A stretch of DNA of 64,000 bases from Allobosea sp. 117 (GTDB taxonomy: Bacteria; Pseudomonadota; Alphaproteobacteria; Rhizobiales; Xanthobacteraceae). Below the pieces are notes generated by a model. It was not told the origin of the DNA and made no database searches. It saw nothing but the letters and a program-made list of their open reading frames with translations. Below, piece after piece: positions 1 through 64,000 of this stretch. The DNA is taken from NCBI RefSeq assembly GCF_000702305.1, contig NZ_JNLC01000015.1:234001-298000 (forward strand), read 5' to 3'. The position numbers were made by a program, and so were the translations under genes. Position 1 is the stretch's first letter. Every line of letters begins with the position of its first letter.

Positions 1-1196
1 CCAACCCCTTCCTCGGGCGCATGATCACCGGCCGCATCACCTCCGGCTCGGTGAGGCCGAACCAGACCATCAAGGTGCTGGCACAGGACGGCTCGCTGGT
101 CGAGCAGGGCCGCGTCTCCAAGATCCTCGCCTTCCGCGGCATCGAGCGCCAGCCGATCGAGGAGGGTGTCGCCGGCGACATCGTCGCCATCGCCGGCCTG
201 CAGAAGGGCACGGTCGCCGAGACCTTCTGCGACCCCGCCGTCGAGACCCCGCTGAAAGCACAGCCGATCGACCCGCCGACCGTCACCATGACCTTCATCG
301 TGAACGACAGCCCGCTCGCCGGCACCGAGGGCGACAAGGTGACGAGCCGCGTCATCCGCGACCGCCTGCTGCGCGAGGCCGAGGGCAATGTCGCGCTGAA
401 GATCGAGGAATCGGCGGAGAAGGATTCGTTCTACGTCTCCGGCCGTGGCGAATTGCAGCTCGCTGTGCTGATCGAGACCATGCGCCGCGAGGGCTTCGAG
501 ATCGCGGTGTCGCGCCCGCGCGTCGTCTTCACCAAGGATGAGGCGACCGGCGACATACTCGAGCCGATCGAGGAAGTGCTGATCGACGTCGACGAGGAAT
601 ATTCCGGCACCGTCGTCCAGAAGATGAGCGAGCGCCGCGCCGAGATGGTCGAGATGCGCCCCTCCGGCGGCAACCGCGTCCGCCTCGTCTTCTACGCCCC
701 GACCCGCGGCCTGATCGGCTACCAGTCGGAGCTCCTGACCGACACCCGCGGCACCGCCATCATGAACCGGCTGTTCCACGAATACGCCCCCTACAAGGGC
801 GAGATCGCCGGGCGCACCAATGGCGTGCTGATCGCCAACGAGGCCGGCGAGGCGGTCGCCTACGCGCTGTGGAACCTCGAGGATCGCGGCCCGATGATGA
901 TCGAGCCGGGCTGGAAGGTCTATCAGGGCATGCTGGTCGGCATCCACACCCGCGACAACGACCTCGAAGTGAACGTGCTGAAGGGCAAGAAGCTCACCAA
1001 CATCCGCACCACCTCGAAGGACGAGGCGGTGCGCCTCACCCCGCCGATCCGCATGACGCTGGAGCGCGCGCTCGCCTGGATCCAGGACGACGAGCTGGTC
1101 GAGGTCACGCCGAAGTCGATTCGCCTGCGCAAGCGCCTGCTCGACCCCAACGACCGCAAGCGCGAAGAGCGCCGCAAGGAAGCCGAGGGCGTCTGA
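1..1196 (+). CDS. typA: TypA/BipA ribosome-associated GTPase, 3' part only
   Basis: This is the C-terminal two thirds (about 397 residues) of TypA/BipA, a translational GTPase that binds the ribosome and is needed under stress and at low temperature. The reading frame is already open at the window edge, so the start and the G domain (G1-G5 motifs) lie upstream. What remains is the domain II beta-barrel, an EF-G domain III-like part, the domain V-like part with the block [17 protein letters not shown], and the TypA-specific C-terminal domain with [14 protein letters not shown] and a basic tail. TypA is usually about 605 residues, so roughly 210 are missing because of the window edge, not decay. 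Confidence 0.95.
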
Positions 1197-1397
1197 CCGC
1201 CGCCCTCCTTTCCCGTGCACGGGTCCGCCTGTGCACGGATCGGTGCTTCACCCTGAGCCGTCAGGTAAATCCCGGGCGGGGCGCGGCCGGTGGTCGCGCC
1301 GCCATGCGTGGCGAAACGGTCACGTCGGCGTGGATCGCGGCGCAATCGCGCAACTAGGCTCTTGATCAAGGCGAGCGGTTTTGCTCCCATTCGTGCG

Positions 1398-1907
1398 ATG
1401 AGCACGCTCCTGATCGAGACCCGCCGGGCTCGCCCGGACGATGCGGCGGAAATCGCCGAGATCCACGATGCCGCCTGGCGGGCGGCTTACCGGGGACTGA
1501 TCCCGGGCGCCGATCTGGAGAAGATGATCAACCGCCGCGGTCCGGCCTGGTGGCAATCCGCGCTCGGGCGCGGTTCGCGCGTCCTGGTTCTCACCCTCGG
1601 CGACGCGGTGGCCGGCTACGCCAATTTCGGCCGCAACCGCGCCCGCAGCCTGCCTTTCGAGGGCGAGATCTACGAGATCTATCTGCGGCCGGAATATCAG
1701 GGCCTCGGCTTCGGCCGCCGGCTGTTCACCGACGCCCGCAAGGAGCTGGTCAATGCCGGCTTCGAGGGGCTCGCGGTGTGGGCGCTGGCCGACAACGAGC
1801 CGGCGCTCGGCTTCTACCGCGCGCTCGGCGGCCAGGCCGTCGCCCGCTCCTCCGAGACCTTCGGCGGCCGCACGCTGGAGAAGGTCGCCTTCGGCTGGAA
1901 CGGCTGA
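1398..1907 (+). CDS. GNAT family N-acetyltransferase
   Basis: A 169-residue GNAT-fold acetyltransferase that would transfer acetyl from acetyl-CoA to an unknown amine. The acetyl-CoA binding motif A is clear (YLRPEYQGLGFGRRLF, with the Q/R-x-x-G-x-G/A pattern), followed by the motif B region ALADNEPALGFYRALGG. The open frame reaches back to 1290, but the ATG at 1398 is preferred because the protein then begins directly with the beta-1 strand of the fold (LLIETRRARPDDA). The substrate cannot be read from sequence or neighbours; it stands alone after typA. Confidence 0.85.
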   Translation: MSTLLIETRRARPDDAAEIAEIHDAAWRAAYRGLIPGADLEKMINRRGPAWWQSALGRGSRVLVLTLGDAVAGYANFGRNRARSLPFEGEIYEIYLRPEYQGLGFGRRLFTDARKELVNAGFEGLAVWALADNEPALGFYRALGGQAVARSSETFGGRTLEKVAFGWNG

Positions 1908-2050
1908 GGCGAGGTCGCGGCCGGGGCATCCGGCAGCCCTTTCCGACCCCATCCATGAACCGGCCCGGCGACGCCATGCACACCGTGCTGTCCCGCCGAG
2001 ACGCGCAAAAACACTGTCGGTATCCGGCTGTCGGCGTGCTATGTTGGAGC

Positions 2051-2371
2051 ATGGCGTGGCTTTCCCTCCCGAGGGCGCGTGCCCTCCGCTCCCCCAGGCG
2101 CTCCGCGACGCGCGGCAGCGAGATCGCCGGACTGACCCTCGCCTTCCTGCTGATCGCCTGCGCCGCGGCCGCGGCGGACTGCACCTGCCGGGCCCAGGGA
2201 CGCGATTATCACCACGGCCAGCGCGTCTGCCTCGCCTCGCCCACCGGCCCGCGCCTCGCCGTCTGCGGCATGGATCAAAACGTGGCGAGCTGGAAGTTCA
2301 GCGATCAGCCCTGCATCGTCTCCGCCCTCCCCCCGCGCACTCTGGCACTCGCCACTCCGGTCCCGCACTGA
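2051..2371 (+). CDS. Small secreted cysteine-containing protein of unknown function
   Basis: About 106 residues. An N-terminal hydrophobic stretch (GLTLAFLLIACAAAAA) looks like a signal peptide ending just before DCTCRAQG. The mature part of about 65 residues has five cysteines in a pattern CxC...C...C...C, with the block LAVCGMDQNVASWKFS. I recall similar short secreted proteins in Rhizobiales, always of unknown function; this is a memory of the family, not a search result. Two ATGs are possible (1976 and 2051). The later one is chosen because it gives a more normal leader, though that leader is still rather long and basic. Confidence 0.6.
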   Translation: MAWLSLPRARALRSPRRSATRGSEIAGLTLAFLLIACAAAAADCTCRAQGRDYHHGQRVCLASPTGPRLAVCGMDQNVASWKFSDQPCIVSALPPRTLALATPVPH

Positions 2372-2500
2372 GCCGCCGCGAGGGAGCATGGCGGCGCGCC
2401 GGCCGGCCATGATGAGGGGAAGGCCTATCGTCCCTCCGAGGGCACTTCCTGATCTTCCCGAGCGCTCCATCCGCCCGCGCGCACCCCCGCTTCCACGCGC

Positions 2501-2575
2501 CGTCATGCCCGGACTTGATCCGGGCATCCACGCTGATCCTGGCGGGGAGCAAGACGTGGATAGCCGGGACAAGCC
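2501..2575. repeat. Rhizobiales REP-like palindromic repeat, type 1
   Basis: Lies in the 416-base gap between the small secreted protein and the SHMT-family gene. It contains CGTCATGCCCGGACTTGATC at 2501-2520, running into a GGGCATCCACG block, and later CGTGGATAGCCGGGACAAGC. These are two facing halves of the dispersed repeat (consensus like GTCATGCCCGG...CCGGGCATCCACG) found many times in Rhizobiales genomes. The gap holds this element, the next repeat, and nothing else I can recognise. Confidence 0.7.
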
Positions 2576-2576
2576 T

Positions 2577-2704
2577 CCGTCATGCTGAGATGCCGCCCGT
2601 CAGGGCGGCCTCGAAGCACGCAGGCGGGCGCCACAGGTCAAAGGACGGCTGCATCGGCCGTCTGCGGCCTTCGAGGCTCGCTACGCGAGCACCTCAGGAT
2701 GACG
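2577..2704. repeat. Rhizobiales dispersed repeat, type 2 (CGTCATGCTGAG...CTCAGGATGACG)
   Basis: The element starts with CGTCATGCTGAG and ends with CCTCAGGATGACG, an inverted repeat typical of the large hairpin repeats seen between rhizobial genes. Inside is GCCTTCGAGGCTCGCTACGC, another hallmark of the family. It directly abuts the type 1 repeat, so the two form a composite. It is probably a non-autonomous mobile or mRNA-level element; it does not encode protein. Confidence 0.7.
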
Positions 2705-2787
2705 AGGGGCAGCGCCGGGCCTAGACATTTCGTCCGGTTTCTCATGGCGCCCGTGATCGATATCGTCGCGGCTATGCTGTTTCCCTC

Positions 2788-4077
2788 ATGCCGAGTTCGC
2801 CCATGACGCTCCCTGCCGCCTCGACCCTCCACACCGGCTATTTCACGGAGGGCCTTGCGGCCGATCCCGAGCTCGCGGCGGCGATCACGGGCGAGCTCGC
2901 CCGGCAGCGCGACGGCATCGAGCTGATCGCCTCGGAGAACATCGTCTCCCGGCTCGTGCTGGAGGCGCAGGGCTCGGTGCTCACCAACAAGACCGTCGAG
3001 GGACTTCCCTATGCCCGGTATTACGGCGGCGCCGCCTTCGCCGACGTGATCGAGGCGCTGGCGGTGGAGCGGGCGACGCGCCTGTTCGGCTGCCGCTTCG
3101 CCAATGTGCAGCCGCACTCCGGCTCGAACGCCAATGCCGGCGTGTTCCTCGGCCTGCTCGGCCTCGGCGACACCATCCTCTCCATGGACACCGCGGCCGG
3201 CGGCCACATCAGCCACGGCCATCCGGCGACGCTGACCGGGCGCGACTACCACATCGTCCGCTACGGTGTGAACCGGACCAGCGAGCGCATCGAGATCGCC
3301 GATGTGCGCGCCCTCGCCCACACCCACCGGCCGAGGCTGATCGTCGCCGGCGGCTCGGCCTATCCGCCGGCGCTCGACTTCGCCGGGCTGCGCGCGGTGG
3401 CCGACGAGGTGGGCGCGCTGTTCATGGTCGACATGGCGCATTTCGCCGGGCTGGTGGCGACCGGGCTCTACCCGCATCCCTTCCCGCACGCCCATGTGGT
3501 GACGACGACCACCTACAAGTCGCTGCGCGGCGCGCGCGGCGGGCTGGTGCTGTGGAACGACGAGGCGCTGAGCGACCGGATCAATTACGGCATCTTCCCC
3601 GGCGTGCAGGGCTCGGTGATGATGCATGCCGTCGCCGGCAAGGCGGCCTGCCTCGGCGAGGCGCTCAAGCCCGAGTTCCGCGCCTATAACGAGGCGGTGC
3701 TGGCGAATGCGCAGGCGCTGGCGCGCACGCTGAAGGCGGCCGGCGTGCGCCTCGTCTCCGGCGGCACCGATTGCGGGCTGATGCTCGCCGACCTTACCTC
3801 GCTCGGCATCACCGGCGATATCGCCGCCAAGGCACTGGAGAAAGCGGGGCTCGCGGTCAACAAGAACCTCATCCCCTTCGATCCGCGCCCGCCGGAGGCG
3901 CCGTCGGGGCTCCGGCTCTCCTCCAACGCCGGCACCGCGCGCGGCTTCGGCGCCGCCGAGTTCGAGGCGATCGGGCGCTGGATCGTCGAGGTGCTGAAGG
4001 CGCCGGACGACGCCGGACTGCTGGCGCGCGTGCATGACGAGGTGCGCGCGCTGTGCCGGCGCTTCCCGATCTATTGA
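2788..4077 (+). CDS. Serine hydroxymethyltransferase family protein (GlyA-like, possibly an alpha-methylserine-type enzyme)
   Basis: A 429-residue PLP enzyme of the SHMT family, which normally interconverts serine plus tetrahydrofolate with glycine plus methylene-tetrahydrofolate. Family blocks are present: ELIASENIVS, QGSVLTNK, RYYGG, VDMAHFAGL and the PLP-lysine region TTTYKSLRGARGG (Lys244). Two usually invariant positions differ. The Tyr of NKYAEG (Tyr55 in E. coli GlyA) is Thr69, and the His before the PLP lysine is Tyr243. From memory, a Thr at the Tyr55 position marks enzymes that accept alanine-type substrates (alpha-methylserine hydroxymethyltransferase or aldolase). The start may be 2803 (second ATG). 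No glycine riboswitch is visible upstream. Confidence 0.85.
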   Translation: MPSSPMTLPAASTLHTGYFTEGLAADPELAAAITGELARQRDGIELIASENIVSRLVLEAQGSVLTNKTVEGLPYARYYGGAAFADVIEALAVERATRLFGCRFANVQPHSGSNANAGVFLGLLGLGDTILSMDTAAGGHISHGHPATLTGRDYHIVRYGVNRTSERIEIADVRALAHTHRPRLIVAGGSAYPPALDFAGLRAVADEVGALFMVDMAHFAGLVATGLYPHPFPHAHVVTTTTYKSLRGARGGLVLWNDEALSDRINYGIFPGVQGSVMMHAVAGKAACLGEALKPEFRAYNEAVLANAQALARTLKAAGVRLVSGGTDCGLMLADLTSLGITGDIAAKALEKAGLAVNKNLIPFDPRPPEAPSGLRLSSNAGTARGFGAAEFEAIGRWIVEVLKAPDDAGLLARVHDEVRALCRRFPIY

Positions 4078-4099
4078 GCGGGCGTCCGGCCCACCCCCG

Positions 4100-5026
4100 T
4101 CAGAACCGCCCACCGCGATTGTAGCTGTCGACCAGCTCGTTGTAGTCGCGCGTCAGTCGCGGAGGCGAGCCCTCGATCATCCATCCGCCGCCGGAGGAGA
4201 GCATCATCTTGTCGCCGGAGCTGTAGGGGACCTTGTCGCGCAGGCGGCGCATAAGCTGCTTGGCGGTGACCAGGAACGCCTTGGCGTCGTCGACGAAGCC
4301 CGAGCCGATCCGGCTGTCCTTGTTGGCGGTTGCGTATTCGTCCGTCGCCCGGGTGATGGCTTCGTACTCGCCGAGCGCCTCGGTGATCTTCGGTAGATCG
4401 GGCGGCGAGGCCTGCTCCGCGCGCAGCACCTTCTTGGCGCTCATCATCAGCGCCTCGATATGGTAGCGCTCCTTCTTGCCCTCGGTCTTCTCGATCTCCG
4501 CGAGGTTCTCGGCGGCCCGCTTCTCCTGCAGCACGTCGATGCCGGCGCGCAGCTTGCCGTCGGCGCTCGCAAAAGCGTCCCAGGCGGCCACGAGGCGCGG
4601 ATGCAGCGCCTTGCCCTTGGCCATCTTGTCGTCCTTGTAGTTCTCCTGCTCGTAATAGTCGTCCGCCTCCTTCAGCAGCGGCTCCAGCGCCACCACCGCC
4701 GCGACATAGGCGGAGGCGGCCGCTTCGAGCTCGGCGTCGTGCGGCTCCAGCGCATTGGCCTCCTCGACGTTCTTCTTGCAGTCCGAAGTGTCGTAGATCG
4801 TGTAGGTGCCGTAGATGATCCGCTCCTTGCCGGTCGGCCCCTTCTTGCCGACCCAACTGAAATAGCGCTCGCGCGAATCGTAGGACCGCTCGGACAGGCG
4901 GTTGATGCAGCCGATATAGGCGTTGAGCTTCTGCGTCAGCGTCGAGTTCTGCGCCGCCGCCGGGCCGGCGGCGAGGGAACCGAGCAGAAGGATCGCGGCC
5001 AGCATGGACGCGTGGATCGATTTCAT
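4100..5026 (-). CDS. DUF3829 family secreted protein
   Basis: A 308-residue protein with a cleavable signal peptide (MKSIHASMLAAILLLGSLAA, then AQN). The mature part is helical and charged, beginning LNAYIGCINRLSERSYDS, a start typical of DUF3829 (YiiG-like) proteins, whose function is unknown. The ATG at 5026 is chosen over the longer frame (to 5173) because it opens the signal peptide and follows a strong GGGGGGTGG ribosome-binding site. It converges with the SHMT-family gene 22 bases away. Confidence 0.75.
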   Translation of the reverse strand: MKSIHASMLAAILLLGSLAAGPAAAQNSTLTQKLNAYIGCINRLSERSYDSRERYFSWVGKKGPTGKERIIYGTYTIYDTSDCKKNVEEANALEPHDAELEAAASAYVAAVVALEPLLKEADDYYEQENYKDDKMAKGKALHPRLVAAWDAFASADGKLRAGIDVLQEKRAAENLAEIEKTEGKKERYHIEALMMSAKKVLRAEQASPPDLPKITEALGEYEAITRATDEYATANKDSRIGSGFVDDAKAFLVTAKQLMRRLRDKVPYSSGDKMMLSSGGGWMIEGSPPRLTRDYNELVDSYNRGGRF

Positions 5027-5217
5027 TGCCACCCCCCTTGCCGGTCGGGCAGCGCCGCATCGCGCCCGTCCGGACAGATGATTCACACCGTTTGCCTGAC
5101 CATGACGAAAGGTTTCGGCGGAGGGGAACAATATAATGCGCGCAGGCGCCGGCAAAGGCGCCGATCCGTTCACGCAGGCCCAAGAGGCCCGCGCGACGCT
5201 ACGATTCCTATTTTATC

Positions 5218-5261
5218 GCGTTTTCTTCACGCGAACCGGTTTCCACTTCGCTTGAAAACGC
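5218..5261. repeat. Rhizobiales palindromic intergenic element just after the lacI stop
   Basis: A nested palindrome: outer arms GCGTTTTC (5218-5225) and GAAAACGC (5254-5261), inner arms GCGAA (5231-5235) and TTCGC (5247-5251), with the core CGAACCGGTTTCCACTTCGC. This core is a common dispersed element in Rhizobiales. It begins one base beyond the stop codon of the LacI gene and may act as its transcript end. Confidence 0.7.
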
Positions 5262-5262
5262 T

Positions 5263-6339
5263 CTAGCTGCCGGCCCGCAGGCGCTTTCCGTTCGCCGGCG
5301 GGCTGGTGGAGCCGCGCACGATCAGGCTGGTCTCCAGGCGAAGCGGCAGCATCTTCCGGCCGTGCTCGAGGCCGGCGATCAGCGCCTGCACCGCGCGCGT
5401 GCCGATCTCGCCGATCGGCGTGCTGATGGTTGTCAGCGGCGGATCGAGCAGCGGCGCCTGATCGAAATCGTCGAACCCGGTCACCGAGAGGTCGTCCGGG
5501 ACGGAGATGCCGCGCCGGCGGCATTCCGACAGCACGCCGAGCGCCAGCACGTCGCTGGTGCACAGCACCGCCGTGGTGTCGGCAGCCTCGTCGAGGATGC
5601 GGGCGATCATCTGCCCGCCATCGGCGTTCGAATAGGGCCGGTCCAGCTCGTAGACGCGCGGCACGTGGCCGGCGGCCGTCATGGTGTCGCGGAACGCCAG
5701 CAGGCGGGTCGCCTGACGGTCGTTCCAGCGGCTGGTTCCCGAGATCATGGCGACGCGGCTATGCCCGAGGCTGAGCACATATTGAAGCAGGCGCGCGGTC
5801 GCCTTGTAATTGTCGAACCCGATCGAGGGAATCGGGCTGTCCTCCAGATAGGAGTACATGGTGATGGTCGGGATGTTCTTCTCGGTGATGAAGTCGAGCA
5901 CCTGCTCGTCGTCGAGCCGGCCGGTGATCAGCAGCCCCTCGGCGCCGCGGTCGACCATCAGCTTCACATGGTGGAACAGGTCGGAATTGTCGAACTGGGT
6001 GGTCTGCAGGAAGCCGAGATAGCCGGCGCTGCTGGATGCCGTCTGCACCGCATTGGCCATGCGGGCGAACACCGTGTTGTCGAGCGTCGGCACGATGGTC
6101 CCGATCACCCGCGTGCGCTGCGAGCGCAGCGCCTTCGCCGCGGGATTGGCCGAATAGCCGAGCTCCTCCGCCGCCTCCAGAACGCGGCGCCGCACGTCTT
6201 CGCGCACCCGGTGGGGAGCGTTGAAGGCGCGCGAGACCGTCGCGATCGAGACCTCCGACTTGCGGGCGACATCGTGCACCGTCGGCCGCCGCAGCCGGGC
6301 CGAGATCAGATCGGAAGTATCGGTGTCGCTGGCAGGCAT
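5263..6339 (-). CDS. LacI family transcriptional regulator
   Basis: A 358-residue repressor. The N-terminal helix-turn-helix and hinge are complete (TVHDVARKSEVSIATVSRAF, then NPAAKALRSQRTRVIG), followed by a periplasmic-binding-like ligand domain (VIGTIVPTLDNTVFARMANA; FDDFDQAPLLDPPLTTIS). It lies 90 bases downstream of the GMC oxidoreductase on the same strand and could be cotranscribed with it. Two LacI-type operator sequences in the divergent region at 8160 and 8349 suggest it controls both the oxidoreductase and the ABC transporter/catabolic genes. The inducer is unknown. Confidence 0.92.
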   Translation of the reverse strand: MPASDTDTSDLISARLRRPTVHDVARKSEVSIATVSRAFNAPHRVREDVRRRVLEAAEELGYSANPAAKALRSQRTRVIGTIVPTLDNTVFARMANAVQTASSSAGYLGFLQTTQFDNSDLFHHVKLMVDRGAEGLLITGRLDDEQVLDFITEKNIPTITMYSYLEDSPIPSIGFDNYKATARLLQYVLSLGHSRVAMISGTSRWNDRQATRLLAFRDTMTAAGHVPRVYELDRPYSNADGGQMIARILDEAADTTAVLCTSDVLALGVLSECRRRGISVPDDLSVTGFDDFDQAPLLDPPLTTISTPIGEIGTRAVQALIAGLEHGRKMLPLRLETSLIVRGSTSPPANGKRLRAGS

Positions 6340-6429
6340 TCGGGGACGTCAATCATTCGCGCGAGAATCGGTAACGGGCCGCCGCTTATCATATCGCGGC
6401 GGCCGGCTTCCACCATCGACGCCCGCCGA

Positions 6430-8094
6430 TCAGGCGGCCTGAGCGGACGGGCGATGGAAAGGCGCCGCTTCGGGCGGCAGCGCGCGGCCGCGAATGTCGT
6501 CCGCGAGCTTCTCCGCCATCATGATCACCGGCGCGTTGAGGTTGCCGCTGACGATGTCGGGCATGATCGAGGCGTCGACCACGCGCAGGTTTTCGATGCC
6601 GTGCACCTTGCCATGGACGTCGACGACCGACATGTCGTCGGTGCCCATCCGCGCGCTGCAGCACGGGTGGTAGTTGGTCCCGGCCGTCTCTAGCAGGAAG
6701 TCGAGGATCTGCTCGTCCGTCCGGACCTGCGGACCCGGCGTGACCTCCTCGCCGCGGAACTCGTCCCAGGCCTGCTGGGCGATGATGCGCCGGGTTTCCT
6801 TCACCGCCGCCACCATCTGCTGCCGATCCTCCTCGGTCTTGAGGAAGTTGAACACGAATTTCGGGGCCCGGGCGGGATCGGCGCTGTCGATCCATACCCG
6901 TCCCGAGCTGGTCGGGCGCATCAGGCTCAGGAAGTACTGGAAGCCGTTCTTCAGATCGACGCTGCCATGCTGCAGCTCGCCGAGCATGGGCACGAACTCG
7001 TACTGGATGTTCGGGATCGCATAGGACGGGTCGGTGCGGATGAAGCCGCCGACCTCGAAGAAATTGGTCGCCCCGAGGCCCTTCTTGAAGAGCAGCCACT
7101 GCAGCCCGAGCTTGGCGCGGCCGAAAAGCTTCAGCGCCTTGGCCGCCGAGACGTCCTTGGTGGCGATGTACTGGACCGGCGCCGCGACGTGGTCCTTCAG
7201 CCCGGCCCCCACGCCCGGGATGTCGGCGACGACCGGAATGCCCAGCGTGGAGAGCTCGGCGGCCGGTCCGACGCCGGAGAGCAGCAGGAGCTGCGGCGAG
7301 TTCAGCGCGCCGGCCGCCAGGATCACCTCGCCCGCGACCTCGATGGCGATGTCACGCCCGTCCTGCCGCGCATGGACATGCGTCGCGGTGCGGCCGTCGA
7401 AGCCGATGCGGGTGACGAGGACGCCGGCGGCGACCGTCAGGTTGGGGCGCACCGGCCCCTCGTGCAGATAGGCGCGCGAGGTGTTCCAGCGCAGGCCGCG
7501 GCCGACATTGCGCTGCGTGATGTGCACGCCTTCCTGGCGATAGGCGTTGTGGTCCTCGACATATTCGTGCCCGGCCTGCACGCCGGCCTCCAGGAAGGCG
7601 CGGTAGAGCGGGTTCTTCGCCTCGCAGCGCTCGATACGCATCGGGCCGGTGGCGCCGCGGTACGTGTCGCCGCCGGACGCGAAGGTCTCGGCCTTCCTGA
7701 AATAGGGCAGCACATGCGCATAGCTCCATCCCGGCAGCCCGCGCGCCTCCCAGCCGTCATAGTCGGCCGGATTGCCGCGCACCCAGTTCATGCCGTTGAT
7801 GGAGGACGAGCCGCCGAGCACGCGGCCGCGCGATTCATGCACGATCCGGTTCTTGAGATAGGGCTCCGGCTCGGAATTGTAGAACCAGTTGAAGCGGTCG
7901 TTCATCAGCGGGAAGCCGAGGGCCGCCGGCATCTTGATGTAGATGTGCTCGTCCGACGGACCCGCCTCGAGCAGCAGCACCCGGGACGAGGCGTCTTCCG
8001 CGAGACGTGCCGCGACCACGCTGCCGGCCGAGCCCGACCCCACGACCACATAGTCGTAGCGGCTCTTCTCGGGAAGTCGGGCCAGTCTGATCAT
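6430..8094 (-). CDS. GMC family FAD-dependent oxidoreductase (choline dehydrogenase-like)
   Basis: A 554-residue glucose-methanol-choline oxidoreductase that oxidises an alcohol with FAD. The N-terminal FAD-binding GSGSAGS motif follows DYVVV, the GMC signature 1 region reads RGRVLGGSSSINGMNW, signature 2 is GALNSPQLLLLSGVGP, and the C-terminal catalytic histidine lies in NYHPCCSARMG. The start at 8094 is preferred over 8145 because GAGG sits six bases before it and the frame then opens with the Rossmann strand. It is divergent from the ABC transporter and upstream of lacI, so it probably belongs to the same catabolic unit. BetA-like in sequence, but nothing here ties it to choline. Confidence 0.88.
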   Translation of the reverse strand: MIRLARLPEKSRYDYVVVGSGSAGSVVAARLAEDASSRVLLLEAGPSDEHIYIKMPAALGFPLMNDRFNWFYNSEPEPYLKNRIVHESRGRVLGGSSSINGMNWVRGNPADYDGWEARGLPGWSYAHVLPYFRKAETFASGGDTYRGATGPMRIERCEAKNPLYRAFLEAGVQAGHEYVEDHNAYRQEGVHITQRNVGRGLRWNTSRAYLHEGPVRPNLTVAAGVLVTRIGFDGRTATHVHARQDGRDIAIEVAGEVILAAGALNSPQLLLLSGVGPAAELSTLGIPVVADIPGVGAGLKDHVAAPVQYIATKDVSAAKALKLFGRAKLGLQWLLFKKGLGATNFFEVGGFIRTDPSYAIPNIQYEFVPMLGELQHGSVDLKNGFQYFLSLMRPTSSGRVWIDSADPARAPKFVFNFLKTEEDRQQMVAAVKETRRIIAQQAWDEFRGEEVTPGPQVRTDEQILDFLLETAGTNYHPCCSARMGTDDMSVVDVHGKVHGIENLRVVDASIMPDIVSGNLNAPVIMMAEKLADDIRGRALPPEAAPFHRPSAQAA

Positions 8095-8159
8095 CTCATT
8101 GCCTCGTCTCGGCTGGGTGGCGACAACGCCTAGAAGGCGTAACACGCGTCCACTTTACA

Positions 8160-8173
8160 TGTAAATGTTTTCA
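8160..8173. promoter_or_regulatory. Putative LacI-family operator on the oxidoreductase side
   Basis: TGTAAATGTTTTCA matches the general LacI-family operator TGTAAACGTTTACA at 12 of 14 positions. It overlaps a perfect palindrome TTTACATGTAAA (8154-8165). It lies 66 bases before the GMC oxidoreductase start, in the divergent intergenic region. Confidence 0.55.
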
Positions 8174-8320
8174 TTCCCTTTTCGGGCGCGCATTTCCAAG
8201 CCGCCGACACCGGCCACAAGCCGCAATCGTGATCATAATTCCTGTTATTTCATATACTTCATAAATATGCCCAGTGTCTGGGCACCGCCCGTTATGGTGC
8301 AGCGCAGCGGATGGGTATGC

Positions 8321-8348
8321 TTGACACTCCATTTTTTGGCCGCATAGT
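8321..8348 (+). promoter_or_regulatory. Putative sigma-70 type promoter of the ABC transporter/catabolic operon
   Basis: A perfect -35 box TTGACA (8321-8326), 16 bases of spacer, and a -10-like CATAGT (8343-8348, 4 of 6 to TATAAT). The operator at 8349 starts right behind the -10 element, where a bound repressor would block transcription. The binding-protein gene starts at 8436. Confidence 0.55.
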
Positions 8349-8362
8349 AGTAAACGTTTACA
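8349..8362. promoter_or_regulatory. Putative LacI-family operator on the ABC transporter side
   Basis: AGTAAACGTTTACA contains a perfect 12-base palindrome GTAAACGTTTAC (8350-8361) with the central CG typical of LacI-family sites, and matches TGTAAACGTTTACA at 13 of 14 positions. It directly follows the -10 box of the predicted promoter, so repression by the nearby LacI protein is the simplest reading. Confidence 0.65.
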
Positions 8363-8435
8363 TCTTCCAGAGCCAGACGGGCCGGCAGAACCCATAAGGC
8401 GTCGCACGCCGGGCATCGTCGAACGGAGAACACCA

Positions 8436-9743
8436 ATGGCATCCGGTCCCTTCGCTTCTCCCGTGTCGCGCCGCCTTTTCCTGCAGGCCTCCGCTGCCAT
8501 GGCGGCCATGTCCGCCGGCTTCAACGCCTCGAAGGCTTCGGCCGCCGACGTGCCCACGCTCAACGTGCTCAACAGCAACGTCGCGTGGTCGAACGCGCTG
8601 ACCAACCAGGTCGCCGCCGCCTATAAGCCGGCTAAAATCGTCGGCGAATCCAACCCTTACGAGACGCACTACGAGAAGATGGTGATCGAGCTGAGCCAGG
8701 GCTCGGACACGTTCGACCTGGTCACCTCGGACAGCATCTGGATGCGCCAGCCGATTGTCAGCGGCTGGGCCAAGGCGCTGGACGACATCAAGGCGGCCAA
8801 TCCGGACCTGCCGGCGATGGATGTCAGCGCGCTCGCCGAGGGCTCGCTCACCTATACCCAGCTCGACGGCAAGCGCTACGGCCTGCCGGTGGCGATGACG
8901 ACCCCGGTCTTCGTCTATCGCAAGGACCTGTTCGAGAAGGCCGGCATCGACAAGGTGCCGACCACCTGGACCGAATATCTCGCCGCCGCCAAGAAGCTGC
9001 ACAAGGACGGCGTCGCCGGCACCGTGCTGCTGCTCGGCGGCCAGGACGCGCTGATGTCCGGCGAATGGGGCGCCCGCATGCAGAGCATGGAGAAGCTCTC
9101 CAGCACCGAGGACGGCATTCTCGACGCCGACAACAAGCCGATCTTCAACAAGGACGGCAAGGGCGTGGCGGCGATCGAGCTGATCAAGGAGCTGCTGCCC
9201 TATACCCCGAAGGGCTCGCAGGGTTTCGACTATCCCGAGGGCTCCTCCGCCATGCAGCAGGGCGGCGCGGCGATGATGGTGACCTGGTCCGACGTCATCG
9301 TCGGCATCGAGGACGGCCCGCACAAGGGCAAGTTCGGCTACACCGTCGCCCCGGTGGTGAAGGAGCAGCAGCAGATGATCGGCGGCTGGTCGATCTTCAT
9401 CAACTCCCACTCGCGCCAGTTGCCCGACGCCTATCGCTTCCTGCAGTGGATGGCGACCGGCAAGGCCTATGAGCTGTTCCGCGAGGCCGGCGAGTCCTCG
9501 ATCTGCCTCAAGGCCGACATCGCCAATCCGGACATTACCAAGACCATTCCGATGGCGCAGGTGTTCAAGGATTTCGGGCCGCGCAAGACCGCCAGCATCC
9601 CGCTGCCGCTCTACCGCATCGCCAATGCCAACGAGGTTCAGCGCATCATCTTCGAGGAGCTGCAGGCCGGCATCACCGGCAGCAAGACGCCGGCCGCCGC
9701 CATGAAGGACGCCGAGGCGCGCACCGCCGCCGCGATCAAGTAG
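8436..9743 (+). CDS. ABC transporter substrate-binding protein (family 1, Tat-exported)
   Basis: A 435-residue extracellular solute-binding protein of the MalE/UgpB-like family 1. The N-terminus has a twin-arginine signal (SRRLFLQ followed by [12 protein letters not shown]) and an ASKASA cleavage region, so it is probably exported folded through Tat. The body has typical family features ([20 protein letters not shown]; a C-terminal [14 protein letters not shown] hinge). It is the first gene of an operon with two permeases and an ATPase. Family 1 proteins usually bind sugars or polyols; the catabolic genes downstream instead suggest a hydroxyproline-like compound, so the ligand is open. Confidence 0.9.
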
Positions 9744-9762
9744 CCCGCGGGCCGAAGCATGC

Positions 9763-9790
9763 CCTGCGCCGCCTGAACCGGCGGCGCAGG
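9763..9790 (+). other. Intercistronic stem-loop after the binding-protein gene
   Basis: CCTGCGCCGCC (9763-9773) pairs perfectly with GGCGGCGCAGG (9780-9790) around a six-base loop. No U-run follows. Such hairpins between a binding-protein gene and its permeases commonly protect the upstream mRNA and lower expression of the membrane components. Confidence 0.6.
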
Positions 9791-9893
9791 CTTCCCGGGA
9801 AGGCGCTCCCGACCCGGCCGGTCGGCGGCAGGTTGGCGGCGCGCCCAGCTCGACGTGCGTGCCGCCGTGCCGGTCGCCTCGGAGCAAGACGCA

Positions 9894-10868
9894 ATGGAGA
9901 AGGACGGCAACGTGTCCGACACGACCCTCTCATCCCCGCCGCTGGACCTGCGGGCCGCCGAGGCGGACCGGGCCCGCCGCGCCGGCGAGAAATATGTGCC
10001 GTGGGTTCTGCTCGCGCCGACGACGATCATCCTGACGCTCGTCGGCTTCTACCCGCTCGTCTATTCGCTCTATATCTCGACCACCGCCTACAAGCCGACG
10101 CAGGCGACCCGCTACCAGGGCTTCGTCGGGATCGACAATTATGCGGCGGGCATCGTCGACGGGCAGTTTCTCCACGCGCTCGGGCTGACCGCGCTGTTCA
10201 CCCTCGCCAGCGTCGGCATCTCGCTGGTGCTCGCCATCGCGATGTCGATGCTGTTCTCGCAGCAGCGCCCCGGCTTCGTGCTCCTGCGCACCATCATCCT
10301 CATCCCGATGCTGATCACCCCGATCGCGGTCGGCATCGTCTGGCGCACCATGATGATGCCCGACCTCGGCGTGCTGAACTATCTGCTGCAGGCGGTCTCG
10401 CTGCCGCCGCTGCTGTGGACCGGCTCCTACGAGACCGCGCTGGCCTCGATGATCCTGGTCGACGTCTGGCAGTGGACGCCCTTCATGTTCATCATCATCT
10501 TCGCCGGCGTGAAGGCGCTGCCGACCAGCCCCTTCGAGGCGGCGGCGATCGACGGCGCCGGGCCGATGCGCACCTTCTTCTCGGTGACGCTGCCGATGCT
10601 GAAGCCGGTCATCGTCATCGCGACCCTGCTGCGCCTCATCGACGCGATGCGCACCTTCGACACCATCCATCTGATGACGCGCGGCGGCCCGAACTTCGCG
10701 ACCGACGTGGTCAGCGTCTATCTCCAGCGCGTCAATTTCCGCTTCTTCGATCTCGGCTACGGCGCGGCGCTGTCGTGGATGACGCTGATCGTGATCCTGG
10801 TGACGGTGCTGATCTTCGTGAAGCTCACCGGCTTCATGAAGCTCGTCGCTCTCAAGGAAGACCGGTGA
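9894..10868 (+). CDS. ABC transporter permease (MalF/UgpA type)
   Basis: A 324-residue inner-membrane permease with about six transmembrane segments (for example WVLLAPTTIILTLVGFYPLV near the N-terminus). The EAA loop that docks on the ATPase is visible as EAAAIDGAGPMRTFFSVTLP. The start at 9894 is favoured over 9855 because GGAG stands about 12 bases upstream. It pairs with the next permease as a heterodimer. Confidence 0.9.
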   Translation: MEKDGNVSDTTLSSPPLDLRAAEADRARRAGEKYVPWVLLAPTTIILTLVGFYPLVYSLYISTTAYKPTQATRYQGFVGIDNYAAGIVDGQFLHALGLTALFTLASVGISLVLAIAMSMLFSQQRPGFVLLRTIILIPMLITPIAVGIVWRTMMMPDLGVLNYLLQAVSLPPLLWTGSYETALASMILVDVWQWTPFMFIIIFAGVKALPTSPFEAAAIDGAGPMRTFFSVTLPMLKPVIVIATLLRLIDAMRTFDTIHLMTRGGPNFATDVVSVYLQRVNFRFFDLGYGAALSWMTLIVILVTVLIFVKLTGFMKLVALKEDR

Positions 10869-10879
10869 GGGAGGACACC

Positions 10880-11749
10880 ATGGCCGCCACCGATTTCTCC
10901 TTCGCCGAGAACCGCCAGCCGCGGCATCCGGCCCGCCTCCTCAAGGCCGCTGCCGCCTATCTGGCCGCCCTGCTGGCAACCGCCTTCTTCGCCTTTCCGG
11001 TGTACTGGATGGTGGCCTCGGCGCTGAAGTCGGACGTCGACGTCGCCGCCTATCCGCCGCGCTGGAGCTTCGAGCCGACGCTGCAGAACTTCCACAAGCT
11101 GTTCAACGAGCTGGGCGCCTGGCAGGCGTTCCAGAACAGCCTGTTCATCGTCGGCATCGCCACCTGCCTCGCCATGATCTTCGGCACCATGGCGGCCTAT
11201 GCGCTGGCGCGCTTCGACATCGGCGGCAAGAACGTGATGGCGTTCGAGATCCTGTCGGTGCGCATGCTGCCGCCGATCGTCAGCGTGATCCCGCTCTTCA
11301 TCATCGCCCGCCAGCTCGGCCTGTTCGACACGCCCTGGCTGCTGATCGCGGTCTATGTGCTGAACGGCCTGCCCTTCGTGGTCTGGGTGATGCGCGTCTT
11401 CATCCAGGAGGTGCCGCAGTCGATCGAGGAGGCCGCTCTGATCGACGGCTGCAGCCGCTATGAATGCTTCTGGCGCATCACCCTGCCGCTGCTGCTGCCG
11501 GGCCTCGCGGCGACCATGGTCATCGTCTTCATGTTCGCCTGGAACGAGTATCTGCTCGCCAGCATCCTGACCTCGCGCGACGCCCGCACCCTGCCGGTCA
11601 TCGCGGCGAGCGCGATCCAGCCCAAGGCCATCTCCTGGGGCCTGTCCTCCGCCGCCGGCGTGATCATGTCGCTGCCGGTCGTCGTCCTCGTCCTTCTCAT
11701 GCAGCGCTATCTGGTGCGCGGGCTGACGCTCGGCGCCGTCAAAGGCTGA
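10880..11749 (+). CDS. ABC transporter permease (MalG/UgpE type)
   Basis: A 289-residue MalG-type permease. The EAA loop reads EAALIDGCSRYECFWRITLP, and FMFAWNEYLLASILTS is the conserved block behind it. The start at 10880 follows GGGAGGA and lies 11 bases after the partner permease stop. The open frame extends far upstream only because the other permease is overlapped in another frame. Confidence 0.9.
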   Translation: MAATDFSFAENRQPRHPARLLKAAAAYLAALLATAFFAFPVYWMVASALKSDVDVAAYPPRWSFEPTLQNFHKLFNELGAWQAFQNSLFIVGIATCLAMIFGTMAAYALARFDIGGKNVMAFEILSVRMLPPIVSVIPLFIIARQLGLFDTPWLLIAVYVLNGLPFVVWVMRVFIQEVPQSIEEAALIDGCSRYECFWRITLPLLLPGLAATMVIVFMFAWNEYLLASILTSRDARTLPVIAASAIQPKAISWGLSSAAGVIMSLPVVVLVLLMQRYLVRGLTLGAVKG

Positions 11750-11761
11750 ACGGAGAGAACC

Positions 11762-12838
11762 ATGAGCGTCGAGATCAACCGCGTCAGCAAGCGCTTCGGG
11801 GCCCTCACCGTGGTCGACGGCGTCTCCGTCGACATCAGGGACGGCGAGTTCTTCGTCATGCTCGGCTCGTCCGGCTGCGGCAAGACCACCACCCTGCGCA
11901 TGGTCGCCGGGCTGGAGATGCCGAGCGCCGGCTCCATCCGCATCAAGGGCCGCGACGTCACCTATGCCGAGCCGCGCAACCGCGACATCGCCATGGCGTT
12001 CCAGGATTACGGCCTCTATCCGCACATGACGGTGGAGCAGAACATCGAGTTCCCCCTGAAGGTGCGCAAGGTCGCCGAGGGTGAGCGCAAGGCCAAGGTG
12101 CGCGACATCGCCGAGCGCCTCGGCATCGCCGAGTTCCTCGCGCGGCGCCCGATGCAGCTCTCCGGCGGCCAGCGTCAGCGCGTCTCGCTGGCCCGCGCGC
12201 TGGTGCGCAACCCGCATGTCTTCCTGATGGACGAACCGCTGTCGAACCTCGACGCCAAGCTGCGCGCCACTATGCGGGCGGAGATCAAGCAGCTCGTCTC
12301 CCGGCTCGGCATCACCACCATCTATGTGACGCACGACCAGATCGAGGCGATGGCGATGGCCGACCGCATCGCCGTGATGTCGAACGGGCGCATGGTGCAG
12401 ATCGGCTCGCCGCTCGAGGTCTATGACCGGCCGAAGACCAAGTTCGTCGCCGGCTTCATGGGCGCCCCGCCGATGAACCTGTTCCGCGGCGCCAATGTGA
12501 ACGGCCGCGTCACCGCCACGATCCAGCCCTTCGCCGACGGGCTGAGCGACGACGACCGGGCGAGTGCCGCGGCGCTCGGCGGAGCCGAGTTCCATGTCGG
12601 CATCCGGCCCGAGCACCTGGTGCTCGGCGCCACCGGCATGCCGGGCGTCGTGAACGCGCAGGTCGCCTTCGTCGAGCCGCTCGGCGCCAACACCAACGTC
12701 TATCTCACCGTCGGCGAGCTCTCCTTCGTCGCCAATGTCGAGCGCACCTCACACAAGGCCGGCGACGTCGTGGAGGTGGCCGCCCGCCCCGGCCACCTGC
12801 GCCTCGTCACCGGCGACGAGGTGGTGCCGGCAGCCTGA
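11762..12838 (+). CDS. ABC transporter ATP-binding protein (MalK/UgpC type)
   Basis: A 358-residue ATPase with Walker A GSSGCGKTT, signature LSGGQRQR, Walker B VFLMDEPLSNLDAK and the H-loop THDQIEAM. The C-terminal 120 residues form the TOBE/MOP regulatory domain (FHVGIRPEHLVLGA), as in MalK and UgpC. It powers the two permeases upstream and closes the transporter part of the operon, 12 bases after the second permease. Confidence 0.92.
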   Translation: MSVEINRVSKRFGALTVVDGVSVDIRDGEFFVMLGSSGCGKTTTLRMVAGLEMPSAGSIRIKGRDVTYAEPRNRDIAMAFQDYGLYPHMTVEQNIEFPLKVRKVAEGERKAKVRDIAERLGIAEFLARRPMQLSGGQRQRVSLARALVRNPHVFLMDEPLSNLDAKLRATMRAEIKQLVSRLGITTIYVTHDQIEAMAMADRIAVMSNGRMVQIGSPLEVYDRPKTKFVAGFMGAPPMNLFRGANVNGRVTATIQPFADGLSDDDRASAAALGGAEFHVGIRPEHLVLGATGMPGVVNAQVAFVEPLGANTNVYLTVGELSFVANVERTSHKAGDVVEVAARPGHLRLVTGDEVVPAA

Positions 12839-12891
12839 CCCGAGGCGACGGCTCCCCGTGATCTGCAACAGTTGAAGCCGGGAATTGCAAC

Positions 12892-14343
12892 ATGGTTCGC
12901 ACTTATTACCACTGGATCGACGGCAGCCAGACCGAGGCCGCGGGCGATCTCATCGACCGCAACGGCCCCGCGGATGGCCGGCTGCTGGCGCGCTATGCGG
13001 CCGGCACGGCGGCGGATGTCGACCGTGCCGTCGCCACCGCCCGCGCCGCCTTCGAGAGCGGCGTGTGGTCGAATATGCCGGCCTCCGAGCGCGCCGGCGT
13101 GCTCAACGCCTGGGCCGACCTGCTGGCGAAAGACGTCGAGCGGCTGGCGGTGATCGAGGCCGAGGAGGTCGGCAAGCCGATCCTGCAGGCGCGCGGCGAG
13201 GTGAACTGGAGCATCGAGCTGCTGCGCTATGCGGCGGCGCTGGCCTGGCAGCTCTCCGGCCAGGCTTTCACCCATCTCGGCCCGGAAAAGCTCGGGCTGG
13301 TGACGCGCGAGCCGCGCGGCGTCATCGGCATGATCGTACCGTGGAACTTCCCGATCGTGACGCTGTTCCAGAAGCTACCCTTCGCCCTGGCGGCGGGCTG
13401 CGCGGCGGTGGTCAAGCCGTCCGAGCTGACCTCCGGCACCGCATTGGAGACGGCGAAGCTGGCGAGCGCCGCGGGCGTGCCGGACGGCATCATCAACATC
13501 GTCACCGGCACCGGGCCGGTCGTCGGCGAGGCGCTCGCCACCCATGCCGGCGTCGACATGCTGTCTTTCACCGGCTCGACGGCGGTCGGCAAGCGCATCG
13601 CCCGCAACGCGGCCGACGGCATCAAGCGCGTCGCGCTGGAGCTCGGCGGCAAGTCGGCCAACATCGTCTTCGCCGATGCCGATCTCGACAAGGCGATCGA
13701 GGGCGTCATCACCGGCTTCATCCTCAACCAGGGCGAGGAATGCTGCGCCGGCTCGCGGCTGCTGGTCGAGGAGAGCATCGCCGAGAGCTTTACGGCCCGC
13801 CTCGTCGAGCGGCTGAAGAGCGTCCGCCTCGGCCTGCCGCTGGACGAGGCCAGCGACATCGGCGCGCTGATCCATGAGGGCCATCTCGAGCGCGTGCTCG
13901 GCTTCATCGAGACCGGCAGGAAGGAAGGCGCGGTCTGCGTCGCCGGCGGCGCCCGCGCCACTGCGGGCGGGCTCGACAAGGGCTTCTTCGTCGAGCCGAC
14001 CATCTTCGCCGGCGTCACCCCCGACATGACCATCTACCGGCAGGAGATCTTCGGCCCGGTGCTGAGCGTCATTCCGTTCCGCACCGTCGATGAGGCGGTG
14101 AGCATCGCCAACGACACCCATTACGGCCTCGCCAATGGCCTGTGGACGAGCAATGTCGACAAGGCGCTCGGCGTCTCGCGGCGGCTGCGCAGCGGCACGG
14201 TTTATGTGAACACTTACCTTGAGACGGCGCCGCAGATGCCCTTCGGCGGCTTCAAGGAAAGCGGCTATGGCCGGGAGAACGGGCTCGACGGCCTGCACGA
14301 ATATACAGAGGTCAAATCCACCTTCATGCGGCTGGCGGTCTAG
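12892..14343 (+). CDS. Aldehyde dehydrogenase, possible alpha-ketoglutaric semialdehyde dehydrogenase
   Basis: A 483-residue NAD(P)-dependent aldehyde dehydrogenase. The cofactor region IVPWNFPIVT, the general-base region LELGGKSANIV, and the nucleophile Cys284 in NQGEECCAGSR are intact, and the C-terminal NTYLETAPQMPFGGFKESG is canonical. Family alone does not fix the substrate. It is followed by a DapA-type enzyme resembling pyrroline-4-hydroxy-2-carboxylate deaminase and a hydroxyproline-epimerase-like gene, so oxidation of 2-oxoglutarate semialdehyde, the last step of hydroxyproline breakdown, is the best inference. Confidence 0.85.
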   Translation: MVRTYYHWIDGSQTEAAGDLIDRNGPADGRLLARYAAGTAADVDRAVATARAAFESGVWSNMPASERAGVLNAWADLLAKDVERLAVIEAEEVGKPILQARGEVNWSIELLRYAAALAWQLSGQAFTHLGPEKLGLVTREPRGVIGMIVPWNFPIVTLFQKLPFALAAGCAAVVKPSELTSGTALETAKLASAAGVPDGIINIVTGTGPVVGEALATHAGVDMLSFTGSTAVGKRIARNAADGIKRVALELGGKSANIVFADADLDKAIEGVITGFILNQGEECCAGSRLLVEESIAESFTARLVERLKSVRLGLPLDEASDIGALIHEGHLERVLGFIETGRKEGAVCVAGGARATAGGLDKGFFVEPTIFAGVTPDMTIYRQEIFGPVLSVIPFRTVDEAVSIANDTHYGLANGLWTSNVDKALGVSRRLRSGTVYVNTYLETAPQMPFGGFKESGYGRENGLDGLHEYTEVKSTFMRLAV

Positions 14344-14402
14344 CGCCTCAAAGACCCCCAACCCGCAATCCACATAGCATCAGTTTTCAAGGAACGACGA
14401 CC

Positions 14403-15314
14403 ATGACGCGCTGGACCGGAGTATTCCCCGCGGTAACCACCAAGCTGAAGAAGGACGAGAGCGTCGATCTCGCCGCCACGCAGGCGAGCATCGACCGCCT
14501 GATCGACAATGGCGTGTCGGGGGTGATCGTGCTGCCGATGCTGGGCGAGAACGCCTCGCTCACGGCCGCCGAGCGCGAATCCGTCATCCTGGCGGCGAAG
14601 GAAGTGGTGGCCGGCCGCGTGCCGCTGCTCTCCGGCCTCGCCCATGTCGGCACGGCGGACGCCGTCGCCTCGGCGCGGCATTACGAGCAGCTCGGCGCCG
14701 AAGGGCTGATGGCCTTCCCGTCCATCGCCTATAAGAGCGACCCGCGCGAGACGGTTCAATGGTACCGCACGCTCGGCACCAGCTGTGGCCTGCCGATCAT
14801 GATCTACAACAACCCGATCGCTTACGGCGTCGACGTCACCCCGGCGATCCTGAACGCGCTCGCCGACGTGCCGAGCATCGTCTGCGTGAAGGAGGAGACC
14901 GGCGACATCCGCCGTGTCACCGACATCTATAACGAGTGCGGCGACCGCTTCTCGGTGTTCTGCGGCGTCGACGACCTGCTGCTGGAGAGCGTGGCGCTCG
15001 GCGTCACCGGCTGGGTGTCGGGCATGACCAATGCCTGGACCGCCGAATGCGTCGAGCTGTTCAACCTGTGCAAGGCCGGCCGCTTCGAGGAGGCGCGCTC
15101 GCTGTACCGGGTGCTGACGCCGGCCTTCCACCTCGATACCGACGTGAAGCTGGTGCAATACATCAAGCTCGCCGAAAGCATTGTCTATGGCGCGCCGGAA
15201 TGGGTGCGCGCGCCGCGCCTGCCGCTGATCGGCGAGGAGCGCACCCGCGTGCTCTCCATCCTGGAGGCCACCGTCGACGCTCTCACCGCCCGCCAGAAAA
15301 AGTCCGCCGCCTGA
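14403..15314 (+). CDS. DapA-family lyase/deaminase, likely pyrroline-4-hydroxy-2-carboxylate deaminase
   Basis: A 303-residue class I aldolase-fold protein of the dihydrodipicolinate synthase family. The Schiff-base lysine is Lys163 (IVCVKEETGD) and the catalytic tyrosine is Tyr135 (MIYNNPIAYG). Several blocks (GVFPAVTT at the start, GVDDLLLESVALGVTGWVSG, FHLDTDVKLVQYIKLAE) resemble the rhizobial HypD deaminase that makes 2-oxoglutarate semialdehyde in hydroxyproline catabolism. This resemblance is from memory. Its position between an aldehyde dehydrogenase and an epimerase-like gene supports it; a different keto-acid aldolase cannot be excluded. Confidence 0.8.
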   Translation: MTRWTGVFPAVTTKLKKDESVDLAATQASIDRLIDNGVSGVIVLPMLGENASLTAAERESVILAAKEVVAGRVPLLSGLAHVGTADAVASARHYEQLGAEGLMAFPSIAYKSDPRETVQWYRTLGTSCGLPIMIYNNPIAYGVDVTPAILNALADVPSIVCVKEETGDIRRVTDIYNECGDRFSVFCGVDDLLLESVALGVTGWVSGMTNAWTAECVELFNLCKAGRFEEARSLYRVLTPAFHLDTDVKLVQYIKLAESIVYGAPEWVRAPRLPLIGEERTRVLSILEATVDALTARQKKSAA

Positions 15315-15328
15315 GGCTGGCTCGCCCG

Positions 15329-15354
15329 GACCCGCGCAGGCCGCTGCGCGGGTC
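15329..15354 (+). other. Perfect stem-loop between the DapA-like and epimerase-like genes
   Basis: GACCCGCGCAG (15329-15339) and CTGCGCGGGTC (15344-15354) form an 11-base-pair stem with a GCCG loop, followed by TGTCAT rather than a U-tract. It is likely an attenuator or mRNA-stabilising hairpin within the operon. Confidence 0.6.
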
Positions 15355-15381
15355 TGTCATGGCTCAAGGAACCGATCGACC

Positions 15382-16410
15382 ATGCGACTTCAGAACATTA
15401 TCACCGTCGTCGGCGCGCATGCCGAGGGCGAGGTGGGGCGCGTCATCACCGGCGGCGTGCTGCCGCCGCGCGGCGCCACCATGTTCGAACGCATGGTCAA
15501 TATGGAGCAGGACATCGACGGCGTGCGCCGCATGCTGCTGTTCGACCCGCGCGGCAGCGTCAACACCGCCGTCAACCTCGTCACCCCACCGATCCGGCCC
15601 GAGGCACAGATCGGTATGATCGTAATGGAGTCGGACTATTACGTGCCGATGTCCGGCTCCAACCTGATCTGCACCGTCACCGTGGCGTTGGAGACCGGCA
15701 TGGTGCCGATGACCGGCGACACCACCCGCGTGGTGGTCGACACCCCCGCCGGCCTCGTCGAGGTGCTCGCCGACACGCGCGGGGGACGCTGCAACCGCAT
15801 CGCCTTCCGCAACGTGCCGGCCTTCGTGATGCATCGCGACGCGACCGTCGACGTGCCCGGCCTCGGCGTCATCGGCGCCGACGTCTCCTATGGCGGCATG
15901 ATCTATGTGATCGTCGATGCGCAGGCGCTCGGCCTGACGCTCACCCGCGGTGAGGCGCGCACGCTGGTTGAGCTGGGCGAGCGCATCAAGGCGGCGGCAG
16001 CGGTGCAACTGCCCTCGGTCCACCCGGAAAACCCCGGCATCCACACTATCAACCAGACGCTGTTCGCCGGCCCGCTGCGGCGCGAGAACGGACAGCTCCG
16101 TTCCAAGAACGCCGTGGTGGTCTCGCCGGGCCGCATCGACCGCTGCCCGTGCGGCACCGGCACCTCGGCGCGGCTCGCGCTGCTCCATGCGAGGGGCGAC
16201 CTCGCGACCGGCGAGACGCTCTATCACGAGTCGATCCTCGACACCGTCTTCGAGAGCCGGGTCGTCTCGGAAGCCAGGGCGGGTGACGTGCCGGCGGTGA
16301 TACCCGAGGTCGCCGGCCGCGCCTGGCTCACCGGCGTCTCGCACTATGGCGTCGACCCCGAGGACCCGTTCCCGGAAGGCTACCGGCTGAACGACACCTG
16401 GTTCGGCTGA
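15382..16410 (+). CDS. Proline racemase superfamily protein, 4-hydroxyproline 2-epimerase-like
   Basis: A 342-residue cofactor-independent racemase/epimerase/dehydratase. The second catalytic cysteine is present as Cys257 in DRCPCGTGTSA. The first, normally the Cys of an MCGH motif, is Ser91 in VPMSGSN. In this superfamily Cys/Cys pairs mark racemases and 4-hydroxyproline epimerases and Cys/Thr pairs mark trans-3-hydroxyproline dehydratases. A Ser/Cys pair is less common and its activity should not be assumed. With the DapA-like and aldehyde dehydrogenase genes it fits hydroxyproline use. It is the last gene of the unit and converges with the DUF1349 gene 10 bases away. Confidence 0.82.
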   Translation: MRLQNIITVVGAHAEGEVGRVITGGVLPPRGATMFERMVNMEQDIDGVRRMLLFDPRGSVNTAVNLVTPPIRPEAQIGMIVMESDYYVPMSGSNLICTVTVALETGMVPMTGDTTRVVVDTPAGLVEVLADTRGGRCNRIAFRNVPAFVMHRDATVDVPGLGVIGADVSYGGMIYVIVDAQALGLTLTRGEARTLVELGERIKAAAAVQLPSVHPENPGIHTINQTLFAGPLRRENGQLRSKNAVVVSPGRIDRCPCGTGTSARLALLHARGDLATGETLYHESILDTVFESRVVSEARAGDVPAVIPEVAGRAWLTGVSHYGVDPEDPFPEGYRLNDTWFG

Positions 16411-16420
16411 TCGTCCTACA

Positions 16421-16996
16421 TCAGTCGTGCAACTCCCGCGCGATGGGCGGACCGAGCCTGAAATCGCGGAACGTCACCTTGAAGCCCTGCCGCTCCGGCG
16501 AGCAGCACATCAGGCCGATGGCGACGGACGCCGTGGGCGGGAAATAGGCCAGCCGCGCCGGCTTCCAGCGCCCGTTGGTGACGTCGAGATATTGAACGCG
16601 GATCGCCTCGTGATGCTTCGTCACGCGGATGCGGACGCCGTCCGGCGAGGTGGGAACCGGAGTCAGCGCCCAGTCCGACGTATCGTTGGTCACCACGGTC
16701 GAGAAATACGCCTCTCCGTCGGTATATTCGATACCCGCCTTGATCCAGTGGGATTCGCTCAACCGAACCATCAGCCCGGCCTGATCGTAGAGCGCCTCGT
16801 ACTGCCCCTGGACGGTCACCTCCGCCGTGAAATCCCCGCTGGCCTCGGTGAACAGGAAATGACCGCTGTCGCGCCAGAAGCCGTAGAAGGTCTCGCGCCA
16901 GAAATCGGTCCGGTCGCCCGTCTCGACATGCACGGCGTCACCCTCGAAGGCATGGCTGGCCGGCGGGTTGAGCCAGGTGAAGTCCTGCAGGCGCAT
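16421..16996 (-). CDS. DUF1349 domain protein (concanavalin-like fold)
   Basis: A 191-residue protein matching DUF1349 along its full length: DFWRETFYGFWRDSGHFL, then a central YDQAGLMVRLSESHWIKAG and a C-terminal RLAYFPPTASVAIGLMCCSP. The fold resembles concanavalin/glucanase domains; the family has no established biochemical role. No signal peptide is visible, so it is probably cytoplasmic. The 297-base gap on its 5' side, shared with the divergent regulator gene, shows nothing I recognise. Confidence 0.8.
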   Translation of the reverse strand: MRLQDFTWLNPPASHAFEGDAVHVETGDRTDFWRETFYGFWRDSGHFLFTEASGDFTAEVTVQGQYEALYDQAGLMVRLSESHWIKAGIEYTDGEAYFSTVVTNDTSDWALTPVPTSPDGVRIRVTKHHEAIRVQYLDVTNGRWKPARLAYFPPTASVAIGLMCCSPERQGFKVTFRDFRLGPPIARELHD

Positions 16997-17293
16997 AGTG
17001 GTCTCCGTCGAGCTGATATCCGCCCGCGACCAGCGTCACCGAATCCTCGGGAGGGAATGCCCCCAAATTGCTCGGCGCCAGCGCCGCATACAATGGCTCG
17101 CGTTGAGACAGCGGCCCCTTTTTGCCGGGCCCGGCGTTCGCCGGAACGAATCGGCGCGGCCGCCGGGCCGGCCCTCTCCGAATTGCCGGTTGACAGAGGC
17201 CCTCATCGCGGCACCACATAGCGGCTAATCGCGTCGTCGTCCCGGCCCTGGCCGGCAGAATGCGAAAACTGGAGCGAAACGCAGGGGTCGGCG

Positions 17294-18259
17294 ATGCCAA
17301 GGTCCGGCGATGCCCATCACGCTGACAAGGTCTATTCCGCCTTGCGCGACAAGGCCGGCGCCGCGCATTCCGCGGTGGTGGCCTCATGGTCGCGCTCGCT
17401 GGTCAATTACGGGCTCGATCCCGACCGGACCCAGCTACCGCTGCGCCTGACCGAGGCCGAGCTTGCCGCCGCGCGCGAGAAGGTAGAGCCGCTGGTCCGT
17501 CAGTCCGAGACCGCGCTCGACCACCTGTTCCAGATGGTGGGCGAAGCCGGCTGTTGCGTGCTGCTCACCGACCGCGAGGGAGTACCGCTGATGCGGCGCG
17601 GCATGGCCGGCGACGAAGCGGATTTCCGCCGGCTCGGGCTGTGGACCGGCATGGTCTGGAGCGAGGCCTGCACCGGCACCAACGGGGTGGGCACCGCGCT
17701 CGCCGAGGAGCGGGCGCTGACCATCCATCGCGACCAGCATTTCCTGACCCGCAACATCGGGCTGAGCTGCTCGGTGGCGCCGATCTGGGATGCTCAGGGC
17801 CGCCTTGCCGGCGCGCTCGACGTCTCGACCTGCCGGTCCGATCTGACCCCGGCCATGCTGAAGCTCATCGCGGCGGCAACCGTGGACGCCGCGCAGCGGA
17901 TCGAGGCGAGCCATTTCCGCGCCGCCTTCAGCCATGCTCGCATCGTCGTCGCCGACGCCGGGCGCGGCCCGGCTCTGCTAGCGGTCGATCGCGAGGACCT
18001 CGTCATCGGCGCCAATCGCGCGGCGCGGCTCGCCTATGACCTCACCGACCAGCGGCTCGCCTCCGGCTGCCCGACCGACGATCTGCTCGGGCGCAGCGAA
18101 GGCCGGATCGAGGACCTCTCGGCCGGCGAGCGCGGGGTGGTTCAACGGGCGCTGGCCCGCGCGCAGGGGAACGTCTCGGCCGCGGCCCGCACCCTCGGCA
18201 TCAGCCGCGCCACCCTGCACCGTAAGCTCGCGCGGCTCGGCATTTCCCGCCTGCACTGA
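17294..18259 (+). CDS. AcoR-like regulator without AAA+ domain (GAF and Fis-type HTH)
   Basis: A 321-residue regulator built like AcoR-type acetoin/alcohol activators but much shorter. Residues about 70-190 form a GAF sensor domain (CTGTNGVGTALAEERALTIH; CSVAPIWDAQGRLAGALDVS). Residues about 205-260 look PAS-like. The end is a Fis-type helix-turn-helix (ARAQGNVSAAARTLGISRAT). The roughly 240-residue sigma-54-interacting AAA+ domain with its GAFTGA loop, normal in AcoR, is absent without a frameshift. It probably acts on ordinary promoters. It lies 140 bases upstream of the aldehyde dehydrogenase gene, with a palindrome between, and probably controls that gene and the alcohol dehydrogenase. 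Confidence 0.85.
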   Translation: MPRSGDAHHADKVYSALRDKAGAAHSAVVASWSRSLVNYGLDPDRTQLPLRLTEAELAAAREKVEPLVRQSETALDHLFQMVGEAGCCVLLTDREGVPLMRRGMAGDEADFRRLGLWTGMVWSEACTGTNGVGTALAEERALTIHRDQHFLTRNIGLSCSVAPIWDAQGRLAGALDVSTCRSDLTPAMLKLIAAATVDAAQRIEASHFRAAFSHARIVVADAGRGPALLAVDREDLVIGANRAARLAYDLTDQRLASGCPTDDLLGRSEGRIEDLSAGERGVVQRALARAQGNVSAAARTLGISRATLHRKLARLGISRLH

Positions 18260-18281
18260 GCCTCCGCATTTTTGCCCTGCC

Positions 18282-18305
18282 ACCTGTCGCACTCCTGCGA
18301 CAGGT
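18282..18305. promoter_or_regulatory. Perfect palindrome, likely binding site of the upstream GAF/Fis regulator
   Basis: ACCTGTCGCA (18282-18291), four bases, then TGCGACAGGT (18296-18305). The core TGTCGCA-N4-TGCGACA has the TGT...ACA form used by Fis-type domains of AcoR-like regulators. It stands 95 bases before the aldehyde dehydrogenase start. A terminator role for the preceding gene is less likely because no U-run follows. Confidence 0.6.
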
Positions 18306-18399
18306 CGTCGGCGCAAAAGGTGCGCCCGGCGCTGACACCGGCCATCGCGCGGTCGATCCTCCCGGCAACTCGCAATGACGAGGGCTCAAGGAGGAAAGC

Positions 18400-19917
<1,518 letters not shown>

Positions 19918-19953
19918 GGGGCTACGATCCCGCCTGAGAGATCGGATGATCCG

Positions 19954-19982
19954 GACCGGGAGCGGCCGCGCCGCTCCCGGTC
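19954..19982 (+). terminator. Strong stem-loop between aldehyde and alcohol dehydrogenase genes
   Basis: GACCGGGAGCGG (19954-19965) pairs with CCGCTCCCGGTC (19971-19982), a perfect 12-base-pair stem with a CCGCG loop, then TTCCT. The poor U-run suggests partial termination or mRNA protection rather than a full stop. Confidence 0.6.
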
Positions 19983-20012
19983 TTCCTGCGATCAGGAGGG
20001 TGAGGGACTGTC

Positions 20013-21044
20013 ATGGCGAAGACGATGAAGGCCGCGGTGGTACGGGCGTTCGGCCAGCCTCTGACGATCGACGAGGTCCCTGTCCCCGAGCCCGGCCCCG
20101 GCATGATCCAGGTCGCGATCCAGGCTTCCGGCGTCTGCCACACCGACCTTCACGCGGCCGAAGGCGACTGGCCGGTGAAGCCCAATCCGCCCTTCATCCC
20201 CGGTCACGAGGGGGTCGGCTTCGTCTCCGCGGTCGGCGCCGGCGTGACGCATGTGAAGGAAGGCGACCGGGTCGGCGTGCCATGGCTCTACACCGCCTGC
20301 GGCCATTGCCGGCACTGTCTCGGCGGCTGGGAGACCCTGTGCGAGAGCCAGCAGAACACCGGCTATTCGGTGAATGGCGGCTTCGCCGACTATGTGGTCG
20401 CCGATCCCAACTATGTCGGCCATCTGCCGGCCAATATCGGCTTCGTCGAGATCGCCCCGGTGCTATGCGCCGGCGTCACCGTCTATAAGGGCCTCAAGGT
20501 CACCGACACCCGGCCGGGCGACTGGGTCGCGATCTCCGGCATCGGTGGCCTCGGCCACATGGCCGTGCAATACGCCAAGGCGATGGGGCTCAATGTGGCC
20601 GCCGTTGATGTCGACGATGCCAAGCTCGACCTCGCCCGCAAGCTCGGCGCCACCGTCACCGTGAATGCGCTGCACGAGGATCCCGGCACGGTGATCCGCC
20701 GCGAGACCGGCGGCGGGGCACAGGGCGTGCTGGTCACCGCGGTGAGCCCCAAGGCGTTCGAGCAGGCCATAGGCATGGTGGCGCGGGGCGGCACCGTCTC
20801 GCTCAACGGCCTGCCGCCCGGCAGCTTCCCGCTGGACATCTTCGGCATGGTGCTGAACGGCATCACCGTGCGCGGCTCGATTGTCGGCACCCGGCTGGAC
20901 CTGCAGGAGGCGCTCGACTTCGCCGCGCAGGGCAAGGTCCACGCGACCGTCGCCACCGCAAGGCTCGACGACATCAATGACGTCTTCGACCGAATGCACA
21001 AGGGCCAGATCGAGGGCCGCATCGTTCTCGACATGGCGGCCTGA
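20013..21044 (+). CDS. adhP: Zinc-dependent alcohol dehydrogenase AdhP
   Basis: A 343-residue medium-chain alcohol dehydrogenase. Catalytic zinc ligands Cys42 (GVCHTDLH), His65-Glu66 (PGHEGVGF) and Cys152 are present, as are the four structural zinc cysteines Cys96, 99, 102 and 110 and the NAD-binding GIGGLGH motif. It matches the AdhP/AdhA group that acts on ethanol and other primary alcohols. It follows the acetaldehyde dehydrogenase gene and so supplies its substrate. Confidence 0.92.
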
Positions 21045-21101
21045 CGGGTCGGAGATCGGCAGCGGAGCCGGATGGCTGGCCTGCGTTTGAGGCCGCCGGA
21101 T

Positions 21102-21188
21102 TGGTGCGGGTGGTCGGACTCGAACCGACACTCTGTCACCAGAAACGGATTTTGAGTCCGTCGCGTCTACCAGTTCCGCCACACCCGC
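21102..21188 (-). tRNA. tRNA-Leu (anticodon CAA)
   Basis: On the minus strand the gene starts GCGGGTGTGGCGGAAC and ends with the matching acceptor CACCCGC plus A and an encoded CCA. The anticodon stem ACGGA/TCCGT encloses the loop CTCAAAA, giving anticodon CAA (codon UUG). A long variable arm and the T-loop GGTTCGAGTCC confirm a class II tRNA-Leu. Confidence 0.95.
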
Positions 21189-21314
21189 GCATGTCGCGCA
21201 CCAAAGGCGCGTAGCGCGGCGGACTATAGCGGCGCCGCCGGGCGGGGCAAGCCGCGATATCCGCATCCGACACCATGCTTTATGCGCAGGCGACCGATCG
21301 GCTATATCGGGCAC

Positions 21315-21875
21315 ATGACCGACGCACCTGTTCACCCCGCCCGCACCGTATCGCCGGGCTTCGTCATCCGCGAGGCAACCGCCGGCGACGTCGCCGCGAT
21401 CACCGCGATCTACGAGGAGGCGGTGCGAAACGGCACGGCCTCCTTCGAGATCGAGCCGCCTACCGCCGACGAGATGGCGGGCCGCTTCGCGCGGCTGGCG
21501 GAGGCAGGCTTTCCCTATCTGGTCGCCGATACCGGCTCGGGCATCGCCGGCTATGCCTATGCCGGCCCCTACCGGCCGCGCCCCGCCTATCGCTGGTCGG
21601 TAGAGAACTCGGTCTATGTGGCGCCGTCGGCGCAGGGCATGGGGGTGGGCCGGGCGTTGCTCGCGGCCCTGATCGCCGAGAGCGCGCGGCGCGGCTTCCG
21701 CCAGATGATCGCGGTGATCGGCGACAGCGCCAATGCCGCCTCGATCGGCCTGCACTCCGCGCTGGGATTCCGCATGGTCGGCACGTTCGAATCCGTCGGC
21801 AACAAGCACGGGCGCTGGCTCGACACCGTGCTGATGCAATTGCCGCTCGGCGAGGGCGCGGACAGCGCGCCCTAA
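21315..21875 (+). CDS. GNAT acetyltransferase of the phosphinothricin/methionine sulfoximine type
   Basis: A 186-residue N-acetyltransferase. FVIREATAGDVAAITAIYEE, NGTASFEIEPPT and the acetyl-CoA motif VYVAPSAQGMGVGRALL are characteristic of the Pat/MddA group, as is IGLHSALGFRMVGTFESVG. Natural substrates of this group are probably methionine sulfoximine or sulfone. The start at 21315 removes 11 unlikely residues from the open frame. Its last four bases overlap the 3' end of the convergent DUF2794 gene. Confidence 0.85.
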   Translation: MTDAPVHPARTVSPGFVIREATAGDVAAITAIYEEAVRNGTASFEIEPPTADEMAGRFARLAEAGFPYLVADTGSGIAGYAYAGPYRPRPAYRWSVENSVYVAPSAQGMGVGRALLAALIAESARRGFRQMIAVIGDSANAASIGLHSALGFRMVGTFESVGNKHGRWLDTVLMQLPLGEGADSAP

Positions 21876-22237
21876 TTCACCACCCGCAGCGGCTTGTCGA
21901 GCACGGACAGCACCCGCACGAGATCGGGGCCGCGCTTGAGGATGAGGCCGGTCTGCGAGACCACCGAATAGGCGCCCTGGCGCCGCGCCAGGCGCGGATT
22001 CTTCTCGATCCGGTAGATCGGCACCTCGGTGGAGCGGCGGAAGATCGAGAAGATCGCGCAGTCGCGGGTGAAGTCGATGGCGTAGTCGCGCCATTCGCCG
22101 AGGGCGACCATGCGGCCGTAAAGATCAAGGATCCTGTCGAGTTCGCGCCGGTCGAAGGTGACGCTGGCCGGACTGTCGGCCGGTCGCTCGCCGCGTCCGG
22201 CGACGACCGGAAAGCCTATGGGATCGATGTCCGCCAC
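21872..22237 (-). CDS. DUF2794 family protein
   Basis: A 121-residue protein matching DUF2794, a family I know only from Alphaproteobacteria: VTFDRRELDRILDLYGRMVA, EWRDYAIDFTRD, AIFSIFRRSTEVPIYRIEK. No signal peptide or membrane segment. Its function is unknown. It overlaps the convergent acetyltransferase gene by four bases. Confidence 0.85.
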   Translation of the reverse strand: MADIDPIGFPVVAGRGERPADSPASVTFDRRELDRILDLYGRMVALGEWRDYAIDFTRDCAIFSIFRRSTEVPIYRIEKNPRLARRQGAYSVVSQTGLILKRGPDLVRVLSVLDKPLRVVN

Positions 22238-22439
22238 ACGGCGCCTCCCTGCTCCGGGGCGATTCGGATCGCCGCCCCGTCATCCGGCCGTCATGATCCT
22301 CCTGCGCGGTGCCGGCTTCAAGCACCCTGGCTGACTTATCGCATCGGCAAGCCATCGCGCGCGAACCACGCTCCTCGAGGCGCCCCCGCGAATCCGCGGA
22401 ATCACGCTCTCGTCAAAGGAATTCACAGACTCGCCCGAA

Positions 22440-22627
22440 TTCAGCCCTCACGGCGCCAATGCGAGGGGTCAGACTTTCACCATTAGCGTTGGGCCGGTCC
22501 GCAGAAGCGTCCTGGTTTCCCAGCCCCCCAGCCCCCCGGGGCGTGGAACGGGCCGGCCTATCGTTCCGCGTAGGTTCAATCCCCCGATTATTCTTGCAGG
22601 GCCGGTTCTACCGGCCCTCTTTTTTTG
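22440..22627 (+). ncRNA. Possible small RNA ending at a rho-independent terminator
   Basis: The 433-base gap between DUF2794 and DUF1223, both on the minus strand, has no convincing ORF but holds structured sequence on the plus strand. The hairpin CGTGGAACG (22542-22550) / CGTTCCGCG (22562-22570) is followed by a plus-strand terminator at 22599. With no plus-strand gene in reach upstream, a small transcript is the simplest explanation. The 5' end is a guess. It does not match 6S, SRP RNA, tmRNA or RNase P as I know them. Confidence 0.35.
22599..22626 (+). terminator. Rho-independent terminator without an obvious upstream gene
   Basis: GGGCCGG (22599-22605), loop TTCTA, CCGGCCC (22611-22617), then TCTTTTTTT. 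A textbook terminator for plus-strand transcription. The flanking genes on both sides read the other way. Confidence 0.85.
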
Positions 22628-22670
22628 CCGGTCACCGACCGTCGTCAGGCGCTGCCGCGGCGGTCAAGCT

Positions 22671-23504
22671 TCACGGAAGCGGCTGCAGCGTGGCGCCGAT
22701 GATGCTGCCGGGAGCGGCCTGCGTACCGGCCTGCACGAGCACTGCCACCGCATCGATGCCGTCGCCGCGAATGTCATCGAGCGAGACCTCGAAGGTCGCT
22801 GCGCCCCCGGTCCATTCGCCGGCCTTGATCCAGCGCCGGACGACATTGTGATAGGTCATGGTCGCGCCCTCATTCTCGCCGCGACCGATCTTCACCGTCG
22901 TCTCGCTGGCGAGCGGGCAGAGCCAGATCTCGCCGGTGCCGGCGCCGGGGCCCACCTCGATCACCAGCCTGCCGTCCCTGGCCCGTGCGGTGACCGGTGC
23001 GCTCATTGCGCCGGCGGTGTCGATCGCCCCTTCGAGCGATGCCTTGTCGCTGCCGATCGTCATGGCCTTGCCGCTGATCACCGTCTGCGGCGTGAACATC
23101 TTCCCGTCGCCGCGCAGGCGCGCATAGGCCTTCTGCCGCAGCGAATGGCCGTGCTTGGCGAGGGTGTCCTTCCAGCCGAGATAGTCCCAGTAGTCGACCG
23201 CAAGGGTCAGCGCGAGGACGTCGTCGCGCTGCGCCAGCTCGCCAATGAGCTTGTCGGCCGGCGGGCAGGAGGAGCAGCCCTGGCTGGTGAAGAGCTCGAC
23301 GACAGCCTTGGGCGAGGCAATGGCCCGCGGGGCGGATTTCGGCGCGTCGGGGGTCGGCGGGCTCTCGGCGAGAGCCGGCAGGGAGGCGCAGATCAGCACC
23401 CCGAGCACAAGCCACCCGCAGGCGAGAAGCGTGAGCGCCGGACCATGCTCCGGCACAACATGGCGCTGTCGGCCGGGCAGCCCGGCGGAAGGCGAAATCG
23501 ACAT
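22671..23504 (-). CDS. DUF1223 family secreted thioredoxin-like protein
   Basis: About 277 residues. A hydrophobic leader (LTLLACGWLVLGVLICASL) is followed by a linker and then VVELFTSQGCSSCPPADKLI, with the CxxC motif typical of DUF1223, a family with a thioredoxin-like fold and unknown role. The periplasm is the likely location. The frame is open to 23681. ATGs at 23588, 23516 and 23504 compete; 23504 is chosen because GAGGGG lies upstream and the leader is then of normal length, but this is uncertain. A promoter could lie in the 176 bases to acnA. Confidence 0.8.
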   Translation of the reverse strand: MSISPSAGLPGRQRHVVPEHGPALTLLACGWLVLGVLICASLPALAESPPTPDAPKSAPRAIASPKAVVELFTSQGCSSCPPADKLIGELAQRDDVLALTLAVDYWDYLGWKDTLAKHGHSLRQKAYARLRGDGKMFTPQTVISGKAMTIGSDKASLEGAIDTAGAMSAPVTARARDGRLVIEVGPGAGTGEIWLCPLASETTVKIGRGENEGATMTYHNVVRRWIKAGEWTGGAATFEVSLDDIRGDGIDAVAVLVQAGTQAAPGSIIGATLQPLP

Positions 23505-23630
23505 CCGTGAGCGCATCCCCTCGATGAGGCTGGGGCTAGGCAATAAGGCCCGGAGACGGGCCGTACCAGTCACATTCGGGTGTCGCATCGCACGGAAAGG
23601 TGAAGCGCACCAGCTCCACCCACGCACATG

Positions 23631-23663
23631 AAAAGGGCGCCGTGCGACATGCGCCGGCGCCCC
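23631..23663 (-). terminator. Rho-independent terminator of acnA
   Basis: Read on the minus strand, GGGCGCCG and CGGCGCCC form a perfect eight-base stem (23655-23662 with 23635-23642) followed by TTTT (23634-23631). It lies 18 bases beyond the acnA stop codon. Confidence 0.75.
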
Positions 23664-23680
23664 TCTGGTCTGCCCTGCCA

Positions 23681-26365
<2,685 letters not shown>

Positions 26366-26589
26366 GGCGGGCGGGTCCCCGATTGTTGGTAGGGCTCTCG
26401 GCACTCACCCGGGGGCTTGGACACGGAACGGCGGAGCGCGCTATAGCTCCGGCGCGGGCCCTGCCCTTGGGCGAGCGTCGTTTCGATTTCTATATAGAGC
26501 TATTTCAAATGACGATCATAGAGGCTTGATGCGGCGCGCTCGTGAATTGTGCGCCGCATCCGGCGGTAGCGGGTGCGGGAACCGGCCTC

Positions 26590-27252
26590 ATGCGCCTTGT
26601 CGCTGAAGGCCTTGGCTGCACGCGCGGGGCGCGTCGCCTGTTCGACGGGCTCGGCTTCACGCTCGAAGCCGGGCGCGCGCTGATCGTCACGGGGCCCAAC
26701 GGGTCCGGAAAATCCTCGCTGCTGCGTATTCTCGCCGGCCTCGTCTCCGCGGATGCGGGCACGATCCGGCTCGAGTTCGAACCAGACGATCTCGCCACGG
26801 CGCGGGATGCCGAGGCCTCGCGCGCCGAGCTGACCCATTATCTCGGTCATCTCGACGCCCAGAAGGCCGCACTGACGGTGGCCGAGAATCTCGCCTTCTG
26901 GCGCCGCATGCTCGGTCACCCGGCGGCTCGGCCGGACGACGCGCTGGAGCGGGTCGGCCTCGGCCCGCTCGCCCGCCTGCCGGTCGCGGTGCTCTCGGCC
27001 GGCCAGAAGCGGCGCCTCTCGCTCGCTCGCCTGCTCGTCGCCGATCGCCCTCTCTGGCTGCTGGACGAGCCGACCGCCGCGCTCGACGTCGCCGGCCAGG
27101 AGCTGGTCGGCACGCTCGCCCGCGCGCATCTGGACAAGGGCGGCCTGATCGTCGCCGCGACCCACGCGCCGCTCGATTTCGGCCCCGCCGACGCGCTGCG
27201 GATCGGACCGGCCGCCGTGCCGCCCGCCGCCCAGCCGGCGGTGTCGGCATGA
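26590..27252 (+). CDS. ccmA: Cytochrome c biogenesis heme exporter ATPase CcmA
   Basis: A 220-residue ABC ATPase with Walker A GPNGSGKSS, the CcmA-type signature LSAGQKRRLSLARLL and Walker B LWLLDEPTAALD. With CcmB it forms the CcmAB complex that releases heme-loaded CcmE in cytochrome c maturation. The ATG at 26590 gives the usual family start (LVAEGLGCTRGARRLFDG). It overlaps ccmB by four bases. Confidence 0.92.
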   Translation: MRLVAEGLGCTRGARRLFDGLGFTLEAGRALIVTGPNGSGKSSLLRILAGLVSADAGTIRLEFEPDDLATARDAEASRAELTHYLGHLDAQKAALTVAENLAFWRRMLGHPAARPDDALERVGLGPLARLPVAVLSAGQKRRLSLARLLVADRPLWLLDEPTAALDVAGQELVGTLARAHLDKGGLIVAATHAPLDFGPADALRIGPAAVPPAAQPAVSA

Positions 27253-27920
27253 CCGCCGCCTTTCTCGCCCTTCTGGGACGCGACCTGCGGCTTGCCCTCC
27301 GCGCCGGGGGCGGAGCGGGTCTCGGCGTGGTGTTCTTCCTCGCCGTGGTGGTGGTCACACCCTTCGCGATCGGGCCCGACCTCGCCTTGCTGGCGCGGAT
27401 CGGCCCCGCGATCCTGTGGATCGGCGCGCTGCTCGCCTCCCTCATCGGTCTCGACCGCCTGTTCGCCGCCGACGCCGAGGACGGTTCGCTCGACCTCATG
27501 TACATGGTCGAGCTGCCGCTCGAGCTGATCGCTGCCGCCAAGGGGCTGGCGCACTGGATCGCCACCGGCCTGCCGCTGGTCGTCGCCGCACCGCTGCTCT
27601 CGCTGCTGCTCAACCTGCAGGCGGAGGCGATCGGCGCGCTCACGCTGACGCTGCTCGTCGGAACGCCGGCCATCACCTTCCTGGGCCTGATCGGCGCGGC
27701 TTTCGCCAGCGCCTTCCGGCGCGGCGGCCTGCTGGTCGCCGTGCTGGTGATGCCGCTGACCATTCCCGTGCTGATCTTCGCCGTGGCGGCCACCGGCGCG
27801 GCGGTGACGGGGCCGGTACCGTTCGGCACGCCGTTCCTCGTGCTGGTCGGCCTCAGTCTCGCCGCACTGGTCATGGGGCCGGTGGCGGCGGCGGCGGCCC
27901 TGCGCGCGACGCGCTCCTGA
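27249..27920 (+). CDS. ccmB: Cytochrome c biogenesis heme exporter permease CcmB
   Basis: A 223-residue membrane protein with six hydrophobic segments and the CcmB pattern LLGRDLRLALRAGGG at the start, then DRLFAADAEDGSLDLMYM after the second segment. It is translationally coupled to ccmA by ATGA. ccmC, ccmD and ccmG normally follow in related genomes, but here the 291 bases behind ccmB contain no gene and the atp operon begins, so the operon ends early or has been split. That gap shows no clear terminator; only a weak TTGCAG box at 28051 could be an atp promoter element. Confidence 0.92.
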   Translation: MTAAFLALLGRDLRLALRAGGGAGLGVVFFLAVVVVTPFAIGPDLALLARIGPAILWIGALLASLIGLDRLFAADAEDGSLDLMYMVELPLELIAAAKGLAHWIATGLPLVVAAPLLSLLLNLQAEAIGALTLTLLVGTPAITFLGLIGAAFASAFRRGGLLVAVLVMPLTIPVLIFAVAATGAAVTGPVPFGTPFLVLVGLSLAALVMGPVAAAAALRATRS

Positions 27921-28144
27921 GCTGGAGCGCGCCCGGTGCAGCAATGCGCCGCAGGGGCCGCAAAGCCTTGATGCGCCGCCATCTCCGGCGCTGCGCGGGC
28001 GCATGAAGCCGCTACGTCATTTGGCCCCCCATCTGGCTCACTTCATCGTGTTGCAGCATGGGGGAAGCCGTGTTAGGGAACCGCCGACCGTCGGGGGCGG
28101 GGGCTTTTCGAGCATTTCCCCGGCCCGGTCGGGTTCCTTCGTAA

Positions 28145-30295
<2,151 letters not shown>

Positions 30296-30333
30296 GCCGG
30301 GCGACCGGACAGCCAAGCGGGAGTCGAGGGTAG

Positions 30334-32689
<2,356 letters not shown>

Positions 32690-32754
32690 CGCGACCTGCG
32701 GCGCTCGCCTGAGCGCCGCGGAGCCCGCCCGCCGAAGCACCCGCTGGAGGAATC

Positions 32755-33174
32755 ATGGCCACCACCTTCCCCTTCGAGCTCGTCTCCCCCGAGCGCCTCG
32801 TCTTCTCGGGCAAGGTGACGGAAGTCATCGTGCCGGGCACCGAGGGCGAATTCGGCGTTCTTGCGGGTCACGCTCCCTTCGTCTCGACCCTGAAGCCGGG
32901 CGTGCTGACCATCAAGGGCGACGGCGCGCCGCAGAAGCTCTTCGTGCGCGGCGGCTTCGCCGAGGCGAATCCGCAGGGCCTCACCGTGCTTGCAGAGACG
33001 GCGACGCCGCTCGCCGAGTTCCGGCCGGAGGTGCTCGCGCAGATGATCAAGGACGCCGAGGAAGACGTCGAGGATGCGCGCGACGAGGCCACCCGGCAGA
33101 AGCGCCAGCTCTATGTCGAATCGCTGAAGTCGGCGGCCGCCGCCATCGAGGCCGACAGCCGCACCGCGCATTGA
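32755..33174 (+). CDS. atpC: F1 ATP synthase subunit epsilon
   Basis: A 139-residue epsilon subunit. The beta-sandwich carries [20 protein letters not shown] and [14 protein letters not shown], followed by a short two-helix C-terminus. It ends the F1 operon; a terminator follows 31 bases later. The ATG is preceded by TGGAGGAA. Confidence 0.95.
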
Positions 33175-33205
33175 GCCCGCTCGGCACCGACATCTTCCTG
33201 CGACC

Positions 33206-33229
33206 GGGCCGCCCGCAAGGCGGCCCTTT
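33206..33229 (+). terminator. Terminator of the atp operon
   Basis: GGGCCGCC (33206-33213), loop CGCAA, GGCGGCCC (33219-33226), then TTT. Just after atpC and 18 bases before tenA, so tenA probably has read-through or its own weak promoter. Confidence 0.8.
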
Positions 33230-33247
33230 GCATATCGGAGCTTCCCG

Positions 33248-33940
33248 ATGACGAGCCCCAGCTATCCCGGTGCGACGTCCTTCAGTGCGGATGCCTGGCA
33301 GCGCAACCTGCCGATCTTCGACGCGATCCGCACCATGCCCTTCGTGACGGCGCTCGCCGACGGAACATTGCCGCTCGACCGCTTCCGCCACTACATTATC
33401 CAGGATTCGCACTATCTCATCGCCTTCGCGCGCGCCCTCGCCCTCGCCGCCGCCAAGGCGGACGCCCCGGAGGGGATCGTGCAGTTCGCGCAGGCGGCAC
33501 ATGACGCGGTGGTGGTGGAGCGCGCGCTGCACGACGACTATTTCGTTCGCTTCGGCATCTCGGCGCAGGATTTCCGCGACACGCCGCTCTCCCCGGTTTG
33601 CGATCATTATGTGAACTTCCTCGTCGCCAAGGCGCATGCCGAGCCTTATCCGGTGGTGCTGGCGGCGGTGCTGCCCTGCTTCTGGATCTACGCCGAGGCC
33701 GGGCGTGATATCCTCGCCCGCGCGACGCGGCCAAATCCCTACGACGCGTGGATCGACACCTATGCAGGTGAGGAGTTCCACGAGGTGGTCCGCGCCGCCA
33801 TCGAGGCCACCGACCGCGCCGCCGCCAAGGCTTCGCCGGAAACCATCGCGGCGATGCACGATGCCTATAAGCGCGCCAGCCAGCTCGAATGGATGTTCTG
33901 GGATTCCGCCTGGGCGTTAGCGAGCTGGCCGGTCGGCTAG
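33248..33940 (+). CDS. tenA: TenA family protein (thiaminase II / aminopyrimidine aminohydrolase)
   Basis: A 230-residue all-helical TenA protein that salvages thiamine breakdown products by hydrolysing aminopyrimidines. Family blocks are FRHYIIQDSHYLIAFARALA, the catalytic cysteine Cys144 in VLPCFWIYAEAG, and DTYAGEEFHEVV. No TPP riboswitch is visible in the short upstream gap. No other thiamine genes are nearby. Confidence 0.9.
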   Translation: MTSPSYPGATSFSADAWQRNLPIFDAIRTMPFVTALADGTLPLDRFRHYIIQDSHYLIAFARALALAAAKADAPEGIVQFAQAAHDAVVVERALHDDYFVRFGISAQDFRDTPLSPVCDHYVNFLVAKAHAEPYPVVLAAVLPCFWIYAEAGRDILARATRPNPYDAWIDTYAGEEFHEVVRAAIEATDRAAAKASPETIAAMHDAYKRASQLEWMFWDSAWALASWPVG

Positions 33941-34068
33941 CTCTTTCCCCGCGCCACGGCGCGGCACCTTTCCTGCATCTCACCGGCTTCGAGGCGGCAT
34001 CCGCCGGGCGCCTCCCTAGGATTCCGCAGAAGGTCGGGACAGCCGCCCATCGAGGTGCAGTCGGTCTA

Positions 34069-34818
34069 ATGCAGCAGACGCCGGAACATGAGCACGTCGC
34101 CGAACGCGGGCGCTCCGAGGCGCCGATCCGCGCGCGTATCCTGCAGGCGATCGTCGAGCGCCGGCTGCCCCCCGGCGAGAAACTGACGGAGGAGCGGCTG
34201 GCGGCGCTCTTCCACGTCAGCCGCACCGTCGTCCGGCAGGCCCTCGGCCGCCTCGCGCAGGACGGCATCATCGAGCATCACCCGCACCGCGGCGCCTTCG
34301 TCGCAGCCCCCAGCCGGGCCGAGGCACGCCATGTGCTCGCCGCCCGGGCCGTGGTCGAGCCGGAGGTCGCCGCGCTCGCGGCCAAGGCCTGCGGGAGCGC
34401 GACGGAGGACGAGGCCTCCTGCGCATGCGGGATGGTGGCGAGGCTGCGCGCGCACATCGCCCATGAGGACGAAGCCCGCGCTTCCGGCGATCGAACCGGC
34501 CTGGTGCGGCTCACCGGCGAGTTCCATGTGCTACTTGCGGAAGCGGCCGGCAATCCGGTCTTCCAGCGGCTGCTGACCGAGCTGCAGGCGCTCACCTCGC
34601 TCGCCATACTGCTCTATGCCCGCGGCGAGCATGCGAGCTGCCCGCCACAGGAGCACGCCCAGATCGTGGCCGCGATCGAACGCGGCGACGCGGCAGGCGC
34701 GGCACGGCTGATGCGCCTGCACATCGCCCATGTCGAGGCGGACATGGATCTGTCCGAGCCCCCGGCGCGGCCGGCGGACCTCGCCGGCGCGCTCGGCTTC
34801 AGCCCGCAGCGTGATTGA
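34069..34818 (+). CDS. GntR family regulator, FadR/FCD type
   Basis: A 249-residue regulator: an N-terminal winged helix (ARILQAIVERRLPPGEKL; SRTVVRQALGRLAQDGII) and a C-terminal FCD ligand domain whose metal-binding histidines are plausible in EFHVLLAEAAGNP, EHAQIVAAIERGD and RLHIAHVEAD. The ATG at 34069 is chosen because the open frame upstream (to 33889) overlaps tenA and lacks homology. Its target and effector are unknown; tenA upstream and the YggU gene downstream give no clear hint. Confidence 0.85.
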   Translation: MQQTPEHEHVAERGRSEAPIRARILQAIVERRLPPGEKLTEERLAALFHVSRTVVRQALGRLAQDGIIEHHPHRGAFVAAPSRAEARHVLAARAVVEPEVAALAAKACGSATEDEASCACGMVARLRAHIAHEDEARASGDRTGLVRLTGEFHVLLAEAAGNPVFQRLLTELQALTSLAILLYARGEHASCPPQEHAQIVAAIERGDAAGAARLMRLHIAHVEADMDLSEPPARPADLAGALGFSPQRD

Positions 34819-34827
34819 GTCAGAGCT

Positions 34828-35169
34828 TCAGGCCTGGCCGAGGATCGCCCGCAATCGGTCCGCCATGGCCTGCGGGTCGCCGCTCAGCCGGAATGCCTTG
34901 AGGCGTGCGGTGGCGCCCTGGCTGAGGGTCACGGCGCTCGGCGCGATGCCGGCGGCGCCGGCCAGCAGCCGGGCGAGCGCGGCATTGGCCTTGCCATCCT
35001 CCGCCGCGACGCTGACGCGGGCCTTAATGACGATACGCCCGTCCGAAAGCGTCATCATCCCGTCGATCGCGTCGCGCCCGCCGCGTGGCGTGGCCCGCAC
35101 GGAGACGACGAGGCCGTCCGCCGTCTGTGTCCACGGCACGGCTGCCTCGGCTCCGGCGGCGCTCACCAT
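34828..35169 (-). CDS. YggU family protein (DUF167)
   Basis: A 113-residue protein with the DUF167 pattern: VVSVRATPRGGRDAIDG, then IVIKARVSVAAEDGKANAAL and VTLSQGATARLKAFRLSG. Biochemical role unknown. It lies 13 bases behind the YggT gene on the same strand; yggT-yggU pairing is common in Proteobacteria. Confidence 0.88.
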   Translation of the reverse strand: MVSAAGAEAAVPWTQTADGLVVSVRATPRGGRDAIDGMMTLSDGRIVIKARVSVAAEDGKANAALARLLAGAAGIAPSAVTLSQGATARLKAFRLSGDPQAMADRLRAILGQA

Positions 35170-35182
35170 GGCAGGCCATGCC

Positions 35183-35461
35183 TCAGATGAAGATCTCGAA
35201 CAGCAGGTTGCGAACGAAATAGAGGACGATGATCAGGATCACCGGCGATATGTCGATCCCGCCGAGATTGGGCAATATGCGGCGGATGGGCGCCAGCACC
35301 GGCTCGGTGACGCGCCACAGGAACTCGCCCACGCTGCGTACGAACTGATTATGCGGGTTGACGACGTTGAAAGCCACCAGCCACGACAGCACGGCCGATG
35401 CGATCAGTATCCAGACATAGAGGGTGATGATCGTGTCGATCAACCAGAGAACGGAATACAT
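35183..35461 (-). CDS. YggT family integral membrane protein
   Basis: A 92-residue membrane protein with two hydrophobic segments (LWLIDTIITLYVWILIASAV and ISPVILIIVLYFVRNLLF) and the family signature VTEPVLAPIRRILPNLGGID. The ATG at 35461 gives the standard family start MYSVLWLID. The function is unclear; YggT proteins have been linked to osmotic balance and cell-division/PLP gene clusters. Confidence 0.9.
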   Translation of the reverse strand: MYSVLWLIDTIITLYVWILIASAVLSWLVAFNVVNPHNQFVRSVGEFLWRVTEPVLAPIRRILPNLGGIDISPVILIIVLYFVRNLLFEIFI

Positions 35462-35621
35462 CGCGAGCCTCGATGCGGCAGAGCAGCCGGATCGCATGCC
35501 CTGGCCCGACGATGCTTAAAGGCCTCGCCGCGTTGCGGCAACCCCGTTTCTCGCAGCCCTGAAGCACCTCGCTGCTTGACATCTGTCCGGCCGGAAACGT
35601 ACAAGGCGCGGCCTGACGCGT

Positions 35622-35697
35622 GGGGCCGTAGCTCAGTTGGGAGAGCGCTGCAATCGCACTGCAGAGGTCAGGGGTTCAAATCCCCTCGGCTCCACCA
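35622..35697 (+). tRNA. tRNA-Ala (anticodon CGC)
   Basis: Acceptor GGGGCCG pairs with CGGCTCC, followed by an encoded ACCA. The anticodon stem CTGCA/TGCAG encloses ATCGCAC, giving anticodon CGC (codon GCG, frequent in this GC-rich DNA). D arm GCTCAGTTGGGAGAGC and T arm GGGGTTCAAATCCCC are canonical. Confidence 0.95.
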
Positions 35698-35761
35698 TGC
35701 CTCCGCCCGGTCTTCGGATTCCAGCCAGCGCGATCAACCCTTTCCGCGCCGCCGAGGTGTC

Positions 35762-36784
35762 ATGAAGAAGATCGGTTTCCTGTCGTTCGGCCATTGGACG
35801 CCCTCCTCTCATGCGCAGACGCGCTCGGCCGCCGACGCGCTGCTGCAATCGATCGAGTTGGCCGTCGCGGCTGAGGAGCTCGGGGCGGACGGCGCCTATT
35901 TCCGCGTCCATCATTTCGCCCGCCAGCTCGCCTCGCCCTTCCCCTTGCTGGCGGCGGTCGGCGTGAAGACCAGCCGCATCGAGATCGGAACCGCCGTCAT
36001 CGACATGCGGTACGAGAATCCGATGTACATGGCCGAGGACGCCGGCGCGGCCGACCTGATCGCCGGCGGACGCCTGCAGCTCGGCATCAGCCGCGGATCG
36101 CCCGAGCAGGTGATCGATGGGTGGCGCTATTTCGGCTACGCCCCGCCCGAAGGACAGAGCGACGCCGATATGGGCCGGCGGCACGCCGAAGTCCTGCTCG
36201 AGGTGCTGCGCGGCCAAGGCTTCGCGCAGCCCAACCCGCGCCCGATGTTCCCGAACCCGCCCGGCCTGCTGCGCCTCGAGCCACATTCGGAAGGGCTGCG
36301 CGAGCGCATCTGGTGGGGTGCCGGCTCCAACGCCACGGCCGCCTGGGCCGCGAAGCTCGGCATGAATCTGCAGAGCTCCACGCTCAAGGACGACGAGACG
36401 GGAGAGCCCTTCCACGTCCAGCAGGCGAACCAAATCCGCACGTTCCGCGAAGCGTGGAAGGAGGCTGGCCACGCGCGCGAGCCGCGGGTCTCGGTCAGCC
36501 GCAGCATCTTCGCGCTGGTCGGCGACCGCGATCGCACCTATTTCGGCCGCTCCGGTCAGGAGGCCGATCAGGTCGGCTTCATCGACGAGAAGACGCGGGC
36601 GATCTTCGGGCGGAGCTACGCCGCCGAGCCGGATGTCCTGATCGGGCAGCTCAAGCAGGATGAGGCGATCGCCGAGGCGGACACGCTGCTGCTGACCGTT
36701 CCGAACCAGCTTGGCGTCGACTACAACGCCCATGTCATCGAGGCGATCCTGAAACATGTGGCGCCGGGCCTCGGCTGGCGCTGA
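35762..36784 (+). CDS. LLM class flavin-dependent oxidoreductase
   Basis: A 340-residue luciferase-like (bacterial TIM barrel) FMN or F420-type oxidoreductase. Blocks include IGFLSFGHW at strand 1, RIEIGTAVIDMRYENP, YMAEDAGAADLIAGGRLQLG and SRGSPEQVIDGWRYFG. The open frame reaches far upstream through the tRNA gene, which is an artefact; the ATG at 35762 opens the first barrel strand. Substrate unknown. It stands alone between tRNA-Ala and a palindromic repeat. Confidence 0.88.
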   Translation: MKKIGFLSFGHWTPSSHAQTRSAADALLQSIELAVAAEELGADGAYFRVHHFARQLASPFPLLAAVGVKTSRIEIGTAVIDMRYENPMYMAEDAGAADLIAGGRLQLGISRGSPEQVIDGWRYFGYAPPEGQSDADMGRRHAEVLLEVLRGQGFAQPNPRPMFPNPPGLLRLEPHSEGLRERIWWGAGSNATAAWAAKLGMNLQSSTLKDDETGEPFHVQQANQIRTFREAWKEAGHAREPRVSVSRSIFALVGDRDRTYFGRSGQEADQVGFIDEKTRAIFGRSYAAEPDVLIGQLKQDEAIAEADTLLLTVPNQLGVDYNAHVIEAILKHVAPGLGWR

Positions 36785-36834
36785 GCACGTCCCGGTGTCG
36801 GAGGCTGCCCTTCACGGCCGCCGCAAACCACGCT

Positions 36835-36884
36835 AGAGCCCTTTCCGATCAGGTGGCATCACCTGATCGACAGGAAAGTGCTCT
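36835..36884. repeat. 50-base palindromic intergenic repeat
   Basis: Nested arms AGAGC (36835-36839)/GCTCT (36880-36884), CTTTCC/GGAAAG and a perfect core GATCAGGTG (36847-36855)/CACCTGATC (36860-36868). This form (AGAGC...GATCAGGTG...) is a dispersed palindrome in Rhizobiales. It sits 60 bases before the AMP nucleosidase start and might fold in its leader mRNA. Confidence 0.65.
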
Positions 36885-36943
36885 GATTCAATAAGTTGGA
36901 TCATGTTCCAGCGGCAAGGCCGACAGAGTTTCCGGATCCGGTG

Positions 36944-38398
36944 ATGTTCGAGACAGCGGCGACCCCCGAGCAGGCCATAGACCGGCTGGAAGCGCTTTAC
37001 AGAGCCGCGCGCGAGGCGCTGCGGCATGATCTGCAGCGCTTCTTCGAGACCGGGCAGGCTCCGCAGACCGAGGAGCGTTCGCGCTATCGCTACCCTCTGC
37101 TGCGCGTGACCTACGCGGCGGCGAAGGCATCGGAGGTCCGCAGCCAGCGCGGCTACGCGAAGTTCGCCGCACCCGGCGTCTACCAGACGACCGTGACGCA
37201 GCCCGCCGAATTCCGTGCCTATCTGCTCGACCAACTGCGGCCGCTCGTCGAGGAATATGGCGCGACGATCGAGACGGGGGTCAGCACGCAGGAGATCCCC
37301 TACCCCTACGCGCTCGAGGGCGGCGACGAGCTGGGGCGCGGCAACGTCACCGCCTCCGAGCTGGCGCGGCATTTTCCCACCCCGCTGCTGTCGCTGGTGG
37401 GCGACGAGATCGCCGACGGCACCTTCGAGCTGGTGGAGGGCGAGCCGCGGCCGCTCGCGCTGTTCGATGCCGTTCGGGTCGACTATTCGCTCCGCCGGCT
37501 CATCCATTACACCGGCACGGACTGGCGCGCGTTCCAGCCATGGATCGTGCTGACGAACTATCATCGCTATGTCGACCAGTTCGTCCGCCTCGGCCTCGCC
37601 GAGATCGAGGCGGGCACGGCCGAGGCGCTGTCGACGCCGGGCGGCCTCCGCATCGAGCGCGACGGCGTCGATCTCGCTGCTGCCGAGCGTGTGATGGCCT
37701 CGCCCTGGCACCGTTTCCAGATGCCCGCCTATCATCTCGCGCGGCCGAACGGCACCGGCGTGACGCTGATCAACATCGGCGTCGGCCCCTCCAACGCCAA
37801 GACGATCACCGACCATCTCGCGGTGCTGCGGCCCCATTGCTGGCTGATGGTCGGCCATTGCGGCGGACTGAGACAGACGCAGATCATCGGTGACTATGTG
37901 CTCGCCCATGCCTATCTGCGGCAGGACGGCATCCTCGACGAGCTGGTGCCGCCGGATATTCCGATCCCCGCGCTGGCGGAGGTACAGGTCGCGCTCCAGC
38001 AGGCGGCGGCGGAGATCACGGGTGAGCGGGGCGACCAGCTCAAGCGGCGCCTGCGCACCGGCACCGTCGTCACGCAGGACGATCGGAACTGGGAGCTGCG
38101 CTGGACCCAGGAGCGCAGGCGTATCAACCTGTCGCGCGCCATCGCGGTTGATATGGAATCCGGCACCATCGCCGCTCAGGGCTATCGCCTGCGCGTGCCC
38201 TACGGCACGCTGCTCTGCGTGTCCGACAAGCCGCTCCATGGCGAGATCAAGCTGCCCGGCGCGGCGAATGCCTTCTATGACCGCGCGGTCGGCGAGCATC
38301 TCAAGATCGGTCTTGCCGCTCTGGACAATCTTCGTGAGACCGGCGCGAGCGTCCATTCGCGCAAGCTCCGCTCCTTCGACGAGCCGCCCTTCCGCTGA
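36944..38398 (+). CDS. amn: AMP nucleosidase
   Basis: A 484-residue enzyme that splits AMP into adenine and ribose-5-phosphate. The N-terminal AMP nucleosidase domain (RYPLLRVTYAAAKASEV) is followed by the purine-phosphorylase-like catalytic domain with INIGVGPSNAKTITDHLAVL, WLMVGHCGGLRQTQIIGDYV and the substrate-binding AVDMESGTIAAQGYR. The ATG at 36944 (or the GTG at 36941) is chosen; a TTG at 36896 could add 16 residues but has no ribosome-binding site. Confidence 0.93.
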   Translation: MFETAATPEQAIDRLEALYRAAREALRHDLQRFFETGQAPQTEERSRYRYPLLRVTYAAAKASEVRSQRGYAKFAAPGVYQTTVTQPAEFRAYLLDQLRPLVEEYGATIETGVSTQEIPYPYALEGGDELGRGNVTASELARHFPTPLLSLVGDEIADGTFELVEGEPRPLALFDAVRVDYSLRRLIHYTGTDWRAFQPWIVLTNYHRYVDQFVRLGLAEIEAGTAEALSTPGGLRIERDGVDLAAAERVMASPWHRFQMPAYHLARPNGTGVTLINIGVGPSNAKTITDHLAVLRPHCWLMVGHCGGLRQTQIIGDYVLAHAYLRQDGILDELVPPDIPIPALAEVQVALQQAAAEITGERGDQLKRRLRTGTVVTQDDRNWELRWTQERRRINLSRAIAVDMESGTIAAQGYRLRVPYGTLLCVSDKPLHGEIKLPGAANAFYDRAVGEHLKIGLAALDNLRETGASVHSRKLRSFDEPPFR

Positions 38399-38666
38399 AC
38401 GGGCTCCGCCGGCGAACCACGAACAGCAGCTCATCATTACGGCATCGACCTGCGGCGACGTGAGTTGCCAGAGGTCAGTAGACAGCAGCATCCGCTATCA
38501 CTCGGCGCCAGATCTCCGTTCGCCAGAGATAGATATGTAATTATAATAACTACAATAAGAATAACATCTCCAAATATTCATTTTACCGAACACCCAGAAC
38601 TCATTATCTGACACCCGGATAAAGTCTGGAGTCCATTGCGCCGACGCGCGAGCGGAGGAGGTCACC

Positions 38667-39587
38667 GTGCGATCTGCATATGTCCGATGCTGGTCCGCTC
38701 TGCTTGCTCTTTGCCTGCTTGCCGCGTCATCGCCGGTCGGCGCCACTGAGAGCCGGCCCGGACCCGCGACCCGGATTGTCGCGATCGGCGGCGCGGTGAC
38801 GGAGATCCTGTTCGCCCTGGGGCTGGAGGACCGGGTCGTCGCGGTCGATACGTCGAGCACCTATCCGCGCCGCGCGCTCGCCACCAGGCCCAATGTCGGC
38901 TACATCCGCGCGCTGTCGCCGGAAGGTGTGCTGTCGGTCGGCCCGGATCTCATCATCGCGCTCGAAGGCGCCGGACCGCCCGACGCGGTGAAGGTGCTGC
39001 GCAGCGCGGCCGTTCCGTTCGAGACCGTTCCCGACGCGCGCGATGCCGGGACGGTTATCGCCAACATCCGGCGCATTGCCGAGATCGCCGGCGTGCCGGA
39101 GCGCGGAGCGGAACTCGCGGACGGTGTCGAGCGCGACTTCGCGACGCTTGCCCAGTTGCGCGCCCGGATTTCCGAGCCGCGCAGCGTCACCTTCGTGCTG
39201 TCCGCGTCGGGCACCGCGCCGGTGGTGGGCGGCACCGGCTCCAGCGCCGATGCCATGTTCCACCTCGCCGGTGTCGGCAACGCGATGCGCGCTATCAACG
39301 GCTACAAGCCGGCCGTCGACGAGGCCAGTCTCGGCGCCGATCCCTATGCGATCATACTGATGCAGCAGAGCAACCATGCCCTGACGGACGACGCCATCAC
39401 GGCGATGCCGGCCTTTGCGGGCACGCAGGCGGCGGCGCAGGGACGATTCTTCCGCATCGACGGCGTCTATCTGCTCGGCTTCGGCCCCCGCACGCCGCAG
39501 GCCGCGCGCGACCTCGCAGCAATGATCTATCCCGAGCTCAACCTGCCGCCCCTCCCCGCCCATCCCTGGACCGCCGCGGACAAATGA
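38667..39587 (+). CDS. hmuT: Hemin ABC transporter substrate-binding protein HmuT
   Basis: A 306-residue periplasmic binding protein of the class III (BtuF/HmuT) fold. A signal peptide (WSALLALCLLAASSPVGA) starts from a GTG preceded by GGAGGAG. RIVAIGGAVTEILFALGLED and GYIRALSPEGVLSVGPDLII are typical of hemin-binding HmuT. It opens hmuTUV. The 268-base gap upstream is unusually AT-rich for this genome (38530-38600), which suggests a regulated iron-responsive promoter, but I find no clear Fur, Irr or RirA box. Confidence 0.92.
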   Translation: MRSAYVRCWSALLALCLLAASSPVGATESRPGPATRIVAIGGAVTEILFALGLEDRVVAVDTSSTYPRRALATRPNVGYIRALSPEGVLSVGPDLIIALEGAGPPDAVKVLRSAAVPFETVPDARDAGTVIANIRRIAEIAGVPERGAELADGVERDFATLAQLRARISEPRSVTFVLSASGTAPVVGGTGSSADAMFHLAGVGNAMRAINGYKPAVDEASLGADPYAIILMQQSNHALTDDAITAMPAFAGTQAAAQGRFFRIDGVYLLGFGPRTPQAARDLAAMIYPELNLPPLPAHPWTAADK

Positions 39588-40672
39588 GCTGGAGCCTCCC
39601 GGCCATGAGCGGCGGTTCGGTCCGGCGGCCGCACAGGAACGCCGTTGCGCTCGGCCTCGGTGGCGCGATGCTCGTGTTCGCCGTCATCGCCTCGCTGGCC
39701 ATCGGTCCGGTGACCATCCCGCCCGAGCGCATCGCTCAAATCGTGGGGGCGGCGCTGCGCGGCGAGGCGGCAAGCGGCCTCGCCCTGCGCGAGAGCGTCA
39801 TCGTGCTCGACATTCGGCTGCCGCGCACCACGCTCGGCCTGCTGGTCGGCGGCGGCATCGCACTGGTCGGCGCGCTGACGCAGGGCATCTTCCGCAATCC
39901 GCTGGCCGACCCCGCTCTCGTCGGGATATCGAACGGCGCCGCCCTCGCGGCCGTCACCTGGATCGTGCTGGGAGCACATGTCGCCGGGATGCTGCCGGCC
40001 GCGCTGGCGGAATTCGGCCTGCCGCTGATGGCGTTCGGCGGCGCCCTGGTCGCCACCGTCGCGCTCTACCTCATCGCGACGCGCGACGGGCGCACCGAGA
40101 TCGCCACCATGCTGTTTGCCGGCATCGCCATCGGCGCTCTCGCCGCCGCGGGCACGGGCGTGATGGTCTTCATCGCCTCGGACCAGCAACTGCGCGATTT
40201 CACCTTCTGGTCGTTCGGCTCGCTCGGCGGCGCCACCTGGCACAAGGTGCTGGCCGTGCTGCCCTTCATGGTGCTGCTCGCCGCCATCTGCAGCCGGCTC
40301 GGCCGGGCGCTCGACGCGCTGGCGCTGGGCGAGGCGGAGGCGTTCCATGTCGGCGTCGACGTGCAGCGAGCGAAGTGGCTCGCCATCGTCGCCATCGCTG
40401 CCGGCACCGGCTCAGCGGTGGCGGCGGCCGGCGTCATCGGCTTCATCGGGTTGGTCGTCCCGCACCTCGTCCGCCTCGTGTTCGGCCCGGGCCACCGGCT
40501 GCTGCTGCCCTGCGCCGCGCTGCTCGGGGGTGCGCTGCTGCTCGGCGCCGACGTGGTGGCCCGGACGGCGGCGAGCCCGGCGGAACTGCCACTCGGTGTC
40601 GTCACCGCGGCGATCGGCGCACCCTTCTTCATCTGGCTGTTGATGCGCCGCCGCGCGGCGCTGTTCGGATAG
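39584..40672 (+). CDS. hmuU: Hemin ABC transporter permease HmuU
   Basis: A 362-residue FecCD-family permease with about ten membrane segments. LRESVIVLDIRLPRTTLGLL, GIFRNPLADPALVGISNGAA and the ATPase-contact region FIGLVVPHLVRLVFGPGHR identify it. It overlaps hmuT by four bases (ATGA) and moves heme across the inner membrane with HmuV. Confidence 0.93.
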   Translation: MSWSLPAMSGGSVRRPHRNAVALGLGGAMLVFAVIASLAIGPVTIPPERIAQIVGAALRGEAASGLALRESVIVLDIRLPRTTLGLLVGGGIALVGALTQGIFRNPLADPALVGISNGAALAAVTWIVLGAHVAGMLPAALAEFGLPLMAFGGALVATVALYLIATRDGRTEIATMLFAGIAIGALAAAGTGVMVFIASDQQLRDFTFWSFGSLGGATWHKVLAVLPFMVLLAAICSRLGRALDALALGEAEAFHVGVDVQRAKWLAIVAIAAGTGSAVAAAGVIGFIGLVVPHLVRLVFGPGHRLLLPCAALLGGALLLGADVVARTAASPAELPLGVVTAAIGAPFFIWLLMRRRAALFG

Positions 40673-40676
40673 GCTC

Positions 40677-41435
40677 ATGTACCGCGCCGACGACATAGTC
40701 TTCGACGTGGGCGGCCGCGCCCTGCTCGACGGTGTCTCGGCAGAGGTCGTTCCCGGCCGCGTCACCGTGCTGATCGGCCCGAACGGCGCCGGCAAGTCCA
40801 CACTCCTCAAGATCCTGGCGGGAGAGCTCCGGCCCCATCGCGGCCGCGTCACGCTGGCCGGCGGCGACATTGCGCGCCTGCCGCCGGCGCGTCTCGCCCG
40901 GCTGCGCGCCGTACTGCCGCAGAGCGCCCATGTCGCCTTTCCGTTCAGCGTCGCCGAGGTCGTCGCCATCGGCACGCCGGATGGCCGGCGCAGGCCGGCC
41001 CAGATCAAGCGCGCGCTCGACCGGGTCGATCTCGCCGATTTCGCCGACGCCGCCTATGACCGCCTGTCGGGTGGCGAGAAGCAGCGCGTGCAGCTCGCCC
41101 GCACGCTGGTGCAGATCGAAAACGGCGAAGGTCCGGGCTATCTGCTGCTCGACGAGCCGACGGCGAGCCTCGACATCGCCCAGCAGCTCCTCGTGGTGAG
41201 GATCATGCGCCGGCTCGCCGCCGAGGGCGTCGGGGTGCTGGCCGTGCTGCACGACCTCAACCTCGCCGCCATGGCTGCCGACGACATCGTCGCGCTGAAG
41301 GACGGGCGCGTGGCGGCGTGCGGCGCGCCCGAAGAGGTGATGACCGACGAACGGATTTCCGAACTCTACGGTGTCACGGCGCGCATCGGATGGGCTCCCT
41401 CCACACCGTTCCTGCTGCCGCAATCCGTCGTTTAG
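40677..41435 (+). CDS. hmuV: Hemin ABC transporter ATP-binding protein HmuV
   Basis: A 252-residue ATPase with Walker A GPNGAGKST, signature LSGGEKQRVQLARTL and Walker B YLLLDEPTASLDIAQQ. The phrase RAVLPQSAHVAFPFSVAEVV is characteristic of HmuV. It follows hmuU by four bases and ends six bases from the convergent heme oxygenase gene. The cytoplasmic heme chaperone HmuS, often in such operons, is missing here. Confidence 0.93.
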   Translation: MYRADDIVFDVGGRALLDGVSAEVVPGRVTVLIGPNGAGKSTLLKILAGELRPHRGRVTLAGGDIARLPPARLARLRAVLPQSAHVAFPFSVAEVVAIGTPDGRRRPAQIKRALDRVDLADFADAAYDRLSGGEKQRVQLARTLVQIENGEGPGYLLLDEPTASLDIAQQLLVVRIMRRLAAEGVGVLAVLHDLNLAAMAADDIVALKDGRVAACGAPEEVMTDERISELYGVTARIGWAPSTPFLLPQSVV

Positions 41436-41441
41436 TAGCGG

Positions 41442-42023
41442 TCAAGCGAGCTCCTCGCGGATCAGCGCCTCGACATGGGCGAAGGCGTCCGCCGCTGCCT
41501 GGGCGGCGCGGACATCCTCGTCGGGTGTCAGCTCGACCGCGTCGAGCGCCGCGGTGAAGCGGCGCCAATGCAGGCCGCGTCCTTCCGGGTGCCCCGCGAG
41601 ATGACGCGCACCGAACGCATCCGAAAAGCCGAGCTTGGTGGCTTCCTTGGCCAGGAACGCGGCACCCATGTTCGAACCTTCGACGACATAGAGCCAGCCA
41701 AGCGCCTCCGCGATCGGCAGCCTTGGGCCGAACGCCACGGCCGGCGGCGCGAGGCCGAGATCGGCGAAGTCCTGTTCCAGCGCGTCGAGCCGGGAGCGCC
41801 CCGCGAGCTCCGGCAGCAGCGGCTGCAGGCCCGCGTCAGCGTAAAGCGGTTCGACCCGGCGCAGCAGGCGGTACTGGAAGCGCAGGAAGCGCTCGTAGTT
41901 CGCCTTGCTGGCGAAGGGAGCCGCGGCCATCACGCCATTGTCGACGCGCTCATGCGCGGCGGCCGAGGCGGCCTTGAAGCGCTTGGCCCGGCCCGGTTGT
42001 TCGATCGGCGTCGCTATGGTCAT
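41442..42023 (-). CDS. Biliverdin-producing heme oxygenase
   Basis: A 193-residue all-helical heme oxygenase that opens imported heme to release iron. AASAAAHERVDNGVM supplies the proximal histidine, and ALGWLYVVEGSNMGAAFLAKEA is the distal-helix glycine region of the HemO/PigA-like group. It is downstream of the TonB receptor gene on the same strand (21 bases apart), so receptor and oxygenase form one operon facing hmuTUV. Regiospecificity (which biliverdin isomer) cannot be told. Confidence 0.9.
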   Translation of the reverse strand: MTIATPIEQPGRAKRFKAASAAAHERVDNGVMAAAPFASKANYERFLRFQYRLLRRVEPLYADAGLQPLLPELAGRSRLDALEQDFADLGLAPPAVAFGPRLPIAEALGWLYVVEGSNMGAAFLAKEATKLGFSDAFGARHLAGHPEGRGLHWRRFTAALDAVELTPDEDVRAAQAAADAFAHVEALIREELA

Positions 42024-42044
42024 TTCGGATTACCTGCCAACAGA

Positions 42045-44282
42045 TCACTTCACATAGAGCGGCTGCTTGGCGGCGGAGGCCACCTGTCCGCCGCCGAAAC
42101 GGACGGTCAGGCCCCCCTTCACGGTGAGGCCGGCGCTCGGCAGGAAGTTCTGGTATTGCGTGTACTGCTCGTCGAGCAGGTTCTCGACCGACAGGCGCCA
42201 CAGCGTGTTCTCGTTCGGCCGATAGCCCGCATAGACGCTCACGAGGTTGAAGCTGTCGGTCGGCTCATAGACCGCATTGTCCGGCAGATCGGACTCGGTC
42301 ACCGCCGCCACCGCGGTCCACCGCACCGCGACGGTCAGCTTCTCGTCGAGGAAGCGGAAGCCGAGCGTCGTCGTGATCTGGTCCGGCGGGATGGTCGAGA
42401 GCGGCTGGCCGATATCTTCGCCTGCTGTCACCTCGCCCTCGGTGACCTGTCCCGACAGTCCGACGAACCAGCGGCGGGCGTCATAGGTGCCCTCGAACTC
42501 GAAGCCACGCAGCCGCGCCTCTTCCACGTTCTGGTACTGCGCCAGCGAATAGGCATTATAGGCGACGCAGCGCCCGCGCACCTGCATGATGCAGGCCGGC
42601 GAGCCGTAGGTCACCAGCTCGATATAGTCCTCGACGTCGTTCTGATAGTAGTTCGCCTTGATCCGCAGCGCATCGCCCTGGACGAAGAGATCATCCTTCT
42701 TGATGTTGACGCCGATCTCCTTGTTCTTGCCGACTTCCGGCCTGAGCCCGGGATTCGCCACGAAGGTGAAGGGTGCCAGCCCGCCGGTGAAGAACGCCGG
42801 ATGCGCACCGGAGACCAGCGCCTCGGTGACGGATGGGGCGCGATAGCCCTCGGCATAGGTGCCGTAGACGGTCAGCCAGCTCCATGGCGTGACGCCGAGG
42901 GTGAATTTCGGCGACAGGCGGTCGCCGGAGGTGCCGGTGTCGCCTGAGCTCAGCGAATAGGCGTCGTAGCGCAGCGCCGCGATCGCCTCCAGCCAGCTCG
43001 AATAGTTCGCCTTCCACTGCACGAAGGCGCCGCCCACGCCGCGCTCGCCCGAGGGATTGTAGCCGTCGCCGAAGCCGTAATTGTCGGTGTTGTCGACGTC
43101 GTCGTGGAAATAGTCGCCGCCATAGGTGATGGCGTTCTTCCAGTCGCCCCATTCGAAGCGCGAGGTGTTGTTGGCATCGAAGCCGACCGTGTCGATGACG
43201 AAGCCGCGCGGATCGCCGATGGCGCCGGTAATGGCGCTGGTGGTGCCGGCGACCTTTACCTGATCCTGGTCCACCCGGTTCCAGTAGACGCTGGAGCGCC
43301 AGTCGAACAGGTTGTCGTCGGGGTTCGAGTAGTTCCAGCTCGCCGTGACGGTGCTGTTCTGCACGGTGGTATCGTAGACGGTCGCCGTCGAGGAGGCGCT
43401 GCTCGACGTGTCGTAGCTGCTCTCGTAATTGAGGCCGGTGATCTTCACCTCGTGGAAGTCGGCCGGGCGGAACGTCGCCTTGGCGATGCCGGTCCACACC
43501 TCGTTGGCGGTGTCGGCGACGGTGTCGCCGTTGCCGTCCTTGTAGTCGTCCTGCTTGCGGTAGGTGCCGCCGACGAAGAGATCGACGTTCTCGCCGACCT
43601 TGGCCGCGCCAAGCAGCGAGCCGTAGCCCATCGGGCCGTTGCTGCCGACCTCGCCGTCCGCTTCGACGCCCCAGCTATTGCCCTTGGCGATGATGTCCTC
43701 GGCATCCTTGGTGCGCATCGTCACCACGCCGCCTATGGCGCCCGAGCCATAGATGTTGGAGACCGGGCCGCGCACGACGTCGACATCGGCGATCAGGCCG
43801 GGCTCCACGAAGAACGTGCCGGCGCCGTTGCCATGGCCGAGCTGCGTGAAGTTCTGGCGCGCGCCGTCGACGATCACCGCGACGCGGCCGAAATCCTGAA
43901 GGCCGCGAATGTTGATCGCGGTCTGCGTCGAGTTGCCGTTCTGGATCGCCGTGACGCCGGGCATGCCGCGGAAAAGATCCGCGGTGGTCGTCGGCATCAG
44001 CCTGTCGATCTGGTCCGAACGCAGCACGCTGACGCCGGCGAGGGTGTCGATCCAGCTCTCCTCCGTACGGGTTGCGACCACCGTTATCGGATCGAGCTCG
44101 ACGAATTCATCGGTTGCGATCACCTGCGCCGTGCTCGCCGGGGCCGGTACCGTCGACGCCGCCTGCTGTGCCATCGCCGGTGCGGCCGCCAGAAGGGCGA
44201 GCCACGACACACCCCAGCCGAGAGCCGGAGCGATCCTCGACAAGGACGGCTCCTGCCGGCGCCGAATCATTCGCATCATCAT
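42045..44282 (-). CDS. hmuR: TonB-dependent heme receptor (HmuR/HutA type)
   Basis: A 745-residue outer-membrane receptor. A long leader ends APAMA. The plug domain follows: LDPITVVATRTEESWIDTL (TonB-box-like), then PTTTADLFRGMPGVTAIQNG, INIRGLQDFGRVAVIVDGAR and a GSGAIGGVVTMRT block. The barrel has the heme-receptor FRAP-like GYRAPSVTEAL and NPNL-like NPGLRPEVGKNKE boxes with a histidine between them (SGAHPAFF). The last strand is GGLTVRFGGGQ, but an extra tail of about a dozen residues follows. The start at 44282 has GGGGATGG upstream; the frame is open to 44372. Confidence 0.9.
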   Translation of the reverse strand: MMMRMIRRRQEPSLSRIAPALGWGVSWLALLAAAPAMAQQAASTVPAPASTAQVIATDEFVELDPITVVATRTEESWIDTLAGVSVLRSDQIDRLMPTTTADLFRGMPGVTAIQNGNSTQTAINIRGLQDFGRVAVIVDGARQNFTQLGHGNGAGTFFVEPGLIADVDVVRGPVSNIYGSGAIGGVVTMRTKDAEDIIAKGNSWGVEADGEVGSNGPMGYGSLLGAAKVGENVDLFVGGTYRKQDDYKDGNGDTVADTANEVWTGIAKATFRPADFHEVKITGLNYESSYDTSSSASSTATVYDTTVQNSTVTASWNYSNPDDNLFDWRSSVYWNRVDQDQVKVAGTTSAITGAIGDPRGFVIDTVGFDANNTSRFEWGDWKNAITYGGDYFHDDVDNTDNYGFGDGYNPSGERGVGGAFVQWKANYSSWLEAIAALRYDAYSLSSGDTGTSGDRLSPKFTLGVTPWSWLTVYGTYAEGYRAPSVTEALVSGAHPAFFTGGLAPFTFVANPGLRPEVGKNKEIGVNIKKDDLFVQGDALRIKANYYQNDVEDYIELVTYGSPACIMQVRGRCVAYNAYSLAQYQNVEEARLRGFEFEGTYDARRWFVGLSGQVTEGEVTAGEDIGQPLSTIPPDQITTTLGFRFLDEKLTVAVRWTAVAAVTESDLPDNAVYEPTDSFNLVSVYAGYRPNENTLWRLSVENLLDEQYTQYQNFLPSAGLTVKGGLTVRFGGGQVASAAKQPLYVK

Positions 44283-44653
44283 CCATCCCCAAGCCCGGTC
44301 CCCGACGGCGTCCGGCTTCCCGGAACGCCGCACGGCGCCACGACCGATCGATACGGGCGACATGCCCGCCAAGCCCCATGCGGATGGTTATTTCAAGTAA
44401 ATAATTGAGTCAAATCACGTATATATTGAATTTATAGGAATTATAATCGGAGGCATTTCTTAGAATGACTCACGATATAAAGCTATAAACATTCCAATTC
44501 AAATCATGGAAAGACATCCAGCCTGCGCATCGTCGGGGCGGAGGAGGCCGCCCCTCTCCCCGCGCCGCGGCTTCAGGCACGGTCCCGAAACACGCAAACG
44601 CGACCTGCGGGCGCTGGAAGACGGCGCGGACGCTTGATATTGCCTGGTGCCGG
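44283..44653. other. Divergent intergenic region between the heme receptor and xoxF genes
   Basis: A 371-base gap without a gene. The stretch 44395-44515 is very AT-rich (for example TATATATTGAATTTATAGG), in sharp contrast to the surrounding DNA, and must carry the promoters for both divergent genes. TTAGAA half-sites occur, but I see no full Irr or RirA/Fur box and no lanthanide-specific signal known to me. Confidence 0.5.
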
Positions 44654-46495
44654 GTGACCAGCGGTTTGGACAGCGTGATCGTGACAGCAAAACCTCTCGT
44701 CCTTGCGGCTGTCGCCGCGCTCGTCGCCGCACCGCTTCAGGCGCGCGCGAATGACGACGTTCTCAAGCGGATCGCGGACCCGGCCGGGCAGGTGATCCAG
44801 ACGCTGGACTACGCCAACACGCGCTTCTCCCGGCTCGATCAGATCAATGCCGGCAATGTCGGGGGGCTCAAGGTCGCCTGGACCTTCTCCACCGGCGTGC
44901 TGCGCGGACATGAGGGCAGCCCGCTGGTGGTCGACGGGGTGATGTATGTCCACACGCCCTTCCCCAACGTGGTCTATGCGCTCGACCTCGACCATGACGG
45001 TCGCATCCTGTGGAAATACGAACCGACCCAGGAGCGCGACGTCGCCGGCATCATGTGCTGCGATCTCGTCTATCGCGGCCTCGCCTATGCCGAGGGCATG
45101 GTGTTCCTGGCCCAGGCCGACACTACCGTGGTGGCGCTCGATGCCAGGACCGGCACCGTTCGCTGGAAGGTCCGGAACGGCGATCCGAAGAAGGGCGAAT
45201 CGAACACCGCGACGGTGATGCCGGTGAAGGATAAGCTCATCGTCGGCATCGCCGGCGCCGAGTTCGGCGCACGCGGCCATATCAGCGCCTACAACATCAA
45301 GGACGGAACACTCGCCTGGCGCGCCTACTCGACCGGTCCGGACAGCGAGATGCTGCTCGACCCGGAAAGGACCACCGAGCTCGGCAGGCCGGTCGGCAGG
45401 GATTCCTCGTTGAAAAGCTGGCAGGGCGAGCAGTGGAAGATCGGCGGCGGCGCGCCATGGGGCTGGTTCGCCTATGATCCGAAGCTGAACCTCGTCTATT
45501 ACGGCAGCGCCAATCCGGGCACCTGGAACCCCTCGCAGCGGCCCGGCGACAACAAATGGGCGATGACGATCTTCGCCCGCGACGCAGACACCGGCGTCGC
45601 CCGCTGGCTCTACCAGATGACCCCGCACGACCAGTGGGACTATGACGGCGTCAACGAGATGATCCTCACCGATCAGCCGGTGGACGGCCGGACGCGCCCG
45701 CTGCTCACCCATTTCGACCGCAACGGCTTCGCCTACACGCTCGATCGCGAGACCGGCGAGCTTCTGGTCGCCGCGAAGTTCGATCCCAGCGTGAACTGGG
45801 CGACCGGCATCGACATGGACAAGGCCAGCCCGGCCTATGGCCGCCCGATCCTCGATCCCAGATTCGGCACCGAAGCCGAGGGCGAGGACGTCACCTATTC
45901 CGGCATCTGCCCGGCGGCGATCGGCGCCAAGAACCAGCAGCCAGCAGCCTTCTCACCGCAGACCGGACTGTTCTACGTGCCGGCGAGCCGGCTGTGCATG
46001 GACTATGAGCCGTTCCACGTCGACTACATGGCCGGGCAGCCCTATGTCGGGGCGACGCTCACCATGTACCCGGCTCCCGGCAGTGAGGGACAGACCGGCA
46101 GCGTCATCGCGTGGGACAATGTGAAGGGCCGCGTCGTCTGGAGCGTCCCCGAGCGGTTCTCCGTATGGTCCGGCGCGCTCGCCACCGCCGGAGGCGTGGT
46201 GTTCTACGGCACGCTGGAAGGCTGGCTGAAGGCGGTCGACGCGGAGACCGGCAAGGAGCTCTACCGCTTCAAGACGCCCTCCGGCATCGTCGGCAACGTC
46301 ATGACCTATGAGCATCGCGGCCGGCAATATGTCGCCGTGCTGTCCGGTGTCGGTGGCTGGGCCGGCATCGGCCTCGCCGCCGGCCTCACCGACCCGAATG
46401 CCGGATCGGGCGCCGGGGATGCGTATGCCGCGCTGTCGAGCTATACCGCGCTCGGCGGCCAGCTCACCGTCTTCGCGCTTCCCGACGGGCCGTAG
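44654..46495 (+). CDS. xoxF: PQQ-dependent alcohol dehydrogenase, XoxF (lanthanide) type
   Basis: About 613 residues. A signal peptide ([19 protein letters not shown]) exports it to the periplasm. The eight-bladed propeller is intact with XoxF blocks: [15 protein letters not shown], the vicinal disulfide Cys135-Cys136 (MCCDLVYRG), GAEFGARG and [12 protein letters not shown], and [11 protein letters not shown] with Asp329 and the extra Asp331 that marks lanthanide rather than calcium enzymes. Methanol or another short alcohol is the likely substrate. The cytochrome xoxG and xoxJ normally beside it are absent. The start is uncertain: GTG codons at 44654, 44675 and 44681 are all possible. Confidence 0.9.
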
Positions 46496-46558
46496 TATCG
46501 CGACCGCGGCGCTCGGCGCGCAGGGCAGCCCAGCTTTATCCATCCGGAGTCCCTTCCC

Positions 46559-48052
46559 ATGTCGGCCTATGCTTCGCTCTCCGGTCACTTCGGCCGCATC
46601 TCCGCCATGTCGAACGCTCTCGGGATCCTGCAATGGGACAGCGACGTGATGATGCCGAAAGGCGCGGCGGAGGCGCGGGCCGAGAGCATGGCCCTGCTGC
46701 GCGTGCTGGCGCACGAGATGGCGGTCGATCCGCGCATCGGTGACTGGCTGGCCGAGGCCGGAGAGGACGGCAATCTGACCGATTGGGAAACGGCCAATCT
46801 CGCCGAGATCCGGCGCGTCTGGACCGTCGAGACCGCGTTGCCGGCCGATCTGGTCGAAGCCTCCAGCAAGGCGATCTCGGCCAGCGAGATGAAATGGCGG
46901 CAGGCGCGCGCCGATTCCGACTTCGCGACGCTGCTGCCCTATCTCGCCGAGGTGCTGAAGCTCCAGCGCGAGGCGGGCGTCGCCAAGGGCGAGAAGCTCG
47001 GGCTCTCGCCCTACGACGCCTTGCTCAACGACTACGAGCCGGGCGGGCGCTCGGAAAAGATCGACGCGCTGTTCGACGATCTCGCGTCCTTCCTGCCCGC
47101 CTTCACCGAGGAGGCGCTCGCCAAGCAGGCCCGCCGGCCGGAGCCCGCGCCGCTGGAAGGCCCGTTCCCGATCGAAGCGCAGCGCCGGCTGGGACTCAGG
47201 ATCATGGCGGCGCTCGGCTATGATTTTGAGCGCGGCCGGCTCGACGTCTCGACGCACCCTTTCTGCGGCGGCGCCGACAACGACGTGCGCATCACCACCC
47301 GCTATGACGACGCCGATTTCAGCAAGGCGCTGATGGGGGTGATCCACGAGACCGGCCACGCGCTCTATGAGCAGGGCCGCCCTGCCATTTTCATGAGCCA
47401 GCCGGTGGGGCATGCGCGCGGCATGAGCATGCATGAAAGCCAGTCGCTCATCATGGAGATGCAGGCCTGCCGCAGCCCCGAATTCCTCGCCTTCGCCACG
47501 CCGCTGATGCGCGAGGCCTTCGGCGCGTCCGGTCCCGGCTGGGAATCCGAGGCGATGTGGCGTCGCTACACGAAAGTCGAACGCGGCTTCATCCGGGTCG
47601 ATGCCGACGAGGTGACCTATCCGGCCCACGTCATCCTGCGCTACCGGCTGGAGAAGGCGCTGATCGCCGACGCCATGCCGCTCTCCGAGCTCCCCGCGGC
47701 GTGGAACGCCGGCATGCGGGAGCTGCTCGGCATCACCCCGCCGAACGACCGGCTCGGCTGCCTGCAGGACATCCACTGGCCGTCGGGGGGCTGGGGCTAT
47801 TTCCCGACCTATACACTCGGCGCCATGACGGCGGCCCAGCTCTTCGACGCCGCCTGCCGGGCAGAGCCCGACACCCTGCCCGGCATCGCGCGCGGCGATT
47901 TCGCGCCGCTGGTCGGCTGGCTGCGCACCAACATCCATGCGCAGGCCTCGCGCTACGCCACCGACGATCTGCTCACCCGGGCCACCGGCCGCCCGCTCGA
48001 TGCCGGCGTGTTCAAGGCCCATCTCGCCCGGCGCTATCTCGGCGCGCAATAG
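46559..48052 (+). CDS. M32 family carboxypeptidase (Taq type)
   Basis: A 497-residue zinc carboxypeptidase. The HEXXH motif is His263-Glu-Thr-Gly-His267 (GVIHETGHALYEQG); other family blocks are HPFCGGADNDVRITTRYD, GMSMHESQSLIMEMQA and DEVTYPAHVILRYRLEKALI. Length matches the family. It removes C-terminal residues from peptides in the cytoplasm. It follows xoxF by 63 bases with no functional link known. Confidence 0.93.
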   Translation: MSAYASLSGHFGRISAMSNALGILQWDSDVMMPKGAAEARAESMALLRVLAHEMAVDPRIGDWLAEAGEDGNLTDWETANLAEIRRVWTVETALPADLVEASSKAISASEMKWRQARADSDFATLLPYLAEVLKLQREAGVAKGEKLGLSPYDALLNDYEPGGRSEKIDALFDDLASFLPAFTEEALAKQARRPEPAPLEGPFPIEAQRRLGLRIMAALGYDFERGRLDVSTHPFCGGADNDVRITTRYDDADFSKALMGVIHETGHALYEQGRPAIFMSQPVGHARGMSMHESQSLIMEMQACRSPEFLAFATPLMREAFGASGPGWESEAMWRRYTKVERGFIRVDADEVTYPAHVILRYRLEKALIADAMPLSELPAAWNAGMRELLGITPPNDRLGCLQDIHWPSGGWGYFPTYTLGAMTAAQLFDAACRAEPDTLPGIARGDFAPLVGWLRTNIHAQASRYATDDLLTRATGRPLDAGVFKAHLARRYLGAQ

Positions 48053-48069
48053 ACCGGCCGGGAGCGCAA

Positions 48070-48972
48070 CTACTCCGGGCGCGAACCGGTCTCCTGCAGT
48101 ATCCATTCGACGAACTGGGTGGCCGCCGATGACATGGCGGGGCCGCGCCGCAGCCAGTAGCCGCTGTGGAGGCGGTTGAGCGCCGGCCCCACCTGTACCA
48201 GCGTGCCGTCGTCGATCGCGGCGTCGATCAGCCCGGCCCAGCCGAGGGCGATGCCCTGATCGGCGATCGCCGCCTGCACCACGAGCCCATAGGTGTTGAG
48301 GCCGAGATCTCCTGAACTCGGAAGCCGGGCGATCCCTCGGGCAGCGAACCAGTCGGCCCAGGAGAACCAGCGCGGCCGGGGCGTGCTTTCCAGATGCAGC
48401 AGCGGAAGCCGGCCGATCGCCTCCGGTGTCTCCAGCAGGCCGTGACGGCTGGCAAAGGCCGGGCTGCAGACGGGGTAGATGCACTCCTCGAAAAGCTGGA
48501 CCGCATCCGGCCCGAAATCGCCCCGCGTGCCGAACAGCACCGCGACGTCCTCCGTGTCGCCGCCCCCCGGCTCGGTCGAGGCCGAGGCAACGATATGAAC
48601 GTCGGTATCCGGCCGGATCGTCCTGAACCGCGCGACGCGCGGCATCATCCAGAACGAGGCGAAGCCATAATCGGTGAAGAGCCGGACAACCGGGCGCTGG
48701 TCCAGCCGCTTGATCGCGCGGGCGGCGCCGTCGATCTCGCCGATTGCCGCCTGCACGCCCTGATGCAACAGGCGCCCGGCCGGCGACAGCGCGCTTCCGC
48801 GGTGGCCGCGCTCCAGCAGCGGCGCGCCGATCTGCTCTTCCAGCGTGCGGATCGTGTAGCTGACCGCCGGCTGCGACAGGCCGAGTTCCTGCGCGGCGGC
48901 GGTGAGGCTGCCGAGCCGCCCCACCGCGTCGAACACGCGGATCCAGCCGAGGTCGAGGGCGCGTCGTGACAT
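48070..48972 (-). CDS. LysR family regulator of choline sulfate use
   Basis: A 300-residue LysR protein: winged helix at residues 5-65 (AVGRLGSLTAAAQELGLSQP, then AVSYTIRTLEEQIG) and a co-inducer domain (RLFTDYGFASFWMMPRVARF). It is divergent from choX and betC across a 150-base gap, the classic LysR layout. LysR genes next to choline sulfatase genes are a known arrangement in Rhizobiales and Pseudomonas, so control of choX-betC is likely. No clear T-N11-A box was picked out. Confidence 0.88.
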   Translation of the reverse strand: MSRRALDLGWIRVFDAVGRLGSLTAAAQELGLSQPAVSYTIRTLEEQIGAPLLERGHRGSALSPAGRLLHQGVQAAIGEIDGAARAIKRLDQRPVVRLFTDYGFASFWMMPRVARFRTIRPDTDVHIVASASTEPGGGDTEDVAVLFGTRGDFGPDAVQLFEECIYPVCSPAFASRHGLLETPEAIGRLPLLHLESTPRPRWFSWADWFAARGIARLPSSGDLGLNTYGLVVQAAIADQGIALGWAGLIDAAIDDGTLVQVGPALNRLHSGYWLRRGPAMSSAATQFVEWILQETGSRPE

Positions 48973-49122
48973 CAGATTTATTTAGGGCAGCAATCGAAAA
49001 GAAAGGGCTTCACAGCCATCCCCATCTAACAGCCTGATATCCGACAGGGTAAGGCGCGCCACAGACCCGAACAAGGGCAGCCGCCATCGCGAATTCCGGC
49101 CTCGCACCTTTCGGAGACGAAC

Positions 49123-50064
49123 ATGACACGCATGCTGCTGGCCGCTTCGGCCCTTTCCCTCCTCCTGGCGGCCGGTCCGGCTGCCGCGGCGGATGCTCCG
49201 TCCTGCAAGACCATCCGCATGTCGGATCCCGGCTGGACCGACATCACCTCGACCAACGCCATCGCCGGCGTGCTGCTTTCCGCCCTCGGCTACAAGCAGG
49301 ACGTGAAGACGCTTTCGGTGCCGATCGGCTACGAATCGATGAAGAACAGGAATGTCGACGTGTTCCTCGGCAACTGGATGCCGGCACAGCAGAAGTTCAT
49401 GGATTCCCTGAACGAGGCCAAGGCGGTGGAGGTTCTGGCCACCAACCTGTCGGGCGCGAAATTCACGCTCGCGGTGCCGAACTACGTGGCCGATGCCGGC
49501 GTGAAGGACTTCAAGGACCTCGCGACCAACGCCGATAAGTTCGACAAGCAGATCTACGGCATCGAGCCGGGCGCGCCGGCCAACGCCAACATCCAGAAGA
49601 TGGTCGACGCCAATGATTTCGGCCTCAAGGGCTGGAAGGTGGTGGAATCGGGCGAGCAGGCCATGCTGGCGCAGGTGAAGCGTTCGGAGAACGGTAAGGG
49701 CTGGATCGTGTTTCTCGCCTGGGCGCCGCATCCGATGAACGAGAAGTTCGCCATCACCTATCTGTCTGGCGGCGACGCCTATTTCGGCGCGAATTACGGC
49801 GGCGCGGATGTGCGCACCCTCGCCCGCACCGGATGGTCGGCGGAGTGCCCGAACGCCGCGACCTTCTTCAAGAACCTGAAGTTCGACCTTGCCATCGAGA
49901 ACGCCATGATGGGCAAAATCCTCGACGACGGCATGGAAGCGCCAGCCGCCGCCAAGGCCTGGCTGAAGGCCAATCCGGCGGCGCTCGGCCCGTGGCTGGA
50001 AGGCGTCACCACCTTCGACGGCAAGCCCGGCCTTCCCGCCGTGAAAGCCGCCCTCGGCCTCTGA
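49123..50064 (+). CDS. choX: Choline-binding ABC transporter protein ChoX
   Basis: A 313-residue periplasmic protein of the glycine betaine/choline class. The signal peptide is MTRMLLAASALSLLLAAG. The mature protein has the aromatic-box stretches SDPGWTDITSTNAIAG, VFLGNWMPAQQKFM and FLAWAPHPMNEKF, as in rhizobial ChoX. The permease and ATPase (choW, choV) do not follow; it would need partners encoded elsewhere. It feeds choline or choline sulfate to the next gene product. Confidence 0.92.
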   Translation: MTRMLLAASALSLLLAAGPAAAADAPSCKTIRMSDPGWTDITSTNAIAGVLLSALGYKQDVKTLSVPIGYESMKNRNVDVFLGNWMPAQQKFMDSLNEAKAVEVLATNLSGAKFTLAVPNYVADAGVKDFKDLATNADKFDKQIYGIEPGAPANANIQKMVDANDFGLKGWKVVESGEQAMLAQVKRSENGKGWIVFLAWAPHPMNEKFAITYLSGGDAYFGANYGGADVRTLARTGWSAECPNAATFFKNLKFDLAIENAMMGKILDDGMEAPAAAKAWLKANPAALGPWLEGVTTFDGKPGLPAVKAALGL

Positions 50065-50148
50065 GCGCCTCGCGGGCGCCGGTCATGTCCGTCGGGCGCC
50101 CGCCCGTGCCTCCACCAAGTGCTTTGCCAACCTATTGCCATTGTTCCG

Positions 50149-51669
50149 ATGAGCCACCCCAACATCCTCATCCTGATGGTCGACCAGCTCAACGGAACGC
50201 TGTTTCCGGACGGGCCTGCGGACTTCCTGCATGCGCCGAACCTGAAGGCGCTCGCCGCCCGTTCGGCGCGCTTCGCCAACACCTATACGGCGAGCCCGCT
50301 CTGCGCACCGGCGCGGGCGTCCTTCATGTCCGGGCAGTTGCCGAGCCGCACGCGGGTCTATGACAACGCCGCCGAATTCACCTCGGACGTGCCGACCTTC
50401 GCGCATCACCTGCGGCGCGCCGGCTATCACACGGCACTGTCCGGCAAGATGCACTTCGTCGGGCCGGACCAGCTCCACGGCTTCGAGGAGCGGCTGACCA
50501 CCGACATCTACCCGGCCGATTTCGGCTGGACGCCGGACTACTCCAAGCCCGGCGAGCGGATCGACTGGTGGTACCACAATCTCGGCTCAGTCACCGGCGC
50601 CGGCGACGCCGAGATCACCAACCAGCTCGAATATGACGACGAGGTCGCCTATCACGCCGGCCGCAAGCTCTACGACCTCGCCCGGCGGCACGACGCACGG
50701 CCCTGGTGCCTCACGGTGAGCTTCACCCACCCGCACGACCCCTATGTCGCCCGCAAGCGGTTCTGGGATCTCTACGAGGACTGCCCGGCGCTTGATCCCG
50801 CCGTCGCGCCGATCCCGTTCGAGGCGCAGGACCCGCATGCGCGGCGCCTGATGCTGGCGAGCGACCATGCGGCGAGCCACGTCACGCCGCAGGATGTGCG
50901 CCGCTCGCGCCGGGCCTATTTCGCCAACGTCTCCTATATCGACGAGAAGATCGGCGAGCTCATCGACATTCTCGAGCGCTGCCGGATGGCGGACGACACC
51001 ATCGTCGTCTTCGTGTCGGACCATGGTGACATGCTCGGCGAGCGCGGCCTGTGGTTCAAGATGAGCTTCTTCGAAGGCTCGGCGCGCGTGCCCTTGATGA
51101 TCGCGGCGCCTCAGCTTCCCGCGCGCCGCATCGATCGTGCGGCCTCGACGCTCGACGTGCTGCCGACGCTCGCCGAACTGGTCGGGCTCGATCTGTCCGG
51201 TGTCATGCCCTGGACCGACGGCGAGAGCCTCGTCGCGGCAGCGCGCGGAGAACGGCTGCGCGCGCCGGTGCCGATTGAATATGCGGCCGAAGGCTCCTAC
51301 GCGCCGCTCGTCGCGCTGCGGGACGGCCCGTGGAAGCTGGTGCTGTGCGAACTCGATCCGCCGCTGCTCACCAATCTCGACGAGGATCCGCATGAGCTGC
51401 GCAACCGCGCCGACGATCCGGACTGCGCGGACATTCTCGCGGCGATGACGGTGGCGATGCGCGCCCGCTGGGACCTCGCCCGGTTCGACGCCGAGGTGCG
51501 CGCCAGCCAGGCCCGTCGCCATGTCGTCTACGAGGCGCTACGTAACGGCGCCTATTACCCCTGGGACTTCCAGCCGCTGCAGAAGGCGTCCGAGCGCTAT
51601 ATGCGCAACCACATGGACCTGAACGTGCTTGAGGATGCGCAGCGTTATCCGCGCGGAGGCGACGACTAG
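50149..51669 (+). CDS. betC: Choline sulfatase BetC
   Basis: A 506-residue sulfatase that releases choline and sulfate from choline-O-sulfate. The formylglycine motif C-x-P-x-R is Cys52 in SPLCAPARASFM. Metal ligands lie in LILMVDQLNG at the start and VSDHGDMLGERGLW. The C-terminal YYPWDFQPLQKASERYMRNH is the BetC-specific tail that closes the active site. The ATG at 50149 opens the first strand. The betBA genes that would turn choline into glycine betaine are not in the window. Confidence 0.95.
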   Translation: MSHPNILILMVDQLNGTLFPDGPADFLHAPNLKALAARSARFANTYTASPLCAPARASFMSGQLPSRTRVYDNAAEFTSDVPTFAHHLRRAGYHTALSGKMHFVGPDQLHGFEERLTTDIYPADFGWTPDYSKPGERIDWWYHNLGSVTGAGDAEITNQLEYDDEVAYHAGRKLYDLARRHDARPWCLTVSFTHPHDPYVARKRFWDLYEDCPALDPAVAPIPFEAQDPHARRLMLASDHAASHVTPQDVRRSRRAYFANVSYIDEKIGELIDILERCRMADDTIVVFVSDHGDMLGERGLWFKMSFFEGSARVPLMIAAPQLPARRIDRAASTLDVLPTLAELVGLDLSGVMPWTDGESLVAAARGERLRAPVPIEYAAEGSYAPLVALRDGPWKLVLCELDPPLLTNLDEDPHELRNRADDPDCADILAAMTVAMRARWDLARFDAEVRASQARRHVVYEALRNGAYYPWDFQPLQKASERYMRNHMDLNVLEDAQRYPRGGDD

Positions 51670-51745
51670 CCGGCCGGCTCTCGGCACCGAGACTCCGGCA
51701 AACAGGGGACGATTGCAAAAAGCGCATCCCTGATCGGCGCGCGAC

Positions 51746-51778
51746 TAGATTGCATAGAAATTATTAGGATGCGATCTA
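51746..51778. promoter_or_regulatory. Operator-like inverted repeat before the marR gene
   Basis: TAGATTGCAT (51746-51755), 13 AT-rich bases, then ATGCGATCTA (51769-51778); the arms match at 9 of 10 positions. It ends seven bases before the MarR start codon at 51786, an ideal place for autoregulation of the MarR-efflux operon. Confidence 0.6.
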
Positions 51779-51785
51779 TTCGTTC

Positions 51786-52247
51786 ATGAACGATCTCGAC
51801 ATATTGCGCCGGTCCCTGACCGCACAGCTTCTTCAGGCCGGCCGCCACTGGCGGCGCATTGCCGAGAAGGAGCTCGAAAAGCTGGGAATCTCGGAGGCGT
51901 GCGCGGCACCGCTCCTCTGGACCAGCCGCCTCGGTGGCGGCGTGCGGCAGGTGACGCTGGCGGCTTATGTCGGCATCGAGGGCCCCTCCCTCGTCCGCCT
52001 GCTCGATCAGCTCGTCGCCGCCGAACTCGTGGTGCGCCGCGACGATCCCACCGATCGGCGCGCCAAGACGATCTGGCTTACCCGGACCGGCGAGCGGCTG
52101 GCAGCGATCATCGAGGAACGGCTGGTTGAGCTGCGTGCCCAGGTGCTGGCCGATGTGTCGGTGCAAGATCTGGAGGCGACGCTGCGCGTGCTCAATGCCT
52201 TCGAACAGGCTTCGACACGCGGCGCCAGCGAGGAGGCCGCAGCATGA
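51786..52247 (+). CDS. MarR family transcriptional regulator
   Basis: A 153-residue regulator with the winged helix LAAYVGIEGPSLVRLLDQLV, then the wing RRDDPTDRRAKTIWLTRTGE, which is typical for MarR. It overlaps the FUSC transporter gene by four bases, so it is transcribed with the efflux system and probably represses it until an aromatic acid or similar ligand binds. Confidence 0.92.
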   Translation: MNDLDILRRSLTAQLLQAGRHWRRIAEKELEKLGISEACAAPLLWTSRLGGGVRQVTLAAYVGIEGPSLVRLLDQLVAAELVVRRDDPTDRRAKTIWLTRTGERLAAIIEERLVELRAQVLADVSVQDLEATLRVLNAFEQASTRGASEEAAA

Positions 52248-54307
52248 TCCTGCCCTCATGGCGGGATTGGCTGTTCTCGGCGAAGGCCTTCCTCGCATCC
52301 ATGCTGGCGCTCTACATCGCGCTCGCCTTCGATCTTCCGCGCCCCTACTGGGCGATGGCGGCCGTCTATGTCGTCGCCAATCCGCTGGCCGGCGCGACCA
52401 GCTCCAAGGGGCTTTACCGCGCGTTCGGCACGCTGATCGGCGCCAGCGCAGCAGTGTTCTTCGTCCCGCTGTTCGTCAATGCGCCGGAGCTCCTCAGCCT
52501 CGTCGTCGCGCTGTGGACAGGCTGCCTTCTCTACGTCTCGATGCTCGACCGCACGCCGCGCAGCTACGTCTTCATGCTCGCCGGCTACAGCCTGCCACTG
52601 ATCGCACTGCCCGAAGTGGGCGCGCCGGAACAGATTTTCGACGTGGCGCTGGCGCGCAGCGAGGAGATCATCATCGGCATCACCTGCGCCACCGTCGTCG
52701 GCGCCGTGGTTTTCCCGACCAGCATCGGCACGGCGCTGTCCACGCGCATCACCGGCTGGCTCGACGATGCCGCCGGCTGGGCGGAAGAGATCCTGCGCGG
52801 CGAGGGCGCGCTGCCGGTCACGCCGTTGCGCCGACAGAAGCTCGCGGCCGACATTTCCGGCCTCGACCTCATCATCAGCCAGCTCTCCTACGACGCAGCG
52901 ACGCGCGACGTGGTGCCCCATGCGCGTGAGCTGCGGGGCCGGCTGCTCATGCTGCTGCCGCTGCTCTCCTCGCTGGCCGACCGGCTTCACGCGCTGAAGG
53001 CGCAGGAGGGAGCGCTATCTCCGGAATTCGCGACGCTGCTGCAACGCGTCGCCGACTGGCTGGCGCGTGGCCGCCACCCCGATCCCGCCGAGGCGGACGC
53101 GCTGATCGCCGCGATGAAGGCGCTACGTCCCGAGGAAGCAGCGGACTGGGATGCCCTGATGCGCGCGAGCGCGCTCGACCGGCTCGGCGAGATCGTCGCG
53201 CTGTGGAGCGACTGCCTGACCCTCACGGCGGACATCGAACGCGGCCAGCATGCCGGCCCCTGGCGCCCCCGCTTTCGCCACCGCCGCGTCGTCGGACCGG
53301 CGCGGCACTACGATTTCGGCCTGATGCTGTTTTCCGCTGGTTCCACCGTTTTGGCGACGCTGGTCGCCAGCCTGTTCTGGATCGCCAGCGGCTGGTCGAA
53401 CGGCGCCAGCGCCGTGATGATGACGGCCGTCGCCTGCTCTTTCTTCGCTGCGATGGACCGCCCGGCTCCTTTCATCCGCTTCATGGCGGTCTGGTGCGGC
53501 GTCAGCCTCGTCGTTTCGGGCGTGTATCTGTTCGGCATCCTGCCTCACGTGCACGATTTCGAGATGCTCGTTCTGGTGTTCGCGCCACCCTTCCTCCTGC
53601 TCGGACTGATGATCCCGCGGCCGCAATTCACCATGCTGGCGATGCTTCTAGCGGTGAACACCGCGTCCTTCGTGGCGATGCAGAACCGCTACAGCGTCGA
53701 TTTCGGCACCTTCGCCAATGAGGGGTTCGCCGCGATGGCGGGCCTGACCTTCGCCTTCGTCTGGACCGTCGCGACTCGCCCCTTCGGCGTCGAGATCGCC
53801 GCCCGGCGGCTGGTCCGCGCGGGCTGGGCGGATCTTGCGCAGACGGCCTCCGGCCGCAATCGCGGCGATTCCGAACGGCTCGCCGGCCGCATGCTCGATC
53901 GGCTCGGCCAGTTGGTGCCGCGGCTCGCCGCGATCGAGGATCGCGAGCTGGCAAAGGTGGACGGCTTCGCCGAGGTGCGCATCGGCTTCAACATCGTCGA
54001 GCTGCAGAAGACGCGGCGTGCGGTCGCCGCCGAGGCCCGCGCGGCGATCGATGCGGTGCTGGCAGGCGTCGTCACTCTTTATCGCACGCGCGTCGCAAGT
54101 CGCACGCTCGTGCCCCCACCCGATGAGCTCTGCGTCGCGCTCGACGATGCGCTCCGTCTCGCCGCGCATCAGGAACACGGCGAAGCGCGGCGCACGCTCG
54201 ACGCGCTGGTCGGGCTGAGGCGCGTGTTCTTCCCCGAAACGCCGGGCCCCGCCGGCGGCTTCCTGCCGGAGCACCGCGGCCAGCCGATGCTGATGGCGGC
54301 GGAGTAG
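52244..54307 (+). CDS. FUSC family efflux transporter (AaeB-like)
   Basis: A 687-residue membrane protein with two halves of about five to six membrane segments each, the fusaric acid resistance/aromatic acid exporter architecture. The first half starts LFSAKAFLASMLALYIALAF, then PRPYWAMAAVYVVANP; the second has WIASGWSNGASAVMMTAVAC and RPAPFIRFMAVWCGVSLV. Long cytoplasmic stretches follow each half. With the DUF1656 and HlyD-type proteins downstream it should export aromatic carboxylic acids or related toxins. Confidence 0.9.
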   Translation: MILPSWRDWLFSAKAFLASMLALYIALAFDLPRPYWAMAAVYVVANPLAGATSSKGLYRAFGTLIGASAAVFFVPLFVNAPELLSLVVALWTGCLLYVSMLDRTPRSYVFMLAGYSLPLIALPEVGAPEQIFDVALARSEEIIIGITCATVVGAVVFPTSIGTALSTRITGWLDDAAGWAEEILRGEGALPVTPLRRQKLAADISGLDLIISQLSYDAATRDVVPHARELRGRLLMLLPLLSSLADRLHALKAQEGALSPEFATLLQRVADWLARGRHPDPAEADALIAAMKALRPEEAADWDALMRASALDRLGEIVALWSDCLTLTADIERGQHAGPWRPRFRHRRVVGPARHYDFGLMLFSAGSTVLATLVASLFWIASGWSNGASAVMMTAVACSFFAAMDRPAPFIRFMAVWCGVSLVVSGVYLFGILPHVHDFEMLVLVFAPPFLLLGLMIPRPQFTMLAMLLAVNTASFVAMQNRYSVDFGTFANEGFAAMAGLTFAFVWTVATRPFGVEIAARRLVRAGWADLAQTASGRNRGDSERLAGRMLDRLGQLVPRLAAIEDRELAKVDGFAEVRIGFNIVELQKTRRAVAAEARAAIDAVLAGVVTLYRTRVASRTLVPPPDELCVALDDALRLAAHQEHGEARRTLDALVGLRRVFFPETPGPAGGFLPEHRGQPMLMAAE

Positions 54308-54311
54308 TCCG

Positions 54312-54521
54312 ATGTCCGGCGAAATCGATATCTACGGCGTCTACATTCCCAACCTGCTGGCGCTGATGGTGGCGACGCTGCTGGTCAGCCTCGTCGTGCG
54401 GCGGGCGCTCGCCTTCTTCGGCGCCTACGCCTTCATCTGGCATCGCGGGCTGTTCGACGTCGCGCTCTATGTCGTCCTGTTGCAGGGCATGTCCCTGCTG
54501 TCCCAATGGTGGCTGTCATGA
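54312..54521 (+). CDS. DUF1656 family small membrane protein
   Basis: A 69-residue protein with two membrane segments (PNLLALMVATLLVSLVV and GLFDVALYVVLLQGMSLL) and the DUF1656 start EIDIYGVYIP. Family members are nearly always encoded between FUSC transporters and HlyD-type adaptors, as here (AaeX). The exact role is unknown. The stop overlaps the next start by four bases. Confidence 0.9.
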   Translation: MSGEIDIYGVYIPNLLALMVATLLVSLVVRRALAFFGAYAFIWHRGLFDVALYVVLLQGMSLLSQWWLS

Positions 54522-55378
54522 ATGTCTCGCTTCGCGGCGCCATCCGCGTCGTCGTCACGCTTCTGGTCTTCCTCGCCGCGCTCGGCGCCGGACGCGAGCT
54601 CTGGGGTCACTATATGGACGAACCGTGGACGCGCGATGCCAAGGTTCGCGCGGATATCGTCGGTCTTGCGCCGGACGTCTCTGGCTTCGTCAGCGAAGTG
54701 CTGGTGCATGACAACGAGACCGTGAAGAAGGGTGACGTCCTGTTCCGCATCGACCGCGCCCGCTTCGCCATCGCGCTGGAGCAGGCCGAAGCCGCCGTCG
54801 ACGGCCGCAAGGCCACCCTCGATCAGGCGACGCGCGACCGCGAACGCTACGAGCAGCTCAAGGACGTCGTCTCGCAGCAGAAGACGGAGCAGATGCGCAT
54901 GGCGGAGGTCGAGGCGGCCGCGGCCTATCGCCAGGCATTGGCCGACCGCGATCTCGCCAAGCTCAACCTCGACCGTTCCGAAGTGAAGGCGCCCGTCAAC
55001 GGCACCATCTCCAATCTGAGCCTGCGGCCCGGCGACTATGTGACAGCCGGCACGGCGGAACTCGCATTGGTCGACGCGGACTCGCTGCGCATCGAGGGGT
55101 ATTTCGAAGAAACCAAGCTTGCCCGCATCCGCGTCGGAGCGCCGGTGGCGATCCAGCTCATGGGGCAGTCAGCGCGCCTTGCCGGTCATGTCGAGAGCAT
55201 TGCCGCCGGCATCGAGGATCGCGAGCGCACGGTCGGCAACGGGCTTCTCGCCAACATCAACCCCACATTCAGTTGGGTCCGTCTGGCGCAGCGCGTGCCG
55301 GTCCGCATCGTCCTCGATCAGATTCCGGACGACGTTCGGCTGGTCGCCGGTCTGACGGCCACCGTGTCGGTCGAGTAA
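54518..55378 (+). CDS. HlyD family periplasmic adaptor subunit (AaeA-like)
   Basis: A 286-residue membrane-fusion protein. One N-terminal anchor (IRVVVTLLVFLAALGAG), then the split lipoyl domain (VRADIVGLAPDVSGFVSEV and VKAPVNGTISNLSLRPGDYV) around a short coiled-coil hairpin, then the beta-barrel domain (IEGYFEETKLARIRVGAPVA). It links the FUSC transporter to an outer-membrane channel encoded elsewhere. The start at 54518 overlaps the DUF1656 stop. Confidence 0.92.
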   Translation: MNVSLRGAIRVVVTLLVFLAALGAGRELWGHYMDEPWTRDAKVRADIVGLAPDVSGFVSEVLVHDNETVKKGDVLFRIDRARFAIALEQAEAAVDGRKATLDQATRDRERYEQLKDVVSQQKTEQMRMAEVEAAAAYRQALADRDLAKLNLDRSEVKAPVNGTISNLSLRPGDYVTAGTAELALVDADSLRIEGYFEETKLARIRVGAPVAIQLMGQSARLAGHVESIAAGIEDRERTVGNGLLANINPTFSWVRLAQRVPVRIVLDQIPDDVRLVAGLTATVSVE

Positions 55379-55502
55379 GACCGCCCTTCGCCAGTCCGGC
55401 GGTGGCGGAAACCAGCCGGGCATAGACCGGACTTTAAAGCCTCACCTCCGTAGACCATGGACGCAGCCGCTTTTCGATCGACGCACTGCCAATAGTCGTT
55501 GG

Positions 55503-56216
55503 CTACCGACCGTCTTCGACAGCCGGCTCCTCTTCGGACCTGCCGACCCGCTCATAGGCCTCGACCAGATGCCGGCGCATGAGCTCGGCCGCGCCTTCGG
55601 CATCACCGCGGATCATCCCCTCCAATATCCGCCCGTGCTCCTGCCAGACGCTGATCGACATTCCAGGATAGCGCAGCACCTGCCCCATCGCCCGGCGGAG
55701 ATGGCGCCAGTGCAGGCGCATCGTCTCCCCGACGATGGGGTTGCCGGACAGGTCGTAGATGAAGGAATGGAAGTCCATATCGGCCTGAAGGCCGGCCCGG
55801 GCATCACCGGCGACGACCATGTTGCGGCCGTGTTCGATGAGTGAGCGGCCGCGCAGGATGGCCTGCTTGGTCATGCGCGGCGTCGCCAACCTCACGGCAA
55901 GAGGCTCGACGGCCGAGCGAAACTGGTAGATCGCCTCGAAGAAGGCGGCGTCGACCGGGGTCACGACCAGGCCGCGCCGGCCGGACTGGGCGAGGAACCC
56001 CTGTGCCTTCAGCACTACCAGAGCGTGTGTGACCGGCTGCCGGGAGACCTTCAGCCGCGCCGCGATGTCCTCCTGCGTCAGCCGCTCGCCGGGCTTGAAC
56101 GTCCCGTCGCAGAGGGCGTCGAGGATCACCTCATAAGCCTGATCCACCAGGCTTTTTGGCGCTTCCAGAGACTCCAAGCCCGCATCCTCCGCAAGAATCG
56201 TCGTGCTGCGCAGCAC
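55503..56216 (-). CDS. GntR family regulator (FCD type) divergent from the mutase operon
   Basis: A 237-residue regulator: winged helix (AYEVILDALCDGTFKPGERL; EDIAARLKVSRQPVTHALVV) and an FCD domain with likely metal-binding histidines in DFHSFIYDLSGNP and RRHLVEAYERV. It lies 97 bases from the first mutase-operon gene on the opposite strand with a perfect palindrome between, so it is the probable local regulator, responding to a carboxylic acid or CoA ester. Confidence 0.88.
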   Translation of the reverse strand: MLRSTTILAEDAGLESLEAPKSLVDQAYEVILDALCDGTFKPGERLTQEDIAARLKVSRQPVTHALVVLKAQGFLAQSGRRGLVVTPVDAAFFEAIYQFRSAVEPLAVRLATPRMTKQAILRGRSLIEHGRNMVVAGDARAGLQADMDFHSFIYDLSGNPIVGETMRLHWRHLRRAMGQVLRYPGMSISVWQEHGRILEGMIRGDAEGAAELMRRHLVEAYERVGRSEEEPAVEDGR

Positions 56217-56268
56217 TATGGCGGGCGCTTGACAGGGTCACAAGCCGCCTGCACTCTGCATTCCGAGT

Positions 56269-56280
56269 TCTGAATTCAGA
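56269..56280. promoter_or_regulatory. Perfect palindrome in the GntR/mutase divergent region
   Basis: TCTGAATTCAGA, 12 bases, 33 bases before the small-subunit start codon. A TTGACA box (56229-56234) on the plus strand lies 34 bases upstream, so a repressor bound here would sit near the start of transcription. A matching -10 box is not clear. Confidence 0.5.
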
Positions 56281-56313
56281 GTTCAATAAGAAACTCGACA
56301 AGGGAGGCTTGAG

Positions 56314-56721
56314 GTGACGCAGCCCATCCGTGTGCTTCTCGCGAAGGTTGGCCTCGACGGCCATGATCGCGGCGTGAAGGTGGTGGCCCGAACCCTGCGC
56401 GACGCCGGAATGGACGTCATCTATTCGGGCCTGCACCGCACGCCCGAGGAGGTCGTGAACGCCGCGATCCAGGAAGACGTGGACGTGCTCGGCGTAAGCC
56501 TGCTTTCCGGCGTCCAGCTCACCGTCTTTCCGAAGATCTTCCAGCTTCTGGCCAGCAAGGGAGCGGAGGACATGATCGTCGTCGCCGGCGGGGTGATGCC
56601 GGACGAGGACGTCGTCGAGATCAAGCGGATGGGGGTGCGGGAAGTCCTACTTCAGGACACGCCGCCGGACGTGATCGTCGAGACGCTCACGCGCCTCGTC
56701 ACCGAACGCGGCGAACGCTGA
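56314..56721 (+). CDS. hcmB: Cobalamin-binding small subunit of an acyl-CoA mutase (HcmB-like)
   Basis: A 135-residue B12-binding domain. The cobalt-ligating motif D-x-H-x-x-G is Asp15-Gly-His17-Asp-Arg-Gly20 (VGLDGHDRGVKVV), with SLLSGVQLTVFP and VVAGGVMPDEDV lining the nucleotide tail. It starts at GTG after AGGGAGG. As a free small subunit it must pair with the large subunit encoded at 59137, as HcmB does with HcmA in 2-hydroxyisobutyryl-CoA mutase. The symbol follows that assignment. Confidence 0.88.
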   Translation: MTQPIRVLLAKVGLDGHDRGVKVVARTLRDAGMDVIYSGLHRTPEEVVNAAIQEDVDVLGVSLLSGVQLTVFPKIFQLLASKGAEDMIVVAGGVMPDEDVVEIKRMGVREVLLQDTPPDVIVETLTRLVTERGER

Positions 56722-56736
56722 GAGGGAGGGCGAGCC

Positions 56737-58167
56737 ATGGAATCCTGGTCCTTCCCGCCCTCATACGACGCCACCTACTTTCCGCCGGCCGATAGCCGCT
56801 ACTGGTTCCCGCAGCGCGAGACCATGCCGCCGGGAGATCGCGAAAAGGCGATACTGGAGCGGCTGCGCGTCGTCTGCCGCTATGCCTACGACCATTCGCC
56901 CTTCTACCGCCGCCGCTGGAACGAGGCTGGTTTCCATCCCGACCAGTTGCGCTCGCTGGAGGATTTCGAGGACAGGGTCCCCGTCATCACCAAGAAGGAA
57001 CTGAGGGACTCGCAGGCGACGTCGCCGCCCTTCGGCGACTATCTGTGCGTCCCCGACGGCGAAATCTTCCACATCCACGGAACCAGCGGCACGACCGGGC
57101 GCCCCACCGCCTTCGCCATCGGCCGCAACGACTGGACCGCCATCGCCAATGCCCATGCCCGCATCATGTGGGCGATGGGCATGCGGCCCGGCGACATGGT
57201 CTGCGTCGCGGCGATCCTCAGCCTCTATATGGGAAGCTGGGGCGCCCTGTCGGGCGCCGAACGCCTCGGCGCCAAGGCGTTCCCGTTCGGCGCCGGCGCT
57301 CCCGGCATGACGATACGCTGCGCGCAATGGCTCGACACCATGAAGCCGGCGGGCTTCTACGGCACGCCCACCTACGCGCTTCATCTCGCCCAGGCCGCCA
57401 AGGACGAAGGCCTCAACCCGCGGGAGTTCGGCCTCAAATACATGTTCTTCTCGGGCGAGCCCGGAGCATCGATTCCCGGCGTGCGCGACCGCATCGCCGA
57501 TCTCTTCGGCGCGAAGGTGTTCGATTCCGGCTCGATGGCCGAGATGACCCCGTGGATGAACGTCGCGGGCTCCGCCGAGACCGAGGGCATGCTCTGCTGG
57601 CAGGACATCGTCTACACTGAGGTCTGCGATCCGGCGACGATGCGGCGCGTCCCCTACGGCCAGCGCGGAACGCCCGTCTACACCCACCTCGAGCGCACCT
57701 CGCAGCCGATGATCCGGCTCGCTTCCGGCGACCTGACGCTCTGGCAGGACGGCCCGAACCCTTGCGGGCGCACCTATCCGCGGCTGCCGCAGGGAATATT
57801 CGGCCGGATCGACGACATGTTCACCATCCGCGGCGAGAACGTCTATCCGAGCGAGATCGACGCCGCGCTCAACCAGACGCCTGGCTATGGCGGCGAGCAT
57901 CAGATCGTCATCACCCGCGAAGCAGCGATGGACGAGCTGCTGCTGCGAGTCGAGGCGGATGACGGCACCTTCGCCAATGGCGAGCTGGAGCGTTTCCGCG
58001 CGGATGTCAGCCACCGCATCCAGAAGCTGCTCGGGCTGCGCACCAAGGCCGAGATCGTCGCCAAGGGAACCCTGCCGCGCACTGACTTCAAAGCACGCCG
58101 CGTCACCGACGACCGCTCCGTCTTTCGGGAGATGTATGCCCAGATCGACGCGGAGAGCGGCGCATGA
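56737..58167 (+). CDS. hcl: Acyl-CoA ligase, PaaK-like (probable 2-hydroxyisobutyrate-CoA ligase)
   Basis: A 476-residue AMP-forming ligase of the phenylacetate-CoA ligase group. The ATP motif reads IHGTSGTTGRPTAF; YGTPTYALHLAQ and FSGEPGASIPGVRDRI follow, then FGRIDDMFTIRGENVYPSEI near the hinge and a C-terminal domain with GTLPRTDFKARR carrying the catalytic lysine. It lies between the two mutase subunit genes, so it should make the mutase substrate from the free acid. In known 2-hydroxyisobutyrate operons a ligase of this type occupies this place; the acid itself is inferred. Confidence 0.85.
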   Translation: MESWSFPPSYDATYFPPADSRYWFPQRETMPPGDREKAILERLRVVCRYAYDHSPFYRRRWNEAGFHPDQLRSLEDFEDRVPVITKKELRDSQATSPPFGDYLCVPDGEIFHIHGTSGTTGRPTAFAIGRNDWTAIANAHARIMWAMGMRPGDMVCVAAILSLYMGSWGALSGAERLGAKAFPFGAGAPGMTIRCAQWLDTMKPAGFYGTPTYALHLAQAAKDEGLNPREFGLKYMFFSGEPGASIPGVRDRIADLFGAKVFDSGSMAEMTPWMNVAGSAETEGMLCWQDIVYTEVCDPATMRRVPYGQRGTPVYTHLERTSQPMIRLASGDLTLWQDGPNPCGRTYPRLPQGIFGRIDDMFTIRGENVYPSEIDAALNQTPGYGGEHQIVITREAAMDELLLRVEADDGTFANGELERFRADVSHRIQKLLGLRTKAEIVAKGTLPRTDFKARRVTDDRSVFREMYAQIDAESGA

Positions 58168-59186
58168 GCCGTTATGTCCCGTCGAGCGAACTGGTTGAGC
58201 GCGCCGCGCGCGGCGAGGTGCCGGCCATCGGCCGTCTGATATCGCGCGCCGAAGCCGGCAGGCCGGAGGCACGGTCGGCCCTCGCGGCGATCTATCGGCG
58301 CGCCGGCCGGGCCCATGTGATCGGCCTGACCGGCGTTCCGGGCAGCGGCAAGTCGACCCTCGTCGCCGCGCTCACGGCGCGCCTGCGCGCGCTGAGCATG
58401 AAGGTCGGGATCGTCGCGGTCGACCCGTCGAGCCCCTATTCCGGCGGTGCCATCCTCGGCGACCGGATCCGCATGTCGGATCTCGTGAACGATCCCGGCG
58501 TCTACATCCGCAGTATGGCGACGCGCGGCGCGATGGGCGGGCTGGCGCGGGCCACGCTCGACGCGGTGGACATCCTCGATCTCGGCGGGTTTGAGACCAT
58601 CATCATCGAGACCGTCGGGGTCGGTCAGGACGAGGTCGAGATCGCCAAGGCCTCGCACACCACCATCGTCGTCTCGGCGCCGGGGCTCGGCGACGAGATC
58701 CAGGCCATCAAGGCCGGCATGCTCGAGATCGCCGACATTCACGTCGTGTCGAAATGCGACCGCAGCGACGCCAACCGCACGCTGGTCGACATCAAGCAGA
58801 TGCTGACGCTGGGCGCGGCGATGTCGAACAGGTCGGAATGGCAGACGCCGGTCATCGGCGTCAGTTCCTACACCGGCGAGGGTTTCGAGGCGCTCGTCCA
58901 CGCGCTCGAACGGCATCGGAACGTGGCGTTCGGCACGGCGAGCGGCAGCCGGCGGCAGCTATCGATCGCAAATTTCCGGCTCGAGAAGACCGCCGAGAAC
59001 CTGCTCGTCGAACGCTTCGTCAAAGCTGCCGCGACGCGCTCACCGGCGCTGGCGGAACGCCTCCAGCGCCGCGATGGAGACCCTTACACGCTGGCCAACG
59101 AACTGCTTGCCGCGTCGCTCGAACAAGGATCGGCCCATGAACGAGACCATCATCGCCCGCCCCATTTCGCAGAAGACCATTGGTGA
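58164..59186 (+). CDS. meaH: MeaB/ArgK-type GTPase chaperone of the mutase (MeaH-like)
   Basis: A 340-residue G3E GTPase that loads and protects the adenosylcobalamin of acyl-CoA mutases. The P-loop is GVPGSGKS (residues 57-64), Walker B and switch regions are VAVDPSSPYSGGAILGDRIR and IIIETVGVGQDEVEIA, and the base-specificity motif is SKCDRSDANR. It overlaps the ligase gene by four bases and runs 50 bases into the mutase large-subunit gene. The name follows the paralogue in 2-hydroxyisobutyryl-CoA mutase operons. Confidence 0.9.
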   Translation: MSRYVPSSELVERAARGEVPAIGRLISRAEAGRPEARSALAAIYRRAGRAHVIGLTGVPGSGKSTLVAALTARLRALSMKVGIVAVDPSSPYSGGAILGDRIRMSDLVNDPGVYIRSMATRGAMGGLARATLDAVDILDLGGFETIIIETVGVGQDEVEIAKASHTTIVVSAPGLGDEIQAIKAGMLEIADIHVVSKCDRSDANRTLVDIKQMLTLGAAMSNRSEWQTPVIGVSSYTGEGFEALVHALERHRNVAFGTASGSRRQLSIANFRLEKTAENLLVERFVKAAATRSPALAERLQRRDGDPYTLANELLAASLEQGSAHERDHHRPPHFAEDHW

Positions 59187-60843
59187 GCTTCGCGCCGAGG
59201 AACGGGACTGGGAGACGAACGAGGTCGCGCAGTTCCTTCGCAAGCAGGCGGAGCGCAGAAGCGACTTCTTCACGCTCGGCGACATTCCGGTCAAGCGCGC
59301 CTACACCGCCGCCGACCTTGCCGACACGCCCGTCGAGGATATCGGCCTGCCCGGCCGCTACCCGTTCACCCGCGGCCCCTACCCCACCATGTACCGCTCG
59401 CGGACCTGGACCATGCGCCAGATCGCCGGGTTCGGGACCGGCGAGGACACCAACAAGCGCTTCAAATATCTGATCGCGCAAGGCCAGACCGGCATCTCGA
59501 CCGACTTCGATATGCCGACCCTGATGGGCTACGATTCCGACCACCCCATGAGCGAAGGCGAGGTCGGACGCGAAGGCGTGGCGATCGACACGCTGGCCGA
59601 CATGGAGGCGCTGTTCGACGGCATCGATCTGGAGAAGATATCCGTCTCCATGACCATCAATCCATCGGCCTGGATCCTGCTCGCGATGTACATCGTGCTC
59701 GCCGAGAAGCGTGGCTACGACCTCAACAAGCTCTCGGGGACGATCCAGGCCGACATCCTCAAGGAATACATGGCGCAGAAGGAATACGTCTTCCCGATCG
59801 AGCCTTCGGTGCGCATCGTCCGGGACTGCATCACCTACTGTGCCCGGAACATGAAGCGGTATAACCCGATCAACATCTCGGGCTACCATATCTCCGAGGC
59901 CGGCTCTTCGCCGCTGCACGAGGCCGCCTTCACCCTCGCCAACCTGATCGTCTATGTCGAGGAGGTCCTCAAGACCGGGATGCAGGTCGACGAGTTCGCC
60001 CCGCGGCTCGCCTTCTTCTTCGTCTGTCAGGCGGACTTCTTCGAGGAGATCGCCAAGTTCCGTGCCTTGCGGCGCTGCTACGCCAAGATCATGAAGGAGC
60101 GCTTCGGGGCGAAGAACCCGGAATCCATGCGCCTGCGCTTCCATTGCCAGACCGCGGCGGCCTCGCTGACCAAGCCGCAATACATGGTGAATGTCGTGCG
60201 CACGGCCATGCAGGCGCTCGCGGCGGTGCTCGGCGGCACGCAGTCGCTGCACACCAATGGCTATGACGAGGCCTTCGCCATCCCCACCGAGGATGCCATG
60301 CGCATGGCGCTGCGCACCCAGCAGGTCATCGCCGAGGAGACCAACGTCACCCAGGTCACCGACCCGCTCGGCGGTTCCTATTACGTCGAGACCCTGACCA
60401 CCGAATATGAGAAGCGCATCTTCGACATCCTGGCCGAGATCGAGGAGCGCGGCGGCACGCTGAAGCTCATCCAGGAGGGCTGGTTCCAGCGGCACATCGC
60501 CGATTTCGCCTATGAGACCGCCCTGCGCAAGCAGTCCGGCGAGAAGCCGGTCATCGGCGTCAACTGCTTCGTCGACGACGCGCCCGACCCGATCATCCAC
60601 ACGCACCCCTATGACCAGACGACGGCCGCCCGCCAGATCGCCCGGACCCAGCGCGTGCGCCGCGAGCGCGACCCGGTGAAGTTCGACCTGCTTCTGCAGC
60701 AGCTCGTCGAGACGGCCAAGGACCCCTCGCAGAACATCATGCCGGTCACGATCGAGCTGGTCCGCGCCGGCGCGACGATGGGGGACATCATCGAGACGCT
60801 GAAGGGCGTGTGGGGCACCTACCGCGAAACACCGGTGTTCTGA
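59137..60843 (+). CDS. hcmA: Acyl-CoA mutase large subunit, 2-hydroxyisobutyryl-CoA mutase type (HcmA)
   Basis: A 568-residue TIM-barrel subunit of a B12-dependent mutase; the B12 domain is separate. Blocks are [78 protein letters not shown] and [11 protein letters not shown]. Ile96 replaces the tyrosine (Tyr89) of methylmalonyl-CoA mutase and Asp123 replaces an alanine. The pair, 27 residues apart, matches Ile90 and Asp117 of 2-hydroxyisobutyryl-CoA mutase, which isomerises 2-hydroxyisobutyryl-CoA and 3-hydroxybutyryl-CoA. The ATG at 59137 has AAGGA seven bases upstream. Many programs would call it methylmalonyl-CoA mutase. Confidence 0.88.
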
Positions 60844-60851
60844 GCGGCCCC

Positions 60852-61958
60852 ATGGCGAGCGAAGTTCTGCCTCAGGTCGTCCCGTTCGTCCTGCCCTTCG
60901 ACGGAACCTGGCCGCAATTCCTCACCGAGCCTCGGCTTTGCGGCGCCGACGCGAGCGTTCTCGGCAAGGTGCGGCTCGGTGCGCGAGCCTCGCTCGGCGC
61001 CGGAACGGTCATTCGCGGCGACGGGCATTTCGTCCGGATCGGGGACGATTTTCATCTCGGCGAGATGTCGACCGTTCATATCGCCCACGACGTCTATCCC
61101 GCGATCGTCGGCGACAGGGTAGCGGTGGGGCGCGACGCCGTCGTCCATGCCTGCACGGTTGGCAATGACTGCGTGATCGAGGACGGGGTGGTCATCCTCG
61201 ACGGATCAGTGGTGGAGGATGGCGTCCTGATCGAGGCCCGCTCCACCGTCTTTCCGCGCTCGACACTGAAGAGCGGCTTCGCCTATTCCGGAAGCCCGGC
61301 CAAGCCGATCCGGGAACTGGCGCCGGGCGAGCTGGAGCAGCGGGCGCAACTCCTCCATGAAGCCGTGGCCGCATCCCTGTTCGCGACCACCGCCGACGCG
61401 GCGCCCGACACCGGCAGATTCCCTGCCGACGCCTTCGTCGCGACGACCGCCCGCCTCGTCGGAGCGATCGAACTGGGCGCGTGCGCCAGCGTGTTCTTCG
61501 GATGCCGGCTGGATGCCGCCCTCGCCCCGATCACCATCGGCGAGAACTCCAACGTCCAGGACAATACCCGCATCGATGCCTCCGAAGGTGCCGTCATAAT
61601 CGGTCCGGACACCACGATCGGTCACAACGTGCATATACGGGCGGGCCGCATCGGGGCACATGCGCTGATCGGCATCGGCGCCGATCTCGGAGCCGGCACC
61701 ATCGTCGACGACGACGTGCTGCTCGCCGCCGGCTCCGTCACCACCCCGCGACAGCATCTCGAAGGCGGCTGGCTCTGGGGCGGGCGTCCCGCGCGGCCGA
61801 TCGCGCGGCTCGACGAGAACCGTCGCGCCGCCATGCGGGACATCATCCGTCACTACCGCGCCTACGGGGCGGCGTACCGCGCCGCGCAGGATCGCCCGGC
61901 AGGACAGGGAGGATCGAATGGGACATCGCCTATCGCGGATCGTCACCCGCACCGGTGA
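60852..61958 (+). CDS. Tandem gamma-carbonic-anhydrase-like (left-handed beta-helix) protein
   Basis: A 368-residue protein made of two left-handed beta-helix units. The first (about residues 20-155) has the gamma-CA-like HIAHDVYPAIVGDRVAVGRD and VVHACTVGNDCVIEDG with histidines near the usual zinc positions. The second (about 205-330) has GENSNVQDNTRIDASEGAVI and TTIGHNVHIRAGRIGAHALI with fewer histidines. Single-domain members have about 175-200 residues, so this is a fused duplication. It lies nine bases after the mutase large subunit and overlaps the adenosyltransferase gene by 41 bases. Its role in the operon is unknown; carbonic anhydrase or acyltransferase activity are both possible. 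Confidence 0.8.
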   Translation: MASEVLPQVVPFVLPFDGTWPQFLTEPRLCGADASVLGKVRLGARASLGAGTVIRGDGHFVRIGDDFHLGEMSTVHIAHDVYPAIVGDRVAVGRDAVVHACTVGNDCVIEDGVVILDGSVVEDGVLIEARSTVFPRSTLKSGFAYSGSPAKPIRELAPGELEQRAQLLHEAVAASLFATTADAAPDTGRFPADAFVATTARLVGAIELGACASVFFGCRLDAALAPITIGENSNVQDNTRIDASEGAVIIGPDTTIGHNVHIRAGRIGAHALIGIGADLGAGTIVDDDVLLAAGSVTTPRQHLEGGWLWGGRPARPIARLDENRRAAMRDIIRHYRAYGAAYRAAQDRPAGQGGSNGTSPIADRHPHR

Positions 61959-62529
61959 TCGGGGTCAGACCGGCCTCGGCTCCGGCCTGAGGGTCGACAA
62001 GGACAGCCCTCCGATCGAGACGCTCGGCGCCATCGACGAGCTGAACAGTTGGATCGGCCTTCTGGTCGCGCTGTCGAGCTCGGAGGACACGCGGGAGGTC
62101 TTCACGCTGGTGCAGCACGATCTCTTCGATCTTGGCGCGCAGATCAGCGTGCCCGGAACCCCGCTCCTGTCGCGCGCCCACCTGTCGCGCATCGAGGCGA
62201 GCTTCGAGCGGATGAATGCCGAGCTCGGCACGCTGAAGGAATTCATCCTGCCCGGCGGCGCACCGTCCTCCGCCTTCGCACATGTCGCCCGCACCGTGTG
62301 CCGGCGGGCCGAGCGGCGCCTGTTCAGCCTCACCCAGCTCGAAGACGGCGCCGACGGATTGGCGCCTCCCGTCGGCGGGGAGCCCCCGGACGAGGACTTC
62401 GGCCTCGCCTATCTCAACCGGCTTTCCGATCTCCTGTTCGTCGCGTCGCGGATCGAGAATCGCGCGGACGGCCGGCCCGACGTCCTGTGGGAACGAGGCA
62501 AGAGCCTCGGCAGCGGGGTCACGGCCTGA
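61918..62529 (+). CDS. PduO-type cob(I)alamin adenosyltransferase
   Basis: A 203-residue ATP:corrinoid adenosyltransferase. The ATP-binding motif TRTGDRGQTGLGSGLRVDKD lies at residues 10-29; other blocks are IDELNSWIGLLVAL, FILPGGAPSSAFAHVARTVC, then RRAERRLFSL and YLNRLSDLLFVASRIEN. It makes adenosylcobalamin for the mutase encoded in the same operon. The start lies 41 bases inside the preceding gene, so translation is coupled. No cobalamin riboswitch is visible upstream of the operon. Confidence 0.92.
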   Translation: MGHRLSRIVTRTGDRGQTGLGSGLRVDKDSPPIETLGAIDELNSWIGLLVALSSSEDTREVFTLVQHDLFDLGAQISVPGTPLLSRAHLSRIEASFERMNAELGTLKEFILPGGAPSSAFAHVARTVCRRAERRLFSLTQLEDGADGLAPPVGGEPPDEDFGLAYLNRLSDLLFVASRIENRADGRPDVLWERGKSLGSGVTA

Positions 62530-62946
62530 ACGCTCGAGCTATTCGCCCAGGGGTGCACCTGTGTCCCCCAGTTCTACACGCTACCGCCGGCGATCCTGAG
62601 CAACGCGGCAGCGGCGATGGGTCTGGCGGTGGCGAACTCCGTCGGCAGCGTCGCAGGCTTCATCAGCCCCTATCTGCTCGGCTGGATCAAAGATCTGACC
62701 GGAAGCACCAATGCCGGGGTGATCGTATTGGCAGGCAACCTTCTCGTCGGCGCGCTGCTCGTATTCGCAAATCCCGCCCGACTGGTGAACCGTTTGCCGC
62801 GATCGGCCAAGCGCCTGTTCCGCTCCGGCACCGCTGGTCTCCGTTCGGGATCCTGGCGAAGCCTTACCGGATTACTCTTCGAATCGCGGCTTGAATGCAA
62901 ACTGCACTCCAGGCTCGCCGCCGCCCTGTATATCGCCAGGAACTGA
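62530..62946 (+). pseudogene. C-terminal remnant of an MFS transporter (ACS family)
   Basis: Directly after the adenosyltransferase stop, one open frame (no start codon near its beginning) reads FAQGCTCVPQFYTLPPAIL, then SNAAAAMGLAVANSVGSVAG and FISPYLLGWIKDLTGSTNAG, the last two membrane segments and tail of an anion:cation symporter family MFS transporter. The first ten or so segments are absent. After about residue 90 the frame continues without recognisable homology to the stop at 62946. This is a truncated, non-functional relic and probably marks a deletion or insertion joint. Confidence 0.75.
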
Positions 62947-62952
62947 TCGAAA

Positions 62953-62981
62953 AACAGGCGGGCATTGCATTCCCGCCCGTT
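62953..62981. terminator. Hairpin terminator after the mutase operon and MFS relic
   Basis: AACAGGCGGG (62953-62962), a nine-base loop, CCCGCCCGTT (62972-62981; arms match 9 of 10), then TT. An A-run precedes it, so it might work in both directions. It separates the mutase operon from the TRAP genes. Confidence 0.65.
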
Positions 62982-63038
62982 TGACGTGATTTTGGGCATA
63001 TGTAAAGCTTTTCACGCGTGAGGTGGAGAGCGAAAACG

Positions 63039-63587
63039 ATGCAGTTGTTCATGCGGGCGGTTGATCACCTCAATCGGGTGCTGCGCCATCTGGTCGGCGC
63101 CATGCTCGGGGTCATGGTTGTCGTCGTCGCGACCCAGATCGTGGTGCGCTTCGTGTTGCCACCGCTCGGAATCAACGCCTCGGCGCCCTGGTCGGAAGAA
63201 CTGGCGCGCTATCTGATGATCTGGTGCATCTTCATCGGGGCGGCCGTCGCGGCCCGGGCGGGCGATCTGATCGCCGTGGAAACGCTCCCCGACGCACTGC
63301 CCGCGCGCTGGAGCCTTGTCGTCCGGAATGCGGCGCTGATCACGACCGTCGGCTTCCTCGTGGCCCTCATCTGGCTCGGTCTGCGCTGGGTCGAGTTCGG
63401 CGCGGGCGAGACCTCGACCGTGATGAACCTGCCGATGTCCTGGGTGTATGCGGCGCTGCCGATCGGCTCCGGCTTCGCCATCGTCAACCTCGTCGCCCGC
63501 TTCCTCGATCTCAACTTCGATGCCGCGCGCCGGCGCGCACTGATGCGTCACGCGCCATCCGTCACGGAAGGCGACGCACTCGTCTAG
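63039..63587 (+). CDS. TRAP transporter small permease (DctQ type)
   Basis: A 182-residue four-helix membrane protein. LVGAMLGVMVVVVATQIVVR, then WSEELARYLMIWCIFIGAAV and the pattern MNLPMSWVYAALPIGSGFA are typical DctQ features. The ATG at 63039, with GGTGGAGAG upstream, is preferred to the GTG at 63018. It pairs with the large permease that follows. The periplasmic binding protein (DctP type) is not upstream and may lie beyond the window. Likely import of an organic acid for the mutase pathway, by position only. Confidence 0.85.
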   Translation: MQLFMRAVDHLNRVLRHLVGAMLGVMVVVVATQIVVRFVLPPLGINASAPWSEELARYLMIWCIFIGAAVAARAGDLIAVETLPDALPARWSLVVRNAALITTVGFLVALIWLGLRWVEFGAGETSTVMNLPMSWVYAALPIGSGFAIVNLVARFLDLNFDAARRRALMRHAPSVTEGDALV

Positions 63588-63644
63588 CGCCCTTCGGCCT
63601 CGCTCGAACCGGATACGAACTCCAATGCCGAAGGGATTGCGGGC

Positions 63645-64000
63645 ATGCTGATGTCAGCGACCATGGCGGTGACGCTCGCGCTGAGCGTTCCGATCTTCGT
63701 CGTCATGGGCCTTTGCGCGGTCGTCATGCTGCGAAGCCGGGGCATCGACCTGATAAGCGTGCCCCAGAACGTTTTCGAGGCACTGGATTCCTTTGCGCTC
63801 ATGGCGGTGCCGTTCTACGTGCTCGCCGGCAATCTGATGAAGACCGGGGGCATCTCGAGGCGCCTGATCGCTCTGGCCATCGCTCTGGTCGGCTGGATCA
63901 GAGGCGGCGTCGGCGCCGCCTCCGTACTGACCTGCATGTTCTTCTCGACCATGTCCGGCTCGTCCTCGGCGACCACCGCGGCGGTTGGCGGAACCATGAT
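63645..64000 (+). CDS. TRAP transporter large permease (DctM type), 5' part only
   Basis: The first 118 codons of a DctM-family permease running off the window edge, so it is longer than shown. ATG at 63645; membrane segments include MAVTLALSVPIFVVMGLCAV, and family blocks are SFALMAVPFYVLAGNLMKTG and FFSTMSGSSSATTAAVGGTM, the classic TRAP large-subunit motif. It starts 57 bases after the small permease. Confidence 0.9.
   Translation, partial: MLMSATMAVTLALSVPIFVVMGLCAVVMLRSRGIDLISVPQNVFEALDSFALMAVPFYVLAGNLMKTGGISRRLIALAIALVGWIRGGVGAASVLTCMFFSTMSGSSSATTAAVGGTM

Follow-up and report, generated by a model that had tools for sequence, protein, structure and literature searches.

A likely HcmAB-type 2-hydroxyisobutyrate catabolic operon with a tandem beta-helix gene in Allobosea sp. 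117

Introduction

Among the routes for degrading branched acids, the closest described counterpart of the locus analyzed here is the HcmAB/Hcl/MeaH pathway of Aquincola tertiaricarbonis L108 and Methylibium petroleiphilum PM1, the core of which is already known from fuel-ether degraders. The crystal structures of the mutase (4R3U) and of the ligase (6HDW) are, we assume, those of the L108 proteins. In a published description (PMC7176365), hcl, the mutase genes and meaH form an operon-like organization, to which a GntR gene usually belongs, and their products act on 2-hydroxyisobutyrate.

The stretch of 64,000 nucleotides from Allobosea sp. 117 that we analyzed (hereafter the window) carries six plus-strand genes spanning positions 56314 to 62529, as delimited by the list of open reading frames and by family matches. 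This locus shares with the L108/PM1 pathway its core genes, their order and a divergent GntR gene, and departs from it in lacking an adjoining lyase and, genome-wide, a close Rieske oxygenase; its dehydrogenase is encoded outside the operon and its transporter is reduced to a relic. With a probability of about 0.93, we read it from its sequence as an HcmAB-type 2-hydroxyisobutyrate catabolic operon. That it represents a known system in a new host is well supported, and the pathway thereby gains a clear host, while the public records seen still label the enzyme 'methylmalonyl-CoA mutase'.

Organization of the operon

The features of the locus are as follows.

55503 to 56216, minus strand: GntR/FCD-family regulator gene, divergent from the operon (Pfam FCD 8.9e-29, GntR 8.3e-12)
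56229 to 56280, plus strand: putative -35 element TTGACA (56229 to 56234) and palindromic operator candidate TTCTGAATTCAGA (56268 to 56280)
56314 to 56721, plus strand: hcmB, B12-binding small subunit (best PDB match 4R3U_C, 4.6e-65)
56737 to 58167, plus strand: hcl, predicted 2-hydroxyisobutyrate-CoA ligase (best PDB match 6HDW, 1.3e-255)
58164 to 59186, plus strand: meaH, MeaB-type GTPase, predicted chaperone of the mutase (TIGR00750)
59137 to 60843, plus strand: hcmA, predicted 2-hydroxyisobutyryl-CoA mutase large subunit, 568 residues (4R3U_A; Ile96/Asp123; tree)
60852 (ATG) to 61958, plus strand: tandem gamma-carbonic-anhydrase-like left-handed beta-helix protein (alignments to gamma-carbonic anhydrase structures)
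61918 to 62529, plus strand: PduO-type cob(I)alamin adenosyltransferase (TIGR00636)
62557 to 62793, plus strand: relic of an MFS transporter, its last 79 residues (84.8% identity to residues 357 to 435 of the Agrobacterium deltaense protein)

These coordinates and family matches bear out the gene order proposed in the initial annotation, namely B12-binding subunit, ligase, MeaB-type GTPase, mutase, tandem beta-helix protein and PduO. Since neighboring genes are spaced by only 15, -4, -50, 8 and -41 bases, the six are likely to be co-transcribed; the 50-base overlap of meaH and hcmA is also found in the annotation of A. deltaense. Together with the divergent GntR gene, the operon makes up a bounded block of 7 kb. 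Of 30 same-genus genomes, 4 carry this block, and nearly the whole GntR gene lies inside the block that these genomes have in common.

Elsewhere, 329 hcm loci were found, of which 80 were kept, 47 of them flanked by 5 kb or more on either side ("well-flanked"). In every one of these 47, hcmB, hcl and meaH stand beside hcmA, as had been claimed at the outset; hcl, meaH and the GntR gene are likewise all present with the operon here, matching the published description (PMC7176365). The core order is the same in M. petroleiphilum PM1, Xanthobacter Py2 and A. deltaense plasmids, and the operon is located elsewhere on plasmids typed as conjugative.

Identity of the mutase

The best PDB match of HcmA is 4R3U_A with 1052 bits, the next being a methylmalonyl-CoA mutase with 462 bits, less than half that score, and the protein is 81.9% identical to the large subunit of M. 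petroleiphilum PM1. Two 10-residue motifs beginning at residues 91 and 119 contain Ile96 and Asp123, which were read directly at the positions initially named. The alignment to 4R3U_A, free of gaps in this part, pairs them with residues 101 and 128 of the chain. We take these to be Ile90 and Asp117 of 2-hydroxyisobutyryl-CoA mutase, to which we ascribe a role towards the substrate, the chain numbering differing by the same 11 residues at both sites.

Public records of relatives label this enzyme 'methylmalonyl-CoA mutase' or a member of that family, and HcmA does share with methylmalonyl-CoA mutase the protein family (Pfam MM_CoA_mutase and TIGR00641 are both matched), a B12 domain and a MeaB-type partner. 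However, it scores 589 bits against PRK09426, the methylmalonyl-CoA mutase model whose cut-off is 876 bits, and it has Ile/Asp where methylmalonyl-CoA mutase was said to have Tyr and Ala, a pair that is indeed seen in the mitochondrial enzyme (2XIJ). Moreover, the genome contains three further MM_CoA_mutase genes, and both that are readable at these positions (L001 and L003) encode Tyr/Ala; the match to the third (L004) begins beyond the two positions and thus falls outside this reading. In a quick tree with long outgroup branches, which was built without re-fetched own and same-genus loci and without matches of fewer than 400 columns, the large subunit was placed among its Ile/Asp relatives and apart from L001 and L003, and not inside the methylmalonyl-CoA mutases. 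The PDB ranking, the PRK09426 score, the Ile/Asp pair and the tree together led us to reject a methylmalonyl-CoA mutase, and the broader proposal of a methylmalonyl- or ethylmalonyl-CoA mutase has next to no chance of being correct.

The Ile/Asp pair is found in 89 of 95 aligned mutase rows, window included (93 of the 95 being distinct). By itself it is no proof of function, since the haloarchaeal sequence L122, merely 51% identical, has it as well. As a side observation, the closeness to HcmA (4R3U_A), the reference used for this comparison, would argue against an RcmAB-type (R)-mutase as in Kyrpidia.

Partner proteins and proposed pathway

The separate B12-binding small subunit, HcmB, carries a DGHDRG (DxHxxG) motif and has 4R3U_C as its best PDB match. 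Hcl matches the 2-hydroxyisobutyryl-CoA synthetase 6HDW with 852 bits, followed by a phenylacetate ligase with 226 bits, and MeaH and PduO both exceed the cut-offs of their families (300 over 240.75 bits for TIGR00750 and 168.2 over 108.45 bits for TIGR00636); a PduO homologue occurs in 13 of the 47 well-flanked loci. The first reading of the enzyme as a 2-hydroxyisobutyryl-CoA mutase is thus upheld by the best PDB matches 4R3U_A, 4R3U_C and 6HDW and by the gene set. The natural substrate could instead be another 2-hydroxy-2-methyl or related tertiary acid, 2-hydroxyisobutyryl-CoA being secondary, but this is unlikely for proteins so near to the crystallized 2-hydroxyisobutyryl-CoA mutase and ligase.

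With 2-hydroxyisobutyrate as the substrate, we infer the reactions, regulation and growth by homology. Hcl would convert 2-hydroxyisobutyrate into its CoA thioester, on which HcmA/HcmB, using adenosylcobalamin, would catalyze a radical shift of the CoA-carbonyl group to yield 3-hydroxybutyryl-CoA, presumably in the (S) form as for HcmAB. MeaH is predicted to protect and reload the mutase, and PduO to supply adenosylcobalamin; cobalamin genes CobS/CobT are found in the genome. The product would next be oxidized by a dehydrogenase encoded outside the operon, for which the genome holds a 3-hydroxybutyryl-CoA dehydrogenase homologue (51%). Growth of the host on 2-hydroxyisobutyrate is accordingly predicted as likely.

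Supply of 2-hydroxyisobutyrate and neighboring genes

It had been suggested that 2-hydroxyisobutyrate derives from branched ethers, tert-butanol or cyanohydrin routes. The Rieske oxygenase of PM1, which we take to be its tert-butanol hydroxylase, has no close relative in this genome (97.7% complete), the best match being 32% over 166 of 487 residues, so that the ether or tert-butanol origin is unsupported here and we discarded the route for this genome. Literature searches on Starkeya and on Ancylobacter with tert-butyl alcohol returned nothing. A compact and patchy 7-kb block, in a genome in which no ether-degradation oxygenase was found, is in keeping with 2-hydroxyisobutyrate of natural origin.

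The hcm cluster of PM1 holds a lyase above the NF058623 cut-off, with homologues (at least 45% identity) near hcmA in 19 of the 47 well-flanked loci, and a literature search on this lyase found nothing. By analogy, the operon might work with a 2-hydroxyacyl-CoA lyase located elsewhere in the cell, assimilating or releasing acetone and formyl-CoA. Yet the operon has no lyase and the genome offers only matches of 25 to 33% (the best to the PM1 lyase at 31% and 194 bits), which makes such a partnership very improbable. With no close Rieske relative and a PM1 lyase match of just 31%, no supply route was found. The lyase of many sister clusters is, with the tandem beta-helix partner, a testable loose end.

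The MFS transporter reduced to a relic downstream of PduO has an intact counterpart close to hcm in A. deltaense and, counting homologues of at least 40% identity, in 6 of the 80 loci. The TRAP genes from 63018 on were excluded from the system, because DctQ and the start of DctM have no match at 1e-8 in these 80 loci (L005 to L084).

The tandem beta-helix protein

The less described part of the operon is its little-studied helper gene encoding the beta-helix protein, whose structure model has a pLDDT of 91.2. Like gamma-class carbonic anhydrases and PaaY, it forms a left-handed beta-helix with His at the three zinc-ligand positions; unlike them, it consists of two tandem helices between which the ligands are split 2+1. 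Alignments to gamma-carbonic anhydrase structures place His76 and His99 in the first half and His258 in the second, each ligand position being His once per chain. The protein stays below the NF050158 and PaaY cut-offs and is 17% identical to PDB 3C8V from Desulfovibrio desulfuricans G20, listed merely as a putative acetyltransferase.

Forty-eight loci matched this protein, six of which were set aside for an inner stop or fewer than 280 residues. Among the resulting 43 rows (42 loci and the window), His was counted 42, 42 and 43 times at the three positions; only the distant copy L084 deviates, with Phe and Asp instead. All three are kept in 39 of 39 rows of alignment A1, from which L084 and the possibly cut L074, L075 and L082 (three His kept) were left out; alignment A3 (36 rows) further omits L085 to L087.

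Most likely, if tentatively, the protein may be a zinc enzyme whose site lies where its two halves meet and which, at a guess, acts as a PaaY-like CoA-thioesterase or hydratase recovering CoA. It is conceivable, though we hold it doubtful, that it is an undescribed part of the 2-hydroxyisobutyrate pathway with one zinc site per chain (His76, His99 and His258) between non-equivalent halves, a CoA ester or a CO2/formyl species as substrate, and belongs to a split-site family also used outside hcm clusters. Literature searches on a tandem gamma carbonic anhydrase and on a beta-helix or adenosyltransferase partner found nothing.

The gene lies near hcmA in 28 of the 47 well-flanked loci. Among 297 genomes of the order, own included, 13 are positive, and 10 of these carry a copy without nearby hcm, which rules out that it is exclusive to hcm; the neighbors of seven of these ten copies (10 proteins, NCBIfam, 1e-10) revealed no common theme. 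Of the 11 genomes that encode an hcm-like mutase, 3 contain it, as do 10 of the remaining 286 (Fisher p 0.009, the genomes not being independent); in the three lowest-scoring of the 11, the mutase may not be HcmA.

Regulator and promoter region

A GntR homologue accompanies 37 of the 47 well-flanked hcm loci, and the regulator would control the divergent promoter. A scan for consensus promoters gave no hit (shuffle mean 0.8), terminators were no more frequent than in shuffled sequence, and the palindrome TTCTGAATTCAGA within the window alone is no better than chance (10 of 100 shuffles). Across loci, TTGACA at 56229 to 56234 is identical in seven of seven aligned upstream regions, and the palindrome is exact in 9 of 122 loci, corresponding to seven genomes, own included, with G306 and L006, and likewise G319 and L005, apparently being duplicate records and counted as one host each. 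The GntR gene itself (55503 to 56216), which travels with the operon, was absent from the earlier six-gene description.

Identity of the operon

By sequence, the operon is of a known kind, the 2-hydroxyisobutyryl-CoA mutase type, found here in a new host. The six-gene layout proposed in the initial annotation holds, with all genes on one strand at the expected positions (spacings of 15, -4, -50, 8 and -41 bases); family profile matches bear out the six families named, and the two large-subunit motifs with Ile96 and Asp123 are exact in the translated mutase. In PDB searches, the large subunit matches best 4R3U_A, from 2-hydroxyisobutyryl-CoA mutase (1052 bits, over residues 16-568), with methylmalonyl-CoA mutases ranking after it at no more than 462 bits. 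The small subunit has 4R3U_C as top match and the ligase 6HDW, a 2-hydroxyisobutyryl-CoA synthetase (852 bits, phenylacetate ligases reaching at most 226). Three separate proteins thus indicate one pathway.

Substrate positions and phylogeny

Ile96 and Asp123 pair in a gapless alignment with 4R3U_A chain residues 101 and 128, which we take to be Ile90 and Asp117 of 2-hydroxyisobutyryl-CoA mutase at a constant offset of 11. The Tyr and Ala expected of methylmalonyl-CoA mutase at these two positions are indeed seen in a mitochondrial enzyme (2XIJ). The genome holds four MM_CoA_mutase matches, counting the window's own; the residue pair was read in two of the three other paralogues (L001 and L003, leaving out L004), and it is Tyr/Ala in both.

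In a quick maximum-likelihood tree (95 rows, 93 of them different; support by SH-aLRT only, long outgroup branches), the window mutase groups in a supported six-row set with same-genus genomes, of which one, G306, has an HcmA stretch identical to that of Ancylobacter moscoviensis (L006). The residue pair is Ile/Asp in 89 rows, Val/Asp in three, Tyr/Ala in two and Phe/Ala in one. One Ile/Asp row, a haloarchaeal mutase (L122, about 51% identical), falls apart from the main clade and has a long branch; the residue pair is therefore by itself no proof of function. The Val/Asp rows (L088, L120, L109) form a sister clade, whose neighbour genes in Sinorhizobium and Shinella (aminotransferase, enoyl-CoA hydratase and another AMP-binding protein) suggest a different substrate.

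Neighbourhood and regulation

According to PMC7176365, hcl stands in an operon-like arrangement with the mutase genes and meaH, in most cases accompanied by a GntR gene, and Hcl together with HcmAB turns 2-hydroxyisobutyrate into (S)-3-hydroxybutyryl-CoA; the operon core is thus already known. Among the best 80 of 329 related loci, 47 have at least 5 kb on each side; searched up to 10 kb per side, all 47 carry hcmB, hcl and meaH homologues, and fewer have GntR (37), the tandem beta-helix gene (28), a 2-hydroxyacyl-CoA lyase homologue (19), PduO (13), 3-hydroxybutyryl-CoA dehydrogenase (7) and an MFS transporter (4). The window's core order recurs in Methylibium petroleiphilum PM1, Agrobacterium deltaense and Xanthobacter autotrophicus Py2, on plasmids typed conjugative. 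The beta-helix and adenosyltransferase genes directly follow the core in the latter two, whereas other genes intervene in PM1. No hcm genes were found in the 16 kb fetched around L100, L102-L108, L110 and L111, loci from genomes of the same order that encode tandem gamma-carbonic-anhydrase-like proteins whose histidines are split as in the window's beta-helix protein.

Upstream of hcmB, two elements were noted:

56229-56234, TTGACA, invariant across all 7 upstream regions in the alignment
56268-56280, palindrome TTCTGAATTCAGA, downstream of TTGACA, exact in 9 of 122 loci (seven genomes including its own, re-fetches merged)

The palindrome is a candidate GntR operator. Within the window alone it scores two hits, one per strand of the single palindrome, a number that 10 of 100 shuffled sequences also attained, and a consensus promoter scan found nothing; the case therefore rests on position and conservation.

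A bounded block

HcmA (E <=1e-200) occurs in 4 of 30 same-genus genomes, its own counted. The DNA common to the window and the three other carriers runs from 55544 to about 62530 (ends 62529, 62532 and 62541) at 90-91% identity, spanning nearly the whole GntR gene through the PduO stop; the DNA to its left, from 54000 to about 55370, has 80-81% matches elsewhere in the three genomes. Such a bounded block fits a module moved or lost as one unit. Just downstream lies:

62557-62793, MFS transporter relic, only the last 79 residues left, complete in the A. deltaense cluster

After PduO, a 3-hydroxybutyryl-CoA dehydrogenase gene remains as a 61-residue piece in A. deltaense (L086:13693-13875) and as two pieces at another fetched locus (L009:8855-9594), the L008 copy being whole; the operon tail may be eroding. 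TRAP transporter genes at 63018-64000 (DctQ and the start of DctM, running past the window edge) had no match near hcm among the 80 loci searched.

Substrate source

The genome encodes a 3-hydroxybutyryl-CoA dehydrogenase homologue (51%) and the cobalamin genes CobS and CobT. For the Rieske oxygenase near the PM1 hcm cluster, it offers no more than a match of 32% across 166 residues, and for the PM1 lyase nothing beyond matches of 25-33%, making direct uptake of 2-hydroxyisobutyrate by the cell the simplest reading.

No 2-hydroxyacyl-CoA lyase gene lies within the window's operon. The one in the PM1 cluster (L085:22580-24340) scores 742 bits with NF058623 (cut-off 600) and has 7PT1 as top PDB match; lyase homologues of at least 45% identity occur in 26 of the 80 hcm loci fetched (best 80 of 329). 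Lyase and mutase could jointly link acetone and formyl-CoA to 3-hydroxybutyryl-CoA.
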